Part shown: positions 1-64,000 of the stretch, piece by piece
Numbering within the stretch: the stretch's first letter is position 1
How the letters are laid out: each line of letters begins with the position of its first letter
NCBI RefSeq assembly: GCF_024643285.1
Contig: NZ_JAMSLW010000004.1
Location: forward strand, 1 to 64,000
Direction of reading: 5' to 3'
DNA from: Parapedobacter lycopersici
GTDB taxonomy: Bacteria; Bacteroidota; Bacteroidia; Sphingobacteriales; Sphingobacteriaceae
Length of the DNA stretch: 64,000 bases
Position numbers and translations under genes: made by a program
Notes under the pieces: generated by a model
Database searches by the model: none
The model's input: the letters and a program-made list of their open reading frames with translations, nothing else
Told to the model about the DNA's origin: nothing

Positions 1-246
1 TCCCCGCGAAACACCCCCCTCCGAAAAATCAAGCGCCCCCGAATGGCGCTCCAGGTGCCGCGAATAATAATCCCCGCCGGCGCCGGCCGTACCTCCGCCG
101 AACTGCCACAGCTCCCGGACAAACTCCTCGTAATAAACCCCGTCCGGGTGCGACAACAGCAGCTCCGAAAGCTCCCTGTCCTCCGAAGCACTCAGCTCTC
201 CTGCTGCCCTGCGTGCCAGCAATGCAACGATCCTTTTCTCATCCAT
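1..246 (-). CDS. FecR-family anti-sigma factor, N-terminal fragment (runs off left edge)
   Basis: Reading leftward from the ATG at 246 gives 82 codons that stay open to the window edge, starting MDEKRIVALLARRAAGELSA. A short acidic and helical start with a 'GELS..E..EL..LL..HPD' pattern is typical of the cytoplasmic anti-sigma domain of Bacteroidota FecR-like proteins. These sit in the inner membrane and hold an ECF sigma factor until a TonB-dependent transducer signals. The membrane segment and FecR periplasmic domain would lie outside the window. An ECF sigma gene on the same strand lies at 3255-3824, which would be the usual partner, but other genes separate the two. The family call rests on the N-terminus only. 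Confidence 0.55.
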   Translation of the reverse strand, partial: MDEKRIVALLARRAAGELSASEDRELSELLLSHPDGVYYEEFVRELWQFGGGTAGAGGDYYSRHLERHSGALDFSEGGVSRG

Positions 247-702
247 AAAATTTAAAAGACACCCCCTCGGCTTATAATTATAATTCGGGCCTTTAACTTA
301 AAGACATCTCTTTTCAGGAAACTCCCTAAAGGAAAATTAACTTTTTTTCAGGGCAGGTAATTACCGGTCCGGACGCAGGTGGTTATGCGGGTGTGCGGTA
401 GCAGGTGCGTCCGGCTACCCTTCGGGGCTTGTTCGGGACTTGTTCGGGATTTCTTCGGGGCTCGTTCGGGCATTCCTCGAAGCGTTTCGGAATGCAAACG
501 GTTGCACCCGAAGCAGCCCCGAAGCCCGGTCGAAGCGGTCCCGAACAAGAGTCGAAGCAGCCTCGAACAAGTCCCGAACAAGCCTCGAAGCGCACTCGAA
601 GCCGAGTCGAAGCGCCCCCGGACAGATCCCGAAGCCGGCGCGGACAATGCCCGCTCATGCCAGTCGGCAACAGGGAGATAAAAGTCAACGGGTACTCCCG
701 GA
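247..702. other. 456-base intergenic region holding the 11-bp repeat array
   Basis: No gene is supported here. The A+T-rich part (247-350) is the upstream region of the FecR-type gene, and I see no clear TAnnTTTG promoter in it. From 421 to 651 the DNA is an 11-bp periodic array. Several overlapping reading frames are open on both strands between about 350 and 790 only because the repeat unit contains no stop codon. Confidence 0.7.
421..651. repeat. 11-bp periodic repeat array that switches orientation
   Basis: Cutting the sequence every 11 bases from 421 gives 21 units in register. Units 1-5 (421-475) follow TTCGGGRCTTG, for example TTCGGGGCTTG, TTCGGGACTTG and TTCGGGATTTC. Three degenerate units (476-508) follow. 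From 509 to 651 the units read CGAANNNNNYY, for example CGAACAAGTCC and CGAAGCAGCCT, which is the reverse complement of the first type in the same 11-base phase. The array is therefore a large imperfect inverted repeat built of short tandem units. Because 11 is not a multiple of 3, the pattern rotates through all frames without stops. Function unknown. Confidence 0.85.
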
Positions 703-1764
703 TCAGTCGCGGTCCAGGCCCAGTAAATGCCGGTTCTGCGCTTCGTCTACCTGTCCGCCCGCAAAATCGTCAAATGCTTTTTCCGTAACCCGGATGATAT
801 GGTCCCGGATGAATACCGCACCTTCGCGGGCGCCATCCTCGGGATGCTTAAGTGCGCACTCCCATTCCATTACTGCCCAGCCCTTGAAGTCGTACGCGGT
901 TAGTTTACTGAATATGGCCTTAAAGTCGACCTGTCCATCGCCAAGCGAACGGAACCGTCCGACGCGGTTTACCCAGCCTTCGTATCCGCCATAGACCCCT
1001 TGTTTGCCGGTAGGGTTAAATTCGGCATCCTTGACGTGGAACATCCTGATCCGTTCATGGTAGTGGTCAATATAAGCCAGGTAGTCCAGTGCCTGCAGCA
1101 CAAAATGGGAAGGGTCGTATAGCAGACAGGCCCGGGGATGGTAGTTTACCTTCTCCAGGAACCGTTCGTAGCTTACGCCGTCGTGCAGGTCTTCACCCGG
1201 ATGGATCTCATAACAGACATCGACGCCATATTCATCGAATGTATCCAGAATGGGGCGCCACCGGTTAGCCAGCTCGGTAAATCCGGTATCCACGACCCCC
1301 TGCGGCCGTTGGGGCCAGGGGTACACCATGTGCCAAAGCAGGGCTCCGCTGAACGTTGCATGGGCGGTTAATCCGAGGTTATGGGATGCCTGTGCAGCAT
1401 ATTTCAGCTGCTGAACGGCCCATTCCGTCCGTGCTTTGGGTGCGTTATGGTATTCCGGTGGTGCAAAGCCGTCAAATAGCTGGTCAAAAGCCGGATGCAC
1501 GGCAACCAGCTGTCCCTGGAGGTGAGTGGACAGTTCCGTAATCTCCAGTCCCATCTCATTGATCATGCCTTTGATCTCATCGGCATAGGTTTTACTTTCC
1601 GCTGCCTGTTTCAGGTCGAAATAATCAGTTGCCCAAGTCGGAATCTGCACCCCTTTAAACCCCAGGTCCTTTGCCCACTGGCAAATGGATTTGAGTGTAT
1701 TAAACGGGGGTTGGTCGCCCAGGAACTGGGCAAGGAAGATGCCGGGGCCTTTGATGGTCTGCAT
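703..1764 (-). CDS. Sugar phosphate isomerase/epimerase-like protein (xylose-isomerase-like TIM barrel)
   Basis: This is a 353-residue protein with the AP-endonuclease-2 / xylose-isomerase-like TIM barrel. Candidate divalent-metal ligands sit on successive strands: Glu186 in CYEIHPGED, Asp217 and His220 in LLYDPSHF, His243 and Asp246 in MFHVKDAEF, and a late Glu in VMEWE. There is no signal peptide, so it is cytoplasmic. Such proteins isomerise or epimerise keto sugars or inositol derivatives (IolE and IolI belong here), and the substrate cannot be read from sequence. It lies 135 bases downstream of a Gfo/Idh/MocA dehydrogenase gene on the same strand, the usual pairing for oxidation followed by isomerisation of a sugar or cyclitol. 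Confidence 0.85.
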   Translation of the reverse strand: MQTIKGPGIFLAQFLGDQPPFNTLKSICQWAKDLGFKGVQIPTWATDYFDLKQAAESKTYADEIKGMINEMGLEITELSTHLQGQLVAVHPAFDQLFDGFAPPEYHNAPKARTEWAVQQLKYAAQASHNLGLTAHATFSGALLWHMVYPWPQRPQGVVDTGFTELANRWRPILDTFDEYGVDVCYEIHPGEDLHDGVSYERFLEKVNYHPRACLLYDPSHFVLQALDYLAYIDHYHERIRMFHVKDAEFNPTGKQGVYGGYEGWVNRVGRFRSLGDGQVDFKAIFSKLTAYDFKGWAVMEWECALKHPEDGAREGAVFIRDHIIRVTEKAFDDFAGGQVDEAQNRHLLGLDRD

Positions 1765-1839
1765 ATGCGTTGAGTTTTTATAGTTAACAATGTATTCGAT
1801 CGGGCCAGACAGCCGTGATCAGGCCCTAACCCGATAACG

Positions 1840-1855
1840 GCGCAGCACGCTGCGC
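1840..1855. other. GC-rich hairpin in the spacer of the sugar cassette
   Basis: Arms GCGCAGC (1840-1846) and GCTGCGC (1849-1855) are perfectly complementary. A second weaker pair, GGGCC (1802-1806) and GGCCC (1822-1826), lies beside them toward the downstream gene. No T-run follows, so this may be a processing or attenuation element rather than an intrinsic terminator. Confidence 0.3.
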
Positions 1856-1899
1856 ATGGCCTGCGTTGCGGCGCGATGACGGGAAACCGGAACGCACGG

Positions 1900-3072
1900 C
1901 TAAACCGTGAAATCCGTCCATTTATCGTTGCTTTCGTTGCTTTTCAGCAGGCAATCCAGAAAGGCCATCCCCCGCACCCCGTCTTCCACGCCGGGAAAGT
2001 CGTACGGCCCTGCTTTCCCTTCGTTCCGCCAGGGCTGCAACGATAACGCCAAGCCTCTGTAGAGGTTCGCAAATGCTTCCAGGTATCCCTCGGGGTGCCC
2101 AGCCGGCGTCCGGCAAAAGGCACGCGCTTCTTCCGAAAGGTACGCGGCGGACGCCCGATAAACCTGGGTAGGCTGTTCCAGCCATTTGACCAATAGCGTA
2201 TTCGGTTCCTGCTGGTTCCACTCTATTCCGCCGTTTTCGCCGTAAATCCGTATTTTCAATGCATTCTCCTCCCCTGCCGCAACCTGCGATGCCATCAGCA
2301 CGCCACTTGTGCCGTTATCAAACTGCAGTAATACGCTGCCATCGTCGTCCAGCTTCCGGCCGGCGACGAAAGTCTGCAGCGAAGCACAGAGCCGGGTTGC
2401 CCGCAGGCCGGAAATGTATTCGGCCAGATGCAGGGCATGCGTACCAATATCCCCCATGCAGCCGCTTTGCCCGGACTGCTGCGGGTCGGTGCGCCACGCA
2501 GCCTGTTTGTTGCCGGTGACTTCGGATAATTTGCTAAGCCATCCCTGCGGATATTCCACGTAGATTTTACGGATGGCCCCCAGTTTTCCTTCGCGGACCA
2601 GGTGGCGGGCTTCCTTTACCATGGGATACCCCACATAAGTATGCGTAAGCAGCAGTGAGCAGCCGGTTTCGGTCACTTTTTGCTGAAGCTGCCTGGCTTC
2701 TTCGAGGTTAAATGCCATGGGTTTTTCCAACACGACGTGGAATCCGTGTTCCAGGGCCATCATAGCGGGCCCGAAGTGCATATTATTAGGCGTCACAATG
2801 CTGATAAAATCCATGCGTTCGCCCTCCGGAAGCCGGCTTTCCGACTCGATCATTTCCTGATAGCTGCCATATACCCGGTCATCAGGCAGCAGCAGCGAGC
2901 GGCCGCTCGCCTTTGATCGGTCGGCGGACGAGCTGAACGCGCCGCAAACCAGCTCGATCCATCCATCCATTGCGGCTGCAATACGATGTACTTCTCCGAT
3001 AAAGGCACCCTGTCCCCCTCCTACCATGCCCATTCTGAGCTTGCGGCGATCTGTTAAATCTGTCATCATCAT
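1900..3072 (-). CDS. Gfo/Idh/MocA-family NAD(P)-dependent oxidoreductase
   Basis: The 390-residue protein starts with a Rossmann fold (MGMVGGGQGAF, about residues 14-24). It carries the family motif EKP at residues 116-118 with the catalytic Lys117, and GDIGTH in the C-terminal substrate domain. Such enzymes oxidise or reduce a hydroxyl of sugars, cyclitols or glycosides using NAD(P). No Tat or Sec signal is present, unlike the three relatives at 52-61 kb, so this one is cytoplasmic. Three consecutive ATGs (3072, 3069, 3066) are possible starts. A good promoter lies about 100 bases upstream. The gene pairs with the xylose-isomerase-like gene downstream. Confidence 0.88.
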   Translation of the reverse strand: MMMTDLTDRRKLRMGMVGGGQGAFIGEVHRIAAAMDGWIELVCGAFSSSADRSKASGRSLLLPDDRVYGSYQEMIESESRLPEGERMDFISIVTPNNMHFGPAMMALEHGFHVVLEKPMAFNLEEARQLQQKVTETGCSLLLTHTYVGYPMVKEARHLVREGKLGAIRKIYVEYPQGWLSKLSEVTGNKQAAWRTDPQQSGQSGCMGDIGTHALHLAEYISGLRATRLCASLQTFVAGRKLDDDGSVLLQFDNGTSGVLMASQVAAGEENALKIRIYGENGGIEWNQQEPNTLLVKWLEQPTQVYRASAAYLSEEARAFCRTPAGHPEGYLEAFANLYRGLALSLQPWRNEGKAGPYDFPGVEDGVRGMAFLDCLLKSNESNDKWTDFTV

Positions 3073-3169
3073 TTATATTGCTTTTCTACATGAGTTACGT
3101 CGTTCGTACGGCTGTGCGGGGTTTTCTGCCGGATGCTATCCAATCCCGAAAAGGCAACCGTTAAGATAC

Positions 3170-3200
3170 CAAACATACGCACAAATAGGAAAAAAAACAA
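3170..3200 (-). promoter_or_regulatory. Promoter of the two-gene sugar cassette
   Basis: On the minus strand a TTG (3198-3200) is followed after 20 bases by TATGTTTG (3170-3177), a full match to the Bacteroidota -7 box TAnnTTTG. It gives the cassette its own promoter, independent of the upstream sigma gene. Confidence 0.6.
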
Positions 3201-3225
3201 GCATGGCGTGGGTCCAAACACAATG

Positions 3226-3235
3226 CCAACGTTGG
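3226..3235. promoter_or_regulatory. Palindrome CCAACGTTGG upstream of the cassette promoter
   Basis: This perfect 10-base palindrome is centred about 30 bases upstream of the -33 element at 3198-3200, a plausible place for an activator or repressor site. It also lies just after the sigma gene stop. Function not established. Confidence 0.3.
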
Positions 3236-3254
3236 TATAGTACCATAAAAAAAA

Positions 3255-3824
3255 CTAGGTCAGGTTGAACTCCTGTTTAAGGATATGGACCAGTTTGCGT
3301 ACCGCATTGACCAAATGTGCATCCACCGTTTTGGGTGATATTCCCAATATATCTGCGGTTTCTTTGTAGGAAAACCCTTCCTCTTTCACGAGTTTAAAAA
3401 CCAGTTTAGCCTGATTCGGAAGCTTGGCGATGGCCCGTTCGAGGCCCGCCTTCATTTCCCCCTGTATCAGGATTGCCTCGGGTGAGGCGACCGTACCGAG
3501 CTGGATATCCACGTCGATATCATTCAGGGAGACCACCGTTTTACCCGATTGCTTTTTGACGTAATTGAGTGCCATATTCCGGGCGGATATAAAGGCATAA
3601 TGCTTGACGTTATTAACAGCTGTCAGCGTTTGCCGACGCTGCCATAGCATCAATAAAACGTCACTGGCAATCTCCTCAGCGGCCATTTCCGATTTAACGA
3701 TTCCGTAACAGAATTTAAGCAGGGGGGCAAACAGCAAAGCAAATACTTTCCCATAAGCATCCTCCGAATTTGCCGAAGCCATCTCCTCAACCAAAAGGGG
3801 TAGCGCTGGTAGTGTGTTTGACAT
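3255..3824 (-). CDS. ECF RNA polymerase sigma factor (sigma-70 family, Bacteroidota type)
   Basis: This 189-residue protein has the two ECF domains. Region 2 spans about residues 25-95 (AAEEIASDVLLMLWQRR is the region 2.2-2.3 core). Region 4 spans about 125-180, with the helix-turn-helix YKETADILGISPKTVDAH. It would direct RNA polymerase to a small regulon, usually a polysaccharide- or siderophore-uptake locus, under control of a FecR-type anti-sigma protein. A FecR-like fragment lies at the left edge, on the same strand but 3 kb away. A strong promoter precedes the gene, and the stop is 182 bases from the sugar cassette. Confidence 0.9.
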   Translation of the reverse strand: MSNTLPALPLLVEEMASANSEDAYGKVFALLFAPLLKFCYGIVKSEMAAEEIASDVLLMLWQRRQTLTAVNNVKHYAFISARNMALNYVKKQSGKTVVSLNDIDVDIQLGTVASPEAILIQGEMKAGLERAIAKLPNQAKLVFKLVKEEGFSYKETADILGISPKTVDAHLVNAVRKLVHILKQEFNLT

Positions 3825-3843
3825 GATTTTATAATTGGTATTT

Positions 3844-3876
3844 CAAATATAGGATATCTGCCGACCATTTTGCAAA
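3844..3876 (-). promoter_or_regulatory. Promoter of the ECF sigma gene
   Basis: The minus strand reads TTTG (3873-3876), 21 bases, then TATATTTG (3844-3851), a full match to the Bacteroidota vegetative promoter. It lies about 20 bases before the ATG at 3824. Confidence 0.65.
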
Positions 3877-4035
3877 TATTAATCATATTTTAATTCGTGG
3901 TGAATCCATTGTCCGATAACCGGGGTGGGTTACAGGGAAATAGGCTGCGGGAAAGTGTTAAAAATGGTTAAAAGGGCTTATTATTATGCTCAAATACATT
4001 ATTTTAGCCATGTTTAAGTAGGTCGACCTGCTGGT

Positions 4036-4890
4036 ATGGGAAAAATAAACACGTGTTTTTTGATGGGGTTTGCCGCTGTTTTGGCCATTGCACTGGAATC
4101 GTGCCACCGGGGGAAGTCGCAACCCGTGGCCAGATCGTATGATGCCTACCTCTATCCCGAAGGCCTGCAGGGCGTAGTTCCCCCGGGCGTGACCGGGAAC
4201 GACAGCATTCAGCTGGCCCATGCATACATTGAACAATGGATCCGCCAGCAGGCTTTGCTTCATCATGCCCAGCGCAACGTCAGTATTAATTCGGAGCGAC
4301 TGGAGCGGCAGGTAACGGAATACCGGAATGGCCTGATCGTCTACGAGTACGAACAGGCACTGGTAAGCCAGAAATTGGACACGGTGGTTACGGATGGGGA
4401 AATCCAGGCCTATTACAAGGCCCGCGAGGCCTTGTTTACGCTGAAGCAGCCGATCTTTAAAATGTCTTATGTGAAACTTAAACCGGATGCACCGGAACTG
4501 GACCGTGTAAAGCGATGGTTCCTGTCGGCCGATTTTGAAGACCGTGACCTGCTGGAGAAGTATTGCGCGGTATACGCATTGGATTACCAGCTGCAGGATA
4601 CCGGCTGGCATTACGCTTCGGAACTGGCCAATCGCGTTCCGTTTGCCCGCATCAATGAGGGCGATTATGGCAAAACCGGCCGAATTTTTGAAATAATTGA
4701 AAATAATGAATTATATCTGATAATTTTGCACGACTCAAGATTCGGGGATGACCGGTCGCCGCTCGCATTGGAGTATGAAAATATCCGGAACCTCATATTG
4801 AATAAACGCAAAATTGAGCTGATCGACCAGATGCATAAACTCATTATGGACGATGCACGTAAGAAAAACAATATAGAAACATATAACTGA
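4036..4890 (+). CDS. Lipoprotein related to SurA-type peptidyl-prolyl isomerases
   Basis: The 284-residue protein begins with a lipoprotein signal (lipobox ALESC, acylated Cys23). It is followed by a mostly helical region with a SurA_N-like pattern (YIEQWIRQQALLHHAQR; VTDGEIQAYYKA). No intact parvulin active site is recognisable, so a chaperone role in the periplasm is more likely than isomerase activity. Its stop overlaps the surA start by one base (TGATG), which implies translational coupling, and suggests the two act together in folding outer-membrane proteins. A 10-base palindrome AGGTCGACCT (4019-4028) sits just before the start. Confidence 0.75.
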   Translation: MGKINTCFLMGFAAVLAIALESCHRGKSQPVARSYDAYLYPEGLQGVVPPGVTGNDSIQLAHAYIEQWIRQQALLHHAQRNVSINSERLERQVTEYRNGLIVYEYEQALVSQKLDTVVTDGEIQAYYKAREALFTLKQPIFKMSYVKLKPDAPELDRVKRWFLSADFEDRDLLEKYCAVYALDYQLQDTGWHYASELANRVPFARINEGDYGKTGRIFEIIENNELYLIILHDSRFGDDRSPLALEYENIRNLILNKRKIELIDQMHKLIMDDARKKNNIETYN

Positions 4891-6269
4891 TGAGTAAATA
4901 TACCGGTATTCTCTTGCTGTTTGCGCTGTTTGGCGCACCCCGGTTTGCAGCAGCCCAGTCTCAGGTCATTGATGAAGTTGCGGCTGTTGTTGGATCAAAC
5001 ATTATCCTGCAATCCGAAATAGAGATGCAATATGCCCAGTACCTGGCGCAGGGTAATAAAGCAAATGAGGACTTTAAATGCTACATTCTTCAGCAGCAGC
5101 TTACCCAAAAGCTGCTGGCACAGCAGGCTGCGATCGATTCGATTGAAGTGGGGGAAAGTGAAGTTGATGACAACATTAACTCCCGGCTACGGTATATGTC
5201 CAGCCAGGCCGGCGGACAGGAACGCCTGGAACGTTTCCTTAACCGCTCGCTGCTCCAGTATAAAGAAGAAATGCGCCCAAGCGTATACGAGCAGTTGAAG
5301 GCGAACAAGATGCAGCAGAATATCGTGGCAGACATTGACGTAACGCCTTTGGAAGTAAAGCGTTATTTTGAGTCGCTTGATAAGGACAGCCTGCCCTATT
5401 TCAATACCGAGGTGGAAGTGGGCGAACTGGTGGTATATCCTAAACTCACCCGTGAAGAAAAGCAGCAATACCGCGATCGGGCCGAGGACCTGCGTAAGCA
5501 GGTTGCAGACGGGACGGACTTTGCGACCGTTGCCCGGTTATATTCACAGGACCCGGGATCAGCCCCGTATGGGGGTGATCTTGGCTTCAATACGCGTGAC
5601 GGCTTTGTAAAGGAATTCTCGGCGGTGGCATTCCGCCTTAAACCCGGGGAGCTGTCGCCGGTATTCGAATCCGAGTTCGGATTCCATTTCCTCGAAGTGC
5701 TGGAAAGACGCGGGGAAGAAGTGCGCACACGGCATATCCTTGTCCAGATTAAGCCTACCGCGGCAAGCCTGGAACGGGCCAAGAAGGATATTGACAGCAT
5801 CCACAACCTGATCGTCACCAATAAGCTGGACTTCTATACGGCAGCGACCCTCCATTCAGACAATAAGGAGACGAAATATAATGGCGGGATGCTGCTGAAT
5901 ATGGAAAACCAGCAAAGCCGCACTACCCTGATCCCGGCCGACAAGCTGGATGCCTCGGTCTTTACCGCAATAGACACCCTGCAGCCGGGTGCGTATTCAA
6001 GACCTGCACAGTTTACCGACCAGACCGGCAAAACCGGCTACCGTTTTACCTACCTCAAGTCGCGTACCGCACCCCACCAGGCTAACCTGGAACAGGATTT
6101 CGCCAAAATCAAGGAAGCCGCACTGCAGGATAAGATCAACCGCAAGCTCAGCGAGTGGTTTGAAAACCGGAGACAGACAACCTACATCGACATCAACGAG
6201 GAATATTACAACTGCAACGACTTAAAAATCTGGCTTAAAAATAAGGAAGGGGCGCTGGCCCAGCAGTAA
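4890..6269 (+). CDS. surA: Periplasmic chaperone / peptidyl-prolyl cis-trans isomerase SurA
   Basis: The protein has 459 residues with a signal peptide ending near AAAQS. A SurA_N chaperone domain follows (about residues 25-150, from VIDEVAAVVGSNIILQSEIE), then two parvulin domains. The first is at about 170-275 and contains DPGSAPYGGDLGF and FGFHFLEVLERR; the second begins at RTRHILVQI and extends to about 385. SurA escorts unfolded beta-barrel proteins through the periplasm to the BAM complex. The length is usual for Bacteroidota SurA. It is translationally coupled to the preceding lipoprotein gene. The stop is two bases from the convergent gene at 6272. Confidence 0.9.
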   Translation: MSKYTGILLLFALFGAPRFAAAQSQVIDEVAAVVGSNIILQSEIEMQYAQYLAQGNKANEDFKCYILQQQLTQKLLAQQAAIDSIEVGESEVDDNINSRLRYMSSQAGGQERLERFLNRSLLQYKEEMRPSVYEQLKANKMQQNIVADIDVTPLEVKRYFESLDKDSLPYFNTEVEVGELVVYPKLTREEKQQYRDRAEDLRKQVADGTDFATVARLYSQDPGSAPYGGDLGFNTRDGFVKEFSAVAFRLKPGELSPVFESEFGFHFLEVLERRGEEVRTRHILVQIKPTAASLERAKKDIDSIHNLIVTNKLDFYTAATLHSDNKETKYNGGMLLNMENQQSRTTLIPADKLDASVFTAIDTLQPGAYSRPAQFTDQTGKTGYRFTYLKSRTAPHQANLEQDFAKIKEAALQDKINRKLSEWFENRRQTTYIDINEEYYNCNDLKIWLKNKEGALAQQ

Positions 6270-6271
6270 TT

Positions 6272-7135
6272 TTACCGCTCGAAAAGCATTTCGATTATCA
6301 CTTTCCACTGGAAATCAGCTTGCAGCTGCCATATCCGTACGTAATTGCATTTCATGATGTTGTCTGCAATGGCCACATCCGCTGTACCGTAAGAATAGGC
6401 CAGCTCACCGCTGTATGACCGGCTGGCCACCAGCGACTCTGCACGGATCGCCACGTCCTGCTTCTCCAGAAATTTCATCACGGCATCTTTACCGTCCAAC
6501 GGTGCATTCCACGGAAAAAAGAAACGGGCATCTTTCGCCAGAAACTCGCCATAAGCGACTTTGGCATTTGACTTCAGCACGGCGGAGAGCAGCTGGTCGT
6601 TCTGCATGACAATTTCCTTGCGCTGGGCAATCCGCTCTTTGGTACGGAACCGCGTATAACCAGCGGTGTCAGGTTCTATATACTGGGGTTTCAGTTCACT
6701 GCCGTTGCCGTGGTGCTCAATCTGCGCCCGGAGATCCACTTTCCACCTGCCTTTTCGGTCGCGCCGCCACACGGTAAGGTACTCGCCATACCGCTTAACT
6801 GCCCCGATCCGCTGAAAAGAAAGCGTTCCCGAAGTAACGCCCCACTCCATGCTTTTGGAAATGGCAGCAAAAGTGGGTTCCCAGGTGAGCACATCGGGGA
6901 TATTCGGCCGGTTATTCAGGTATTCAATCGCATTCACGGGTTTCGGGGTGAAGAACGTCGAGTTTTCATCGACAACCGATAACAGCGCCGTGTGGGGCCC
7001 TTCCGTGGCGGATAAGCGGGCGGCCGTCCGATCGGCAGCCAACAGACTGCCCACTTTGCCAAGCACCTGTGGGAATGCCTGAATGGACCCTACCAGAAAA
7101 CAACACAGAACGCCGTATTTCGTAAACCTCATCAT
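6272..7135 (-). CDS. Secreted protein with two NTF2-like (SnoaL/DUF4440-type) domains
   Basis: The 287-residue protein has an N-terminal signal peptide (MMRFTKYGVLCCFLVGSIQA) and what look like two tandem cone-shaped NTF2-like domains. The first spans about residues 45-140 and ends in YLTVWRRDRKGRWKVDL. The second spans about 175-285 and ends in YVRIWQLQADFQWKVIIE. These 'W.....G.WK' endings are characteristic of DUF4440/SnoaL proteins. No catalytic residues can be assigned, and the role is unknown. It follows cysS by 27 bases and is probably the last gene of that transcript. Confidence 0.65.
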   Translation of the reverse strand: MMRFTKYGVLCCFLVGSIQAFPQVLGKVGSLLAADRTAARLSATEGPHTALLSVVDENSTFFTPKPVNAIEYLNNRPNIPDVLTWEPTFAAISKSMEWGVTSGTLSFQRIGAVKRYGEYLTVWRRDRKGRWKVDLRAQIEHHGNGSELKPQYIEPDTAGYTRFRTKERIAQRKEIVMQNDQLLSAVLKSNAKVAYGEFLAKDARFFFPWNAPLDGKDAVMKFLEKQDVAIRAESLVASRSYSGELAYSYGTADVAIADNIMKCNYVRIWQLQADFQWKVIIEMLFER

Positions 7136-7162
7136 GCTTATTTATTTGATCGCTGACACCGA

Positions 7163-8626
7163 TCAAATCTTATTCCAAAGTGTTCCCTCTTTACTGTCTT
7201 TAAGTTGGATACCCATCGCACTAAGACCTTCCCGGATACGGTCGGACGCCGTATAATCCTTGTTTTTCTTTGCTTCGTTGCGTAAAGAGATGACCACTTC
7301 CATTATTTTTTCAAAATCGTCCGAATCAGCCTGATCGTCAATCAGCCCCAGCACATCATACACAAAATGTTGCATCAGCAGCTTGATTGCTTCCAGGATC
7401 GGCTCGTCTACAGCCAGTTTGCCGTCATAAATGCTGTTGATCATGCGGACCGCCTCAAACAGTTCGGCGATCAGCACCGGACTGTTGAAATCGTCGTTCA
7501 TGGCCGCATAACAACGGTCCCTTAACTCATCGATCCGGATGTCCGACTTTTTGGCGGTCGCCATCAGCTTGGGCAGCAGCGCCATGGCATTCATCAGCCG
7601 CCGGTATCCCTTATCTGCCGCATCAAGGGCCTCATTGGAAAAGTCGAGCGTGCTCCGGTAATGTGCCTGCAGCATAAAAAACCGCACAGCCATGGGAGAA
7701 TATCCCCGGTCGAGCAGCGGGTGGCTGCCCGTGAACAGCTCTGCGGGCAAAAATCCGTTGCCGGCAGATTTCGACATGCGGGCACCGTTAACGGTGAGCA
7801 TATTGGTGTGCATCCAGTATTTTGCAGGCTGCGTATGGTTACAGGCCTGCGACTGGGCAATTTCATTGGTATGGTGGGTAGCGGCCAGGTCCATTCCCCC
7901 GCCGTGGATATCAAACTGTTCGCCGAGGTATTTGCTGCTCATTGCCGAGCATTCGATATGCCATCCGGGGAACCCAATGCCCCACGGTGAAGGCCACCGC
8001 ATTATGTGTTCGGGTTTCGCCTTGATCCACAGGGCAAAGTCGAGCCGGCCCCGCTTTTCGTCCTGCCCGTTCAGTTCACGGGTGTTGTTCAGCATGTCGT
8101 CCAGCTTGCGATTAGTCAGGATGGTATAATTATGTTCCCTGGTGTATTTCTCGACGTCAAAATAAACGGTTCCGTTTACTTCGTATGCGTATCCGTTGGC
8201 CATGATCTGCTTGACCATTTCGATCTGCTCGATGATGTGACCGGTGGCCGTTGGTTCAATGCTTGGCGGCAGCGTGTTAAAGAGGCGCAGCATGTCGTGA
8301 AAACCAAGGGTATACTTTTGCACGATTTCCATCGGCTCCAGTTTTTCCAGCTTGGCCTTTTTGGCAAATTTATCGTCCCCTTCGTCGTTATCGCCTTCCA
8401 GGTGGCCGGCATCGGTAATGTTGCGTACGTAGCGGACTTTATAGCCGAGGTGAAGCAGGTAACGGAAAATCAGGTCGAATGAAACAAACGTCCGGCAATT
8501 GCCCAGGTGCACATCACTGTACACCGTCGGCCCGCATACGTACATCCCTACGAAGGGGGTATTTAACGGTTCAAATTGCTCTTTTTTTCGTGTTAGCGTG
8601 TTGTATAAAACCAGCTGATGATCCAT
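7163..8626 (-). CDS. cysS: Cysteinyl-tRNA synthetase
   Basis: The 487-residue class I synthetase shows the zinc-binding CGPTVY near residue 31, the HIGH-type signature HLGN at 40-43, and the KMSKS loop as RMSKSAGN. The domain GFPGWHIECSAMSSKYLG is diagnostic for CysRS. It charges tRNA-Cys in the cytoplasm. Length is normal for the family. It lies between der and the NTF2-like gene on the same strand. Confidence 0.97.
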   Translation of the reverse strand: MDHQLVLYNTLTRKKEQFEPLNTPFVGMYVCGPTVYSDVHLGNCRTFVSFDLIFRYLLHLGYKVRYVRNITDAGHLEGDNDEGDDKFAKKAKLEKLEPMEIVQKYTLGFHDMLRLFNTLPPSIEPTATGHIIEQIEMVKQIMANGYAYEVNGTVYFDVEKYTREHNYTILTNRKLDDMLNNTRELNGQDEKRGRLDFALWIKAKPEHIMRWPSPWGIGFPGWHIECSAMSSKYLGEQFDIHGGGMDLAATHHTNEIAQSQACNHTQPAKYWMHTNMLTVNGARMSKSAGNGFLPAELFTGSHPLLDRGYSPMAVRFFMLQAHYRSTLDFSNEALDAADKGYRRLMNAMALLPKLMATAKKSDIRIDELRDRCYAAMNDDFNSPVLIAELFEAVRMINSIYDGKLAVDEPILEAIKLLMQHFVYDVLGLIDDQADSDDFEKIMEVVISLRNEAKKNKDYTASDRIREGLSAMGIQLKDSKEGTLWNKI

Positions 8627-8688
8627 GTGGGCGAAAATACAAATTAAAGCTGAAAGCCGGGAGAACCCGGCCCGCCGGAAACCGTAAC

Positions 8689-9990
8689 TTATTTCTGACG
8701 AAAATATAACTGGATGGGCACTCCCTCGAAATCAAAATGTTCGCGGACCTTGTTTTCCAGAAACCGGGCATACGGCTCTTTGATGTATTGCGGCAGGTTG
8801 CAGAAAAATGCAAACATGGGTGATTTACCGGTCAATTGGGTAATGTACTTGATCTTAATGTACTTGCCCTTGGTCGCTGGTGGCGGGTACTGCTCAATGA
8901 TGGGCAGCAGCACATCGTTTAACCGGGAAGTCGGGATTTTCTTCACTTTATTCTCGTACACCTTGGCAGCGGCCTCAACGGCCCTGAAAATACGCTGCTT
9001 CTGTGTTACGGACGTGAAAATAATCGGGACATCGGTAAAGGGGGCTATTTTTTCACGGATAAGATCCTCGAACACCTTTGTGGTCTTATGATTCTTTTCA
9101 ATCAGGTCCCACTTATTAACCAGGATGACCACACCTTTCCGGTTCTTTTCGGCCAGGTGGAAAATATTGACATCCTGTGCCTCTACGCCTTCTGTGGCAT
9201 CGAGCATGAGGATGACGACATCGGAATCTTCCAATGCCTTGATCGTGCGCATAACGGAGTAAAACTCAATATTCTCCTTGACCTTCGCCTTACGGCGCAA
9301 CCCGGCCGTGTCAATCAGGACGAAATCATGGCCGAACTGGCTGTATGGGATGCGGATGGAATCGCGGGTGGTTCCGGCGATGGGTGTTACAATATTCCGG
9401 TCCTTTCCGATAAGCACGTTAATCAGGGAGGATTTCCCGACATTGGGACGCCCGACGATGGCGTATTTCGGCCGCTCGTCCTCCACCTCCTCTTCAACGA
9501 TAAGGTGCTCGGCAACATCATCCAGCAACTCCCCTGTTCCGGAACCGGTGATGGACGACAGTGGATAGATTTCACCCAATCCAAAACTATAGAATATGCT
9601 GGCCTCCTGCTGCAGCAGCGGGTGATCTACTTTGTTGACAACTACAAATACAGGTTTCTTGCTGCGTCTCAGCACATCGGCAATGTCGTCGTCCAGGTCG
9701 GTGATTCCGGTCGTCACGTCAACCATGAACAGGATCACGGTTGCCTCATCAATGGCAATACGCACCTGTTCCCGGATGGCCGACTCAAATACGTCTTCAG
9801 ACCCGTGCACGTAGCCTCCGGTATCCACTACGGTAAATTTCTTGCCGATCCATTCGGCCTGCCCGTAATGCCGGTCGCGGGTGACGCCGCTGAAATCGTC
9901 GACAATGGCTTTTCTGCTCTCCGTCAACCGGTTGTAGAGCGTGGATTTTCCGACATTGGGACGTCCGACAATTGCGATAATATTTGCCAT
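8689..9990 (-). CDS. der: Ribosome biogenesis GTPase Der (EngA)
   Basis: The 433-residue protein has two tandem GTPase domains, each with a P-loop [10 protein letters not shown] (near residues 8 and 178), switch-region DTGG/DTAG motifs and NKVD/NKWD specificity motifs. A KH-like C-terminal domain follows. Der is essential for assembling the 50S subunit. A TAnnTTTG box at 10053-10060, next to the end of the upstream gene, suggests that der has its own promoter. Confidence 0.97.
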
Positions 9991-10052
9991 ATTGAATACG
10001 TTTGCCGGGCCGTGGTGCGTGGTATTGTTCCATGCGCCCGGAATATAAAACG

Positions 10053-10060
10053 CAAAGGTA
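10053..10060 (-). promoter_or_regulatory. -7 promoter element for der
   Basis: Minus-strand TACCTTTG matches TAnnTTTG exactly, 63 bases before the der ATG. No good TTG lies at the expected -33 position, so the assignment rests on the -7 box. Confidence 0.4.
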
Positions 10061-10072
10061 AGATAATTTATA

Positions 10073-11590
10073 CTACCCCTCTCGAATAAGCTTCAATATA
10101 TCGTCCAAATAAGTACGTTCGTTGGCCAGTCGGGGCACCTTGTTCTGGCCGCCGAGTTTTCCACGTACTTTCATCCAGCGGTAAAAAGTGCCAGCCGGAG
10201 CCTGGTGGATCACCGGAAAACGGAGCGCCATGTCGTTAAACCGCTTGGCATCATAATCTGAATTGACTTCGCGCAGTGTAGTATCCAGCACCTGGCAGAA
10301 GGCATTAAAATCAGCCGGTTCCGCTTCAAATTCAATAATCCATTCGTGTGCACCGGCCTGCTTTTCATTAAAATACACCGGACCTGCGGTATAGTCCCGT
10401 ATGGTGGCGTGCGTGGCATTACAGGCCTTTCGGAGTGCATCATCGGCATTGTCTACGATCAGCTCCTCGCCGAACGTATTGATGTATTGTTTGGTACGCC
10501 CGGTAATCTGTATGCGGTAGGGATTCAGGCTGACAAACTTAACCGTATCGCCAATCAGGTATCGCCAAAGCCCGGCATTGGTGGAAATGATAAGCGCGTA
10601 GTTTTTATTTAACTCGACTTCATGAAGACCAAGGGTCCTGGGGTGCGCATCGTGCAGGTTTTCCAGGGGCAGGAACTCGTAATAAATACCATAGTCCAGC
10701 ATCAGCAGCAGGTCTTCCGAATCAGACCGGTCCTGCAGGGCAAAATACCCTTCGGACGCGTTGTAATTTTCCAGGTAGTACATGCTGTCTGAGGGAATCA
10801 GCTTACGGAACTGCTCCCGGTAGGGTTTGAAACTCACGCCACCATGGCTGTAAAACTCCAGGTTGGGCCATACCTCCAGGAGGTTGTCCTTTCCGGTGAT
10901 TTCCAGTATCCGTTTTGCCAGCACCACATTCCAGGTGGGTACGCCGGCCAGGTTCGTGACGTTTTCCCGAATGGTTAGCTGTGCCACGGTTTCTATCTTT
11001 TCCTCGAAGTTCGGATTCAGCGCAATTTCCAGGTTCGGTGTCCGATGAAATTCGGCCCAGGACGGCAGGTTGCGCAGGATGATGGAAGAAAGGTCACCGT
11101 AATAGGAATCCGAATTAAAGCTATTGATCTGGGAGCTTCCGCCCAGCACAACGGATTTACCCGTGAGTATCTTTGTGTCCGGGCGGTTATGGCAATAGAC
11201 CGACAGCATGTCTTTGCCGCCCTGGTAATGGCAATCCTCCAGCGCTTCCTCGCTTACGGGAATAAATTTACTCCGGTCGGCTGTCGTACCGGAGGATTTG
11301 GCAAACCATTTGATATCAGAGGGCCACAGGATGTTCTGCTCTCCCCGGATCATGCGGTCGATATATGGCTTTAGGCTGTTGTAATCCTGTATGGGTACCC
11401 GCTCCCGGTAGTCTTCGGGGGTCAGAATGGAGTTGTAATCGTACTTTTTGCCCCATTCCGTAGCTTCAGCTGTGGCAATCAGGCTTTGGAACCACTCTTC
11501 CTGTACTTCATGTGGATATTTCATGAAAAGCTCGATCTGGTGGATACGCTTCTTCATGATCCAGGTGAAAATCGAGTTGATTATAGCCAT
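10073..11590 (-). CDS. GH3-family acyl-acid amido synthetase-like protein
   Basis: The 505-residue protein belongs to the GH3 branch of adenylate-forming enzymes. An N-terminal [14 protein letters not shown] loop resembles the ATP-binding motif, and the conserved [12 protein letters not shown] and [16 protein letters not shown] segments are diagnostic. Plant GH3 enzymes join amino acids to jasmonate or auxin. The bacterial substrates are unknown, though an acid is presumably activated with ATP and joined to an amine. It sits between lptB and der, all on one strand, with gaps of about 80 bases. Confidence 0.88.
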
Positions 11591-11671
11591 ACGTTCATAT
11601 TAGCTTTCGGTTATCGGCATTCAGCCCCGGTTTCCGGCTGCCAGCGGTTTTTGCTGATGCCCGGTGGCCGG

Positions 11672-12406
11672 TTAAAGTTTTTTTCTTCTTAACTCAAAAT
11701 TCCGCCCGAGGTAAAATTTCCGTGCCATTTCATTTGCCGCGATTTCCTCCGGGGTGCCGGCCAGCATAATTTTGCCTTCCGTAAGCAGGTAGGCCCTATC
11801 GGTAATGGACAGCGTTTCCTGCACATTGTGGTCGGTAATCAGGATACCGATGTTGCGGTGCTTGAGCTTGGCAACGATCGACTGTATTTCCTCCACAGCG
11901 ATGGGATCGACCCCAGCGAAGGGTTCGTCCAATAGGATAAAATTCGGATTGGCAGCCAGCGCCCGCGCGATTTCGGTGCGGCGGCGCTCTCCCCCTGACA
12001 GTAAATCGCCCCGGTTATGGCGAACCCGGTTCAGGCTGAATTCGGCCAGTAGTTCCTCCAGTTTTTCTTTTCGTTGCGCTTTATCCGGATAGTGGATTTC
12101 CAATACCGCCATGATATTGTGCTCAACCGACAGTTTCCGGAACACAGACGCCTCCTGTGCAAGGTAGCCGATTCCTTTCTGTGCCCGCCGGTACATGGGG
12201 TCCTCGGTGATTTCCTCGCCATCGAGGTATACATGGCCCTCGTTGGGTTTGATAAGCCCTACGATCATGTAAAACGAGGTGGTTTTGCCTGCCCCGTTAG
12301 GTCCCAGAAGCCCGACAATCTCACCCTGGGACACCTCAAAAGAAACGTCATTAACCACGGTACGCTGTCGATATTTTTTTATTAGATGTTCCGCTTTGAG
12401 TATCAT
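11672..12406 (-). CDS. lptB: LPS export ABC transporter ATP-binding protein LptB
   Basis: The 244-residue ABC ATPase shows the Walker [10 protein letters not shown] (about residues 34-42), the signature LSGGERRR, Walker [13 protein letters not shown] and switch histidine in ITDHN. The fused-looking start [20 protein letters not shown] and the GERRR form are typical of LptB. It powers extraction of lipopolysaccharide from the inner membrane together with LptFG. The other lpt genes are not in this window. Confidence 0.93.
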
Positions 12407-12508
12407 GTATTGATGGTCTCTTATTTTTCGTAACCGGTTCGCTGTGTGTTGCTGTTGCGATGCCTGCTGCTCATTCCGTACACGGGCATCTGTATGCTGT
12501 TTCTCCTG

Positions 12509-14209
12509 TCAGATTCTGATGTCTTTCAGGTTAAGTTGCAGATTTCGCTTATCGCGCCATATATTTTCATCCACCGTATAGCAAACGTCAAACGGTTTGC
12601 CTGCATTAATCAAATCGGCATAAGCGCCCAGTCCGAAACCAATGCATTCAAAACTCACATTGCCGGCCTGGGTAATCGCTAATTTGAGGTGATTGCCGCC
12701 CACCACGGCAGCACCGCCGCAGGCCTGCACCTGCCTGCTTAAAAACAAAGGTGCCTCATTCTGCGGACCAAACGGCTCAAACTGCCTCAATATCCGAAAA
12801 AATTTTGCATTAATATCGGTTAATTTCAACTCTGCCTCGATGGTAAATTCCCTTTGCAGCATGTGCGGCAGGATACTGGCCGACACGACATCCTCAAACC
12901 GCTCCTGGAACAACGGGATATTCTCCAGCGGCATGGTCAGTCCGGCCGCATACTTATGCCCACCGAATTGATCGAGCAGATCACTGCACTCACGCAGTGC
13001 CTCATATAGGTCATATCCGACAACGGACCGTGCAGAACCGGCGACATGTCCATTGGTTTGAGTGAGCACCACGGTAGGCCGGTAATAGCGTTCTGTGAGC
13101 CGCGAGGCGACGATACCGATCACGCCTTTGTGCCAATCGGGTTTAAACACCACCGTAGTCATCCGGTTCCGGAGCATTTCATCCGAGTCAATGATGGCCA
13201 GTGCCTCTTCCGTAATCCGCAGGTCGAAATCCTTCCGCTGGGAGTTCTGCACGTCAATACTGCTGCTGAACCTGGCGGCGTCCTGCAGGGATTTGGCTGT
13301 CAGTAATTGTACCGCGTCCTTGGCGTGATCTATCCGGCCGGCGGCATTAATGCGCGGCCCGATCTGAAAAACAATATCGTTAACGGTAAAACTGCTGTTC
13401 CGGTTATTGGACAGATCAATAAGGGACTGCAAACCACAGCAGGGGTTATTATTCAGTTTTTGGAGCCCATAATAGGTGAGTATCCGGTTTTCGCCGGTGA
13501 TGGGTACAATATCCGAGGCTATGCTCACGGCCACGAGATCCAGGTACTGGTAGCACAGCTGGATATCCATGCCGTTTTTGAGGATAAAGGCCTGCACCAT
13601 TTTGAAGCCGATGCCGCATCCGGAGAGTTCCTTATACGGGTAGCTGCAATCGGCACGCTTGGGGTCCAGTACCGCAACGGCATCAGGCAGTTCCTCTCCG
13701 GGCAAATGGTGGTCGCCAATGATAAAATCGATCTGCTTTTCCCGGGCATAGGCCACTTTATCCAGCGCCTTAATGCCGCAATCCAGTGCGATGATCAGGG
13801 AGAAATCGTGCTCGGCTGCATAATCAATGCCCTGCCGGGATATACCATAGCCTTCCGCGTACCGGTCGGGCAGGTAGTATTCCAGACGGGAATGGAATTG
13901 CCTGAAGAAGTTATATACGACCGCGACCGCAGTCGTGCCGTCCACATCGTAATCCCCGTAAATCAGCACCTTCTCGTTATTGCCGATCGCCTGCTCAATG
14001 CGGGCGATTGCTTTACTCATATCGCGCATCAAAAACGGGTCGTGCAGTGCAGACAGGTCCGGACGGAAAAAGCCCCGCGCCTCACCGAAGTTACTGATAC
14101 CACGGTTAACCAGCATATCGGCCAAAACGGTGTGGATGCCCAACTCCGCCTGGTGCCGCTGTGAGGTCAGTGGATCATGACACGATGCTATTGCCCATCT
14201 TTTTTGCAT
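12509..14209 (-). CDS. recJ: Single-stranded-DNA-specific exonuclease RecJ
   Basis: The 566-residue DHH-family nuclease has motif I DYDVDGTTA, motif II DCGIKA, the DHH motif in GDHHLPGEE, and the DHHA1 motif GGHKYAAG. It degrades 5'-ended single strands in recombination and mismatch repair. The ATG at 14209 (MQKRWAIAS) is preferred to an upstream in-frame GTG at 14221, because it fits the usual RecJ N-terminus (KW followed by a helical lead). The start codon lies beside a divergent promoter box. Confidence 0.95.
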   Translation of the reverse strand: MQKRWAIASCHDPLTSQRHQAELGIHTVLADMLVNRGISNFGEARGFFRPDLSALHDPFLMRDMSKAIARIEQAIGNNEKVLIYGDYDVDGTTAVAVVYNFFRQFHSRLEYYLPDRYAEGYGISRQGIDYAAEHDFSLIIALDCGIKALDKVAYAREKQIDFIIGDHHLPGEELPDAVAVLDPKRADCSYPYKELSGCGIGFKMVQAFILKNGMDIQLCYQYLDLVAVSIASDIVPITGENRILTYYGLQKLNNNPCCGLQSLIDLSNNRNSSFTVNDIVFQIGPRINAAGRIDHAKDAVQLLTAKSLQDAARFSSSIDVQNSQRKDFDLRITEEALAIIDSDEMLRNRMTTVVFKPDWHKGVIGIVASRLTERYYRPTVVLTQTNGHVAGSARSVVGYDLYEALRECSDLLDQFGGHKYAAGLTMPLENIPLFQERFEDVVSASILPHMLQREFTIEAELKLTDINAKFFRILRQFEPFGPQNEAPLFLSRQVQACGGAAVVGGNHLKLAITQAGNVSFECIGFGLGAYADLINAGKPFDVCYTVDENIWRDKRNLQLNLKDIRI

Positions 14210-14216
14210 ATCTTTG
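14209..14216 (+). promoter_or_regulatory. -7 promoter element for the MBL hydrolase gene
   Basis: TATCTTTG is a full match to TAnnTTTG. The nearest TTG (14191-14193) is only 15 bases upstream, so the -33 element is weak. The gene begins 112 bases downstream. The box abuts the divergent recJ start codon. Confidence 0.4.
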
Positions 14217-14327
14217 CACACTTACGATTGTGTAAAGATACAGTTTGGGACGGTATTTACCTAACATAGGCATGCCTGCCCCTACTCCGGATTGTGTAAC
14301 ATACAAGCGTTCAATACCATATAAAAA

Positions 14328-15101
14328 ATGCAAGCATATTCGTTATACGAGGGTTCGTTTTCTGTTGATACATCGAAAAAATTCGTCCCATTCGATCCTG
14401 GCAAGCATGATAAGAAGGACCGTCCCGGTTCGCTCTTTATCCATGTACACCCGTTTTTGGTGGCTTCCGATAACGGACTGATTTTATTGGATACCGGTCT
14501 GGGATTCACCGACGATAACGGGGAGCTGCTGCTGCATAACAATATACGGAAATTGGGATATGAGCCCAATGACGTACGGTATGTGCTGATGTCGCACCTG
14601 CATAAGGATCACGCCAGCGGTATGGTAACGGAGAACGAAGGCGCTTTCCGCCTGGCGTTTCCCGAAGCAGAATATATCATCCAGCGCGGGGAATGGGAGG
14701 ATGCGTACAGCGGAAAGTCGGACTCCTATAAAACCGAAATATTTGATGTATTGCAACGAAGCGGCAACCTGCTGCTTGTGGAAGGGGACGGCATGCTGAA
14801 CACCGAAGTAAGTTATGAGGTATCAGGCGGACATACCCCCCACCATCAGGTGTTCCATATCCGGACACAGGGTGAACATTTTTTCTTTGGGGGCGACGAA
14901 GCCCCGGAACCGGAGCAGTTTTTTCGGAACTTCGCCGCGAAATATGATTTTGACGGACGGAAGTCGATGGCGCTCCGGCAGCAGTACTGGGAGCAGGGAG
15001 CTCCGGAAGGATGGGTGTTTTTCTTCTATCACTCTACCAATATCGCAGTCGGCCGGCCGGAGTTAAAGGAAAATGGGGACTATCGCATTGTTGAAGCATA
15101 G
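14328..15101 (+). CDS. MBL-fold metallo-hydrolase (lactonase/glyoxalase-II-like)
   Basis: The 257-residue protein has the metallo-beta-lactamase motif HLHKDH (about residues 89-94), with later ligands in SGGHTPHH and GGDEAPEPEQ, so a two-zinc site is intact. The layout, starting with a long N-terminal strand and DTGLGF before the motif, resembles AHL-lactonase-like hydrolases. There is no signal peptide. The substrate cannot be assigned. It stands alone between recJ and khtT. Confidence 0.85.
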   Translation: MQAYSLYEGSFSVDTSKKFVPFDPGKHDKKDRPGSLFIHVHPFLVASDNGLILLDTGLGFTDDNGELLLHNNIRKLGYEPNDVRYVLMSHLHKDHASGMVTENEGAFRLAFPEAEYIIQRGEWEDAYSGKSDSYKTEIFDVLQRSGNLLLVEGDGMLNTEVSYEVSGGHTPHHQVFHIRTQGEHFFFGGDEAPEPEQFFRNFAAKYDFDGRKSMALRQQYWEQGAPEGWVFFFYHSTNIAVGRPELKENGDYRIVEA

Positions 15102-15137
15102 GCTGACAGCCATATGAAGTATCACCAAATTAAGTCG

Positions 15138-15145
15138 TATCTTTG
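15138..15145 (+). promoter_or_regulatory. -7 promoter element for khtT-khtU
   Basis: TATCTTTG is a full match to the Bacteroidota -7 consensus. It lies 28 bases before the khtT start, and no clear -33 TTG is present. Confidence 0.5.
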
Positions 15146-15173
15146 TAAAATTCAAATTTAGGGAGAGACAGTT

Positions 15174-15653
15174 ATGTCAATTGTAAGAGAATCGGACCTT
15201 ATTGGTATAGGAAAAAAATACCAGATTGAAACGGACGCAGGCGACAGCATGGTCGTGGTGATCCATGACGATGGCCGGCGCGAACTCTATCGCTACGATC
15301 AGGAGGAAAGCGAATCAAAATGTGTGATGACGCTCTCCGACGAGGAATCCAGGCAGGTGGCCGGAATCATCGGTGGCCTATCTTACAAGCCAAAAGCGCT
15401 TGAAACCATCGAAGTTGCATTGGACGACCTGATTATTGAGTGGTACAAAGTGGAGGGACATGCTTCCAGCGTTGGCAAAACAATTGGCGACCTGGAAGTC
15501 CGCCAGCGCACCGGTGCATCCATCATTGCCGCAATAAAGGAAGACGACACCATCATCAATCCGGGGCCGAACTACTCCATTACCGCAGACACCACGTTGG
15601 TTGTTGCCGGTAAGCGAAATCACATCAAGCATTTAAAAGAGGTTCTGCAGTAA
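15174..15653 (+). CDS. khtT: KhtT-like regulatory subunit with RCK_C (TrkA-C) domain
   Basis: The 159-residue soluble protein has an N-terminal KhtT-type domain ([18 protein letters not shown]) and a C-terminal RCK_C domain at about residues 75-155 ([20 protein letters not shown]). RCK_C domains bind nucleotides such as cyclic-di-AMP and gate K+ transporters. It precedes khtU by 25 bases, the usual arrangement for a two-part K+/H+ antiporter. Confidence 0.9.
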
Positions 15654-15678
15654 AATAAAATAGGTTAACGGAAACCGT

Positions 15679-16932
15679 ATGTCGCATACCCTGATATTAG
15701 AAGTAGGAATTGCCGTTGGCTTGGTAGCGTTGGTTGGACTGATTTCCAACAAGCTCCGCTTTTCGGTCATCCCCTTCTTTATCCTGATCGGGATGGTACT
15801 GGGTCAGCATGCGCCGCAGGTTGGCAACATTGACCTGACGTTTACCGAAAGCAAACCCTTCATTGACTTTATGGGGCGCCTCGGTGTATTGTTTCTGCTC
15901 TTCTACCTGGGATTGGAGTTCTCCGTGGGCCGGCTCATCAAATCCGGAAAATCGATTCTTTCGGGGGGTACCTTCTATGTGATCCTGAACTTCTGTTCGG
16001 GGTTGCTGATCGGCTGGCTGATGGGCTTGCCTTTTAAGGAAACGATGGTGCTGTGCGGTATTATGACCAGCTCTTCAACGGCCATTGTAGCGAAGGTGCT
16101 GACCGACCTGAAGCGTACTGCAAACCCGGAAACGGAGGTGATTATGGGTATGATCATGTTTGACGACCTGTTCATAGCCATGCACATTTCCTTTCTGTCG
16201 GGATTGATACTGACAGGCAGCAGCTCGTTCTGGACCGTAGCGGGTACCTCACTGCTTGCGCTGGGGTTTATTCTGGCGTTTCTGATCCTGGGCCGGAAAC
16301 TGGTACCGGCGATCGATCGCATACTTCAGGAGAAGTCATCCGAGATATTTATCCTTGTCATTTTCGCATTGCTCTTCATCGTTGCCGGATTTTCGGAAAC
16401 CATTCATGTGGCGGAAGCCATCGGGGCATTAATGGCTGGGTTGGTACTGGCCGACTCACAGTACATCAAGCGCATTGAACAGATGGTGTATCCCTTCAAG
16501 GATTTCTTTGGCGCCATGTTTTTTTTCAGCTTCGGACTTTCAATTGATCCCCTGTCGCTTGGCGGATCAGTCTTATGGGCAGCTGTAGCAGCCGGCGTTA
16601 CGATACTGTGCAACGTTGCTTCGGGTTTTTTTGCTACCCGCTTTTCGGGATTGAAAAAGAAGACTGCGTTCGATATCGGGTTTACCCTGTCGGCGCGGGG
16701 CGAGTTTTCCATCATCATGGCCAACATTGGAAAAGCCGGGAAACTGCTTCCGGTTATCCAGTCATTCGTGGTGGTATACGTATTAATTTTATCGATCGTT
16801 GCGCCGTTGCTGACCAAGGAGTCGCGCAATATCTGGAGTGCCTTATTCGGCAAGGATAAATCGACGCAAAAACCGGTAAAAACCTTAAGCGATTTAACGC
16901 GGGGGCAACCGCAGGATAATCCGCCTACATAA
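15679..16932 (+). CDS. khtU: K+/H+ antiporter KhtU-like (CPA2 family)
   Basis: The 417-residue integral membrane protein has about 12 hydrophobic segments. It carries the CPA2 hallmarks LFYLGLEFS (helix 3) and SSTAIVAKVLTDL (helix 5), plus FDDLFIA. Unlike KefB/C it has no fused C-terminal TrkA domain, which is supplied by KhtT. It exports K+ in exchange for protons, supporting pH and osmotic balance. Its last 8 bases overlap the end of the convergent SufT-like gene. Confidence 0.9.
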   Translation: MSHTLILEVGIAVGLVALVGLISNKLRFSVIPFFILIGMVLGQHAPQVGNIDLTFTESKPFIDFMGRLGVLFLLFYLGLEFSVGRLIKSGKSILSGGTFYVILNFCSGLLIGWLMGLPFKETMVLCGIMTSSSTAIVAKVLTDLKRTANPETEVIMGMIMFDDLFIAMHISFLSGLILTGSSSFWTVAGTSLLALGFILAFLILGRKLVPAIDRILQEKSSEIFILVIFALLFIVAGFSETIHVAEAIGALMAGLVLADSQYIKRIEQMVYPFKDFFGAMFFFSFGLSIDPLSLGGSVLWAAVAAGVTILCNVASGFFATRFSGLKKKTAFDIGFTLSARGEFSIIMANIGKAGKLLPVIQSFVVVYVLILSIVAPLLTKESRNIWSALFGKDKSTQKPVKTLSDLTRGQPQDNPPT

Positions 16933-17236
16933 AGCCCAGTTCCAGGCGGGCGACATCACTCATCATGCTTTTATCCCAGGGAGGGTCAAACGTCAGTTCC
17001 ACCAGCGCCTGCTTAACGCCTTCAACCTCGCCTACTTTACGTTGTACTTCATCGATGATATCCCCTGCCACCGGGCAGCCGGGTGCCGTAAGTGTCATGA
17101 CAACTTTTGCCGTGCCATCTGCTTTGGTAATCAATTCATAAACCAGGCCCAACTCACAGATATTAACCGGGATTTCAGGATCGTAAACCGTTTCCAATAC
17201 TGCCTGGATATCAGGGGCCAGCTTTAATTCATCCAT
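16925..17236 (-). CDS. SufT/PaaD-type iron-sulfur assembly protein (MIP18 family, DUF59)
   Basis: This small protein of about 103 residues carries the DUF59 signature DPEIPVNICELGLVY and the reactive TAPGCPV motif, followed by VELTFDPPWD. MIP18-type proteins help mature Fe-S proteins in the cytoplasm. The ATG at 17236 (MDELKLAPD) is preferred to an in-frame start at 17245. It stands alone, overlapping khtU tail to tail by 8 bases. Confidence 0.88.
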   Translation of the reverse strand: MDELKLAPDIQAVLETVYDPEIPVNICELGLVYELITKADGTAKVVMTLTAPGCPVAGDIIDEVQRKVGEVEGVKQALVELTFDPPWDKSMMSDVARLELGFM

Positions 17237-17293
17237 GATGATCATGTGTTCCTCCGTTATTTAATTCAACAAATTTACAGCTTTATTTTCAAA

Positions 17294-18436
17294 TCAGTTT
17301 ACGCCTTCCCACCAGTGCGAAAACACCTGCGTAGAATCATCCAGGTGAACCACCTGGCCGATCATCGGGGTAAGCAGCCGGAGATCGGTCTTTTCGGCCG
17401 CCTGGACGATTTTGATTAACGGCTCATCCCACGCATGGGTAGCCAATGGAAACTTCGACGAATGCACGGGAAATACGTTTTTCGCCTTCAGGTCAGCTGC
17501 GGCACGCAATACCTCATCGGGCATGGTGTGGATGTGCCGCCAAGACTTATTGTACTGTCCGTTTTCCAGAATTGCCAGGTCAAAACCGCCGAACGTGCGT
17601 CCAATTTCGGCAAAATGGCTGTCGTACCCGCTATCGCCCCCAATGAAAATACGCATCGACGGAGTCTGTAACACATAGGAGGTCCACAATGTCTGGTTCC
17701 TACGGAACCCACGCCCGGAAAAATGGCGTGCGGGGGTGGTATAGGCCATAAAATGATCATCCAATGCGATCGTCTGGTTCCAGTCTTCTTCATGAATGAT
17801 GGCGGGATCATAGTCCCAGTATTCCAGGTGTGCACCAACGCCCAAAGGACAAATAACAGCCTTAACCGTTGAGCGCAGCTTCTTTAGCGTTTCATGATCC
17901 AGGTGGTCCCAATGGTCATGCGTAATAAAAAGGTAATCGATCGGTGGCAGATCACTCACCGCATAAGCGTCCGTACCCGCAAAACTCCGCGTGGTGAACG
18001 AAAGCGGCGACGCTCCGCCACTCAATACCGGATCAACCAGGATTCGTTTTCCATCCACCTGCATGAAATAAGAGGAGTGGCCAAACCAGATCAACACTTG
18101 TTCATCAATAGGCAAATTCCGTAAATCGGTTTCGACATGCGGGATCGTGTCTGTCGGCTTGATACGCGGATCGCCCCCAAAAAAGAATTCGCGCATTACG
18201 GTAAAGAAATTGGCACCGTCCGTAAAACTGGGTGTGGGACTCAGGTTCTGAAAAGCTCCGTTCTTATAATTGGGTGATCGTTTGATGCGTTCCAGCCTGT
18301 CCCCTGTCGGCATCTTCCCGAATTTAGGCTGCTGCATGAATATCACTGCCGCGAAGGCAAGGGCAACGATGGCAAAAAATAAGGTCATTAGGGTCCGTAT
18401 TAATTTCTTCCTCACTGGCTTAAGCTTATGCTTCAA
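17294..18436 (-). CDS. Membrane-anchored MBL-fold hydrolase, NAPE-PLD/UlaG-like
   Basis: About 380 residues. An N-terminal membrane anchor (TLMTLFFAIVALAFAAVIF) is followed by a beta-lactamase-fold domain with WFGHSSYF, THDHWDHLD and GGDSGYD. The segment PARHFSGRGFRRNQTLW closely matches N-acyl-phosphatidylethanolamine-hydrolysing phospholipase D. The catalytic domain should lie in the periplasm, facing membrane lipids. The best start is the TTG at 18436, because the following LKHKLKPVRKKL gives a proper positively charged lead; an in-frame TTG at 18505 would add 23 unlikely residues. Confidence 0.8.
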   Translation of the reverse strand: MKHKLKPVRKKLIRTLMTLFFAIVALAFAAVIFMQQPKFGKMPTGDRLERIKRSPNYKNGAFQNLSPTPSFTDGANFFTVMREFFFGGDPRIKPTDTIPHVETDLRNLPIDEQVLIWFGHSSYFMQVDGKRILVDPVLSGGASPLSFTTRSFAGTDAYAVSDLPPIDYLFITHDHWDHLDHETLKKLRSTVKAVICPLGVGAHLEYWDYDPAIIHEEDWNQTIALDDHFMAYTTPARHFSGRGFRRNQTLWTSYVLQTPSMRIFIGGDSGYDSHFAEIGRTFGGFDLAILENGQYNKSWRHIHTMPDEVLRAAADLKAKNVFPVHSSKFPLATHAWDEPLIKIVQAAEKTDLRLLTPMIGQVVHLDDSTQVFSHWWEGVN

Positions 18437-18486
18437 TGGATAAATATAGCCAATCCCTGTTAACCAATAACCGTGGGTATCCCATA

Positions 18487-18518
18487 TTTGACATTTTATA
18501 TACAATACCGTATCTTTC
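18487..18518 (+). promoter_or_regulatory. Promoter of nnr
   Basis: TTTG (18487-18490), 20 bases, then TATCTTTC (18511-18518), a 7/8 match to TAnnTTTG with ideal spacing. It lies 43 bases before the nnr ATG. Confidence 0.55.
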
Positions 18519-18560
18519 GCTATAATTTAAACAACTGGCGGAGCGCTCCGCCAATGCCCC

Positions 18561-20057
18561 ATGAAAAGCATCCTCACCGCGAAGCAAATGCGGGCTGCCG
18601 ATCAACATACGATAGAGACGGCCCCAATTTCTTCCATTGATTTAATGGAGAACGCTGCTACGGCTTTTGTTACGGTAGCACAGACGCTTTTTACCGATAA
18701 ACATACCCCTATACTGATTTGCTGCGGCACAGGGAATAACGGCGGTGACGGCCTGGCGGCGGCGCGGCTGCTGCAGGTCGCCGGATATGACTCCCTGCAT
18801 GTGTGGGTAGCCCGTTTTTCTCCGCGTGAAAGCGACGATTTCGCCATGAACCTTCACCGGTTGCGTCAAACGCCTATTCCGGTTACGGAATGGCTGCCCG
18901 GAGATGAATTACCGCCCATCACGCAGGAAGTGATCGTTGATGCCCTGCTGGGTTCGGGGTTGAACAAACCCTTGACGGGCGACTGGCTGCGGCTTGTACG
19001 GCATATCAATCAAAGTCAGCAACGGGTCGTCGCGATGGACGTGCCTACCGGAATGCGTGCAGATGGTGTTATACCCGATACGGAAGAAACTGTTTTTGCC
19101 CATGATGTCGTTACCTTTCAACGTCCGAAAATCAGTTTCTTTTTTCCCGAATCAGCGCAGGCAATGCATCGTTTCCATGTAGCCGATATCGGATTAGATG
19201 AAACGTTCATTGAACAGCTGCCTACCGGCTTTAAATTAATAGAAGCAGCGGATGTCCAGCAGATTTACCGGCCACGGAAGCCTTTTACACATAAGGGTAC
19301 CTATGGACATGCGCTGATTGTAGCCGGCAGTGAAACGCATATGGGTGCCGCGTTGTTGAGCTGCGGGGGGTGTCTGTTCAGCGGGGCCGGACGAACCACC
19401 GCGTGTATTCCTGTGAATGGGCTGGCAGCGCTGAATACCCGGTATCCCGAAGTCATGTATTGCACTGATACGGCGTTACGCGACCAATGGGAAGCTGCAA
19501 ATGCGGTCGGTATTGGACCGGGACTGGGAAGCCGGGCTACACAACTGGCGGATATCTTTGACTATCCGGCGAAGCCATTGGTATTGGATGCGGATGCACT
19601 GAATTGGCTAAGCGAACAACCTGCATTGCTGGACAGGCTGCCGGAAGGATGTATACTGACACCCCACATGAAGGAATTCGACCGGCTGTTCGGTCATCAT
19701 ACCGACTGGTGGAGCCGGGTACAGACGGCGAAAGAAAAAGCGGCCCGGTACCGGCTTGTTATCATACTGAAAAATCGGTATACCTTCATCATATTGCCTG
19801 AAGGCCATGTACTCATCAACCCCACCGGCAATGCGGCCATGGCTACCGGCGGAATGGGCGACGTACTGACCGGTATGCTGGTTGCGTTTCTTGCGCAAAA
19901 GTATACGTCAGCCGAAGCCGCCATATTGGCGTGCTATACCCATGGTGCCGCGGGAGACCGGCTCAGGGCCGACAGACAGGCGATAGTACTACCAAGTCAG
20001 CTAATTAAACAGATAACCAGCACGTTAGGATCGTTAACTAACGACCTGGATACTTAA
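18561..20057 (+). CDS. nnr: Bifunctional NAD(P)H-hydrate epimerase / ADP-dependent dehydratase
   Basis: The 498-residue fusion repairs damaged NAD(P)H. The N-terminal YjeF-type epimerase (about residues 1-215) shows CCGTGNNGGDGLAAA and VDALLGSG. The C-terminal carbohydrate-kinase-like dehydratase (about 225-495) shows THKGTYGHALIVAGS, GIGPGLG and NPTGNAAMATGGMGDVLTG. Both halves appear complete. It is a single gene with its own promoter. Confidence 0.96.
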   Translation: MKSILTAKQMRAADQHTIETAPISSIDLMENAATAFVTVAQTLFTDKHTPILICCGTGNNGGDGLAAARLLQVAGYDSLHVWVARFSPRESDDFAMNLHRLRQTPIPVTEWLPGDELPPITQEVIVDALLGSGLNKPLTGDWLRLVRHINQSQQRVVAMDVPTGMRADGVIPDTEETVFAHDVVTFQRPKISFFFPESAQAMHRFHVADIGLDETFIEQLPTGFKLIEAADVQQIYRPRKPFTHKGTYGHALIVAGSETHMGAALLSCGGCLFSGAGRTTACIPVNGLAALNTRYPEVMYCTDTALRDQWEAANAVGIGPGLGSRATQLADIFDYPAKPLVLDADALNWLSEQPALLDRLPEGCILTPHMKEFDRLFGHHTDWWSRVQTAKEKAARYRLVIILKNRYTFIILPEGHVLINPTGNAAMATGGMGDVLTGMLVAFLAQKYTSAEAAILACYTHGAAGDRLRADRQAIVLPSQLIKQITSTLGSLTNDLDT

Positions 20058-20098
20058 CCCCCCCTAAAATTACACAACCGTTTGCATAACGGAAACTG

Positions 20099-20129
20099 TT
20101 GCAAAACCGACTTTCAGTGTGTATTATTG
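20099..20129 (+). promoter_or_regulatory. Promoter of the GH20-DUF5107 pair
   Basis: TTG (20099-20101), 20 bases, then TATTATTG (20122-20129), a 7/8 match to TAnnTTTG. It lies 23 bases before the hexosaminidase ATG. Confidence 0.5.
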
Positions 20130-20152
20130 ATCGCTAATCGATTCCTTTACAC

Positions 20153-21772
20153 ATGCGACGCTATCTTTTTATCGGCTTAATTTACTGTATCGCGGTGGGC
20201 GCGGTGCGGGCACAGGAACGTTGTCCTATCATCCCCCAGCCTGCCCATGCCGAAAGGCACACGGGATATTTCTCCCTGGATAAACATACGCCGATCGTTG
20301 TCGAGGACCCGGTGGCAGCACCTGCGGCCCATTTTCTGCAAAGGGAAATGCTCCGCCTTATGACAACACCGTTAGCTGTTCATGCTGACGAAGGCAGCCT
20401 GCCAGCCATCCGTATCGGGATTGACCCGTCCGTAAAGGGAGAAGAAGCCTACACCCTGCAAGTCACGGCCGAGGGCATACGCGTTGCGGCAAGCACACTG
20501 GCTGGTTTACGCTATGGTATCGTCAGCATGCTGCAGCTGGCCCAGGGAGAAGCGACACCCACCGCTGTACTGAAAATTCCGGCCTGGGAGCTCGCGGATA
20601 ACCCGCGGTATGCCTGGCGGGGATTAATGCTGGATGAATCGCGTCATTTTTTCGGAAAGGCAAAAGTCAAGTCGATTCTCGACTGGATGGCTTACTATAA
20701 ACTCAACCGTTTCCATTGGCATCTGACGGATGAACCTGCCTGGCGGTTGGAAATCAAGCAATATCCATTGCTTACGCTCATCGGCGGTATCGGCAGCTTC
20801 ACCGATGGTACGGCACCTGCGGCTTACTATACCCAGGAGGATATCCAGGAAATCGTTGCATACGCCGCGGAGCGGAATATTGTTGTTATTCCCGAAATAG
20901 ACATGCCGGGGCATGCAACCGCTGCCAACCGGGCGTATCCGGAGTACAGCGGCGGCGGTACGGAGGCACACCCGCATTTTACGTTCAATCCCGGTAAAGA
21001 AGCGACTTATGCCTACCTTACGGATATCCTCCGGGAAACCAATAGTCTTTTTCCGTCGCAGTTGCTGCACCTCGGCGGCGACGAGGTCAGTTTCGGCAGC
21101 GCTGCCTGGCAATCGGATACCGCAATCCAGGACCTGATGGCCCGGGAGGGACTGAAGACGAATCAGGATGTAGAACGCTATTTCATGAAGCGGATGGCCG
21201 ACTCGGTATACCGGCTCAACGCGAAGCTGCTGGCGTGGGATGAGATGGCCGATGCAGGCCTGCCTACCGACAACACCATCATTTTCTGGTGGCGGCAGGA
21301 CAAGCCGGCACAGTTAAAAACAGCATGGGCAAACGGTTACCAAACCATTATCTGCCCACGCCTTCCGCTATACTTTGATTTTGTACAGGACAGCACCCAC
21401 CGATTCGGCCGCAGGTGGGATGGCACCTTTAATCCATTGGAGGCAGTATATACCTATGAAGTCGATGGCCTTACCTCGACAGCTGCGGAGCGCGATCTGA
21501 TTCTGGGCGTGCAGGCTAATGTCTGGTCAGAGCCCATACCCAACGGACAGCGGCTTGACTTCCTGCTATTCCCCCGCATTGCGGCCCTGGCCGAAATTGC
21601 GTGGACACCGGACGAAAAAAAAGCATTTGAACCTTTCAGTCTGCTCCTGAAGGAGCATTTAGCCCTATACAGACAACACGGAATTTATTATTATGATCCA
21701 TTCCAGCCCAACGCCAATCCCGAGCCTGTCGTATACCGAATCGACCGGGATCTGTCCGTGGAGCGCAGGTAA
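20153..21772 (+). CDS. Secreted beta-N-acetylhexosaminidase, GH20
   Basis: The 539-residue protein has a signal peptide ending near VRAQE, a GH20b lead domain (about residues 25-150) and a GH20 catalytic barrel. The barrel holds the diagnostic FHWHLTDEPAWRLEI and the catalytic Asp310-Glu311 pair in HLGGDEVSF. It removes terminal GlcNAc or GalNAc from glycans in the periplasm or at the surface. It lacks the C-terminal chitobiase domain of the second GH20 at 61717. The DUF5107 gene follows by 22 bases, so the two are co-transcribed. Confidence 0.94.
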   Translation: MRRYLFIGLIYCIAVGAVRAQERCPIIPQPAHAERHTGYFSLDKHTPIVVEDPVAAPAAHFLQREMLRLMTTPLAVHADEGSLPAIRIGIDPSVKGEEAYTLQVTAEGIRVAASTLAGLRYGIVSMLQLAQGEATPTAVLKIPAWELADNPRYAWRGLMLDESRHFFGKAKVKSILDWMAYYKLNRFHWHLTDEPAWRLEIKQYPLLTLIGGIGSFTDGTAPAAYYTQEDIQEIVAYAAERNIVVIPEIDMPGHATAANRAYPEYSGGGTEAHPHFTFNPGKEATYAYLTDILRETNSLFPSQLLHLGGDEVSFGSAAWQSDTAIQDLMAREGLKTNQDVERYFMKRMADSVYRLNAKLLAWDEMADAGLPTDNTIIFWWRQDKPAQLKTAWANGYQTIICPRLPLYFDFVQDSTHRFGRRWDGTFNPLEAVYTYEVDGLTSTAAERDLILGVQANVWSEPIPNGQRLDFLLFPRIAALAEIAWTPDEKKAFEPFSLLLKEHLALYRQHGIYYYDPFQPNANPEPVVYRIDRDLSVERR

Positions 21773-21794
21773 TGGCTCTTTTATTTTAATTGAT

Positions 21795-24700
21795 ATGAAA
21801 CGATTTATTTACGCATTGGCCTGTGCTTGCTGTGCATTTACGCCCATTGGACTGCTGCACGCCCAGCAAAGCCGGATTACCGAAGAAATACATTCGATCA
21901 AGACCTATCCTTTTGATGATCCTAACCCAGTCCCGTTTCTCACGGAAGAGAACAAGAAAAAAATATATCCGTATCACGGATTTGATGGTTACAGTGTGGA
22001 AGGGGTTGACCGCGACTGGAAAGTAGTCAAACTGGAAAATGACTATATCGAAGTGTATGTGCTACCCGAAGCGGGTGGCAAGGTATGGGGCGCGATTGAA
22101 AAATCAACGGGCAAGGAATTCTTATATAAGAATGAAGTAATGAAATTCCGGAATGTTGCACAGCGCGGTCCGTGGACATCCGGCGGTATTGAATTTAATT
22201 TCGGTTACATTGGCCATACACCGTCTACTGCTACGCCGGTCGACTACATCACGAGGCAGAACTCGGATGGCAGCGTAAGCTGCATCGTTGGTGCCATGGA
22301 CTTGCCTTCGCGGACCCACTGGCGGGTGGAAATACGGCTGCCGGCGGATAAAGCATGGTTCGAAACCAATGCCACCTGGTATAATCCCACACCGTTGGTC
22401 CAGTCGTATTACAACTGGATGACCGGCGCTGCGCGGGTTTCCGACGACCTGCAGTTTTTCTATCCGGGCAGCATGGAATACGAACATAATGGTACGGCGT
22501 TCCCCTGGCCCGTGGATTCGCTGGGAAGAGACCTTTCGTGGTATGCCAATAACGATTTTGGGTCGCATAAATCTTTCCACATTGCCGGAACGTATAACGA
22601 CTTCATGGGTGGCTATTATCATGATTCGGATTTTGGCTTTGGTCATTGGTCGCTCCATGATGAGATGCCGGGAAAAAAACTGTGGCTTTGGGCGTTATCA
22701 AGAAACGGCGGTATATGGGAAGACCTGCTTACCGATGATGACGGCCAGTACATGGAATTCCAGGCCGGCAGGGGCTACAATCAATATTCCCCATCCCGCA
22801 TCAAAACCCCGATTACGCAGCTTGGCTTCTCCCCCGGGACTACAGATCAATGGCGTGAATTATGGTTTCCTGTAAAGGAGACGGGTGGCTTGTCTGCCGT
22901 ATCGCCCTCCGGCATCCTGTATGCAGCGGAGGCGGATGGAAAAGTCCGCATTTCAATAAATGCACTGGCTGTTACGGAATCGCCCGTGGTATTGCGTGTC
23001 GGTACCGACACCTTGTTTTCGGAAACCATCCGACTCCAGCCGATGGAGGTTTATACAACCACGGTAAATGTGCCGGCCGGCCGGAAGTGGGCAGTTTCCG
23101 CCACGGCAATGAACCTCAGGTACGGACCCGCCGAAGCGGATACCCTAAAACGGCCAACCGCCTCGGCCTCGCCGGTCCGTTCCCTCACCACCGCCTCTCA
23201 GTATTACCAGGAAGGCGTGGAATCCAAGGAATTCCGTGATTACGAACAGGCCAAACATTACTTTGCAAAAAGTATCGAACTTGACCCGTACCACCTGGAT
23301 GCGCTGACGGAACTGGCGGCAATGCAATACCGCAATGGCCGCTATGACTCCACCCTCTATTACGCCAACCGGGTACTTCGTGAAGACACATATCATCCCT
23401 CGGCTAATTTTCAGGCAGGCATCGCCTATGTAGCCAAAAAAGACTGGATCAATGCACTGGACTGCTTTGGCTGGGCCTCGCGTTCGGTCCAGTATCGAAG
23501 CGACGCCTTTGCGCGTATGGCCGCCATCTACCTGCAGCAACACCAACCGGAATTGGCGCTGCACTACGCGGATAATGCTATTGCTTATAACAACCACCAT
23601 GTATTTGCGCTACAAGCAAGGGCATTGGCATTACGGCAGCTGGGTAGGGCTGCGGATGCTGCCGCGAACCTAGTGCAGTTGTACGATGCGGATCCGCTGA
23701 ATCATTTTGCACGTTATGAGGAATACCGGAATGGCAACGCAACGTATGAATCCTTCTCATCGGTTATCCAAAATGAATTTGCCTGGCAAACGCATCTCGA
23801 AACGGCACTCACTTACCTCAGTCTGGGCGCGAAGGAAGAGGCCATGGATATTATTGCACGTGCTCCTGAGCATCCCCTGATTGCACTGTGGGGGGCCTAT
23901 CTTGCACAGGATGCGACTCGTCTGCAAGCCGTCACTTCAGCCCCTCCCGATTTTGTGTTTCCCTATCGCCTGGAAACACTGGAAGCATTGGAATGGGCAG
24001 CCAATCAGCACCCACACTGGAAATTCAACTACTACCTGGCACTCAATTACCAGGCCATCGGTCGCGCGGAAGACGCCGAACAACGGCTAAAAGCCTGTGG
24101 AAACGAACCGGATTATGCACCTTTTTACCTAACCCGCGCTGCGCTTCTCCATGCTGGCCCCGAAATGACTGAAAAGGATATACTCCGCGCCTACCATTTT
24201 GCCCCTGATGACCGGCGTGTGAGGACATGGATGATTGATTATTACCACCGGGTGGGAAATAATGTGGAAGCACTGGCCATTGCCGACCGCGCATGGCATG
24301 ACTTCCCCGACGATTATTCCATTGGCCTTTGGCATGCACGGCAGCTGCTGCTTGCCGGAAAACCAAAGGAGAGTTCTGCCATTTTAGACCAGATTCATGT
24401 ATTACCCTACGAGGGGGCCAGTCAGGGACGGGTCGTATACGAACAGGCATTGCTGATGCAGGCGGTAACCCTGATCAAGGCCGGCAGTTACAAGCCGGCT
24501 ATGGAGTTGCTGGAAAAGTCCCGGGAATGGCCCGAACACCTGGGCGTAGGCAAACCATATGATTCGGATGGGCGTTTTCAGGATTACCTTACAGCGTATT
24601 GCCTAACCAAACTGGGACGCACCAAGGAAGCCGGAGCATTAAACCAACAGGTAATTTCCTATACACTCGACAATTCCAGGCGGTCTACTTTTGCCAACCT

Positions 24701-24908
24701 ACTGGGATTGATGGCGCTGCAACAGGCTGGCCGGCAACAACAATTGAATACGTTACTGGAGCAGCTCGCCCATAATCCGGCAGCGGAAAATCAGTGGGTA
24801 CTTGAAGCATTTAAAGGCAGTGGCACACCTGCATCAGACAGGTCAGCGACGTTTGGGGATAATCCGTATTATTCGATTATATGCGGTATCTTGGAGTTAC
24901 GTCCTTGA
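21795..24908 (+). CDS. Secreted DUF5107 / TPR-repeat protein
   Basis: About 1037 residues. A signal peptide (MKRFIYALACACCAF...) is followed by a DUF5107 domain (about residues 30-350) with an aldose-epimerase-like beta-sandwich (YVLPEAGGKVWGAIEK; GGIEFNFGYIGHTPS). A beta-rich linker and TPR repeats fill the rest (from about residue 470: YYQEGVESKEFRDYEQAKHY). DUF5107 proteins are common beside glycan-degrading enzymes, and they are presumed to bind or act on sugars. The ATG at 21795 is chosen because it starts the signal peptide; the reading frame continues upstream into the GH20 gene without a better start. Confidence 0.82.
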   Translation: MKRFIYALACACCAFTPIGLLHAQQSRITEEIHSIKTYPFDDPNPVPFLTEENKKKIYPYHGFDGYSVEGVDRDWKVVKLENDYIEVYVLPEAGGKVWGAIEKSTGKEFLYKNEVMKFRNVAQRGPWTSGGIEFNFGYIGHTPSTATPVDYITRQNSDGSVSCIVGAMDLPSRTHWRVEIRLPADKAWFETNATWYNPTPLVQSYYNWMTGAARVSDDLQFFYPGSMEYEHNGTAFPWPVDSLGRDLSWYANNDFGSHKSFHIAGTYNDFMGGYYHDSDFGFGHWSLHDEMPGKKLWLWALSRNGGIWEDLLTDDDGQYMEFQAGRGYNQYSPSRIKTPITQLGFSPGTTDQWRELWFPVKETGGLSAVSPSGILYAAEADGKVRISINALAVTESPVVLRVGTDTLFSETIRLQPMEVYTTTVNVPAGRKWAVSATAMNLRYGPAEADTLKRPTASASPVRSLTTASQYYQEGVESKEFRDYEQAKHYFAKSIELDPYHLDALTELAAMQYRNGRYDSTLYYANRVLREDTYHPSANFQAGIAYVAKKDWINALDCFGWASRSVQYRSDAFARMAAIYLQQHQPELALHYADNAIAYNNHHVFALQARALALRQLGRAADAAANLVQLYDADPLNHFARYEEYRNGNATYESFSSVIQNEFAWQTHLETALTYLSLGAKEEAMDIIARAPEHPLIALWGAYLAQDATRLQAVTSAPPDFVFPYRLETLEALEWAANQHPHWKFNYYLALNYQAIGRAEDAEQRLKACGNEPDYAPFYLTRAALLHAGPEMTEKDILRAYHFAPDDRRVRTWMIDYYHRVGNNVEALAIADRAWHDFPDDYSIGLWHARQLLLAGKPKESSAILDQIHVLPYEGASQGRVVYEQALLMQAVTLIKAGSYKPAMELLEKSREWPEHLGVGKPYDSDGRFQDYLTAYCLTKLGRTKEAGALNQQVISYTLDNSRRSTFANLLGLMALQQAGRQQQLNTLLEQLAHNPAAENQWVLEAFKGSGTPASDRSATFGDNPYYSIICGILELRP

Positions 24909-24924
24909 GCTGGAGAGCTGTTGA

Positions 24925-26736
24925 TCAATCGGCGGAAGTGGCTTCGGAAAAGTAGGTTGTAACGGACTGAACCTGCTTTTCTGTGAGTATATCCCTGAGT
25001 TGTTCAGGTGTAGCTGCTCTGATTTTCTTTACCGATTTGAATTGCTTCAGCAGCTTTTCCGCAGATGTTTTACCAATGCCGGGAATGTTCTCCAATTCAG
25101 TCTGGAAGGTCTTCCTGCTCCGTTGATTGCGGTGAAATGTGATACCAAAACGATGTGCTTCGTCACGCAGGTGCTGAATGATTTTCAGGGTTTCCGATTT
25201 TTTGTCCAGGTACAGGGGGTATTGATCTCCCGGATAATAGATTTCTTCCAGTCGCTTGGCGATGCCGATGACGGTCATCTGCTTGTCGATTCCCAGTAGC
25301 TTCAGGCTTTTCAATGCGGCGGAAAGCTGTCCCTTGCCACCATCGATAACGATCAGCTGCGGGAGCGATTGCCCTTCGTCCAATAGCCGCCGATACCGGC
25401 GGTGCACCGCTTCCTCCATGGTCGCGAAATCATTTGGGCCTTCCACGGTTTTCACGTTAAAATGACGGTAGTCCTTTTTGCAGGGCTTTGCATCCCTGAA
25501 TACCACAATAGCTGAAACCGGATATTTCCCCTGAAAGTTCGAGTTGTCAAAGCATTCGATATGCCGCGGAAGCACATTCATCCGCAGGTCGTGCTGCATC
25601 TGCGTCAGTACCCGCTCGGTCCGCAGTTCAGGGTTGAGCTTCTCATATTGATTAAGCCGTTCCTTTTTAAAATAAAATACGTTCTTCTGTGAAAGTTCGA
25701 GCAGTTTCTTCTTTTCACCCAGTTTCGGGACGGTGAAGCGGAGTTCACTGGCCTCAATATCAATATCAAACGGCACGATAATCTCGCGTGATGTGCTGCC
25801 AAAGCGACTGCGGATTTCAGGTATGGCCAGGTTAAGCAATTCCTCATCACTTTCGTCCAGCCGCTTTTTCATCTCTACTGTCTGCGTTTGAATGATAACA
25901 CCATTCATCACCTTAAGGTAGTTGACGAAAGCATAATTCTGCTCTGACGCGATGCTGAAAACGTCCACATTGGTGATGGATGAAGTAACGACAGTTGATT
26001 TACTCTGGTAGCGCCCCAGTAAATCCAGCTTGTTTTTCAGTTGATGCGCATACTCAAAATTCAACTCGGCTACCGCCGCATCCAACTGTCCTTTCAGCCG
26101 GCGGATCACCACGCCGATTTTTCCGTTTAATATGTCACGGATGTCTTCCAGATTTTTCTCGTAGTCGGCTTCACTTTGGTATCCCTCGCAAGGTCCCTTG
26201 CAATTGCCTATCTGGTATTCCAAGCATACCTTAAACTTTCCTTTATTGATGTTTTCAGGGGTAAGCGCGAGATTGCAGGTGCGCAGCGGGTAAAGCTCCC
26301 GGATGGTGTCCATAATCGCGTGCATCATCCCGACAGATGCATAAGGCCCAAAATACCGGGAACCGTCCTTGATCATCTTCCGTGTGGGGAATATCCGGGG
26401 AAAGCGCTCATTCTTGATGACAATCCAGGGATAGGTCTTGTCATCTTTCAGCATGACATTATACCGGGGCTGATGCTTCTTAATCAGGCTGTTTTCCAGG
26501 AGCCATGCGTCAATTTCGGTATCAACGATTGTGAAGGTAATGCGGTTGATCCGGCGGACCAATACGCGCGTTTTGCCGTTAAGCTGACTGTTCTTGACAA
26601 AATAAGAACTAACCCGGTTCCGCAGGTCCTTTGCTTTACCGATATAGATTAATGCACCCTGGGCATCCCAGTACTGGTACACTCCCGGGCGGTGTGGAAT
26701 TTCTTCAAGTGCCTTGCGGTAATCAAACTTCGTCAT
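24925..26736 (-). CDS. uvrC: Excinuclease ABC subunit C
   Basis: The 603-residue protein has the GIY-YIG nuclease domain at the N-terminus (PGVYQYWDAQGALIYIGKAK), a UvrB-interacting UVR segment, the C-terminal endonuclease half (ECFDNSNFQGKYPVSAIVVF; VIDGGKGQLSAAL) and two helix-hairpin-helix motifs at the end (ENIPGIGKTSAEKLLKQF). It makes both incisions in nucleotide excision repair. The end lies 16 bases from the convergent DUF5107 gene. Confidence 0.97.
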   Translation of the reverse strand: MTKFDYRKALEEIPHRPGVYQYWDAQGALIYIGKAKDLRNRVSSYFVKNSQLNGKTRVLVRRINRITFTIVDTEIDAWLLENSLIKKHQPRYNVMLKDDKTYPWIVIKNERFPRIFPTRKMIKDGSRYFGPYASVGMMHAIMDTIRELYPLRTCNLALTPENINKGKFKVCLEYQIGNCKGPCEGYQSEADYEKNLEDIRDILNGKIGVVIRRLKGQLDAAVAELNFEYAHQLKNKLDLLGRYQSKSTVVTSSITNVDVFSIASEQNYAFVNYLKVMNGVIIQTQTVEMKKRLDESDEELLNLAIPEIRSRFGSTSREIIVPFDIDIEASELRFTVPKLGEKKKLLELSQKNVFYFKKERLNQYEKLNPELRTERVLTQMQHDLRMNVLPRHIECFDNSNFQGKYPVSAIVVFRDAKPCKKDYRHFNVKTVEGPNDFATMEEAVHRRYRRLLDEGQSLPQLIVIDGGKGQLSAALKSLKLLGIDKQMTVIGIAKRLEEIYYPGDQYPLYLDKKSETLKIIQHLRDEAHRFGITFHRNQRSRKTFQTELENIPGIGKTSAEKLLKQFKSVKKIRAATPEQLRDILTEKQVQSVTTYFSEATSAD

Positions 26737-26742
26737 ATTCAG

Positions 26743-26771
26743 TGGTCGGTAGCCAATGGTCGGTGGTCGGT
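26743..26771. repeat. Short degenerate repeat TGGTCGGT between uvrC and the PBP gene
   Basis: TGGTCGGT occurs three times (26743-26750, 26757-26764, 26764-26771) in the 72-base gap, with related GGTC/GACC words beside it. It looks like a low-complexity spacer rather than a gene or binding array. Confidence 0.5.
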
Positions 26772-26808
26772 CACTTATACCCAGTCACGGACCATCCATC
26801 ACCAAAAC

Positions 26809-29052
26809 TCAAAACCCAAGCCGGTCATCCAGCTGCTGATCGCTCGGTTCACCGTAAAACTGCTGATACTGGTTGCAGTCCAATTCACGCGTAAGCCCTC
26901 CTTCCGGCAATGGGAAATCTTCTTTGGAATAGTGAAGGGTCGTATCAGCGTATATTTTTTGCATATACAGTCCGAAAATCGGTAACGCCGCCTGTGCTCC
27001 CTGGCCTGCGGCCATGGAATGGAAACTGATGCCCCGGTCTTCCGCTCCTGTCCATACGCCGCTTACCAACTCGGGGGTAACCCCAATAAACCAGGCGTCC
27101 GAGTTATCGTTCGTTGTTCCGGTCTTTCCGCCCATAGGCGGAGTCAGGTTATACCGCCAGCGCAAACGCCCCCCCGATCCGCCATCTACCACACTCTTCA
27201 GCATATCTACCATAATATAAGCGCTTTCGCTGTTAAGCACCTTGGTTACCTTAGGTGCCTTTTCATAAATTGGCATCCCATTCTTATCTTCAATACGCAG
27301 AATGTAGATTGGCTCGATCCATACGCCGTGGTTTACAAAAGCCGAGTACGCACCCACCATATCATAAATCGATGCCTCATAGGCACCCAACGCAATGGAA
27401 GGGTATTCGGGTACTTCGGAGGTAATGCCCATCCGCTTGGTCAGGGTAGCAACCGCCCGGGCGCCAACTTCATTGATCATGTATGCCGTGGCAAAGTTCT
27501 GCGAGTTGGCCAGCGCCCTGCGCAGGGTGATGGGACTTCCCACCGATTCGCCCCGCGGCGACCACGCATTGGCGCCGCTTCCGATGGTCAACGGAACGTT
27601 AGGTACCTGAAAACACGGTGAAAAGCCGTTATCTATAGCTACTGCATACGTAAATGGCTTTGCCGTTGAACCAACCTGCCGGGTTCCCATCTTTACCTGG
27701 TCGTACTTATAATGTTCAAAGCTGATACCGCCCACCCAGGCACGCACATAACCCGTATGGGGTTCCATGGACATGATGGAATTACGCAGGATTAATTTAT
27801 TGTACCGAATGGAATCCATCGGCGTCATTACCGTATCCCGGTCTCCCTGCCACGTAAAGACAGTCATCGGTACCGGGGTGTTAAAGTCCTTTTCTATTTC
27901 CGCCGCCGATTTACCAGCCTGTTTCAACATACGGTATCGATCAGACCGTTTCATTCCGGTTTCCAGCAGCGACGCTTTGTCGCCGCGGAACGGATCAACA
28001 TTACGCCATTGGCGGTCAAAATCCGTCTGCAGTTCGGTCATCCATTCTTTTTGCGCTTCCTCTGCGTAACGCTGCATTTTCGAATTGATTGTCGTATAAA
28101 TCTTCAGCCCGTCGCGATCAAGGTCATATGGTGTACCGTCGGCCTTCGTGATAGACAATTTATTAAATTCCTGTTGAATATCCCGCTTCAGCACCGCCCG
28201 GAAGTAGGGTGCCGGACCATCACCATAATTCGAAATCCGCATATCCAGTACCAAGGGCTCCTTTTGCAGGCGCTGCGACTCTTCACGGGTAATAAATCCT
28301 TCCCGGCGCATGTTTTCAATGACGACATTGCGCCGCCTGATCGCATTCTGCGGATACCGTACCGGAGAGTATATGCCGGGTCCCTTAAGCATCCCTACTA
28401 AAACAGCCGCCTGGGTAACATTGAGTTTATCGGGTGTGGTATTGAAGTATGTCCGCGCAGCCGATTTAATACCAAACGTGTTATAGGCACCAAAATCGAC
28501 CGTATTGAAATACATGGTGATAATTTCTTCCTTGGTATAATTGCGCTCCAGGCGTACAGCTGTAATCCATTCCTGAAATTTCTGGATCACCCGTTTCACC
28601 GTATTCCGGGCGCGTCCTTCGGAAAACAGGTTCAGCGCCAGCTGCTGGGTGATGGTACTAGCGCCCTGCCGCTTCCCGACGAGGTTATAAAAGATAATAC
28701 TGAATGTACGCCGGTAGTCAATGCCCGAATGGCGGTAAAAACGTTTGTCTTCCGTCGCAATGAGTGCCTGCACTAGGTTGGGTGACAGCTCATTATACCG
28801 TACGTTGGATCGGTTCTGGACAAAATAAGTACCCAGTACCGCAGCGTCTTCGGAAATAACCTCCGAAGCCAGGTTACTTTTCGGATTTTCCAGATCACGG
28901 AACGTCGGTAATTGGCCAAACAGTCCCAAACCCACACTGAAGATAAATAAGAACCCGAGCAGAATAACCCCAATCAATAATTTCCAGAAATTGCGGGTGT
29001 AACGACTGATGTCTTCCTTGGTTAATGTATTTTTCTTTGCCTGTTGCTTCAT
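26809..29052 (-). CDS. Class A penicillin-binding protein (PBP1A-type transglycosylase/transpeptidase)
   Basis: The 747-residue bifunctional peptidoglycan synthase has a short cytoplasmic start and one membrane anchor (LLIGVILLGFLFIFSVGLGL). The GT51 glycosyltransferase shows ATEDKRFYRHSGID and GASTITQQLALNLF. The transpeptidase shows SxxK as STAKPF, SxN as SQN and KTG as KTGTTND. Both active sites appear complete. It polymerises and cross-links peptidoglycan on the outer face of the inner membrane. It follows the PorW-like gene by 64 bases. Confidence 0.95.
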   Translation of the reverse strand: MKQQAKKNTLTKEDISRYTRNFWKLLIGVILLGFLFIFSVGLGLFGQLPTFRDLENPKSNLASEVISEDAAVLGTYFVQNRSNVRYNELSPNLVQALIATEDKRFYRHSGIDYRRTFSIIFYNLVGKRQGASTITQQLALNLFSEGRARNTVKRVIQKFQEWITAVRLERNYTKEEIITMYFNTVDFGAYNTFGIKSAARTYFNTTPDKLNVTQAAVLVGMLKGPGIYSPVRYPQNAIRRRNVVIENMRREGFITREESQRLQKEPLVLDMRISNYGDGPAPYFRAVLKRDIQQEFNKLSITKADGTPYDLDRDGLKIYTTINSKMQRYAEEAQKEWMTELQTDFDRQWRNVDPFRGDKASLLETGMKRSDRYRMLKQAGKSAAEIEKDFNTPVPMTVFTWQGDRDTVMTPMDSIRYNKLILRNSIMSMEPHTGYVRAWVGGISFEHYKYDQVKMGTRQVGSTAKPFTYAVAIDNGFSPCFQVPNVPLTIGSGANAWSPRGESVGSPITLRRALANSQNFATAYMINEVGARAVATLTKRMGITSEVPEYPSIALGAYEASIYDMVGAYSAFVNHGVWIEPIYILRIEDKNGMPIYEKAPKVTKVLNSESAYIMVDMLKSVVDGGSGGRLRWRYNLTPPMGGKTGTTNDNSDAWFIGVTPELVSGVWTGAEDRGISFHSMAAGQGAQAALPIFGLYMQKIYADTTLHYSKEDFPLPEGGLTRELDCNQYQQFYGEPSDQQLDDRLGF

Positions 29053-29116
29053 TCTAAATGATTAATAATCCTCGGATGCAGGGTACCGGCCCACATCCAT
29101 TACGCACTTTCCGTTT

Positions 29117-31933
29117 CTATTCCTGTTCGTGATAGCTGGTATAGTAATCGTCTATTTTGTCAAAATCAGATAACGTGCCAAAATTATCTTCCGTAATCAA
29201 AAAGGTATTATATAGCGTCGCCGGTATTTTCATGATGTCGGGAAGCAATGGCATAATCCGTACTTCGTAGGTCTTTGCGTCCTCATAATTCAGAAACGGC
29301 CCAACATAAACGAGCTGATTTTCGTCATTCACCGGCTTAAGCTGGTGCATAATATTCCGGCCGGTATACCGGGTGCGGTTGAACTGTCCGATACCATAGC
29401 GTGATGGTGCCAGGTTTACCCGCTCATTCATGACATTAATAACGAAATAATAAACTGCTGAATCAGGCAATAACTCCAAATTGCGATACGCGTTTTCCCC
29501 ATCGTCAGTAAACTGGGCTTCCCTGGCGAGCTGCTGACGGGTAAGCGTACCCCCATTAGCCAGGGATATCCGTTCGCCGATTCCGGTTTGGCCTGCGGTC
29601 GATACCGCCAGGCTTCGTCGCGGGACCGGCCGCTCCGGCCCATGGTTAATAATCAGCTGGGGCCAGGGTGTGATGGTGGGCTCATCGATAAAGCGCATCC
29701 GGTTTTCATCGATGCCCTGTAATGCATGCCTTCTGCCGGCTAATGCTGCACTGTTTTCAGCGATGTAAGCTAAATGCTGATGAACAAGGGGGCTGATCAG
29801 GCTGTCGTCGGGAAATACATCAACCAATTCCCTGAACGCATTTTCAAGTGTATCAATTCCCGATGTCCTGCCCAACGCGAGTGCGCGCAAATAGGCCAGC
29901 TGCACCAAGGTGGGCTGTGGTTCCTGCACCTGTCCGGAGATGCTGTCTACCAGCTGGATAACTTCCTGAAATTGCTGATGGGTATAAGCTGCATATGCTT
30001 CTTCGTATTCCTGGTCAAGCAACTGCTTTTGCGATTGAAGTTTAGCAAGATACATCGGATCAAGAAGAATTCGACTGTACAGGGCATCCGGAAACTGGGT
30101 CAATAATTTCTCCTTGTATGCTGCGGCACGGGCCTGGTCGACACCGTTGTACAACAGGTAGAGGTTATAGTAGATCAGGGCTGCATCCTTCGTCTCCGGA
30201 TATCGGTTCAACAGGTCTTCATATGTGTCAATTGCACCCTTATTATCCAGCAGTTCGTCCCGGTACAATTCGCCTACACGAAGCAGGGCGGTATGTATTT
30301 GATTATTGGCTGCCGCCTGCTTTGATTCTGTATCCGGTAGTTCGTTCAGGTAACTGTCCCGGAATTGCTGTACCCAGGCCGCACTGTCCACAACCACGGA
30401 ATCAACTGCCGATCCGGCCGCTGCCAAATCCCCCGTTTCCCGATTGTCAGTTATCCCCCCGGCCGTCATATCGCTGAACCGCCAGTTATCCTGTAATGGC
30501 CGGTTACCCCACCGGCGCTTAAACTCGGTCGTGCCCATGCCCATGGCATCCGGATTATTGAAGTAAAACCGATTATCGGTATATGTGGTAGCCGGACTGA
30601 ACAACGTTTCTTCAAACGGTGAACGGACTGTGTTCTGTCGTTGTTTTTCATTTTTAGCCTGGCGCCCGTCTTGGATTTCAACATACCGGGCGATGGCCAG
30701 GCTGTCCAGCTGTGCGTGACGCTGTGCCTCCGGAAGCCCGGCGAGAACAAACAGGCTATCCTGATGGCTTACCACCTCCAGCTGTGTAATCAACTCATCA
30801 AGATTCGCGACTTTACGCTGCACCGGACCGGCATCGGGGAAATCCATCGGAAGGTACATGCCCACGCTATCGTAATATAATTTCGCTGTTGGGTATTGCG
30901 CCTGGTCAAAATAATGGTCGGCCAGCCGCAGGTACGTACGCGTCGTCTGGTACCGGTTATCACCCTGCTGCCGCAACGCCTGTTCATAATTTACCAGCGC
31001 CGTCGTCCAGTCACCGTCAGCAGAATACATTTCAGCAATCTGATAGTAGATCTGGTCCCTGTATTCTTTATTTTTCCCATCACGGAGCATGCGTTGCAGT
31101 AGCCTGATCCGATCTCCGGTTGTGGTATCTACCGTTCCCGGCAGGAAAATACGGTTAAGCCCCGCGTGAAATGCCATCTCATAGGAGGCATTGCTATTCA
31201 CAACCCGGCTATAATGCGGGTAAGCTTCCTCCGGCCGTCCCTGGCTTTCGAGCAGCTGGCCAAGTAGAAAATGCCAGCGTAACCGAGTGGACTTATCCTT
31301 CGTGTGCTCAAGGGCCTGCAGCAACATGGTAATCGCCGACGCTTCATCCTGGACAAGTAAATAATATTTTGCCTGCGTAGCAAAGGCCAATCCCATGGAA
31401 TTCGGATCCGATTCCAATGCCGTAAACACGGTATCCAATACATTACCGCTTTCCGTAAGGTTGCCAAGTTGCATCAGTGCGCGTGCCTTCCACACCAACG
31501 CCGCCTGCCGGTATTCCGGCATGTCGGCAAATGTGCCGGCAGTGTAACTGAAATACTCCGCCGCATTGTAATAATTCCCCTTGAGGTAATTTGCCTGGCC
31601 GGTAAGCAGGTATGCTTCGCTGATGTACTTGCTTTTGCTTTTTTTATTGATGATAGTGAGTGCCTTACCAATAACCGAATCCATCAACGGGCTATTGGAT
31701 GCTGCGGTAATGTCAGTGGGTTCAATGAAAACCGGCAACCGCTGTTCGTAATTTTCTACGTAGCCAGCGGTATTGTCGTACATCACATCGTGAATGATTT
31801 TACGGCCATGGTATACGATGTTGTACCTTGCCGTAAGGTTCTCCATCATATCGTATTGGGGTTCCCGTTTTCCTGCACATCCCATGCACGACCAAACCGC
31901 AACAATCGCCACAGCCACCCGTTTATACGACAT
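29117..31933 (-). CDS. porW: PorW/SprE-like TPR lipoprotein of the type IX secretion system
   Basis: About 938 residues. A lipoprotein signal (MSYKRVAVAIVAVWSCMGC, Cys19) precedes many TPR-type helical repeats (for example YKGNYYNAAEYFSY-like and TALVNYEQALRQQGDNRYQ). The C-terminal region 'PSRYGIGQFNRTRY..' resembles PorW/SprE. In Flavobacterium and Porphyromonas this lipoprotein is needed for type IX secretion. The ATG at 31933 is chosen because an in-frame TTG at 31954 falls inside the promoter -7 box. Confidence 0.72.
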   Translation of the reverse strand: MSYKRVAVAIVAVWSCMGCAGKREPQYDMMENLTARYNIVYHGRKIIHDVMYDNTAGYVENYEQRLPVFIEPTDITAASNSPLMDSVIGKALTIINKKSKSKYISEAYLLTGQANYLKGNYYNAAEYFSYTAGTFADMPEYRQAALVWKARALMQLGNLTESGNVLDTVFTALESDPNSMGLAFATQAKYYLLVQDEASAITMLLQALEHTKDKSTRLRWHFLLGQLLESQGRPEEAYPHYSRVVNSNASYEMAFHAGLNRIFLPGTVDTTTGDRIRLLQRMLRDGKNKEYRDQIYYQIAEMYSADGDWTTALVNYEQALRQQGDNRYQTTRTYLRLADHYFDQAQYPTAKLYYDSVGMYLPMDFPDAGPVQRKVANLDELITQLEVVSHQDSLFVLAGLPEAQRHAQLDSLAIARYVEIQDGRQAKNEKQRQNTVRSPFEETLFSPATTYTDNRFYFNNPDAMGMGTTEFKRRWGNRPLQDNWRFSDMTAGGITDNRETGDLAAAGSAVDSVVVDSAAWVQQFRDSYLNELPDTESKQAAANNQIHTALLRVGELYRDELLDNKGAIDTYEDLLNRYPETKDAALIYYNLYLLYNGVDQARAAAYKEKLLTQFPDALYSRILLDPMYLAKLQSQKQLLDQEYEEAYAAYTHQQFQEVIQLVDSISGQVQEPQPTLVQLAYLRALALGRTSGIDTLENAFRELVDVFPDDSLISPLVHQHLAYIAENSAALAGRRHALQGIDENRMRFIDEPTITPWPQLIINHGPERPVPRRSLAVSTAGQTGIGERISLANGGTLTRQQLAREAQFTDDGENAYRNLELLPDSAVYYFVINVMNERVNLAPSRYGIGQFNRTRYTGRNIMHQLKPVNDENQLVYVGPFLNYEDAKTYEVRIMPLLPDIMKIPATLYNTFLITEDNFGTLSDFDKIDDYYTSYHEQE

Positions 31934-31950
31934 GGAGAAAATATAATCTT

Positions 31951-31980
31951 TCAATATAACGTTCTTAATTTCATCACAAA
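31951..31980 (-). promoter_or_regulatory. Promoter of the porW-PBP operon
   Basis: The minus strand reads TTTG (31977-31980), 18 bases, then TATATTGA (31951-31958), a 7/8 match. It places transcript start close to the ATG at 31933. Confidence 0.5.
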
Positions 31981-32099
31981 TTCATACCGACGAAGCTTAT
32001 CGCCACAATATAGCGATAATGGCACATGTTATCAATTACCGCATTAAAACTCACGGAGATTTAACAAAACTTAACCATTTTCGTCACATATAAAATGAA

Positions 32100-32107
32100 T
32101 ATCTTTG
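32100..32107 (+). promoter_or_regulatory. -7 promoter element of the M23 peptidase operon
   Basis: TATCTTTG is a full match to TAnnTTTG, 40 bases before the preferred TTG start at 32147. The -33 region (TTTTCG near 32078) is weak. Confidence 0.55.
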
Positions 32108-32146
32108 CAGGGATACGCATGCAAAAATATCATTTATTTTATCAAG

Positions 32147-33028
32147 TTGGCTAAACACCGCAACAAACTCTCCCAGGCACTCCATCAGCGCTATAAGCTT
32201 GTCGTACTCCACGAAGAGACCTTCGAGGAAAAAGCGTCGTTCAGTGGCAAACTCTGGTATTGGATAACGGGACTGTTGTCGGCAACCGCCGTACTGGTCA
32301 TCCTCACCATTATTCTCATCCGCTCCACTTCCTTACGGGAATACGTGATCGGGTCTTCACTGAGCGGATACGAACGCAGCCAGTTAATGGATGCCTATTC
32401 CCGTATCGATTCGCTGGAACAGATCGCGCTTGCCAACGATTTGTATTTGGATAACCTGCAGGCTGTCATCAGCGGCCGTGTCGGTGAAACGGTTGAACGT
32501 CCAGATCAGGAACCAGGTACCGGGAATGAACCGGCAGAAATCCCCGAGTCCAAAAGCGTACCGCCGTCGGAAGACGAGCTGGCGCTACGTGAGTTGATCG
32601 AATCCGGCGCACCGTATGATCTGCCAGAGCATTCGGGGCCCGCCCGCTCCGGTATCTCATCCTATACTTTTTACAGCCCCATTAAAGGGATCATCAGTTC
32701 CAGCTTCAGTGCCGGGGAACAGCATTATGCGGTCGATATCGCCGTTAAGATGAACGAACCGGTACGGGCGACCCTGAGCGGCCATGTGGTCTTCGCATCG
32801 TACACACCCGAAACCGGATACGTCGCCATTGTACAGCATGGTAACAACCTGCTTTCGCTCTACAAGCATTGTGCATCAATTATAAAAAAAGTTGGTAGTT
32901 TTGTCCGTGGAGGAGAAGTAATCGCCTTTGCAGGCGATACAGGCGAGTTAACTACCGGACCGCACCTCCATTTCGAATTGTGGTACAATGGTAATCCGGT
33001 AAATCCTACTGATTATATCGCTTTTTGA
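32147..33028 (+). CDS. Membrane-anchored M23 (LytM) family peptidase
   Basis: About 293 residues. A basic cytoplasmic lead (AKHRNKLSQALHQRYKLVVL) is followed by one membrane helix (WITGLLSATAVLVILTIILI), a coiled linker and a C-terminal LytM domain. The domain shows the zinc motif HxxxD as HYAVD and the HxH as HLHFE in TTGPHLHFELWYNG. Such proteins cut peptidoglycan cross-links or act with bactofilin in shaping the wall. The TTG at 32147 is preferred, since an in-frame TTG at 32105 lies inside the promoter -7 box. Confidence 0.85.
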   Translation: MAKHRNKLSQALHQRYKLVVLHEETFEEKASFSGKLWYWITGLLSATAVLVILTIILIRSTSLREYVIGSSLSGYERSQLMDAYSRIDSLEQIALANDLYLDNLQAVISGRVGETVERPDQEPGTGNEPAEIPESKSVPPSEDELALRELIESGAPYDLPEHSGPARSGISSYTFYSPIKGIISSSFSAGEQHYAVDIAVKMNEPVRATLSGHVVFASYTPETGYVAIVQHGNNLLSLYKHCASIIKKVGSFVRGGEVIAFAGDTGELTTGPHLHFELWYNGNPVNPTDYIAF

Positions 33029-33059
33029 AACCCAACTATGTCACCTAAATATCATCAAC

Positions 33060-33488
33060 ATGTTCGTGAACAAAAAGAACGAAAAAAACCAGGACCAGCA
33101 ACGAAGCTTTAACCTCATCGCCACGGGGACGGATATTAACGGAAATATCATGACATCCGGCGACCTGCGCATTGATGGGAGGATAGCAGGAGATGTTTCG
33201 TGTACCGCCAAATTAATTATCGGGGAAAACGGCATTGTCGTCGGCAACATCCATTGCAAATCCGGAGAAGTGTCAGGCACGGTCGAAGGGCGTATTATCG
33301 CGATTGAAAACCTGCAACTGAACCAAACGGCAACGATAAAGGGCGATATTGAATCCGTGCACTTCATTGTCGAAAGCGGCGCCACGATTACCGGACATTG
33401 CTCCACAAATAAAAGTCTGGAATCGACCAACCGCCTGCCTGAAGTGAAGTTGATTGACTATGAGAAAGCCGAAGCCATCGCTGAATGA
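33060..33488 (+). CDS. Bactofilin (polymer-forming cytoskeletal protein)
   Basis: The 142-residue protein is a right-handed beta-helix bactofilin (DUF583). It has repeated hydrophobic/glycine turns such as GTDINGNIMTSGDLRIDGRI and IIGENGIVVGNI, flanked by polar tails. Bactofilins form membrane-associated filaments that scaffold wall enzymes. The 31-base gap after an M23 peptidase gene is the arrangement known from other bacteria, where the pair controls cell shape. Confidence 0.92.
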   Translation: MFVNKKNEKNQDQQRSFNLIATGTDINGNIMTSGDLRIDGRIAGDVSCTAKLIIGENGIVVGNIHCKSGEVSGTVEGRIIAIENLQLNQTATIKGDIESVHFIVESGATITGHCSTNKSLESTNRLPEVKLIDYEKAEAIAE

Positions 33489-33687
33489 TTCCCTGCGCAA
33501 ATACGCTTATTTTAGCGGTGTAGGCTTCCAGATGTTGGCCATCATTGGTTTATTCACCTACATCGGGTACCGTATTGACAGCGCAAAGGACAATGAAAAT
33601 AATGTGTGGACCGCCATCTTTGCACTTGTCGGGGTGTGTATCAGTATATATACCGTAATCCGCGCGGTAACGCGGAAAAACAACTAA
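33460..33687 (+). CDS. AtpZ/AtpI-like small membrane protein
   Basis: A protein of about 75 residues with two membrane helices, the first containing GVGFQMLAIIGLFTYIGYRID. This matches the AtpZ family (putative F0F1 ATPase accessory, Mg2+ transport). Its ATG lies inside the bactofilin gene in another frame, overlapping by 29 bases. In related genomes this gene usually leads into the atp operon, but here the next gene is on the opposite strand, so it is an orphan. Confidence 0.75.
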   Translation: MRKPKPSLNDSLRKYAYFSGVGFQMLAIIGLFTYIGYRIDSAKDNENNVWTAIFALVGVCISIYTVIRAVTRKNN

Positions 33688-33694
33688 TACAGAC

Positions 33695-34663
33695 TTACCC
33701 GCCGCGCTGTGCCGGGCCTAAGGAGAACCGTCTCGAAATTGTGAACCCCCATCGGAACTGGCCTTTGCGCCACGATGTGGTCGTTTTGGGAATGTATTGC
33801 ATTTCCTGTATTGCCGTGGCATTGGTAAAATTCAAATTAAATACATGACCCCCGGTTTCAATTTCTAATCCGATACCCAATGGATTGTATAACGTGGTGA
33901 TGGCATCCGCATACCTTTCTTTGCTCGCCGCCGACCGAAAAGGTAGGAAATAATCCATCACCAACGCCATACGCCTGCTTACCTTCAGCCTTCCTCCTAT
34001 CCCCAGGGCAAACAGATTATTTTCTCCGTCGTAATCGGCGGTGGTGTTTCTCCGGATGTATGTAGGATGCAATGCCAGTGACAGACCGGCACCGAATTTC
34101 CGGGCGATAATCAGCTGAACTACCGTATTAAGGCGGTCTGAAAACCCGTTATATGAAGTAGCTTCGCCAATGTTCTGGTCGGCCTTTACCCCGGGTATGG
34201 TCAGGCTGGCGTACGCAGTCATGGAAACGGGTATGCGCCCGTCAACGGTCTGTCGCAGCAGGCGGTATTTCACATTTGCTTCATACAGCTGTGATACCCG
34301 GGTAGCGCCTTTGGCACGTGCAATTCCAACATTCAGGTCATCCGTTATGCCATATTCGAATCCGATTTTAATATCGGTGGAGTTGTCGAGGCCAAAAAAA
34401 TTTGTTGCTCCGCCATTGGCTCCGGCAATATCGCCGAAACGGTGGTCCACTTTAAAATCAAGCTCATGCCGGTGGATGGTCTCAACAGACTGGCTGTTAA
34501 TGATGCGTGTTGTCTTGAACGTGGCGTCTACCACCTCATGCATCCGGTTGGTGTCGTTGCCAAGGGTGCTGTCCAGATTGATCTGCGCCGTCAGGGGCGT
34601 GGTCGCCGATGAAGCGATCATCAGCAAAAAAATACCGCGCGCAATGATTCGTGATGTATACAT
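33695..34663 (-). CDS. DUF5777-family outer-membrane beta-barrel protein
   Basis: The 322-residue protein has a signal peptide ending near LTAQI, then alternating beta strands typical of a small outer-membrane barrel. The DUF5777 landmarks are ETIHRHELDFKVDHRFGD and IKIGFEYGITDDLNVGIARA. The function of the family is unknown. It is the last gene of a four-gene operon with YceI, a monoheme cytochrome and a secreted-repeat lipoprotein, which hints at a redox or lipid-linked role in the envelope. Confidence 0.82.
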   Translation of the reverse strand: MYTSRIIARGIFLLMIASSATTPLTAQINLDSTLGNDTNRMHEVVDATFKTTRIINSQSVETIHRHELDFKVDHRFGDIAGANGGATNFFGLDNSTDIKIGFEYGITDDLNVGIARAKGATRVSQLYEANVKYRLLRQTVDGRIPVSMTAYASLTIPGVKADQNIGEATSYNGFSDRLNTVVQLIIARKFGAGLSLALHPTYIRRNTTADYDGENNLFALGIGGRLKVSRRMALVMDYFLPFRSAASKERYADAITTLYNPLGIGLEIETGGHVFNLNFTNATAIQEMQYIPKTTTSWRKGQFRWGFTISRRFSLGPAQRGG

Positions 34664-34674
34664 AAAAAAATAGA

Positions 34675-35217
34675 TTACTGTATGCGATAGGTTGCGGAAA
34701 CATCCACGTCTACCACTTCTGCGATGTTCTTAATGACTAACCGGGGAATCTCGATGCCGTGATCGGCTACTTTCACCTTAAATTGGGCAGCTGCGGTTAT
34801 CAAAGCACCTTTTACCGTCACGACGGCCTCGGTGGTGTAAAATTTTCTGACGCCATGTATTTCGAGATTTCCCGATACCGTTACCGGATAGGCTCCGTCA
34901 CTGTTCCAGTCGACATGGCCGCTTATTTTTCCGCCAAACGTAGCATACGGAAATTTATCACTCGCCAAATAAGTTTCATTAAAGTGTTCCCGCATGAGCT
35001 TCTTCCGAAATTCAAATGAGCTGATCGGCACGCGGAATGCGATTTCGTAACTTACCGTATCAAGGACCGAAGCAGCCTGTTGTGTTACCGCTGAAATATT
35101 CTCCAACGGTGCTTCCGAAAAGAACGACACGCGACTTTCCCGGTCAATCAACAAGGCCTGTGCTTCCGCTTCAGCGCACAGCACCACGACAAAAAAAACG
35201 GTAAGGCACCGGATCAT
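34675..35217 (-). CDS. YceI-family periplasmic protein
   Basis: The 180-residue protein has a signal peptide (MIRCLTVFFVVVLCAEAEAQ). A YceI lipocalin-like barrel follows, which typically binds isoprenoid chains such as quinones (FPYATFGGKISGHVDWNSDG; GNLEIHGVRKFYT). The start overlaps the stop of the cytochrome gene by 4 bases, and the DUF5777 gene follows after 11 bases, so they are one operon. Confidence 0.88.
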   Translation of the reverse strand: MIRCLTVFFVVVLCAEAEAQALLIDRESRVSFFSEAPLENISAVTQQAASVLDTVSYEIAFRVPISSFEFRKKLMREHFNETYLASDKFPYATFGGKISGHVDWNSDGAYPVTVSGNLEIHGVRKFYTTEAVVTVKGALITAAAQFKVKVADHGIEIPRLVIKNIAEVVDVDVSATYRIQ

Positions 35218-35576
35218 TGCGGCGCCCCCTTTTCAATCCACGCCTTGAGCAAGTCCAGTTCACGATTTGTGAGGCTTCCGTTTTTGGGCATAATCCGCCG
35301 CACTACTACCACATCGTTAATACGTGCCAGATTGGCTGATACGGAATTGTAGCCCGAAAATGTCCATAATGATGTCCCTTCCCCGTTTCCGGTATGGCAA
35401 CTGCTGCATTTCGATTGCAGGAGTGAACCTACAAAGTTGTCATATGTTACGTTTTCCGCCGTTACACTGCCGCCCCCCGGCGGTTCGGGTGCGGGGCTAT
35501 CACTGTCCTTACTACATCCCAAAAGACCAAGCATCATCAACCATAGCCATGATGTCTTCCATAACTGCTGTTTCAT
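35214..35576 (-). CDS. Small c-type cytochrome lipoprotein
   Basis: The 120-residue protein has a lipoprotein signal (MKQQLWKTSWLWLMMLGLLGC) and a single haem c site CSSCH in LLQSKCSSCHTGNGEG. A late MPKNG methionine may be the axial ligand. The ATG at 35576 is chosen because it begins the signal; the frame runs further upstream without a signal-like start. It overlaps YceI by 4 bases. It likely transfers electrons in the periplasm. Confidence 0.85.
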   Translation of the reverse strand: MKQQLWKTSWLWLMMLGLLGCSKDSDSPAPEPPGGGSVTAENVTYDNFVGSLLQSKCSSCHTGNGEGTSLWTFSGYNSVSANLARINDVVVVRRIMPKNGSLTNRELDLLKAWIEKGAPQ

Positions 35577-35641
35577 AAGTAAATTGTTTGTGTCCTTATT
35601 AAATGCTGCTGTAATCCCTGATATGCCGTTATCACACAAGG

Positions 35642-36487
35642 TTACGGTGCCAAGGCTTCCGGCGAATCGGGATTCAATACCGGCCAAATACCTACTTTGG
35701 GGAAATCCACACCCTTGGTTTCTCCACGGGCAGCATCCTGTCCAAAATAATAAAGCGGCCATCCCTTATAAGTCAACTGTGTCCGTCCATGTACGGTGAT
35801 TTCTGCGAAATCCGCCAGATTGGCCCCTGAAGGCAACGATCCGATTACAGCTTCATAAATCGACCATACACTATTGTTGCTGAAATCAGGTTTTGTGAAA
35901 TTATTGGTGTTATACCGATCCTGCACAAACCCATAAAGCGTGCGCCCATAGCTATCAACGAAATGCTGCGTCTGGCCTTCCCCCGGAGTCAGGTCACTCA
36001 TATACAGGGTTCCGTCGCCGCCAATCAACTGATGCTGGACCAGCATCACCGTGTAATCAGGCTTCGCAACAAACCAATTGCCTCCTACCCCATCGCCTTC
36101 AATTTCACCGGGAGCATCGTCATTGGCATAAAAGTACAGTGGCCGCCCTTTGTAGGTCGTCTGTAATGAGCCATTCGTTAACGTAATGGTACCGATATCT
36201 TCAGGATCGACTCCCTCGCTTTCGGCGGCGTGGCTACTATAGTACGCCGGCCACATTGAGCGGCAGTTTCCTTCGCAAGCCGTATTTCCATCAGCATCGC
36301 GCGAGAAAAAATACAACGTCATGCCGGCACTATCCGTCAGCACCGCTCCGAACGTGGCGTCTGTCTGTACAAGGATCCCCATTTCCTTTGGTTCCGGTTC
36401 GGGCTGATCGTCGTCCTTACATGACAGGACCGGCAGGCAGGCCACTGTGGCCACCAGCCATACGGATTGAATGAGATAGTATTTCAT
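35642..36487 (-). CDS. Lipoprotein with two secreted repeats (Lipoprotein_15 type)
   Basis: The 281-residue protein has a lipobox (PVLSC) and two repeats of the secreted-repeat family: LTDSAGMTLYFFSRDADG...CEGNC..WP and YGRTLYGFVQDRYNT..WPLYYFGQD. Each includes a 'Y.G.PLYYF..D' end. The molecular role is unknown, but the family occurs with cytochromes and YceI. First gene of the four-gene operon; its divergent upstream region holds a 17-base palindrome. Confidence 0.82.
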   Translation of the reverse strand: MKYYLIQSVWLVATVACLPVLSCKDDDQPEPEPKEMGILVQTDATFGAVLTDSAGMTLYFFSRDADGNTACEGNCRSMWPAYYSSHAAESEGVDPEDIGTITLTNGSLQTTYKGRPLYFYANDDAPGEIEGDGVGGNWFVAKPDYTVMLVQHQLIGGDGTLYMSDLTPGEGQTQHFVDSYGRTLYGFVQDRYNTNNFTKPDFSNNSVWSIYEAVIGSLPSGANLADFAEITVHGRTQLTYKGWPLYYFGQDAARGETKGVDFPKVGIWPVLNPDSPEALAP

Positions 36488-36549
36488 TTCTTCATTTTTA
36501 ATTGTATCCGCCGGATTAAGCTACTAATCGCCATAACAACCCGTCCCAC

Positions 36550-36566
36550 AGCTTCACCGTGAAGCT
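36550..36566. promoter_or_regulatory. 17-base palindrome in a divergent regulatory region
   Basis: AGCTTCAC, a central C, then GTGAAGCT form a perfect odd palindrome between the lipoprotein gene (leftward) and the ECF sigma gene (rightward). The location and symmetry suit an operator for a dimeric regulator, though the region could also form a short hairpin in RNA. Confidence 0.4.
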
Positions 36567-36705
36567 CCTATTCCGAAGCGTTTATACCGACAATACGGGG
36601 CAAACTGTGCGTAGGTTGCCTCCTTTGCGTGCAGAAAAAAAATAATTGTTCCCGGGCAACCATTTGCCCGGATCTAACGTATTATTGCTAAAAAGATCAT
36701 TTAGC

Positions 36706-37308
36706 TTGCCGACGATCAATCAGGATGAAACTGTACGGAAGCATATTGCCGGTTGCCTGAAATACAATAGAGACAGTCAATATGCCTTGTTCAAGCATTT
36801 CTACAGCTATGCTATGGGGATATGCCGGCGTTATGCCCGGCAGTCGGATGAAGCTTCGGATATCCTGAACGAAAGTTTCTTAAAGGTTTTCAACCACCTT
36901 AAGGATTACGATACATCAAAGCCATTTAAATCGTGGATGGGAAAAATTATTACCAACACGGCGATTGATTACTACCGTGCCAGCCTAAAATTCGGGCAGC
37001 AGGAAGACGTGAATGATTACGAGCACATCAGTGATGACGCAGGCATATATGGAAAATTGGCTTATAACGACCTGCTGGCAATGGTGAGGTCACTTAGTCC
37101 CGCATACCAAACGGTTTTTAACCTGTATGCAATCGATGGGTATAATCATAACGAAATTGCGGAATTGCTGGGCATTACCGTGAATACATCCAAATCAAAT
37201 TTGCACAAAGCCCGCAGGAGGCTCCAGGAACTGCTCAACGAAACAACGAAAGAAAGCATAACGGAACACCTGTCCAAAGTCGCCAGGGATAGCAAAAAGA
37301 ATATATAA
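36706..37308 (+). CDS. ECF RNA polymerase sigma factor
   Basis: About 200 residues. Sigma region 2 (about 20-90: SDEASDILNESFLKVFNHLK) and region 4 (about 120-175: YNHNEIAELLGITVNTSKSN) are intact. No ATG precedes region 2 in frame. Possible starts are the TTGs at 36706, 36685 and 36646, and 36706 fits best. It overlaps the next gene by one base (TAATG). The gene is divergent from the envelope operon and could control it or a distant regulon. Confidence 0.9.
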   Translation: MPTINQDETVRKHIAGCLKYNRDSQYALFKHFYSYAMGICRRYARQSDEASDILNESFLKVFNHLKDYDTSKPFKSWMGKIITNTAIDYYRASLKFGQQEDVNDYEHISDDAGIYGKLAYNDLLAMVRSLSPAYQTVFNLYAIDGYNHNEIAELLGITVNTSKSNLHKARRRLQELLNETTKESITEHLSKVARDSKKNI

Positions 37309-38468
37309 TGGAAGAAAGACATCCTATAGATCAGTTTTTTACGGACAGGTTGACTCAGGTTGACATTCCTTTTGACGAAGGTCAATGGACGGCACTGTCA
37401 ACGAAGTTGCATGCACGCAAGTCCCTTCCGCGCTTGCTTTGGATCGGGGGCGGGGTGGCAGCTGCCGCAATAATCGCCGCCATCCTTTTATTCAATGGAC
37501 ACCATACCGTCGACAACGGGCAGGTGGTTCCAACCGAGCCGATCCTGGCTGTGCAGCCCGGCGACTCAGCTGCAGGTAATACCAGCCAGGCACCTGCGGT
37601 AACAAAGGCCTTGTTACCCCCCATGGGGGAAGCTTCACTACGCTCATCCATTAAGACCGGTGTTAATCCCCCTGTAAATCCGTTAAAGAAATCCGGCGAC
37701 AACCTGGTGCCTGTACAGGGATTGGTGCCAAGCGCTCAGCCGACTCCGCTGGCTAGTGGAATCATCCTATCCCGTAATACATCGCGCATGCCCACGGCAA
37801 TTTCACAAACCGGCGGGAATGAAACGACCGGCAATCAGGAACCTGAGCAGCAGGAAACTCCGCTCCATAGGGGATGGACATTAAGTATCGCCGCCGCGCC
37901 CGACCTGTCGGGAACACGGCCCCTTACCGGAAGATTTGGTGGTCAGGTCGGATTGGCAGCCACCTACCGGCTAACGACCAAGCTTAGCGTAACCGGCGGT
38001 GTATTTTACGGACGGAAATTATACCGTGCAGACTTCGGCGATTACCGTCCTTCGGTTCCGTGGCCGAATTCGCAGCTCACTCCCAGCCTGGTAGCGGCAG
38101 ATTGCGCCGTGCTGGACATTCCCCTGAACCTCAATTTCACTTTCGCGCACCACCGCCATTCCTCCTGGTTCGCCTCGGCCGGCCTTTCCAGTTACCTCAT
38201 GTTACGTGAAACATACGACTACACTTATCCGCCACATACATATGGCGGGGCGAAGGAATATACCCTGCGTAATCAAAATCGTCATATCATGGGCGTGGGC
38301 AATGTGTCTATCGGTTACCGCCGGCAGCTCGGTGCTGCCATGGGCATTACCGTACAACCGTTCGTTAAGGTGCCGCTCACGGGAATCGGCAATGGCAATC
38401 TCAAACTCTACTCATCGGGTGTAGCCATATCAGCAGATATCGACCTCTCCCGAAGTAACTTTCGATAA
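37308..38468 (+). CDS. Putative anti-sigma protein with inner-membrane helix and C-terminal beta-barrel domain
   Basis: The 386-residue protein is translationally coupled to the sigma gene. It has a short cytoplasmic part (residues 1-42), one membrane helix (about 43-62, rich in Ala/Ile), a Pro/Gly-rich linker of about 125 residues, and from about residue 190 an antiparallel barrel-like domain (LSIAAAPDLSG; LAATYRLTTKLSVTGGVFYG) ending in alternating beta residues. The last residues DIDLSRSNFR end in Phe-Arg rather than the usual terminal aromatic of outer-membrane barrels. If the domain sits in the outer membrane, one chain would cross both membranes. The anti-sigma role is inferred from position. 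Confidence 0.6.
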   Translation: MEERHPIDQFFTDRLTQVDIPFDEGQWTALSTKLHARKSLPRLLWIGGGVAAAAIIAAILLFNGHHTVDNGQVVPTEPILAVQPGDSAAGNTSQAPAVTKALLPPMGEASLRSSIKTGVNPPVNPLKKSGDNLVPVQGLVPSAQPTPLASGIILSRNTSRMPTAISQTGGNETTGNQEPEQQETPLHRGWTLSIAAAPDLSGTRPLTGRFGGQVGLAATYRLTTKLSVTGGVFYGRKLYRADFGDYRPSVPWPNSQLTPSLVAADCAVLDIPLNLNFTFAHHRHSSWFASAGLSSYLMLRETYDYTYPPHTYGGAKEYTLRNQNRHIMGVGNVSIGYRRQLGAAMGITVQPFVKVPLTGIGNGNLKLYSSGVAISADIDLSRSNFR

Positions 38469-38509
38469 CATCCGGCAAAGGCGTTGTAATTGGTTTGGGT
38501 CCGTGGGGA

Positions 38510-38992
38510 TTATTTTTTTTCAATCAGGCACACGGCATAAGCCACTACCCCCTCCTGCCGACCGATAAACCCCATCGTTTCATTGGTTGTCGCTTTAATG
38601 GAAACATCTTCTTCCGAAATGCCGGCCGCCGCGGCAATTTGGTATTTCATCGCGGGGATGTGAGGTTTTATTTTGGGTGCTTCCAGGCATAGCATGGCAT
38701 CAATATTACCCAGGCTCCATCCCGCCCTTACCAGCAATTTCACACATTCCGACAACAGTACAAGGCTGCTTATTCCCTTCCAGCGGTCGTCGGTATTGGG
38801 GAAATGGTAACCGATGTCTTCCAGGTTGGCTGCCCCAAGGATTGCATCGCAGATCGCATGCACCAAAACATCCGCGTCGGAATGTCCGAAAGCACCGGCA
38901 TGGTGGGGAACCTGGACGCCGCCCAGCATAAAAGGCTGCCCTTCCCGGAGCTGGTGCACGTCAAAACCGAATCCTACTTTTATTTTTGTCAT
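38510..38992 (-). CDS. ispF: 2-C-methyl-D-erythritol 2,4-cyclodiphosphate synthase
   Basis: The 160-residue protein shows GFGFDVHQL (zinc ligands Asp, His), the ALHAI-like turn as DVLVHAICDAILGAA, and GDIGYHFP-like DIGYHFPNTD. The enzyme makes the cyclic diphosphate in the non-mevalonate isoprenoid pathway. Length is normal. It has its own promoter, and the gene end faces the barrel-protein gene across 41 bases. Confidence 0.97.
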   Translation of the reverse strand: MTKIKVGFGFDVHQLREGQPFMLGGVQVPHHAGAFGHSDADVLVHAICDAILGAANLEDIGYHFPNTDDRWKGISSLVLLSECVKLLVRAGWSLGNIDAMLCLEAPKIKPHIPAMKYQIAAAAGISEEDVSIKATTNETMGFIGRQEGVVAYAVCLIEKK

Positions 38993-39013
38993 GATGCAAA
39001 TCGCTTAATGCGC

Positions 39014-39045
39014 CAAACTTAGCCAAATGATTATACAATCTCAAA
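39014..39045 (-). promoter_or_regulatory. Promoter of ispF
   Basis: Minus-strand TTTG (39042-39045), 20 bases, then TAAGTTTG (39014-39021), both full matches to the Bacteroidota promoter. It lies 21 bases before the ispF ATG. Confidence 0.65.
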
Positions 39046-39092
39046 TCAATTCCAAAGGAAGCTGTTCCGCCCATTCGCTTAAACTTTGCCGA

Positions 39093-39100
39093 TAGGTTTG
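39093..39100 (+). promoter_or_regulatory. -7 promoter element of gldJ
   Basis: TAGGTTTG matches TAnnTTTG exactly, 64 bases before the gldJ ATG; no good -33 TTG is present at the usual spacing. Confidence 0.4.
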
Positions 39101-39164
39101 CGATTATGTCCAATATTTTTTTAATTTTGGAAGTTAGATACCGTAACAGTTACTAACCATTACG

Positions 39165-40718
39165 ATGAAGATAACGACATTTCATTTTCCTTTTTTTCTG
39201 CTGTTCCTGAGTGGCCTGGTACTTGTTTCCTGTAATCGGAACGGGGTATCGTCGAAAACGGGTGTTCCGTATAACGATCCGTATAACGGAGGGCTGCAAA
39301 TTAACAGAAAAGTAAAAGAAGGTCCAGGACCCGGCTTAATCGTGATTGAAGGGGGTACTTTTGTCATGGGAGGCAGCCTGAATGAAGACATTACCTACGC
39401 GCACGACAACCTGAAACGTCGGGTCACTGTGGCGTCCTTTTATATGGATGAAACAGAGGTTTCCAATGCCGACTGGCTGGAATACCTGCACTGGCTTAAC
39501 CAGAATTTCCCGGACGACAACGAGCTTTATTACAATGCACTGCCGGACACGCTGGTATGGCGCCATCCGCTTTCTTACAATGAACCGTATGTCGACCTCT
39601 ATCTGCGGCACCCTGCCTATCAGGATTATCCCGTAGTAGGCGTTACCTGGGAGCAGGCAAACGCGTACAGCGCTTGGCGGACCGATCGGGTCAATGAACA
39701 CATCCTGCGTGAGCGGGGAGCGTTAGTCGACTATCGCGCCTTATCCGAGTCCCAGTCGCGCCCGGGTGAGCCTTTCAACACCGACATTTACCTTAACGGC
39801 CAGTACCGCGGCGAGGGAATCGATGGTGAGCGGATGCCCCAGGACAACCGGCCGGGAGCTGAAGATGGCGCGCGCCGGCCCGTGCGTATGGAAGACGGGA
39901 TATTGAAACAGCCTTACCGCCTGCCTACCGAAGCTGAATGGGAATATGCGGCGCTCGGCCTGGTAGGAAATACCGAATATGGAAATATCGAGAGCGGAAA
40001 GGTTTATCCGTGGAATGGATTGGGTGTTCGCTCCGCTAAGCGCCGTACCCAGGGACTCATCATGGCCAATTTCAAACCCACGGGAGGTGATAACATGGGC
40101 GTTGCCGGCTACCTCAACGACGGTGGCGACATCACGGTATCTGTAACCAGCTACTTACCTAACGACTATGGCCTGTATAACATGGCAGGGAATGTCAACG
40201 AATGGGTAGCAGATGTTTACCGGCAGTTATCCTTCGAGGACTTCCAGGATTTCAATCCGTTCCGGGGCAACGTGTACATGGACAAACAGTATGAAGATGC
40301 GGAAAAAGGCATCATTGCAAAAGATAGATACGGCCGCCCGATAAAGGTACCCGCAAAGGCGCCGCGTAAACAAACCTGGGAAGAACTGCAGGCCGCAACA
40401 GGCGATTCGGCACAGAACAGCTTCGACTATGATGTCCGCGGGTTTGCTGATGAAACCAACTCGGAACTGTATGGTGTGACCACGCTGATCAACGACAAAG
40501 CACGGGTTTATAAAGGCGGTTCGTGGAACGACCGTGCCTATTGGCTTAACCCTGCAACCCGTCGCTTCATGCAGCAGGATCAATCGAATGCGATGACGGG
40601 CTTTCGCTGTGCCATGACCCTGGTTGGTTCGCCGGAAATAAACACCAGAAGTAAACCCACTTTTCCCGCCAACCGTTCAGCCGGCCAGGGCGACAGGAAA
40701 TTCCTGGGTTTATTTTAA
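39165..40718 (+). CDS. gldJ: Gliding motility / type IX secretion lipoprotein GldJ
   Basis: The 517-residue lipoprotein (lipobox VLVSC) has a formylglycine-generating-enzyme (SUMF1) fold. Signatures are IEGGTFVMGG, YMDETEVSNADWLEYLHW, YPVVGVTWEQANAYS and the C-terminal GGSWNDRAYWLNPATRRF. The ALPDTLVW and YLRHPAYQDYPVV segments are typical of GldJ rather than GldK. GldJ is an outer-membrane lipoprotein needed for the T9SS and gliding. Other gld genes are not present nearby. Confidence 0.85.
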   Translation: MKITTFHFPFFLLFLSGLVLVSCNRNGVSSKTGVPYNDPYNGGLQINRKVKEGPGPGLIVIEGGTFVMGGSLNEDITYAHDNLKRRVTVASFYMDETEVSNADWLEYLHWLNQNFPDDNELYYNALPDTLVWRHPLSYNEPYVDLYLRHPAYQDYPVVGVTWEQANAYSAWRTDRVNEHILRERGALVDYRALSESQSRPGEPFNTDIYLNGQYRGEGIDGERMPQDNRPGAEDGARRPVRMEDGILKQPYRLPTEAEWEYAALGLVGNTEYGNIESGKVYPWNGLGVRSAKRRTQGLIMANFKPTGGDNMGVAGYLNDGGDITVSVTSYLPNDYGLYNMAGNVNEWVADVYRQLSFEDFQDFNPFRGNVYMDKQYEDAEKGIIAKDRYGRPIKVPAKAPRKQTWEELQAATGDSAQNSFDYDVRGFADETNSELYGVTTLINDKARVYKGGSWNDRAYWLNPATRRFMQQDQSNAMTGFRCAMTLVGSPEINTRSKPTFPANRSAGQGDRKFLGLF

Positions 40719-40793
40719 TTAGCACCAGCTATTTTACAAACGTACGGAAAAACAGAAGCGCGGAACTATCCGTAACAGTGGAGAAAGACTATC

Positions 40794-40850
40794 ACTAAAA
40801 GACCTGCGCGTGGTAAAGCCAAAGCTATACCGTGCGCAGGTCATTTTAGT
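40794..40850. terminator. Bidirectional terminator between gldJ and glmS
   Basis: Arms ACTAAAAGACCTGCGC (from 40794) and GCGCAGGTCATTTTAGT (to 40850) pair with one bulged base. A-rich and T-rich flanks on either side allow termination from both directions. It lies between two convergent genes. Confidence 0.75.
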
Positions 40851-40904
40851 TATTTTCAGTTAAGTTAACGACCCTATAAGGGGTTAACGCCGCGGCGGTT
40901 GCTA

Positions 40905-42743
40905 CTACTCCACCGTCACGGACTTTGCCAGGTTCCTGGGCTGGTCTACATTACATCCCCGCAACAGTGCGGTATGATAGGATAATAGCTGCAGCGGTAT
41001 GGTAGCCAGCAAGGGAAGAAATGCCTCATCTGCATCCGGGATCTCGATCACATAGTCTGCCAATGCCCTTACCGCGGTATCGCCCTCGGTTACAATGGCT
41101 ATCACACGTCCCTTACGGGCTTTCACTTCCTGTATGTTACTGATCACTTTTTCGTAAGAAGAATTCTGTGTCGCGATAACCACCACGGGCATTTCCTCAT
41201 CGATCAGGGCAATGGGGCCGTGTTTCATCTCCGCAGCCGGATATCCTTCGGCATGGATATACGAAATCTCTTTCAGTTTCAATGCCCCTTCCAGCGCCAC
41301 GGGGAAACCGACGCCGCGTCCCAGGAAAATCGCATTGGTGGCATCCTTGATTTCAGCGGCAATATACTGGGTTGCCTGGTCACACGCCAATGTCTTTTCG
41401 ACCAGCGTGGGAATGTCTTCCAATGAGGTAAGCAGCTCCACCAATTTACTCTGTGCGAGCGTTCCACGCAGCTGCGCCGCATACATGGCAATTAGTGTAA
41501 GCACGGTAACCTGTGCCGTAAATGCCTTTGTGGATGCGACACCGATCTCCGGACCGGCATGGGTATATACGCCACCGTGGGTCAGCCGCGGAATAGAAGA
41601 CCCCACGACGTTGCAGATCCCCAATATGGTGGCTCCCCGCTCTTTAGCCAATTCAATTGCCGCCATGGTATCCGCCGTTTCCCCGGACTGCGAAATCGCG
41701 ATCACGATGTCCCGCTCGGTGATAATCGGGTTCCGGTAGCGGAATTCCGATGCGTATTCAACACCTACCGGTATGCGGGCAAACTCTTCAATGAGGTATT
41801 CCCCGACCAGGCCGGCGTGCCAGGAAGTTCCGCAGGCCACGATAATAATGCGTTCGGCATTGCGCAGCTTATCGGCATATTCTTTAATACCGCCCAACTG
41901 TACCTTCCCTTCCTGGGGATATATCCGTCCCCGCATACAATCGCGGATGGACCGGGGCTGCTCATGGATCTCCTTCAGCATGAAGTGGTCATATCCCGCC
42001 TTTTCCAGCATCTCCAGCTGCATTTCCAGCTTCTGGATGTATGGGGTCTGCACCTCATTATCGATGGTCTTGATCAGCAGTTCCCCTCCGTTGATAAAGG
42101 CAATTTCCCGGTCTTTGAGGTAAATTACATTGCGCGTATATTCAATGATGGGCGATGCGTCGGAAGCAATGAAATATTCGCCGTTACCTACACCGATCAC
42201 CATGGGACTTCCTTTACGGGCTGCAATCAGCTGCTCCGGGTGTTCCCGGTCGGTAACCAGGATGGCATAAGCGCCGATGACCTGCGTCAACGCAATCCGT
42301 ACAGCCTCCAGCAGGTCTGTCTTTTCTTCCGCCAGGATGTCGGCAATCAGGTGAATAAGCACTTCCGTATCCGTGTCACTCTGGAACACATGTCCCCGGC
42401 TGGATAATTCCTCCTTCAGCGGGCCGTAGTTCTCAATAATCCCATTGTGTACAATAGCCAACCGGCCGTCTTCGGAAAGATGCGGGTGTGCATTCCGGTC
42501 GGACGGTTCACCGTGGGTAGCCCAACGGGTATGTCCGATACCGGTCCTGCCCTGCAGGTTTGCACCCGCTGCAGCAGCTTCCAGATCACTCACCTTGCCT
42601 GTCTTCTTGTAGTGGTTAATGTGCTGCTGGTCCACCAGGGCAACGCCCGCACTGTCATAACCCCGGTATTCCAGCCTTTTGAGTCCTTTTACAATAATTT
42701 GCCATGCTTCACGCTGGCCAATGTAACCTACAATTCCACACAT
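40905..42743 (-). CDS. glmS: Glucosamine-6-phosphate synthase (isomerizing)
   Basis: The 612-residue enzyme begins with the cysteine-nucleophile glutaminase domain (MCGIVGYIG, Cys2 after Met removal; TGIGHTRWATHGEP) and has two SIS sugar-isomerase domains (ISQSGETADT; STKAFTAQ). The end is the usual KSVTVE. It makes glucosamine-6-phosphate, the first step to UDP-GlcNAc for the cell wall. No glmS ribozyme is visible upstream. Confidence 0.98.
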   Translation of the reverse strand: MCGIVGYIGQREAWQIIVKGLKRLEYRGYDSAGVALVDQQHINHYKKTGKVSDLEAAAAGANLQGRTGIGHTRWATHGEPSDRNAHPHLSEDGRLAIVHNGIIENYGPLKEELSSRGHVFQSDTDTEVLIHLIADILAEEKTDLLEAVRIALTQVIGAYAILVTDREHPEQLIAARKGSPMVIGVGNGEYFIASDASPIIEYTRNVIYLKDREIAFINGGELLIKTIDNEVQTPYIQKLEMQLEMLEKAGYDHFMLKEIHEQPRSIRDCMRGRIYPQEGKVQLGGIKEYADKLRNAERIIIVACGTSWHAGLVGEYLIEEFARIPVGVEYASEFRYRNPIITERDIVIAISQSGETADTMAAIELAKERGATILGICNVVGSSIPRLTHGGVYTHAGPEIGVASTKAFTAQVTVLTLIAMYAAQLRGTLAQSKLVELLTSLEDIPTLVEKTLACDQATQYIAAEIKDATNAIFLGRGVGFPVALEGALKLKEISYIHAEGYPAAEMKHGPIALIDEEMPVVVIATQNSSYEKVISNIQEVKARKGRVIAIVTEGDTAVRALADYVIEIPDADEAFLPLLATIPLQLLSYHTALLRGCNVDQPRNLAKSVTVE

Positions 42744-42822
42744 AGTTTTATATTGAATTTATCGACAATTTAAGCTTTTCGGTTCATGCGCAATTATGTT
42801 GCCAAACAGTCCGGGAATTATA

Positions 42823-42866
42823 AAAAAGAAAAAGGGACATCCAATGGGCTGTCCCTTTTTCTTTTT
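42823..42866. terminator. Strong bidirectional terminator after the DUF4270 gene
   Basis: Arms 42823-42839 and 42850-42866 are perfect 17-base complements, with a 10-base loop. The A-rich and T-rich ends make it an efficient intrinsic terminator in either direction, separating the DUF4270 gene from the downstream glmS. Confidence 0.85.
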
Positions 42867-42880
42867 GCGATTAAAATCGC

Positions 42881-44335
42881 TCAATTGGATTTTGTGTAAT
42901 AAATATTCAGTTTCATCTTATATTCCGGGTGATTTCCACCGCCAATAACCGCCCGGCTGCCGGTATTGAGTACCGATTGATACGGTACATTCCGGTCCCC
43001 TTCCGATGCCGGTGCAATGAAAAATTCATTGTTCTTTATCCGGTCGCGCAGCAGGTCCTGTACAAAAGAAGTGATGTGGAAAATATAACGCTGCTTGTCT
43101 TTATCGTAGACGCCGCCGAAAGCCTGCCAATAACCATTGGAGCGGTACCACAGGCTGCGCGCGTCACCGGAAAACCGCTGACCGTCACTCCGGCTGTCCC
43201 CATCCGGCACAGGCTGCCGCTGGTTGGCAATGTCCTCGCGGTAGAGGGTAAGTCGGGGCGCATAATAACCGAAATCATCCCCTGTCGCCCCCTGATCTAC
43301 ATAAATGACCAGTTCAGCCTTGTTGATCGCCATATCGAGTCCTTTGAGGGAATCAATATGCGGCAGGCTGAGCTTGGCCCGGAGCCCGGCAGGTGCCTGT
43401 AAGTATAATGTCTCAAAATTGCCGGAAGGATCAGCTAACTGAGCAGCGACCTCGGTTGTATACTCGTGTTTAATGGAAGAAGAGATACGTGCCGCAAAGC
43501 TACTCGATGCGGATACAGTTGTTGGCAGAAACGTGCGGAAGGTATCAATTGCCGCGTCGTCGCCGTCCTTTCCGTTCGGCTGCCGGTAAACAAGCTCGAT
43601 CCCGGTTACATCCGTTGCACCGCGAAACGTGATTAATCCTCCCGTACCGGTCATTGAAGCTTCATCTACACTGAGGTAAAGCCCTTTCACGTGGTTGCTG
43701 AATCCTTTCTCGGTGGATATCGATGCAGAATCGACCGATTCACTGAACAGGTTCCTGAAGAAAGCGGCCGGCAACGCCATCCTTAACTGGGGGTCGGCCT
43801 TTACCAGCGAATCCTTTTCGTCAATGTGCTTATATACACTCACCGTATCCCGATAGGCAAACCGGCGCACCAGCTTCGTCGCCAGCACCTCGTCGCTCAC
43901 TGCCCATTCTTTGTCGGAATAATTGCCATCAGTATATACCTCCGCCAGCTGGCGTACCTGTAAGGTAAACGAGGAGCCGGTAGAATCGCCAAAATATTCA
44001 TTCCCATACGGCAGCACAAGGATAACGGAGTCAATTTCGGCATCTTCACGGATACGGGGTACGCTGGCCGGCTTACCGATTGCCAGCGCTAAATCGGCTG
44101 TTGTCTTGCCAATGACTGGGTCGTTAAGCAATCCAAAGGTCGTCTGATTGAATGAATTTGACCTTGCGCTGTCATCCTTAAGCGTTACGGCATGTAGGGT
44201 GAGCGTATCGGTCAACACGCCGACGATTTCATCGCCGGGCTGTACATCCAAACCGATACTGGAGGGGTTTTCACAGCTTCCCAAAACAAAAAGACTTATT
44301 AACAATGTCAATAAGTCTCTATTAAGATATTTCAT
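42881..44335 (-). CDS. DUF4270 lipoprotein
   Basis: About 484 residues. A lipoprotein signal (MKYLNRDLLTLLISLFVLGSC) is followed by a beta-rich body with the DUF4270 start SSIGLDVQPGDEIVGV and IDSVILVLPYG. The role is unknown. The ATG at 44335 is preferred over one three codons upstream. It lies 95 bases downstream of the glycogen-synthase-like gene, a pairing commonly conserved in Bacteroidota. Confidence 0.8.
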   Translation of the reverse strand: MKYLNRDLLTLLISLFVLGSCENPSSIGLDVQPGDEIVGVLTDTLTLHAVTLKDDSARSNSFNQTTFGLLNDPVIGKTTADLALAIGKPASVPRIREDAEIDSVILVLPYGNEYFGDSTGSSFTLQVRQLAEVYTDGNYSDKEWAVSDEVLATKLVRRFAYRDTVSVYKHIDEKDSLVKADPQLRMALPAAFFRNLFSESVDSASISTEKGFSNHVKGLYLSVDEASMTGTGGLITFRGATDVTGIELVYRQPNGKDGDDAAIDTFRTFLPTTVSASSSFAARISSSIKHEYTTEVAAQLADPSGNFETLYLQAPAGLRAKLSLPHIDSLKGLDMAINKAELVIYVDQGATGDDFGYYAPRLTLYREDIANQRQPVPDGDSRSDGQRFSGDARSLWYRSNGYWQAFGGVYDKDKQRYIFHITSFVQDLLRDRIKNNEFFIAPASEGDRNVPYQSVLNTGSRAVIGGGNHPEYKMKLNIYYTKSN

Positions 44336-44430
44336 CCGAATCATTATTATTTAATGGTCTGATGGAACACCCATGTCACGCAGTCGGATTGCAGCCAGGT
44401 GTGTTTCATCCACAAAGAAATTATACAAAA

Positions 44431-45261
44431 TTAAGCCTCTACAGCTGTTTCAAGGTCTACCCTTGAAAACTGTTCGTAAAGGTTGCAATAATTTTCGAAT
44501 TCTTTGTCGTCTTCCATTTCAAAAATCTGGATATCGCTCTTTTTAACAATATTTAACACTTCTTCGTCCAGCCCGCTGTCGGTAAGTACCGCCACATCGG
44601 AATACGCCAATGCACCCTGGTACAGTCCCGTATAGTCACCCGCACCGTAAGGCGCGATGTCATCGGCCGTCATGTTTCCGGTCAGGGCGATATCAGGGAA
44701 ATTTTCGCCCAGTGAGCTATTGAATTCTTCCTTGTATAAGGAATAGACCACGCGGGCGTCCTTAAACGTCGGGTCGTCCTTGTACGCAGTTTTTACATAA
44801 GCAGGTACCAGCGCGCTCATCCAGCCGTGGCAATGGATCACATCCGGTGCCCATCCCAGTTTTTTAACGGTTTCCAGTGCTCCTTTGCAGAAGAACACCG
44901 TACGTTCATTGTTGTCTTCAAAAAACTCACCACACTCATCACAGAACACATGCTTGCGTTGGAAATACTCCTCGTTGTCCAGAAAATAAACCTGCATGCG
45001 CGCAGCGGGTATCGAGGCTACTTTGATAATCAATGGATTGTCATTGTTGTCGACAACAATATTCATCCCTGAAAGCCTGATCACCTCGTGCAAGCGGTTC
45101 CGGCGCTCATTGATATTGCCGAAGCGCGGCATCAGGATGCGGATTTCATATCCTTTTTCCTGCATGGCCTGCGGCAATTGACGGGTAATTTCAGAAATTT
45201 TACTTAGTTCGAGGAAAGGCGACATCTCGTGGGTAACAAACAAAATCTTCGTTTTTGCCAT
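44431..45261 (-). CDS. Short glycogen/starch-synthase-like protein (GT5 N-terminal domain only)
   Basis: The 276-residue protein resembles only the first domain of GT5 glycogen synthases (VTHEMSPF; LPQAMQEKGYEIRILMPRFG; PDVIHCHGWMSALVP). The second, nucleotide-sugar-binding domain is absent. The KxGGL signature that binds ADP-glucose is replaced by LSKISEI. It is unlikely to be an active glycogen synthase. Bacteroidota genomes often carry this form beside panC. The ATG at 45261 fits better than an in-frame TTG at 45267. Confidence 0.85.
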   Translation of the reverse strand: MAKTKILFVTHEMSPFLELSKISEITRQLPQAMQEKGYEIRILMPRFGNINERRNRLHEVIRLSGMNIVVDNNDNPLIIKVASIPAARMQVYFLDNEEYFQRKHVFCDECGEFFEDNNERTVFFCKGALETVKKLGWAPDVIHCHGWMSALVPAYVKTAYKDDPTFKDARVVYSLYKEEFNSSLGENFPDIALTGNMTADDIAPYGAGDYTGLYQGALAYSDVAVLTDSGLDEEVLNIVKKSDIQIFEMEDDKEFENYCNLYEQFSRVDLETAVEA

Positions 45262-45307
45262 CTCCAAAATATTTTTGTTTTTTTATTAGAAAAGTAAAAT
45301 TGATTCG

Positions 45308-45338
45308 CAAAGGTAATCATTTTTTGTCAATATAACAA
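45308..45338 (-). promoter_or_regulatory. Promoter of the glycogen-synthase-like / DUF4270 operon
   Basis: Minus-strand TTG (45336-45338), 20 bases, then TACCTTTG (45308-45315), a full -7 match. It lies 47 bases before the ATG at 45261. Confidence 0.65.
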
Positions 45339-45407
45339 TAAGTTAGCGGTTACCCTCGGGAGATGCGGCAAAAAATAACCATTTTTGCGGGATAAAAAAT
45401 TACGCGT

Positions 45408-46250
45408 TTGAAACGATTCAACACCCGGAAAACACTGCGCCACCACCTTCAACAGGTTCGGAAGGACCGGCTGCGCGTGGCCTTTGTCCCTACCATGGGC
45501 GCGCTTCACCAGGGACACATTACACTCATCCATCATGCCCGTACACTAGCCGATGTTGTCGTGTGCAGCATATTCGTAAATCCCACACAGTTTAATGACC
45601 CGGAGGACCTGAAGAAATACCCGCGCCCGATTGACACGGACATCCGGCTGCTTCAGGAGGCCGGCTGCCACGTGCTGTTCCAGCCCGAGGTCAGTGAAAT
45701 GTACGGACCTGACGAGCACTGGCATATGGATCTCGGCCGACTGGACGAAATCCTGGAGGCAAGTCATCGTCCCGGCCATTTCCAGGGTGTCACCCAGGTC
45801 GTCAAAAAACTTTTCGATATCGTACAGCCGGATATTGCCTGTTTCGGACAAAAAGATTTCCAGCAATTCAAAGTCGTCGAAAGACTGGTTGCCCAGTTTC
45901 AGCTGCCGGTCAAGCTGGCCATGGTCCCCACCGTCAGGGAACCCGACGGACTCGCCATGAGTTCACGCAACGTGCGGTTATCGGCAACCGGACGACAGCA
46001 GGCACTGGCCCTGTACCGCGCATTGTTGTGGATAAAAACGGATATGACGGCAAAGGCACCGTCAACGCTCCGTGAGGAAGCCATCCGGTTCCTGGAAAGC
46101 AGTCCCGGTGTCCAAGTGGAGTATGTCGCCCTGTGCGATGCACAGACACTGGAAACCATCGATGAATTTACGGAAACCCGATCGTCCGTGGCCCTGGTCG
46201 CCGCGTGGGTGGATGGCGTCAGGCTGATTGACAATATGCTGTTGAACTAA
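45408..46250 (+). CDS. panC: Pantothenate synthetase
   Basis: The 280-residue enzyme shows VPTMGALHQGHITLI (ATP-binding HxGH), the FVNPTQF motif, FGQKDFQQ and the late MSSRNVRLS. It joins pantoate and beta-alanine to form pantothenate, the CoA precursor. The start is a TTG at 45408, and no ATG is available in the usual place. Its stop overlaps the convergent eboF stop by 4 bases. Confidence 0.96.
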   Translation: MKRFNTRKTLRHHLQQVRKDRLRVAFVPTMGALHQGHITLIHHARTLADVVVCSIFVNPTQFNDPEDLKKYPRPIDTDIRLLQEAGCHVLFQPEVSEMYGPDEHWHMDLGRLDEILEASHRPGHFQGVTQVVKKLFDIVQPDIACFGQKDFQQFKVVERLVAQFQLPVKLAMVPTVREPDGLAMSSRNVRLSATGRQQALALYRALLWIKTDMTAKAPSTLREEAIRFLESSPGVQVEYVALCDAQTLETIDEFTETRSSVALVAAWVDGVRLIDNMLLN

Positions 46251-47599
46251 CCGAAAATACTGTCCAGAATCAGGTCTTTCACCGCAATGGGGGTTATCAG
46301 GTCCGTACTCTGCCTATCTGGCGTGATCAGCACCGGAAAATATTCGGGCGGAACGGCAATTGCACCGTGGGAGCCTTTTACCAGCGTGGCATCCAATGGA
46401 ATGACATCCATCACGTACCGGAAGCCGAGTTTCTTCCGCAGCAGCTTATACCCCGCGCGGAGTTTCGATGTCATGAACATCTCCACCGGGTCATAACCCG
46501 GTTTCTTATGGATGTCCACCACACGCGCATAGTCAGGCGCTTTCCGGTCATCCAGCCAGAAATAGTAGGTAAACCAGCTGTCTGGTTCCGCCACGGCTAC
46601 CAGGTCGCCGGCCCGCCCGTGGGCGATGTGATGTGCCTGCTTACCGGCATCATCCAGCACCTGTGCAACCCCCGGTACGTTTTCCAGCAGTTCCGCCACC
46701 TGTTTCTTCGTTGCTTCATCCGTCACGTAAACGTGGGCTACCTGGTGATCGGCCACAGCAAACGCCCGGGAGGCTCCTGCGTCCAGCAGTTCCAGTCCAC
46801 GCTCAACACGGATACCCAGAAGCCCCGCTTCCCGCAATATCCGGTTAATGTGAACCGGTCGGGAGACCGGTACGATACCATATTCGGATAAGAGGATCAC
46901 CCGTGCCCCGCGCTTCTCGTAAAACGTAACCAACCGCTGTACCAAGGCGTCAATTTCCAGCAATTCTTTCCCGATCCGGTCCGTATCTGGACCGTATTTC
47001 TGCTGGCAGTAATCCAGGTGGGGCAGGTATACCAGGCTCAGTGTCGGGCTATATTTTTCCTCGACATACATCGATGCTTCTGCAATCCATTCGGACGATG
47101 TAATATCCGCTCCCGGTCCCCAGAAACTGAATAGCGGAAATTGCCCGAATTTCTCCTGCAATTCATCCCGCAGTCCGGCCGGATGGGAATAGCAGTCCGG
47201 CATTTTCCGCCCGTCGGCCAGGTAATTGGGGCGGGGAGTTACCGAATAGTCGGCGCCGGAGTACATATTGTACCACCAAAACAGCTGGGCACAGGTAAAG
47301 TCAGCATTCCGCTGCCTGGCAATGTCCCAGACCGATTCGCCCTGGACCAGCTTATTCGACTGTTTCCAGAATTTTATTTCGCTGTCCGTCCGGTCGTACC
47401 ACCCATTTCCCACAATCCCGTGGTCCGTGGGCCAAAGCCCGGTTAAGTAAGTCGACTGCATAGCAGTGGTCACCGCGGGCAGGTGAGGGTTAATCCGGCT
47501 CAGGTCTGCCCGTTCCAGGTACGATTTCAAAAAAGGTGTTTTATCCCCGATCAGCGCCGAAGATAGTCCCACAATATCCAAAACAACCGTTTTTCTCAT
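46247..47599 (-). CDS. eboF: EboF: alkaline-phosphatase-fold protein (nucleotide pyrophosphatase-like)
   Basis: The 450-residue protein has the fold of type-I nucleotide pyrophosphatases. Asp8 (VVLDIVG) and a Thr in PAVTTAMQS match the nucleophile area, and His411 in GSHGA is kept. But the usual D-x3-H-x2-GP is D196YCQQKYGP with Gln at the His position, and the usual SDHG is SEYG (238-241). Three metal ligands therefore differ, and activity may be altered or lost. It is the last gene of the ebo cluster, overlapping eboE by 4 bases. Confidence 0.85.
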   Translation of the reverse strand: MRKTVVLDIVGLSSALIGDKTPFLKSYLERADLSRINPHLPAVTTAMQSTYLTGLWPTDHGIVGNGWYDRTDSEIKFWKQSNKLVQGESVWDIARQRNADFTCAQLFWWYNMYSGADYSVTPRPNYLADGRKMPDCYSHPAGLRDELQEKFGQFPLFSFWGPGADITSSEWIAEASMYVEEKYSPTLSLVYLPHLDYCQQKYGPDTDRIGKELLEIDALVQRLVTFYEKRGARVILLSEYGIVPVSRPVHINRILREAGLLGIRVERGLELLDAGASRAFAVADHQVAHVYVTDEATKKQVAELLENVPGVAQVLDDAGKQAHHIAHGRAGDLVAVAEPDSWFTYYFWLDDRKAPDYARVVDIHKKPGYDPVEMFMTSKLRAGYKLLRKKLGFRYVMDVIPLDATLVKGSHGAIAVPPEYFPVLITPDRQSTDLITPIAVKDLILDSIFG

Positions 47600-48822
47600 G
47601 AGTTAACCGTTTTTTTCAGTTCATCGAGCACCCAGTTCAGTTCGCGCGAAATGGAACCGGCAATGGGCAGTTGCAGGTGCGGGGGCAGTACCTGCCAAGT
47701 ATAGGTTTCCACTTCCAGGTGGCCCGTCAGTAATTGATCCCGTTGCAGTTGCAGCACGCGGGCAATATCGGCCCGGGTAGATGTTAACAGCCCCAGGTCT
47801 TCGAAAAATACCGGCACATGGAAGTGTGCCCTCCATTCAGTCGCCTCCGCATCATAAAGCCTTTCCTGTGCTTCCGGCAGGTCCCTGAAGCGAAGCACCG
47901 AACCATCCCGGTGCCTGGCCAGTACCTGATGCAGGTAAGTCGGTTCGTCAAAAGCCATAAACGCTTCGCCGATGGCCCGGCGCCCGTTTTGGTCGGTCGG
48001 TAAGTGCGCGCCGACTGCAGCGCTGAGCTGGAATTTACCGATCTGTATACCGTGCCGGGCCAGCGCTTCAATAACCCGCGCATGCACTTCATATCCCAGG
48101 GCAAAATGACACACGTCATAACAGAGCCGGATGTGTTTTTTCACTGCCGCTTCGGCCGCCGCGGGCGTAAAGCCGAAACGGCTGGTCAATGTCGAAATCC
48201 CCTCCGGTACCAGTTCCCCTTCAAACCAGTCGATAAATTCGAGGCCGCTTTCCAGCACTCCGTCCGGTTCCGGTTCAATGTCCAGGTGTAAGACCTTTCC
48301 CTGTTCCCGTTCAATTTCGACAAGCCGTCCGGCCACGTCAGCAATATGCTGCGTGGCCCGCTTCCGCATGGCACTCCAGTCGCCGGCCGTCGCGTTATAC
48401 CAATGACGGTACGCCAGCGGCGATGTCGAGATGCCGCCATCCATGCCCTCCGGAAGTAATTCAGCAAGCAGGTCCGCCAGCCGCAGCGTATAGGCAACGC
48501 GCTCGTCTGTCGTCCAGTCGGGCGCATGTACATCCGCTTTCACCACCTCGTCATGGAAAGCCCCGAAGGGAAACCCATTCATCGTAAATACATATCCCCC
48601 CTGATCGGTCAGCCACGCCTTAAATTCGGCCAGCGTCTGCGGGTCGCTCAGCTCCCTGCTGGCCCGGTCCGACAGCCGTAAACCGATCCCCATCGGCTGA
48701 TCAGGAGCCACCTGGGCCCGGATCACCGGAAAATGTGCTTTTAGTGCGGCGAAATGATCCCGCCAGGTCTCCCCTCCATGAATATTGGTGCAATAGGTAA
48801 GATGCCCATAAGGTGTCTGCAT
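47596..48822 (-). CDS. eboE: EboE: metabolite traffic protein, xylose-isomerase-like TIM barrel
   Basis: About 408 residues. A TIM-barrel protein with the EboE start MQTPYGHLTYCTNIHGGETW and acidic residues at barrel positions (LHLDIEPEPDGV; LCYDVCHFALGYE; VPVFFEDLGL). It is related to sugar isomerases. In cyanobacteria the ebo genes help deliver a metabolite to the periplasm. The ATG at 48822 gives the family start; a further seven codons upstream are not needed. It overlaps eboF by 4 bases. Confidence 0.88.
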   Translation of the reverse strand: MQTPYGHLTYCTNIHGGETWRDHFAALKAHFPVIRAQVAPDQPMGIGLRLSDRASRELSDPQTLAEFKAWLTDQGGYVFTMNGFPFGAFHDEVVKADVHAPDWTTDERVAYTLRLADLLAELLPEGMDGGISTSPLAYRHWYNATAGDWSAMRKRATQHIADVAGRLVEIEREQGKVLHLDIEPEPDGVLESGLEFIDWFEGELVPEGISTLTSRFGFTPAAAEAAVKKHIRLCYDVCHFALGYEVHARVIEALARHGIQIGKFQLSAAVGAHLPTDQNGRRAIGEAFMAFDEPTYLHQVLARHRDGSVLRFRDLPEAQERLYDAEATEWRAHFHVPVFFEDLGLLTSTRADIARVLQLQRDQLLTGHLEVETYTWQVLPPHLQLPIAGSISRELNWVLDELKKTVNS

Positions 48823-48826
48823 TGCG

Positions 48827-49990
48827 TTATAATTGAATGGCAAAATCGTTGTGAAGCATGGCGGCCGCGGTGATAACCCGTTCCGTATCCATGTCGTTCA
48901 CCTCCATACCCCTGCCAATGCCCTGCAGCAGCATAATGGTCAGCCGTCCGCCAAGGTGCTCCCGGAACTCGTCCAGTCCGACCAGCAACGGATGCGCTCC
49001 GCCCGTCGCGTTAATCAGCGGATGGAACACCGGCAGGCCCAGCTCCTGCAATACCTGGATAATCCGTTGGGCATCCGACTGCGGCAGGTAACCTGCCAGG
49101 CACGAATAGCTGGCATCCAGCGCAATGCCGATGGCAACCGCTTCGCCGTGCATCACCGAAAAGGCCGAAAGCTGCTCCAGCTTGTGGGCGCTCCAATGGC
49201 CGAAATCCAGCGGCCTTGATGAGCCGAATTCAAACGGGTCAGCTCCCGCAATATGCTGCAGGTGCAGTTCCGCACACCGGTAAATCAGGTATTCCATGGC
49301 TTCGGCGTCGCGCTCGCGAAGCGCCGCGGTATGCTGCACAATCCATTCAAAGAAATCAGCGTCCTTAATCAGCGCCACTTTTATTGCTTCGGATATCCCC
49401 GAAAGCCAGGCACGGTGCGAGAGCGTATGTAAAAATGAAAAATCGTTAAATACGGCAAAGGGCGGACAAAAGGTGCCGATGAAGTTCTTTTTGCCGCGGT
49501 AATTCACCCCGTTCTTCACCCCGATTCCCGAGTCGTTCTGCGACAATACGGTCGTCGGAATCCGGATGTGCCGGATACCCCGATGCGCGATGGCTGACGC
49601 ATAACCCACGGCGTCCAATACGGCACCGCCGCCGATGGCAATTACATAAGAATGCCGGTCGATACCGTAGCGGTCGACTGCCATGATAATCTGGTCGACT
49701 ACCTCCTGGTTATTCTTGGCCTCTTCTCCCCCGCTGACCACCATCGGTCCGCTCACCAGCGAAACGCCGGGTACCGTTTCAAAATAGGCCTGGATCTGCG
49801 TTTGCAGGCGGGCATGATGCCGCATGACTCCTTCATCCACCACCACCAAAGCCCGGGCAGCCGGAGCCCCGGGGTGCGCCGCGAGAAATTGCCTGAATAA
49901 CGGATTGGTCGCCGCAAATAAGTCACGGGTAAAATGTACCTGATACTGATAGCTGACCTGAAACGACTGCTGGATAACTTCTTTAATCAT
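48827..49990 (-). CDS. eboD: EboD: 3-dehydroquinate-synthase-like / sugar-phosphate cyclase family protein
   Basis: The 387-residue protein has the DHQS fold: the NAD-binding IAIGGGAVLDAVGYASAIAH, and metal ligands Glu201 (GISEAIK), His265 and His281 (MHGEAVAIG). The usual GKTGINHPLGKN is VKNGVNYRGKKNF, which marks the EboD branch. Sugar-phosphate cyclases turn 7-carbon ketose phosphates into cyclitols or dehydroquinate. The true substrate here is unknown. The ATG at 49990 begins the conserved part; an extension of 34 codons upstream is probably not translated. Confidence 0.88.
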   Translation of the reverse strand: MIKEVIQQSFQVSYQYQVHFTRDLFAATNPLFRQFLAAHPGAPAARALVVVDEGVMRHHARLQTQIQAYFETVPGVSLVSGPMVVSGGEEAKNNQEVVDQIIMAVDRYGIDRHSYVIAIGGGAVLDAVGYASAIAHRGIRHIRIPTTVLSQNDSGIGVKNGVNYRGKKNFIGTFCPPFAVFNDFSFLHTLSHRAWLSGISEAIKVALIKDADFFEWIVQHTAALRERDAEAMEYLIYRCAELHLQHIAGADPFEFGSSRPLDFGHWSAHKLEQLSAFSVMHGEAVAIGIALDASYSCLAGYLPQSDAQRIIQVLQELGLPVFHPLINATGGAHPLLVGLDEFREHLGGRLTIMLLQGIGRGMEVNDMDTERVITAAAMLHNDFAIQL

Positions 49991-50033
49991 ACTCCTGAAT
50001 AAACACGTATTGCTTCCAAACCTGAAAAACGCG

Positions 50034-50921
50034 TTAAGTAACCGAAAACATTTTTGACAACCAAATGGATATAGGAAAAAGTGACAATACAACGACGGTA
50101 AGGCCCCACATACCCGCCGCGGCCACCCAGATGGCGTTCATAAAAATCAAGGCGAGCACACCATATTTTACCGATTTACGGATATCCAGCGGGGCCTTTG
50201 TCCGGATAGCCTTAACCAATGGCGCATAAATTGTAAAAGCAAATATCAGCAGGATCAGCCAGCCAAACCACGCTGCACCCTTCCAGAGGCCGAAATAGAT
50301 GATCAATCCGATGACCGCTGCATACAGCAGCGCAGCAAAAAGCAACGGTGCCCGCTGCCCCCCGTGAACCTCCCCCCGGCTGACCACCGTAATGGCCGCA
50401 ATATAAATTACCGGAATAACCGCCAGCCACCAAACTACAGGGAGTACGCCCGCAAGCAGGCTCATGCCAAGCAGCAGGTTCAACCCCCGGCACATCCCCA
50501 TGGCAATGGGTCCGGTTACCACGTGGTGTTTTGCCCATTTATCATATAACAGACACATCAGCACAATGGATACTGCAATCGCACCCGAAAGCAGGCTCAC
50601 CGCTGCAGCCGAAAAGACGCCCACTGCAAACCATGCCGTACCGAAAATCATCGCCCGGTTCAGCGGTACCCGTCCGCTGGGAATCGGCCGTTCGGGCCGC
50701 TCAACAGCATCCAGCCGGGCATCAAAAATATCGTTGAAAATCACACCGCCACCATATAAGCCGATGGTCGAAACCACCAGCAACAGGAGCGCCTGCAGGT
50801 CGAGCTGTCCGTTCCAACCGGCGAAATAAAGAGCCGAAACCGCAGTCCCGGCCATCACATCGGAAATAGCCGTCACAACGTTGGCCGGACGCATCAGCGT
50901 TAAATATGCCCTCCATTTCAT
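50034..50921 (-). CDS. eboC: EboC: UbiA-like prenyltransferase-fold membrane protein
   Basis: The 295-residue integral membrane protein has about nine helices with the UbiA motif NDIFDARLD (residues 63-71) and ERPIPSGRV, plus the second loop YDKWAKHHVVTG. UbiA enzymes attach prenyl chains to acceptors in the membrane. The EboC acceptor is unknown. The gap to eboD is 43 bases, and eboB is 15 bases upstream. Confidence 0.92.
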   Translation of the reverse strand: MKWRAYLTLMRPANVVTAISDVMAGTAVSALYFAGWNGQLDLQALLLLVVSTIGLYGGGVIFNDIFDARLDAVERPERPIPSGRVPLNRAMIFGTAWFAVGVFSAAAVSLLSGAIAVSIVLMCLLYDKWAKHHVVTGPIAMGMCRGLNLLLGMSLLAGVLPVVWWLAVIPVIYIAAITVVSRGEVHGGQRAPLLFAALLYAAVIGLIIYFGLWKGAAWFGWLILLIFAFTIYAPLVKAIRTKAPLDIRKSVKYGVLALIFMNAIWVAAAGMWGLTVVVLSLFPISIWLSKMFSVT

Positions 50922-50936
50922 GTCCGTGTTCCGGAA

Positions 50937-51917
50937 TTAGGAAATCACAATGGAACCGACATTCCGCCGCGGCTGCTGTCCACCCCGCAGGATGGAATTG
51001 CCTTCAAATTTCTGGCCTTGGTCAATGGGGGCCTGCTCCTGGAGCATCGCCTCGTCAAGCTGGCCGCTCCGGCCAAAAGCGGCGATGGCGTTTTTGTAAC
51101 ATACCGCCTCAATTGTTTCCCTGGAAATCCCGCTTTTCACCATCAGGGCGGCAGTTTTTGGCACAGCCAGTGGATCGCTGATCCCCCAGTCGGCAGCAGA
51201 ATTTACCATGATCCGATCAGGTCCGTATTCTTTTACAATTTCCACCATCCGCTCATTGCCCATTTTCGTAAACGGATAAATTGTAAACGCAGCCCAGAAT
51301 CCCCTGTCCAGCACTTCCTTGACGGTTTCTTCGGTATTGTGGTCAATAATCACCATCCCAGGGTCCAGACCATGTTCCAGCGCAATATCCATGCTTCTGG
51401 AAGTACCCTTCGTTTTGTCGCGGTGGGGTGTGTGTACCTGTACAGGCAACCCGGCTTCCCGGGCAAGCTCCAGCTGCAGGCGATAATATTTTTCCTCGGC
51501 AGGTGTCTGGTCGTCGAAGCCGATCTCGCCAATGCCAACCACCCCCTCTTTATGGATAAAGAAGGGAAGCACCTCTATCACCTGCGCAGCCAGGGCTTCG
51601 TTATTGGCCTCCCGCGAATTCAATCCAATGGTGCAGAAATGCCGGATACCGAACTGGGAAGCACGGAAACGCTCCCAGCCGATCAGGCTGCTGTAATAAT
51701 CGCGGAACGTATCGATGCCGGTCCGCGGCTGCCCTACCCAGAACGCCGGTTCAATAACGGCGACAACGCCTGCATCTGCCATGGCCTGGTAGTCGTCCGT
51801 GGTTCTCGACACCATATGGATGTGCGGATCAAAAAAACGGAATCCTTGCACCAGGTCCAATTCCAGCGCAACACGCTGCCCCATCGATGCCTGGTCACGA
51901 TCACTATAATTACACAT
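50937..51917 (-). CDS. eboB: EboB: TatD-family metal-dependent hydrolase
   Basis: The 326-residue amidohydrolase has the HxH motif (His32, His34 in DPHIHM), Glu131 (GIGEIGFD), His162 (VHTPH), His193 (IDHNTEE) and Asp243 (SAADWG), so the metal site is complete. No signal peptide. A tail GNSILRGGQQP follows the barrel. TatD enzymes hydrolyse nucleic acids or other phosphate or amide bonds; EboB's substrate is unknown. Confidence 0.88.
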   Translation of the reverse strand: MCNYSDRDQASMGQRVALELDLVQGFRFFDPHIHMVSRTTDDYQAMADAGVVAVIEPAFWVGQPRTGIDTFRDYYSSLIGWERFRASQFGIRHFCTIGLNSREANNEALAAQVIEVLPFFIHKEGVVGIGEIGFDDQTPAEEKYYRLQLELAREAGLPVQVHTPHRDKTKGTSRSMDIALEHGLDPGMVIIDHNTEETVKEVLDRGFWAAFTIYPFTKMGNERMVEIVKEYGPDRIMVNSAADWGISDPLAVPKTAALMVKSGISRETIEAVCYKNAIAAFGRSGQLDEAMLQEQAPIDQGQKFEGNSILRGGQQPRRNVGSIVIS

Positions 51918-51956
51918 AGTATCTTAATGGTAAACTTCGGCTGGCGGACCGTTCGG

Positions 51957-52850
51957 TTAGCCGGCCGTATTCAATAAATCTGTTAATTCGCTGTTTTCCC
52001 TGAGCAGTGCCTTTGCCGGCGCATAATCACTCCGGTGGAACGCTACCGCTATTGCCCGGCTGGTCCCGGTGTCCGGATGCTGCTCCAGGATATTCCGCAT
52101 CAGGCTGTATGCACGTTCATCCATAAAAGGCGCAACCAGCAGCCACAGGTGCGGACTGATCGTCCGTTTGGCTGCATGAAGTTCATGGGCGTAATCAACC
52201 AATGCCGAGGCCAATCGCGCATTATTGCGTTTTTCCAGCCCGACAATGCGCTGCATATCGGCTTCGGTAAAAAAACCTTTCAACACCAATTGGTTCCAGG
52301 CGCCTTCATCCAGGTAAGCTGCCGCATAAGGATTGTCGGCCATGATGGCTTCCCGGACAGGCCCGATATTGCTCCTGATGCCTTCGGTACACCGATGGCG
52401 CCAGGCTTCAGGGTAATGGAATACCGGTAATGCGGAATATAACGCCACCAGCTCCTCCATTTCACCGTACAGAAAAAGCCGTTCGATTAATTGTACATAA
52501 GCCGCCTGTTCCAACGGAGGAATATGCATCAGTGTCCACACCCGCAGGAGTCGTGCCGGTATCCAGTCCTTCACCAGCAGAGGGAGCTGATTTCGCCCCG
52601 GACCGGCGGCGCCGTCCAGCGAGATCCACCGTCCCTTATCGGCCGGTTTCACGATTCTGGAAATCCCCGTAAACACACGTGCGAGCAGCGCAGGTTGCGG
52701 ATCTTCGGCAATGCGGCCGAGATTGCCGGTTAATACCTGCCAATCCGCATCGCCGATATACGGCTTCACGTGGCTGGCAATTAATTCATCATGTGCAATA
52801 TGCGTGGCCGAAAACTGATCTTCAATAGGACTCATACCTTTAGTCAACAT
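51957..52850 (-). CDS. eboA: EboA domain protein, first gene of the ebo cluster
   Basis: About 297 residues, helical, with the EboA core HYPEAWRHRCTEGIRSNIGP and DYAHELHAAKRTISPHLWLL. Function unknown, but it is required for ebo activity in cyanobacteria. Starts at the ATG 52850, or perhaps at 52835 (MSPIEDQF); a GTG at 52853 is less likely. A promoter and hairpin lie immediately upstream. Confidence 0.88.
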   Translation of the reverse strand: MLTKGMSPIEDQFSATHIAHDELIASHVKPYIGDADWQVLTGNLGRIAEDPQPALLARVFTGISRIVKPADKGRWISLDGAAGPGRNQLPLLVKDWIPARLLRVWTLMHIPPLEQAAYVQLIERLFLYGEMEELVALYSALPVFHYPEAWRHRCTEGIRSNIGPVREAIMADNPYAAAYLDEGAWNQLVLKGFFTEADMQRIVGLEKRNNARLASALVDYAHELHAAKRTISPHLWLLVAPFMDERAYSLMRNILEQHPDTGTSRAIAVAFHRSDYAPAKALLRENSELTDLLNTAG

Positions 52851-52862
52851 CACTCAATCAAA

Positions 52863-52885
52863 ACCGGATCCCGTTGGCATCCGGT
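52863..52885 (-). other. Hairpin at the predicted ebo transcript start
   Basis: Arms ACCGGAT (52863-52869) and ATCCGGT (52879-52885) with a 9-base loop begin right where transcription from the ebo promoter should start. The minus strand continues with TTTTG. It could protect the 5' end, regulate eboA translation, or act as a weak terminator for the upstream operon. Confidence 0.45.
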
Positions 52886-52890
52886 CAGAT

Positions 52891-52920
52891 CAAAGGTACG
52901 ATTTTTCCAATCATCGTCAA
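52891..52920 (-). promoter_or_regulatory. Promoter of the ebo cluster
   Basis: Minus-strand TTG (52918-52920), 19 bases, then TACCTTTG (52891-52898), a full -7 match. It lies 41 bases before the eboA ATG at 52850, in the 113-base gap after the upstream operon. Confidence 0.65.
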
Positions 52921-52966
52921 CACGCCCGCGCAAATTCCGGAGGTGTTCCCTGCATCATCCTACGGC

Positions 52967-54319
52967 TCACCCCGCCGGTTCCCAACCGGGTTCATATTCC
53001 CTGCGCCAATATTGCTGGGCCCCGGGATTGTCAAGAATATGGCCATTGGCGGGATTGATGTGCAGCAGGCTGCCGCTTCGCTGGGCAATATTGCCCAACT
53101 GGACCAGCAAGGTGCTCATGTGGCCGCTCAGGATGTCTGCATGCAGCTTACCTCCGTTTTTTATGCCGTCAAAAAAATTCTGGATATGCCCCGCATCCAA
53201 TGCCTGGGACGGATTGGTCAGGTTCCTCGAGTCGACGTTGGCATTATGCTCTACACGCTTAATCACCTGGTTCTTCAGGTCATAAATGGTATAACCATTA
53301 TCGCCATTAATCTGGAGTGCTCCGGTTTCCCCATAAAAGATCACGCCCACGCTGGAACCTTCCACACTGCGGCCGTTGCAGCTGTGCCCTTCCCAGGAAA
53401 TCAGCCCTTTATTACCGAAATCAAGCTGGATAACCTGTGTATCGGGTGTTTCCCAGTCGTCTTGATAACGGTACCGTCCGCCCAAAGAGCTTACCTTTTC
53501 CGGGTAATCCACCTGCAGCCCCCATCGGGCGAGGTCTACCATATGCGTACCATTATTGAGTGCTTCTCCCGTTCCCCAATGCCAGAACCAATGCCAGTTA
53601 TAATGGATAAGATTGTCCTTGAATGGCCTCCGCGGGGCCGGTCCCTGCCATAATTCATAATTCAGCCACTCCGGTATTGCCGCCGCTTTTCCCGTGCCGA
53701 TGGAGGCGCGGTTATTGGTGTACCACGTTTTTGCGAAATAAGGTCTGCCGATTGCGCCATCGTGCAGTGCCTGGATGCCTTCCATGACATTGGGCCACGA
53801 CCGCCGCTGGTTACCCATCTGGATCACGTTCCCGTACTTCTGCTGTGCCGCAACTAACAGCTCTCCCTCGTGCGGATTATGGCTGCAGGGTTTTTCAAGG
53901 TAAACATGCTTGCCGGCCTGCGACGCTAAAATTGCCGCCGGCGCATGCCAGTGGTCCGGCGCCGCTACCACCAATGCATCCAAATCAGCATAAGTAACCA
54001 GCTTCCGGATATCCGGCTCGGCTTTGGGGCGGCGCTGCTGGTTTTTCTCCACCGCTGCCCTGCATTTTTCAGCTGCCCGGGTATCCACATCACATACATA
54101 AACAATCTCACAATTGGGCTGCAGGGAAAAATTCTGCGACAGGGCCAGCCCACGGGCATTGACACCCATCATGGCCACCCTGATCCGCTCGTTAGCCCCA
54201 ATGATCTGGCGGTAACTGGCGGCGCTGAACCCCGGAAGGATTCCGCCAACCGATAATGCCGCCGTACCGATGGCGGTTTTCCTGATAAAATCCCTGCGTG
54301 TGTTGGTTCGTTTTTTCAT
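52967..54319 (-). CDS. Exported Gfo/Idh/MocA-family oxidoreductase (Tat signal)
   Basis: The 450-residue protein starts with a twin-arginine signal (TRRDFIRKTAIGTAALSVGG), which usually means export after folding with cofactor. A Rossmann domain with VAMMGVNARGLAL follows, then the catalytic EKP (VYLEKPCSHNP). It likely carries tightly bound NAD and oxidises or reduces a sugar hydroxyl in the periplasm. Last gene of the upstream seven-gene operon. Confidence 0.9.
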   Translation of the reverse strand: MKKRTNTRRDFIRKTAIGTAALSVGGILPGFSAASYRQIIGANERIRVAMMGVNARGLALSQNFSLQPNCEIVYVCDVDTRAAEKCRAAVEKNQQRRPKAEPDIRKLVTYADLDALVVAAPDHWHAPAAILASQAGKHVYLEKPCSHNPHEGELLVAAQQKYGNVIQMGNQRRSWPNVMEGIQALHDGAIGRPYFAKTWYTNNRASIGTGKAAAIPEWLNYELWQGPAPRRPFKDNLIHYNWHWFWHWGTGEALNNGTHMVDLARWGLQVDYPEKVSSLGGRYRYQDDWETPDTQVIQLDFGNKGLISWEGHSCNGRSVEGSSVGVIFYGETGALQINGDNGYTIYDLKNQVIKRVEHNANVDSRNLTNPSQALDAGHIQNFFDGIKNGGKLHADILSGHMSTLLVQLGNIAQRSGSLLHINPANGHILDNPGAQQYWRREYEPGWEPAG

Positions 54320-54390
54320 AATCCGGTATTATTTGAATGTGTATGTTCATTTTTAGACCGGCAGCGTGCACCTGCATGCGCCAATGGTCG

Positions 54391-55914
54391 TCATTGCCTG
54401 CTGGCAGGTGCCGGTCTGCGCGCAGCGACCTCCGCCCGCGATACCCGGCTGGCCTGCGGTCCAAACCGTTTCCGTACATAGGAAAGTATAATCGCAAGTT
54501 CCTTATCCTCCAGGAAATGAAAAGCCGGCATTTCGCCCCTGCCCTCCAGCACCAGGCGGATCAACGCGTCCGCATCCGCAGCAGCCACCGGTCCGGCCTG
54601 GTTAAGCGGCGGGAATACCCCTTCCACACCCCGTCCGTTGCCCTGGTGGCAGGAAGCACAGTAATCGGTATACAGCAGTTCGCCACGGCTCACCACATCG
54701 GATTGATTGGCTATCGCAGCGGGCGTGGCCTTCTGCTTACGCAGCTGCTGCGCCGTAGCCTTTGACAACCGGATAATCCGGTCGTCGCGCGCTTCCGCAA
54801 ATCCGTTCGGGTTCCAGTCGCGGTTACTGGTACCGATGTAAATATCGCCGTCCGGGGTTACGCAAATGGAGCGCAGGCGACCGAACAGTTGCTGGAATAA
54901 GATCGTATCGGCCATAATGCGGCTCCCATCTGCATCCAGTTTCAGCACGTGGAGCCCATTTCCCTTCAATGTAGTCAGCAGGATACTGTGACGGAATTCC
55001 GGCAGGATATCCGACTCGTACAGGGCCAGTCCGGCAGGACCGATAGTGGGTGTCCAGGCCCGCAACGGCTCCTGGATAATACTGTCGCGGGCTACTGCCC
55101 TTTCCTCGTCTGTATCGACAAATCCTTCCACCACCGGCCATCCGTAATTTCCTCCTTTTATGATTTTATTGACTTCATCTGCAATCGCGTCCCCGTGTCC
55201 GGAGCTGTACAGCTGTCCATCGGCGGCATACGCCAGGCCCTGCGGATTGCGCAGGCCCCATGCCCACACCGGACTGCCGGGAATCGGGTTATCCGCGGGG
55301 ACGCTGCCATCGATCCGGTACCGTAGTATTTTTCCATGGGGCACAAGGACATCCTGTGCATTCCCGTGCTGCGCGCCATCACCCGTTGCCACCATTAACA
55401 TGCCGTCGGGTGCAATCACGAGCCTGGCACCGTAATGTCCGTTCCAGGCAGCATATTCCAGTATTTCCAGCGGGGCGGCGAGCGTATCGCCGGCATAGGT
55501 ATACCGCACAATCCGGGATACCGGTTGATCCGCCGCATTCTTCGCCACGTAGGCAATAAAAACATACGGGCTGGCATCCATATCCGGGTGCAGCGTCATC
55601 CCCAGCAGTCCGCCCGTCCGCTGCCGGTAAACGTCCTTCAGGGAGAGCAGTTCCTGCTGTATGCCCGTTTCGGGATCGATCCGGCTGATTTTGCCCGACT
55701 GTTCGGCAACCCAGAGCTGTCCGCCCGGACCCGCACAGATTTCCCACGGCACGTCCAGGCTATCGGCGACCGTCGTCATGGCCAGCGTGGTAGCCCCATA
55801 GGTAAACAGCGCCTCGGCTTCCTGCTGCGTTGGTTCGCATCCCAGGCAACCGATGGCCAGCAAGGCAATCAGGCAGTGGTACCTCTGTATATGGATCAAT
55901 GGATTCAACATCAT
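54391..55914 (-). CDS. Lipoprotein fusing an aldose-sugar-dehydrogenase (PQQ-type) to cytochrome c
   Basis: 507 residues. A lipobox (LGC, Cys26) is followed by a soluble glucose/sorbosone dehydrogenase beta-propeller (VPWEICAGPGGQLWVAEQSG; GATGDGAQHGN-like) and a C-terminal cytochrome c domain with haem site CASCH in DYCASCHQGNGRGVEG. The fusion should pass electrons from a sugar to a periplasmic acceptor. It precedes the third Tat-type Gfo gene by 71 bases and follows the aldolase by one base. Confidence 0.88.
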   Translation of the reverse strand: MMLNPLIHIQRYHCLIALLAIGCLGCEPTQQEAEALFTYGATTLAMTTVADSLDVPWEICAGPGGQLWVAEQSGKISRIDPETGIQQELLSLKDVYRQRTGGLLGMTLHPDMDASPYVFIAYVAKNAADQPVSRIVRYTYAGDTLAAPLEILEYAAWNGHYGARLVIAPDGMLMVATGDGAQHGNAQDVLVPHGKILRYRIDGSVPADNPIPGSPVWAWGLRNPQGLAYAADGQLYSSGHGDAIADEVNKIIKGGNYGWPVVEGFVDTDEERAVARDSIIQEPLRAWTPTIGPAGLALYESDILPEFRHSILLTTLKGNGLHVLKLDADGSRIMADTILFQQLFGRLRSICVTPDGDIYIGTSNRDWNPNGFAEARDDRIIRLSKATAQQLRKQKATPAAIANQSDVVSRGELLYTDYCASCHQGNGRGVEGVFPPLNQAGPVAAADADALIRLVLEGRGEMPAFHFLEDKELAIILSYVRKRFGPQASRVSRAEVAARRPAPASRQ

Positions 55915-55915
55915 C

Positions 55916-56983
55916 TCATCCGTGTTTATCCGTTTTTAGAAAAGCCTGTACAAATGCAACATCAAGTAAGTCCGGGTACGCCGCGAATATCCGGTCGAGC
56001 TCCGTATCCTGGCCATCAGATAACGTTTCCTTCGGATCCAGGCACCAGATACCGGCCATCAGACCCTCCCGGCGCAGCACTTCATGGATGCCCGGAATGC
56101 AACCATGGAATTGATGTGCAGGGTCAAAAACAGCGGCATTGACATCGGTAAGCTGCACGCCCCGGGCCAACAGCTGCCCGGCATTATGGAACCCGGATTC
56201 CCGGCAGCTCCGGATTTCATCCAGCAGACGCACTGCCGCATGCGTTCCCACAGCCCACTGCCCCAGCAGTCCCCCTACAAAATGCCTGGCCACGGTATGT
56301 CCATCTACTTCAAAACGATAGTCCGTCAGCAGGTCGGCAATGATATTATCATCGTTACCGGTATACAGGGCAATCTTTTTGCCCGACCGGTCAAAACAAG
56401 CCGCCCGCATGACGTCCAGCGTCTGGTAGCGGTTGAATGCCGCTACCTTGATGGCCAGTACGTTGGGAATGGCAATAAATTCAGTCCAGAAATCATAAGA
56501 AAAAATCCTCCCCCCCACGCTGGGTTGCAGGTAAAACCCGAAGACGGGGATGGTTTCCGCCACCACCCGAGTCCGTTCCAGCAACTGTTCTTCAGTAAGC
56601 TCCGGCAGTCCGCCCATGCTCAGCAATCCCATATCATAGCCGCAGCTGCGGGCGATTTCCGCTTCCTTTACCGCCTGCCGGGTATCGCCGCAGATGCCGG
56701 CGACCTTCAGGAACGGGCGTCCGATGTCCGCCTGATCAATCTCATCAGCCGCCAGCCGCAGCACCGGCTCATAGAGGTTAATACCCGGGTCGCGGATGGC
56801 AAACTGTGTACTGTGCACGCCTACAGCGATACCTCCGGCGCCCGCCGCAATGTAATATCGCGTCAGCAGCCGTTGCCGGTCTTCATCCAGCTTCCGCCCG
56901 GCGTCCAGTGCCAGTGGATGGGCAGGGATAACCGTACCATCCAGCAGCAGTTTATGTTTTTCTTTCGAAAGCATGGGTTCCAT
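55916..56983 (-). CDS. Dihydrodipicolinate-synthase-family aldolase (DapA-like)
   Basis: 355 residues, TIM-barrel class I aldolase. The Schiff-base lysine is in VLAIKVAAFN and the partner tyrosine in FGFYLQP. The protein is cytoplasmic. DapA relatives split or form C-C bonds with pyruvate-type keto acids, and in sugar loci they cleave keto-deoxy acids. The substrate is unknown. It sits between the SDR gene (3 bases upstream) and the dehydrogenase-cytochrome gene (1 base downstream). Confidence 0.85.
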   Translation of the reverse strand: MEPMLSKEKHKLLLDGTVIPAHPLALDAGRKLDEDRQRLLTRYYIAAGAGGIAVGVHSTQFAIRDPGINLYEPVLRLAADEIDQADIGRPFLKVAGICGDTRQAVKEAEIARSCGYDMGLLSMGGLPELTEEQLLERTRVVAETIPVFGFYLQPSVGGRIFSYDFWTEFIAIPNVLAIKVAAFNRYQTLDVMRAACFDRSGKKIALYTGNDDNIIADLLTDYRFEVDGHTVARHFVGGLLGQWAVGTHAAVRLLDEIRSCRESGFHNAGQLLARGVQLTDVNAAVFDPAHQFHGCIPGIHEVLRREGLMAGIWCLDPKETLSDGQDTELDRIFAAYPDLLDVAFVQAFLKTDKHG

Positions 56984-56986
56984 AGC

Positions 56987-58003
56987 TTAAAACTTACCTT
57001 CTCTTTCCTGAAAATGGGTTGGCTTGTCAAGCAGTTCACCCCCCCGGATAAGCCAGTCGGCGGTCAGGCCGATCATCTCCTTCAGCGTCACTTTCGGGTA
57101 ACCAAAAAGCCGGTGGGCTTCCGCTGCGTTGCTGAGCAGCGCCGTTGGTTCCTCGGTATGGACAAACACCGGTTCGCGGTTAAACAGGGTCCCGAACTGC
57201 TGTGCCAGCCACCGTACCGAAACCGTTTCGGGTCCGGTGACATTCAAAATCTTAGCCGGTGCCGCACAGTGCAGCAGTGAACGTAGCGCCACCTCGTTTG
57301 CATCACCCTGCCAGATCACGTTGACGTGGCCGGTTGACAGGTCAACGGGCCGTCCCGACTGCACGGACCTGGCGATCTCCAGCAATACACCGTAGCGGTA
57401 GTCAATCGCATAGTTAAGTCGGTAAATCAGCACCGGAGTGCTGTATTTTTCCGAGAAATACTGAAAAATACGTTCGCGCCCGAGGCAGGACTGACCGTAT
57501 TCCCCCCGGGGATCGGCCGGTTGCTCTTCGGAAGAACCGCCTGCCGAAACCGGCAAAAAGGGATACACATTTCCGGTAGAAAACGCGACGATACGGGAGT
57601 TACGGTACTTTTCGGCGACCCGCCCCGGCAGGTAGGTATTCATGGCCCAGGTGAATGCAGCGTTGCCCGTTGTTCCGAATTTCTGGCCGGCGAGGTAAAT
57701 GACATTGGGTACATCCGGCAGTTCCGCCAGCGCCGCGTCATCCAGCAGGTCGGCGGCAAGGGTCTCCACCCCCGCTGCATCCAGTGCCGCGCGCGCTTTC
57801 GTATCTGAAAACCGGGAAACACCGATGATACGCTGCCCGGTTCCTGCCGCATCGGCTGCCCGGCGGGCCAGTTGCGCCATGGACGGGCCCATCTTTCCAC
57901 CCACACCCAACAACAGGATATCGCCGTTGATGCGGCGCATATCCTCAATCAATGCTGCCGAAGGGGTCAGCATCCGTGTTTCCAGCTCTGCCAGTTCATG
58001 CAT
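56987..58003 (-). CDS. Extended SDR / NAD-dependent epimerase-like protein with YxxxC
   Basis: 338 residues. A nucleotide-binding GVGGKMGPS (33-41), the SDR Thr in FSTGNVYPF and a catalytic Tyr169 in EYGQSCLGRE are visible. The usual Lys of YxxxK is Cys173. The family epimerises or dehydrates NDP-sugars or other sugars; the Lys loss suggests an altered or non-catalytic role. It lies between the Nramp-type gene and the aldolase, gaps 5 and 3 bases. Confidence 0.82.
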   Translation of the reverse strand: MHELAELETRMLTPSAALIEDMRRINGDILLLGVGGKMGPSMAQLARRAADAAGTGQRIIGVSRFSDTKARAALDAAGVETLAADLLDDAALAELPDVPNVIYLAGQKFGTTGNAAFTWAMNTYLPGRVAEKYRNSRIVAFSTGNVYPFLPVSAGGSSEEQPADPRGEYGQSCLGRERIFQYFSEKYSTPVLIYRLNYAIDYRYGVLLEIARSVQSGRPVDLSTGHVNVIWQGDANEVALRSLLHCAAPAKILNVTGPETVSVRWLAQQFGTLFNREPVFVHTEEPTALLSNAAEAHRLFGYPKVTLKEMIGLTADWLIRGGELLDKPTHFQEREGKF

Positions 58004-58008
58004 AACAA

Positions 58009-59247
58009 TTACGTTAAAAACAGTTCATTAAAATTATAACAGGCCAGCAGCACCAGGGCCAGCAGTCCGACGAATCCGCTGTACCGGACAAACGGTGTAT
58101 TGACATATGTGCCCATGAGCGCCCTGTTACTCGAAATCAGGTACATTGCGGTACCGATAAACGGCACCAGGAAAATCGTTACGCTCTGGGCAAACACGAT
58201 CAGTTCCAATGGTGGTTTTTCAAATCCAATGGCAATGGCACTGCCCGCCGTCATTACAATGGCAATCAGCAGCTTCACTGCTTTGGCATCCAGCCGGCTG
58301 CCGTAACCGAGGCCGTCGGCAAGCAGCGACCCCCCGATGGTGGCGTTGCCGATCAGTGAAGAAAAAGAGGCTCCGAACAATCCCACCAAAAACAGCTGCG
58401 AGGCATAACGGCCGAACAGCGGTTCAAGCGCCCGCGCCATGTCGGACGCATTGGTTACGCTGATGCCCCGCCGGTTCAGCACCGCCGCCGCACAGATCAT
58501 GACCACGGCACTCATGACACCCAGGATCATAATGCCCGTGAAACCGTCGTTGCCCTGTTGCCCGGAGGCCTGTCCGATCTTTTTCCGCTCCTGCACAAGG
58601 TAACTCTGGTAAAATGCACCCACAATGGAAAAACAGGAAGCAAAAAAAGCAATGATCAGTCCTGTTGAACCTTCCGGAACGGAAGGGTGGAAGCCGGCAA
58701 GCAGCTCGGTAACCGTGGGTTTAGCTAAAAACAGCGTCGTGAGAAAGGAAAAAAGCATCAGGGCCACAATGGCGATCATCAGCCGCTCCAGTGTGCGGTA
58801 AAAATGTCGGAAAAAAAGCAGGGCGATCCCAATGACATTAAACAGCAGGATCCAGGGTACCGGCGATGTGCCACTTGCCTCCGCAATGGAAATGCCTACC
58901 CCCACGGAATTGCCCGCCTGAAACGATGTAGCCACCAGAAACACACCGACACCCACCAATCCCGACACCCATTTGCCATACTGGGCACGGATTGTCCCCA
59001 GCAGCGTTTGCTGTGTGGCCAGGCCGATACGGGCGGCCATCGCGGTGAAGATGGTCATGAAGAAAATAGCCACAACAACCACCCACAGCAGGGCATAGCC
59101 ATATTGGGCCCCCATTTTGGAGGTGATGGTGATTTTGCTCGGACCGAACACAATTGCCGCGGTAACAATCCCCGGACCAATCGTGGCCAGCCAGCGCCGC
59201 AGCGGAAAACTGCCGCTGCTTTTCGGTTCCTGCGGGGTTATTGCCAT
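58009..59247 (-). CDS. Nramp-fold transporter lacking the canonical metal-binding motifs
   Basis: 412 residues, about 11 membrane helices with the LeuT-like Nramp pattern (GPGIVTAAIVF...MGAQYGYALLW). In true Nramp carriers the first helix has DPGN and the sixth MPH. Here they are GPSK (35-38) and a segment SIVGAFYQSY (207-216) without Met-Pro-His. The usual transition-metal site is therefore missing. It may carry Mg2+ or an organic compound such as the sugar made by its neighbours. It overlaps the upstream Gfo gene by 10 bases. Confidence 0.82.
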   Translation of the reverse strand: MAITPQEPKSSGSFPLRRWLATIGPGIVTAAIVFGPSKITITSKMGAQYGYALLWVVVVAIFFMTIFTAMAARIGLATQQTLLGTIRAQYGKWVSGLVGVGVFLVATSFQAGNSVGVGISIAEASGTSPVPWILLFNVIGIALLFFRHFYRTLERLMIAIVALMLFSFLTTLFLAKPTVTELLAGFHPSVPEGSTGLIIAFFASCFSIVGAFYQSYLVQERKKIGQASGQQGNDGFTGIMILGVMSAVVMICAAAVLNRRGISVTNASDMARALEPLFGRYASQLFLVGLFGASFSSLIGNATIGGSLLADGLGYGSRLDAKAVKLLIAIVMTAGSAIAIGFEKPPLELIVFAQSVTIFLVPFIGTAMYLISSNRALMGTYVNTPFVRYSGFVGLLALVLLACYNFNELFLT

Positions 59248-60437
59248 TGCTGAATCTTTCCGGTTTCTGCTGAACGGTTGGCCAGCATCACAGCCTTTGC
59301 CGAATCACGACCCGTTTCCACGTTGGAAAAAGGTTTCTTTCCGGTACGTATGCAGTCGGCGAAATCAAGCAGCGCGTAGGCCGTGGGATCCCGGTTCTCG
59401 GCATCCTGGTTTTCAAAAGCAAGCGGCACCGGTTTTCCCTGTCCCCAGGATTCGCTGGTGGCTCCGGTCACGCCGTCGACCGTAGTCCGTTCTTTTTTAT
59501 TGTTTTCAGGATATACCAGTGCCCCGGTACGCTGTATTTCGATGGTTCCCGCTGTCCCCAGCACCCGTATGGAATAACCGTTATAGGCATTGGTCAGTAT
59601 CGAGCTCACGTTAGCTCGGACACCGCCTGGATAGGTATATATCGCCCGGATGTTATCGTAGGTTTCCCGTCCGTCCTTCCAGTAGTCGATGCCCCCGACA
59701 GCGGTTACCTGCAGGGGGTGGGCACCGGCGAACCAATTCAGGATATCCACCTGGTGGGCACACAGTTCCGTCATCAACCCACCCGAATACGCCTTGTACA
59801 TGCGCCAGTTGACCTGCCGTTCAAGCGCGGCGTCCGGCACCGGACGCCGCCAGTCCGAATTGCGGTGATACTGGCACTCATACTGCAGCACGTTTCCGAT
59901 CCAGCCTTTCCGGATGGCCTCGTTGACCTTGTGGTACAGCATAAAATAGCGGTATTGGTGACCGATCTGCAGTACCTGTTGCGGGTGATTGGCAGCTATT
60001 GCCACCAATTGGTCAGCCTCATCGGGCGTATGGGTCATTGTCTTCTCCAGGTAAACGTGCTTGCCCGCCTGCAAAGCGGCGGTGGCCGCCTCGAAATGAA
60101 GGTATTCCGGCAGGGCAATCACCACACCGTCAACCGCCCGGTCGTCCAGCAATTGCCGGTAATCGGTGTAGCGCCTGACTGCTTCGGGGGCGGCCGCCGA
60201 CACGCCGAGCTGCGTTTCCATGATATCGCAGCAAGCCACCAGTTCCATGCCCGGCAGCGTCCGTAAGATATTGGCGATGCCCCCGCCCCGGTTTCCCATA
60301 CCGATAATGCCCAGCCGGGTGGTTCCGTTTTGCCGCGCACCAGCGAACGCGGGCAGCCCCAACGCCAGGCCGGCCAGCGTCCATGAACCGGCCTGAATAA
60401 AAGTTCTCCGTGAATACGTATCGTAATAATGTGCCAT
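59238..60437 (-). CDS. Exported Gfo/Idh/MocA-family oxidoreductase (Tat signal)
   Basis: 399 residues. A twin-arginine signal (YSRRTFIQAGSWTLAGLAL) leads to a Rossmann domain (LGIIGMGNRGGGIANIL). The catalytic motif is EKT (VYLEKTMTHTPD) instead of EKP but keeps the Lys. The ATG at 60437 starts the signal; the open frame extends a further 82 codons upstream without a fitting signal. Second gene of the seven-gene operon, overlapping the Nramp-fold gene by 10 bases. Confidence 0.88.
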   Translation of the reverse strand: MAHYYDTYSRRTFIQAGSWTLAGLALGLPAFAGARQNGTTRLGIIGMGNRGGGIANILRTLPGMELVACCDIMETQLGVSAAAPEAVRRYTDYRQLLDDRAVDGVVIALPEYLHFEAATAALQAGKHVYLEKTMTHTPDEADQLVAIAANHPQQVLQIGHQYRYFMLYHKVNEAIRKGWIGNVLQYECQYHRNSDWRRPVPDAALERQVNWRMYKAYSGGLMTELCAHQVDILNWFAGAHPLQVTAVGGIDYWKDGRETYDNIRAIYTYPGGVRANVSSILTNAYNGYSIRVLGTAGTIEIQRTGALVYPENNKKERTTVDGVTGATSESWGQGKPVPLAFENQDAENRDPTAYALLDFADCIRTGKKPFSNVETGRDSAKAVMLANRSAETGKIQQWQ

Positions 60438-60459
60438 GATGATCCTCGGGTATGGTTGG

Positions 60460-61461
60460 TTAACGATTCCAAAGCGACACCGATGCGCCGCCGCGTTTCC
60501 TGCTTTCGTCTGCCGCCTCAATAAACGCAACCAGTTCCAGGGTTTCCTTCGAATCAACCGGCGGTACACCGCTGTCAAAAAAATCAACAATCTGATACAG
60601 CAGCGGGATATACCCGCCGTATTCCCCGATGGCCGCCTGTCCTTTTTCGCCGAAGGCCGTCCCCCCGTAGCCGGTCCGGCCACTCCGGATTCCCCGGAAA
60701 GTACCCACCCGCCCGTCCGACCACGTACCTACGACGATGTCTGTACCCTCGCTGTAAACCCGGGTAACACGTTCACAGCCCGTACCCAGTAATGCATACA
60801 GCATTTCGATGCCATGGATGCCATACCACAATAAATCCGGGTGGGTAGGCTCGATGGGTGCCGGGCTATAGGTAGCCGCGCCGGTAACCGGACCAATCAG
60901 GGCGCCGGACCTGATTTCAGCAATGTTTTCGGCGTACCGCAGTGATGAGGTGGAGAATACGGGAACCCGGTGGGTGGCTGCCGCATCAAAGATGGCCTGT
61001 GCATCGGCCAGCGACGCCGCAATCGGCTTATCAATAAATACCGGCTTGCCTGCCTTAAACACCTCCAGTGCCTGCTCCAGGTGCAGCCGGCCATCGTTCG
61101 TTTCCAGCAACACCGCGTCCACGCCGGACAGCAGGGCCGGAATGGAATCCACTACCTCCACGCCCAGTTTTTTTACTTCATCGATATAACCCGGAATCCG
61201 GGAAAAACTGCTTTCAATGGTTTTGCTTCCGTATGGATAGGCTGCAACAGCCCGGTATCCCTTCAGCTTTGGATCCGGCGACGCCGCATTGAGTGCCTTG
61301 GCAAAGGCAATGCTGTGTGAAGTATCCAGGCCGATAATGCCAACGCGCTTACCCGGCCGGACCGTATTTCCCAGCAGAGTCACCTGCCCGAGTGATACGC
61401 CGAGCCCGGTTACTGCCGCCGATTTAATGAACGTCCGTCTGCTTTGGTTAGTTTCTGTCAT
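60460..61461 (-). CDS. Exported Gfo/Idh/MocA-family oxidoreductase (Tat signal)
   Basis: 333 residues. Twin-arginine signal (SRRTFIKSAAVTGLGVSL), Rossmann start VGIIGLDTSHSIAFA and catalytic DKP (FIDKPIAASLADA). Shorter than the other two. It starts at the ATG 61461, three codons after an in-frame TTG. First gene of the leftward accessory operon; its upstream region shares 255 bases with the divergent GH20 gene. Confidence 0.85.
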   Translation of the reverse strand: MTETNQSRRTFIKSAAVTGLGVSLGQVTLLGNTVRPGKRVGIIGLDTSHSIAFAKALNAASPDPKLKGYRAVAAYPYGSKTIESSFSRIPGYIDEVKKLGVEVVDSIPALLSGVDAVLLETNDGRLHLEQALEVFKAGKPVFIDKPIAASLADAQAIFDAAATHRVPVFSTSSLRYAENIAEIRSGALIGPVTGAATYSPAPIEPTHPDLLWYGIHGIEMLYALLGTGCERVTRVYSEGTDIVVGTWSDGRVGTFRGIRSGRTGYGGTAFGEKGQAAIGEYGGYIPLLYQIVDFFDSGVPPVDSKETLELVAFIEAADESRKRGGASVSLWNR

Positions 61462-61587
61462 GATGAACAATTAAGTTAGGGTACACGCAGCGGTATGCGG
61501 CACCGATGCTGGCAGCGAGCCGCCGGCGGATTCATAATCAGGTTACGGTAACGTACACGCTAAGAAAGAAAATAAAGGTTACACTTC

Positions 61588-61595
61588 CAAATTTA
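61588..61595 (-). promoter_or_regulatory. Possible -7 element of the accessory sugar operon
   Basis: Minus-strand TAAATTTG matches TAnnTTTG, about 130 bases before the first gene. No TTG sits at the usual -33 distance. The leader between holds a palindrome GTTACGGTAAC (61542-61552), CCGCCGGCGG (61520-61529) and a direct repeat GTACACGC (61481-61488 and 61553-61560), which may be regulatory. Confidence 0.3.
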
Positions 61596-61650
61596 TTTCG
61601 ACATCCGGCAGTTTCCGGCAGCAACACGCAATGATTATATTGACTGGGTA

Positions 61651-61680
61651 TTGTGCATTCGCCCAACATTTATATCTTTG
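61651..61680 (+). promoter_or_regulatory. Promoter of the second GH20 gene
   Basis: TTG (61651-61653), 19 bases, then TATCTTTG (61673-61680), a full -7 match, 36 bases before the ATG at 61717. Confidence 0.65.
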
Positions 61681-61716
61681 ATGTCTACGAGATCACACCA
61701 ACGAACTTAAACAGTA

Positions 61717-63603
61717 TTGCTCATGAAGAAAATTTATTCCTTTTTACTGGCTATGTGGTGTTTAGTTACCTATGCCCTAGCCCAGGAAACCACCCCTGTA
61801 CCGGCCATTATTCCCGCACCGGACGTGTTGCAGGTAGGCGACGGAAATTTCACGCTTAGCGCAGCAACGCGCATTGCGTATGATAGCGACGCAGACCGGG
61901 AAATTGCCGTATTTTTCCAGGCATATGTCCGCGAAGCGCTGCAGCTGGATCTTCCCGTCCAGCCAAACGCAACCGGCGCTTCGGTCATCCATTTTGCGTC
62001 GAAAAAAGCCGGAGATATCACCAACCCCGAGGGATATGAACTGGTCGTGTCGCCAGGCGGGATCGCGCTGCATGGAAAGGGTGCCGGACTGTTTTACGCC
62101 ATGCAGACCCTGATACAGCTCCTGCCATCCGATGCTGAAGCAGGTCTGATGGTTCCGGCCGTGACCATCCGGGATGCGCCGCGGTATGCTTACCGCGGAC
62201 TGCACCTGGACGTGGGCCGCCACATGTTTCCCATCTCCTTTATCAAGAAATACATCGACTTCATTGCCGCCTATAAACTCAACACGTTCCACTGGCACCT
62301 TACGGACGACCAGGGCTGGCGCATCGAGATCAAAAAATACCCCAAACTCGCCGAGGTGGCTGCCTTCCGTGACCAGACACTGATTGGCCGGAACCGCCGG
62401 CCGGGCATGTATGACGGCGCCCGTTACGGTGGTTTCTACACCCAGGAAGAGGCAAGGGAGGTTGTAGCTTATGCGGCAGCGCGTTACGTCACGGTTATCC
62501 CCGAAATTGAATTACCGGGGCATGCCCAGGCAGCGCTGACGGCATACCCCCACCTGGGGTGCGGTGAAAACCCGGGACCCTACCACGTGGCACAGCACTG
62601 GGGTGTATTTGAAGAGGTGTTCTGCGCCGGCAAAGAAGAAACGTTCACCTTTCTGGAGGATGTGCTCGATGAAGTCATTGCTATATTCCCCAGTGCATAC
62701 ATCCACATCGGCGGCGACGAATGCCCGAAAGACCGCTGGGAAACCTGCCCCTACTGCCAGAAACGGATCAAGGACGAGGGATTAGCCGACGAGCACGAGT
62801 TGCAAAGCTATGTGATCCACCGCATCGAAAAATACGTCAACAGCAAAGGACGCCGCATCATCGGCTGGGATGAGATCCTGGAAGGCGGATTGGCACCTGA
62901 TGCCACGGTAATGAGCTGGCGGGGCGAAGCAGGCGGCATTGACGCGGCAAAACTGGGACACGACGTGATCATGACGGCAAACAGCTACGGGCTTTATTTC
63001 GACCACAAACAGGGACCTGATGTCAACCGGGAGCCACTGAACATCGGTGGTCTCTCCACCCTACAAAAGGTGTATTCCGCTGACCCGACTCCCCAGGCCC
63101 TGTCAGCTGCCGAAAAAAAACACATCATCGGCGTACAGGCCAATGTATGGACGGAATATATCGAAACGCCGAATAAGGTGGAATTCACGATTTTTCCGCG
63201 ACTTTTCGCCCTGTCGGAAATCGCATGGACCGACCCCGCAAAGAAAAACTGGCAGGACTTTTCCACCCTCCGGGTGCCCGCGCACCTGGCCAGACTGGAC
63301 CGGACGGAAACGGTATACCGGGTACCTGAAGTACTGGGATTGCAGGATACGGTTATTTACGCATCAGAACACACGTTTAACCAGCTGAGGTCCTCCGTAG
63401 CAGGCGGGAAAATCTATTATACGATCGACAACTTTGATCCGTCCGATACCGACCTGGAATATCGCGAAGCGGTAAAAGTGGTGGTACCCCCGGGTGAAGA
63501 ACGGGTATTTAAAGCCACGGTGATCGCACCCTCCGGCCGCCGGAGCAATTACGTGCGGGCGGTGATCGTCAACTCCAAACGGCCCGATATGGCGATGAAT
63601 TAG
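61717..63603 (+). CDS. Secreted beta-N-acetylhexosaminidase, GH20 with C-terminal chitobiase-type domain
   Basis: 628 residues. Signal peptide ending near ALAQE, GH20b lead domain (about 30-150), catalytic barrel with FHWHLTDDQGWRIEI and the Asp334-Glu335 pair in HIGGDECPKDRW. A C-terminal Fn3-like or chitobiase domain follows (about 545-625: YYTIDNFDPSDTDLEY). It should release GlcNAc or GalNAc from glycans. It shares the intergenic region with the accessory operon, which suggests joint control. Confidence 0.94.
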   Translation: MLMKKIYSFLLAMWCLVTYALAQETTPVPAIIPAPDVLQVGDGNFTLSAATRIAYDSDADREIAVFFQAYVREALQLDLPVQPNATGASVIHFASKKAGDITNPEGYELVVSPGGIALHGKGAGLFYAMQTLIQLLPSDAEAGLMVPAVTIRDAPRYAYRGLHLDVGRHMFPISFIKKYIDFIAAYKLNTFHWHLTDDQGWRIEIKKYPKLAEVAAFRDQTLIGRNRRPGMYDGARYGGFYTQEEAREVVAYAAARYVTVIPEIELPGHAQAALTAYPHLGCGENPGPYHVAQHWGVFEEVFCAGKEETFTFLEDVLDEVIAIFPSAYIHIGGDECPKDRWETCPYCQKRIKDEGLADEHELQSYVIHRIEKYVNSKGRRIIGWDEILEGGLAPDATVMSWRGEAGGIDAAKLGHDVIMTANSYGLYFDHKQGPDVNREPLNIGGLSTLQKVYSADPTPQALSAAEKKHIIGVQANVWTEYIETPNKVEFTIFPRLFALSEIAWTDPAKKNWQDFSTLRVPAHLARLDRTETVYRVPEVLGLQDTVIYASEHTFNQLRSSVAGGKIYYTIDNFDPSDTDLEYREAVKVVVPPGEERVFKATVIAPSGRRSNYVRAVIVNSKRPDMAMN

Positions 63604-63628
63604 GCGCCTTTAGACCCGATTACCCAAT

Positions 63629-63667
63629 GCTGTCCCCTGTGTTTGTCCGGCAAATACAGGGGACAGC
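63629..63667. terminator. Hairpin between convergent GH20 and MmcQ/YjbR genes
   Basis: GCTGTCCCCTGT (63629-63640) and ACAGGGGACAGC (63656-63667) are perfect complements. The stem can extend inward by five pairs to a 5-base loop. No T-run follows, so termination may depend on stem strength alone. Confidence 0.6.
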
Positions 63668-63684
63668 TGCATTATATGATCCGG

Positions 63685-64000
63685 TTATTTTCCCGGGCGG
63701 GCCGTAAACACGTCATTGTAAGCCGTTTCCAGCGCGTCCCGCAGCAATTCATCCGGAATCCGGTGCAGTTCGAAGGTCGTCCACCCCTGCAGCCCCCACT
63801 TGTTGGGAACCGGGTAAATGGCACCGTTGCCAAACGTCGAAAAAACACCCTGATCACGCACCGGCAGCTTTATATTCGCCGAATTGGACACCTCATGCAG
63901 GGTGGCAAATATCCGCCTTTTTTCCACCTTATAGGCCATCCGGTCAAAATGAGGGTTTTCAACCGTGCCCGGAAATGACAGTGCAAATTTCCTGAATACT
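63685..64000 (-). CDS. MmcQ/YjbR-family protein, C-terminal part (runs off right edge)
   Basis: The frame is open from the right edge (VFRKFALSFPGTVENPHFDR) through RMAYKVEKRRIFATLHE to a stop at 63685, giving 104 codons. The 'PGTVENPHFDR.A..V..K.FATL' pattern and WTTFELHRIPDELL identify the small MmcQ/YjbR (DUF419) family, usually about 115-120 residues, so only the first few residues are missing. A DNA-binding role is suggested by fold only. Confidence 0.85.
   Translation of the reverse strand, partial: VFRKFALSFPGTVENPHFDRMAYKVEKRRIFATLHEVSNSANIKLPVRDQGVFSTFGNGAIYPVPNKWGLQGWTTFELHRIPDELLRDALETAYNDVFTARPGK

Follow-up and report, generated by a model that had tools for sequence, protein, structure and literature searches.

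Dispersed arrays of 11-bp phased repeats converging on a fixed dyad in Parapedobacter and other Sphingobacteriaceae

The window (the whole stretch of DNA that was analysed, 64,000 nucleotides from Parapedobacter lycopersici) opens with a gene truncated by the contig end, which occupies 1..246 on the minus strand and encodes the N-terminus of a FecR-like protein; this name rests on resemblance only, the 82-aa fragment having no Pfam match. A gene for a xylose-isomerase-like TIM barrel lies at 703..1764, also on the minus strand, and an array of 11-bp repeats is found between the two at 421-651, upstream of the FecR-like gene and downstream of the TIM barrel gene. Further along the window there is an ECF-type sigma factor gene at 3255-3824, and genes for a GFO/IDH/MocA oxidoreductase and a sugar isomerase are situated between it and the FecR-like gene. 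The array is traversed by long open reading frames (ORFs) on either strand, which the preliminary description had predicted to be spurious. In agreement with this, neither of the two ORFs that were checked, one of 184 aa at 440..994 and one of 127 aa at 405..788, both on the plus strand, has a Pfam match, and the arrays account for a set of such spurious ORFs.

Within 421-651 we observed five TTCG boxes in one phase and 11 CGAA boxes in the same phase modulo 11. The maximum number of same-phase boxes within 231 bp was 11 in the array as against 3 in the remaining window, and in 100 dinucleotide shuffles the same-phase run never exceeded 4; periods of 11, 22 and 33 bp at the array were also detected by TRF. 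These findings show that the phased array, which keeps its phase across both orientations, is real. It consists of a short forward arm of five 11-bp units, TTCGRSWNNKS (421..475, plus strand), a degenerate unit with a conserved core (approximately 476..508, assigned to no strand) that contains the palindrome GCAAACGGTTGC at 494-505, and a long reverse arm of about 13 units (509..651, minus strand). Each unit of the reverse arm is CGAA followed by seven bases, the reverse complement of the forward unit, and the outermost ones are degenerate (CGGA). The orientation was earlier said to reverse half way; it does so roughly a third of the way along. Similarly, the register of 21 units was confirmed as far as the period is concerned, but the box is present in strict phase in 16 positions and not in every unit, and the proposed consensus TTCGGGRCTTG proved too narrow, being a subset of a looser unit with only 5 matches in the array at up to one mismatch.

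Over all arrays and both arms, the unit was found to be TTCG, A/G, C/G, A/T, N, N, G/T, C/G (TTCG-R-S-W-N-N-K-S), with position 7 relaxed in the P. lycopersici genome. Among 82 TTCG arrays, 907 of 966 box intervals of up to 24 bp were exactly 11 bp, a count that excludes 81 one-unit skips of 22; neighbouring boxes were 10 bp apart in 20 cases and 12 bp apart in 3. The dyad is fixed as well, with TTCG-N9-CGAA in 39 matches and one unit further out in another 42; the N9 form occurs in relatives, and the family of copies in P. lycopersici has a longer core. Direct units converging on one dyad, in place of alternating short palindromes, distinguish the arrays from REP/BIME elements, in which we know of no 11-bp phase. 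The BIME/REP elements of E. coli are palindromic and intergenic like the arrays, and some are bound by gyrase (PMC6379681), but they are made up of short palindromic REP units.

A DNA similarity search of the P. lycopersici genome (3.62 Mb in 22 contigs) gave 49 matches, which correspond to about 22 distinct arrays spread over several contigs, and many were found in relatives. According to the preliminary description, a lack of similar arrays elsewhere, and of any transcription or conservation, would suggest a local slippage product. Although the units are tandem by definition, the presence of many copies at unrelated loci and of a unit motif common to different genera has already refuted a functionless product of local replication slippage, the probability of which is close to nil. 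The counterpart of the core palindrome is GCAANNNNTTGC in 19 of the 22 copies, and the order of units in the right arm is common to the copies, with a mean identity of 0.716 in register versus 0.647 with the order shuffled. From these shared features it is probable that the copies are related by descent and did not each originate by a separate slippage event.

The genes next to these copies, named from their Pfam domains ("ileS" denotes a class I tRNA synthetase), include dnaK, rpsA, rplC, ileS, leuS, rimP and those for glutamate dehydrogenase, SusC/SusD and AlgH. They are mutually unrelated and often housekeeping genes, and a mixture of this kind does not support the suggested link of the arrays to FecR/sigma or sugar genes. 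The strand of the array relative to the genes was mixed, with no clear orientation rule. We rejected a role of the arrays as terminators, since convergent gene pairs flank only 4 of the 22 copies. At two loci of this genome (L032, 2801-3180, and L034, 2831-3210) a second type of palindromic repeat was observed, the inner ends of which are close to TAGGGGTTGGCTTCGG / CCGAAGCCAACCCCTA and which encloses a few TTCG units in phase.

Arrays of this architecture are found again across the Sphingobacteriaceae. A search with a four-unit pattern matched 42 of 301 genomes of the family, with a control pattern also matching a few. The matches listed from a stricter five-unit scan of the genome collection came from Sphingobacterium, Parapedobacter, Olivibacter, Daejeonella, Pedobacter and others; among them, clear two-armed arrays were mostly confined to these genera and other groups had mostly one-armed runs. 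Viral contigs were considered as carriers and rejected, their matches being short and nearly all one-armed runs.

In being dispersed, non-coding and intergenic, the copies resemble MITEs of the BrickBuilt type, their closest counterpart among the repeat families of the phylum. BrickBuilt is present in Porphyromonas gingivalis in about 19 dispersed intergenic copies of tandem units with predicted long stem-loops (PMC4596501), and in both cases the units have conserved and variable positions. However, BrickBuilt has 23-nt units and a leader and tail with IS5-like terminal repeats, whereas the arrays have 11-nt units, an inverted repeat of their own, no common ends that could be seen, and switching of the motif. 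With this precedent of 23-nt repeats from the same phylum (PMC4596501), the arrays could be a MITE- or REP-like dispersed repeat, inert or selfish, the units of which would be kept regular by slippage and inter-unit exchange and which would often land upstream of strong promoters. A unit order common to 22 copies beyond chance is what such a repeat would show, as is its variable presence at orthologous positions, where array-free sites exist in relatives. On the other hand, most of the P. lycopersici copies inspected by eye had no common sequence outside the array, and plasmid and phage collections gave no match to the arrays.

The constraint on the sequence, measured in 24 ortholog/paralog pairs, also bears on this explanation. 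Box positions differed in 2-7% between paired copies and most of the variable positions in 13-23%, with position 11 of the unit at 7%, the changes at most of these positions keeping to restricted alphabets; at position 5 nearly all changes were between A and G, and at position 6 the most frequent one was between C and G. Insertions and deletions (indels), counted as summed rows, numbered 18 per approximately 4,700 array positions versus 164 per approximately 9,700 flank positions, a frequency about four times lower in the arrays. Neither this rarity nor the constraint on the box would be expected of an inert repeat. Changes were over-dispersed per unit, partly from misaligned unit pairs, and since this is so, exchange of whole units probably also occurs; the over-dispersion counts in favour of an inert repeat.

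In other species of Parapedobacter we found dispersed arrays that share the 11-bp phase and likewise have a fixed dyad, but whose box is TTACC. In these the spacing was 11 bp in 111 cases, 22 in 15 and of no other length, and the dyad was TTACC-N5-GGTAA in 12 of 12. At the rpsA border, which has TTCG in P. lycopersici, a TTACC array was found in two relatives (G004 and G002) and five others were array-free; the TTCG array at the ileS border is matched by TTACC in five relatives, with three array-free, and that at the dnaK border by TTACC in G001. A different 11-bp array is present at the rplC border in G001, with weaker periodicity in three relatives, and a CTTGG/CTTCGG-like array at the rimP border in G006. 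Arrays recurred at 5 of the 6 borders tested. The border in the window is array-free in eight relatives, including G002 and G004, which have the same neighbour genes, indicating that not every site is conserved. Overall, 11-bp periodicity was observed at 13 of 47 sites in relatives versus 9 of 704 background windows, a comparison whose nominal p-value is too small because the species are related, and so not mutually independent, and the background is mostly coding.

Reuse of the same borders with another motif would not be expected of an inert repeat, which we regard as an unlikely explanation on balance; homogenisation of arrays and insertion hot spots could also give rise to both the rare indels and the recurrence of sites. 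The different box at the same borders points to a lattice bound by a protein, the target sequence of which has been swapped in the course of evolution.

We also considered a long hairpin of RNA or single-stranded DNA, for which a period of 11 bp would be apt, this being one turn of an A-form helix. The dyad is fixed, the boxes pair, and both strands were predicted to fold much more stably than shuffled sequences (z about -6), but complementary boxes in the two arms would produce such folding in any case. At the variable positions of five unit pairs in 54 distinct arrays, 770 pairs were observed, where independence of the arms predicts 768 (sums over the five unit-pair rows), and sliding the arms by whole units had little effect on pairing. 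Compensatory pairing between the arms was not found outside the boxes, Rfam returned no family at the gathering score for ten loci, and the arrays showed no strand preference relative to genes. Since complementarity outside the boxes equals the expectation for independent arms, a structured transcript is disfavoured, and we rejected hairpin RNA as combining strong folding with no co-variation from arm to arm; the hairpin reading as a whole is very unlikely. The same motif in both arms, together with pairing at chance level, favours a double-stranded form over a hairpin.

We propose, at odds a little short of even, that the array is a dispersed chromosomal element acting as double-stranded DNA, a putative lattice for cooperative binding or wrapping in which the box is replaceable. 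It would consist of two converging runs, with a box every 11 bp exactly, joined at the fixed dyad, and a putative chromosomal protein would contact one unit per helical turn of about 11 bp. So strict a period is best explained by a protein reading one unit per turn. The earlier suggestion that a period near one turn presents the same face to a protein is favoured by this strictness, with the proviso that the DNA be held at 11 bp per turn: B-DNA has 10.5 bp per turn, from which 20 units of 11.0 bp drift by about one turn. The element is positioned at gene borders, in many cases ahead of housekeeping operons, and would organise DNA locally or tune adjacent promoters. Where the box differs between sister species (TTCG or TTACC), a protein that reads the sequence would have changed its specificity or been replaced. 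A double-stranded lattice read by a protein fits the strict period and dyad, the constraint on the box, the duplex-type symmetry and the occupation of the same borders by arrays with another box.

The nearest mechanism, by analogy, would be that of ParR on parC. In plasmid R1, parC consists of arrays of 11-bp direct repeats that are cooperatively bound by ParR, with wrapping of the DNA (PMC9426499). The likeness lies in the phased 10-11-bp repeats and in a repeat sequence that differs between related systems. In contrast, parC is a plasmid locus of direct repeats beside parMR, whereas the arrays are dispersed on the chromosome and inverted about a dyad, and Pfam scans of the scanned neighbours showed no parM or parR beside them.

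A serious rival is that the arrays are strong wrapping sites for gyrase (or an HU-type protein), with the phased GC/AT pattern, and not the letters, guiding the wrapping. In E. coli, the motif of gyrase comprises a central part between two flanks in which the GC content has a period of 10.75 bp (PMC6379681), a layout that resembles two phased arms around a dyad. Several unit positions tolerate swaps of C with G and of A with T, the TTCG and TTACC units partly share a strong/weak skeleton, and genes with usually high expression are among the neighbours. However, the letters TTCG are nearly invariant in the arrays, which GC content alone does not require; many arrays, at up to approximately 260 bp, exceed the 130-bp gyrase footprint; and the period is 11.0 and not 10.75. 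With these discrepancies we consider a gyrase-type site decidedly unlikely, and retain the protein-read lattice.

More tentatively, and with rather more doubt than belief, the arrays may represent a new class of bacterial element, in which protein-bound lattices of exact 11-bp units converge on a dyad and are kept at particular gene borders of the Sphingobacteriaceae. From one sister species to another the box would be exchanged throughout the genome (TTCG to TTACC, and others), with a DNA-binding protein and tens of sites co-evolving. Our searches of open-licence papers gave no description of such arrays. If they are protein lattices, they would be a new type of element among the repeats of Bacteroidota, located beside genes for ribosomal proteins, tRNA synthetases and chaperones, and the sister species would be a natural experiment in which the motif of a chromosome-wide set of sites and the protein that reads it change in step.

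A TTCG array was observed approximately 200-300 bp upstream of a DUF6266 (PF19781) gene in many genomes of Sphingobacterium, Olivibacter and Parapedobacter (loci L080, L088, L095, L098, L104, L108, L114, L070, L076, L139, L143, L145 and L146). DUF6266 was the candidate examined as array-binding protein, and none was found: its model (mean pLDDT 63) has a fibronectin-III-like C-terminal fold with no DNA-binding match among those listed, and the copy in P. lycopersici is without an array; DUF6266 was classed as a gene that often lies nearby. The regions upstream of DUF6266 often contain phased repeats with other motifs and a period of 10-11 bp. At L139, L143, L145 and L146 a second array of the TGTCCCATTT type, with a period of about 10 bp, is placed between the TTCG array and the start of DUF6266. 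Several DUF6266 genes of Parapedobacter (L128-L134 and L287-L291) have in common, ahead of the start codon, a promoter box resembling TATGTTTG and, after it, a palindrome resembling GTACCGGTAC.
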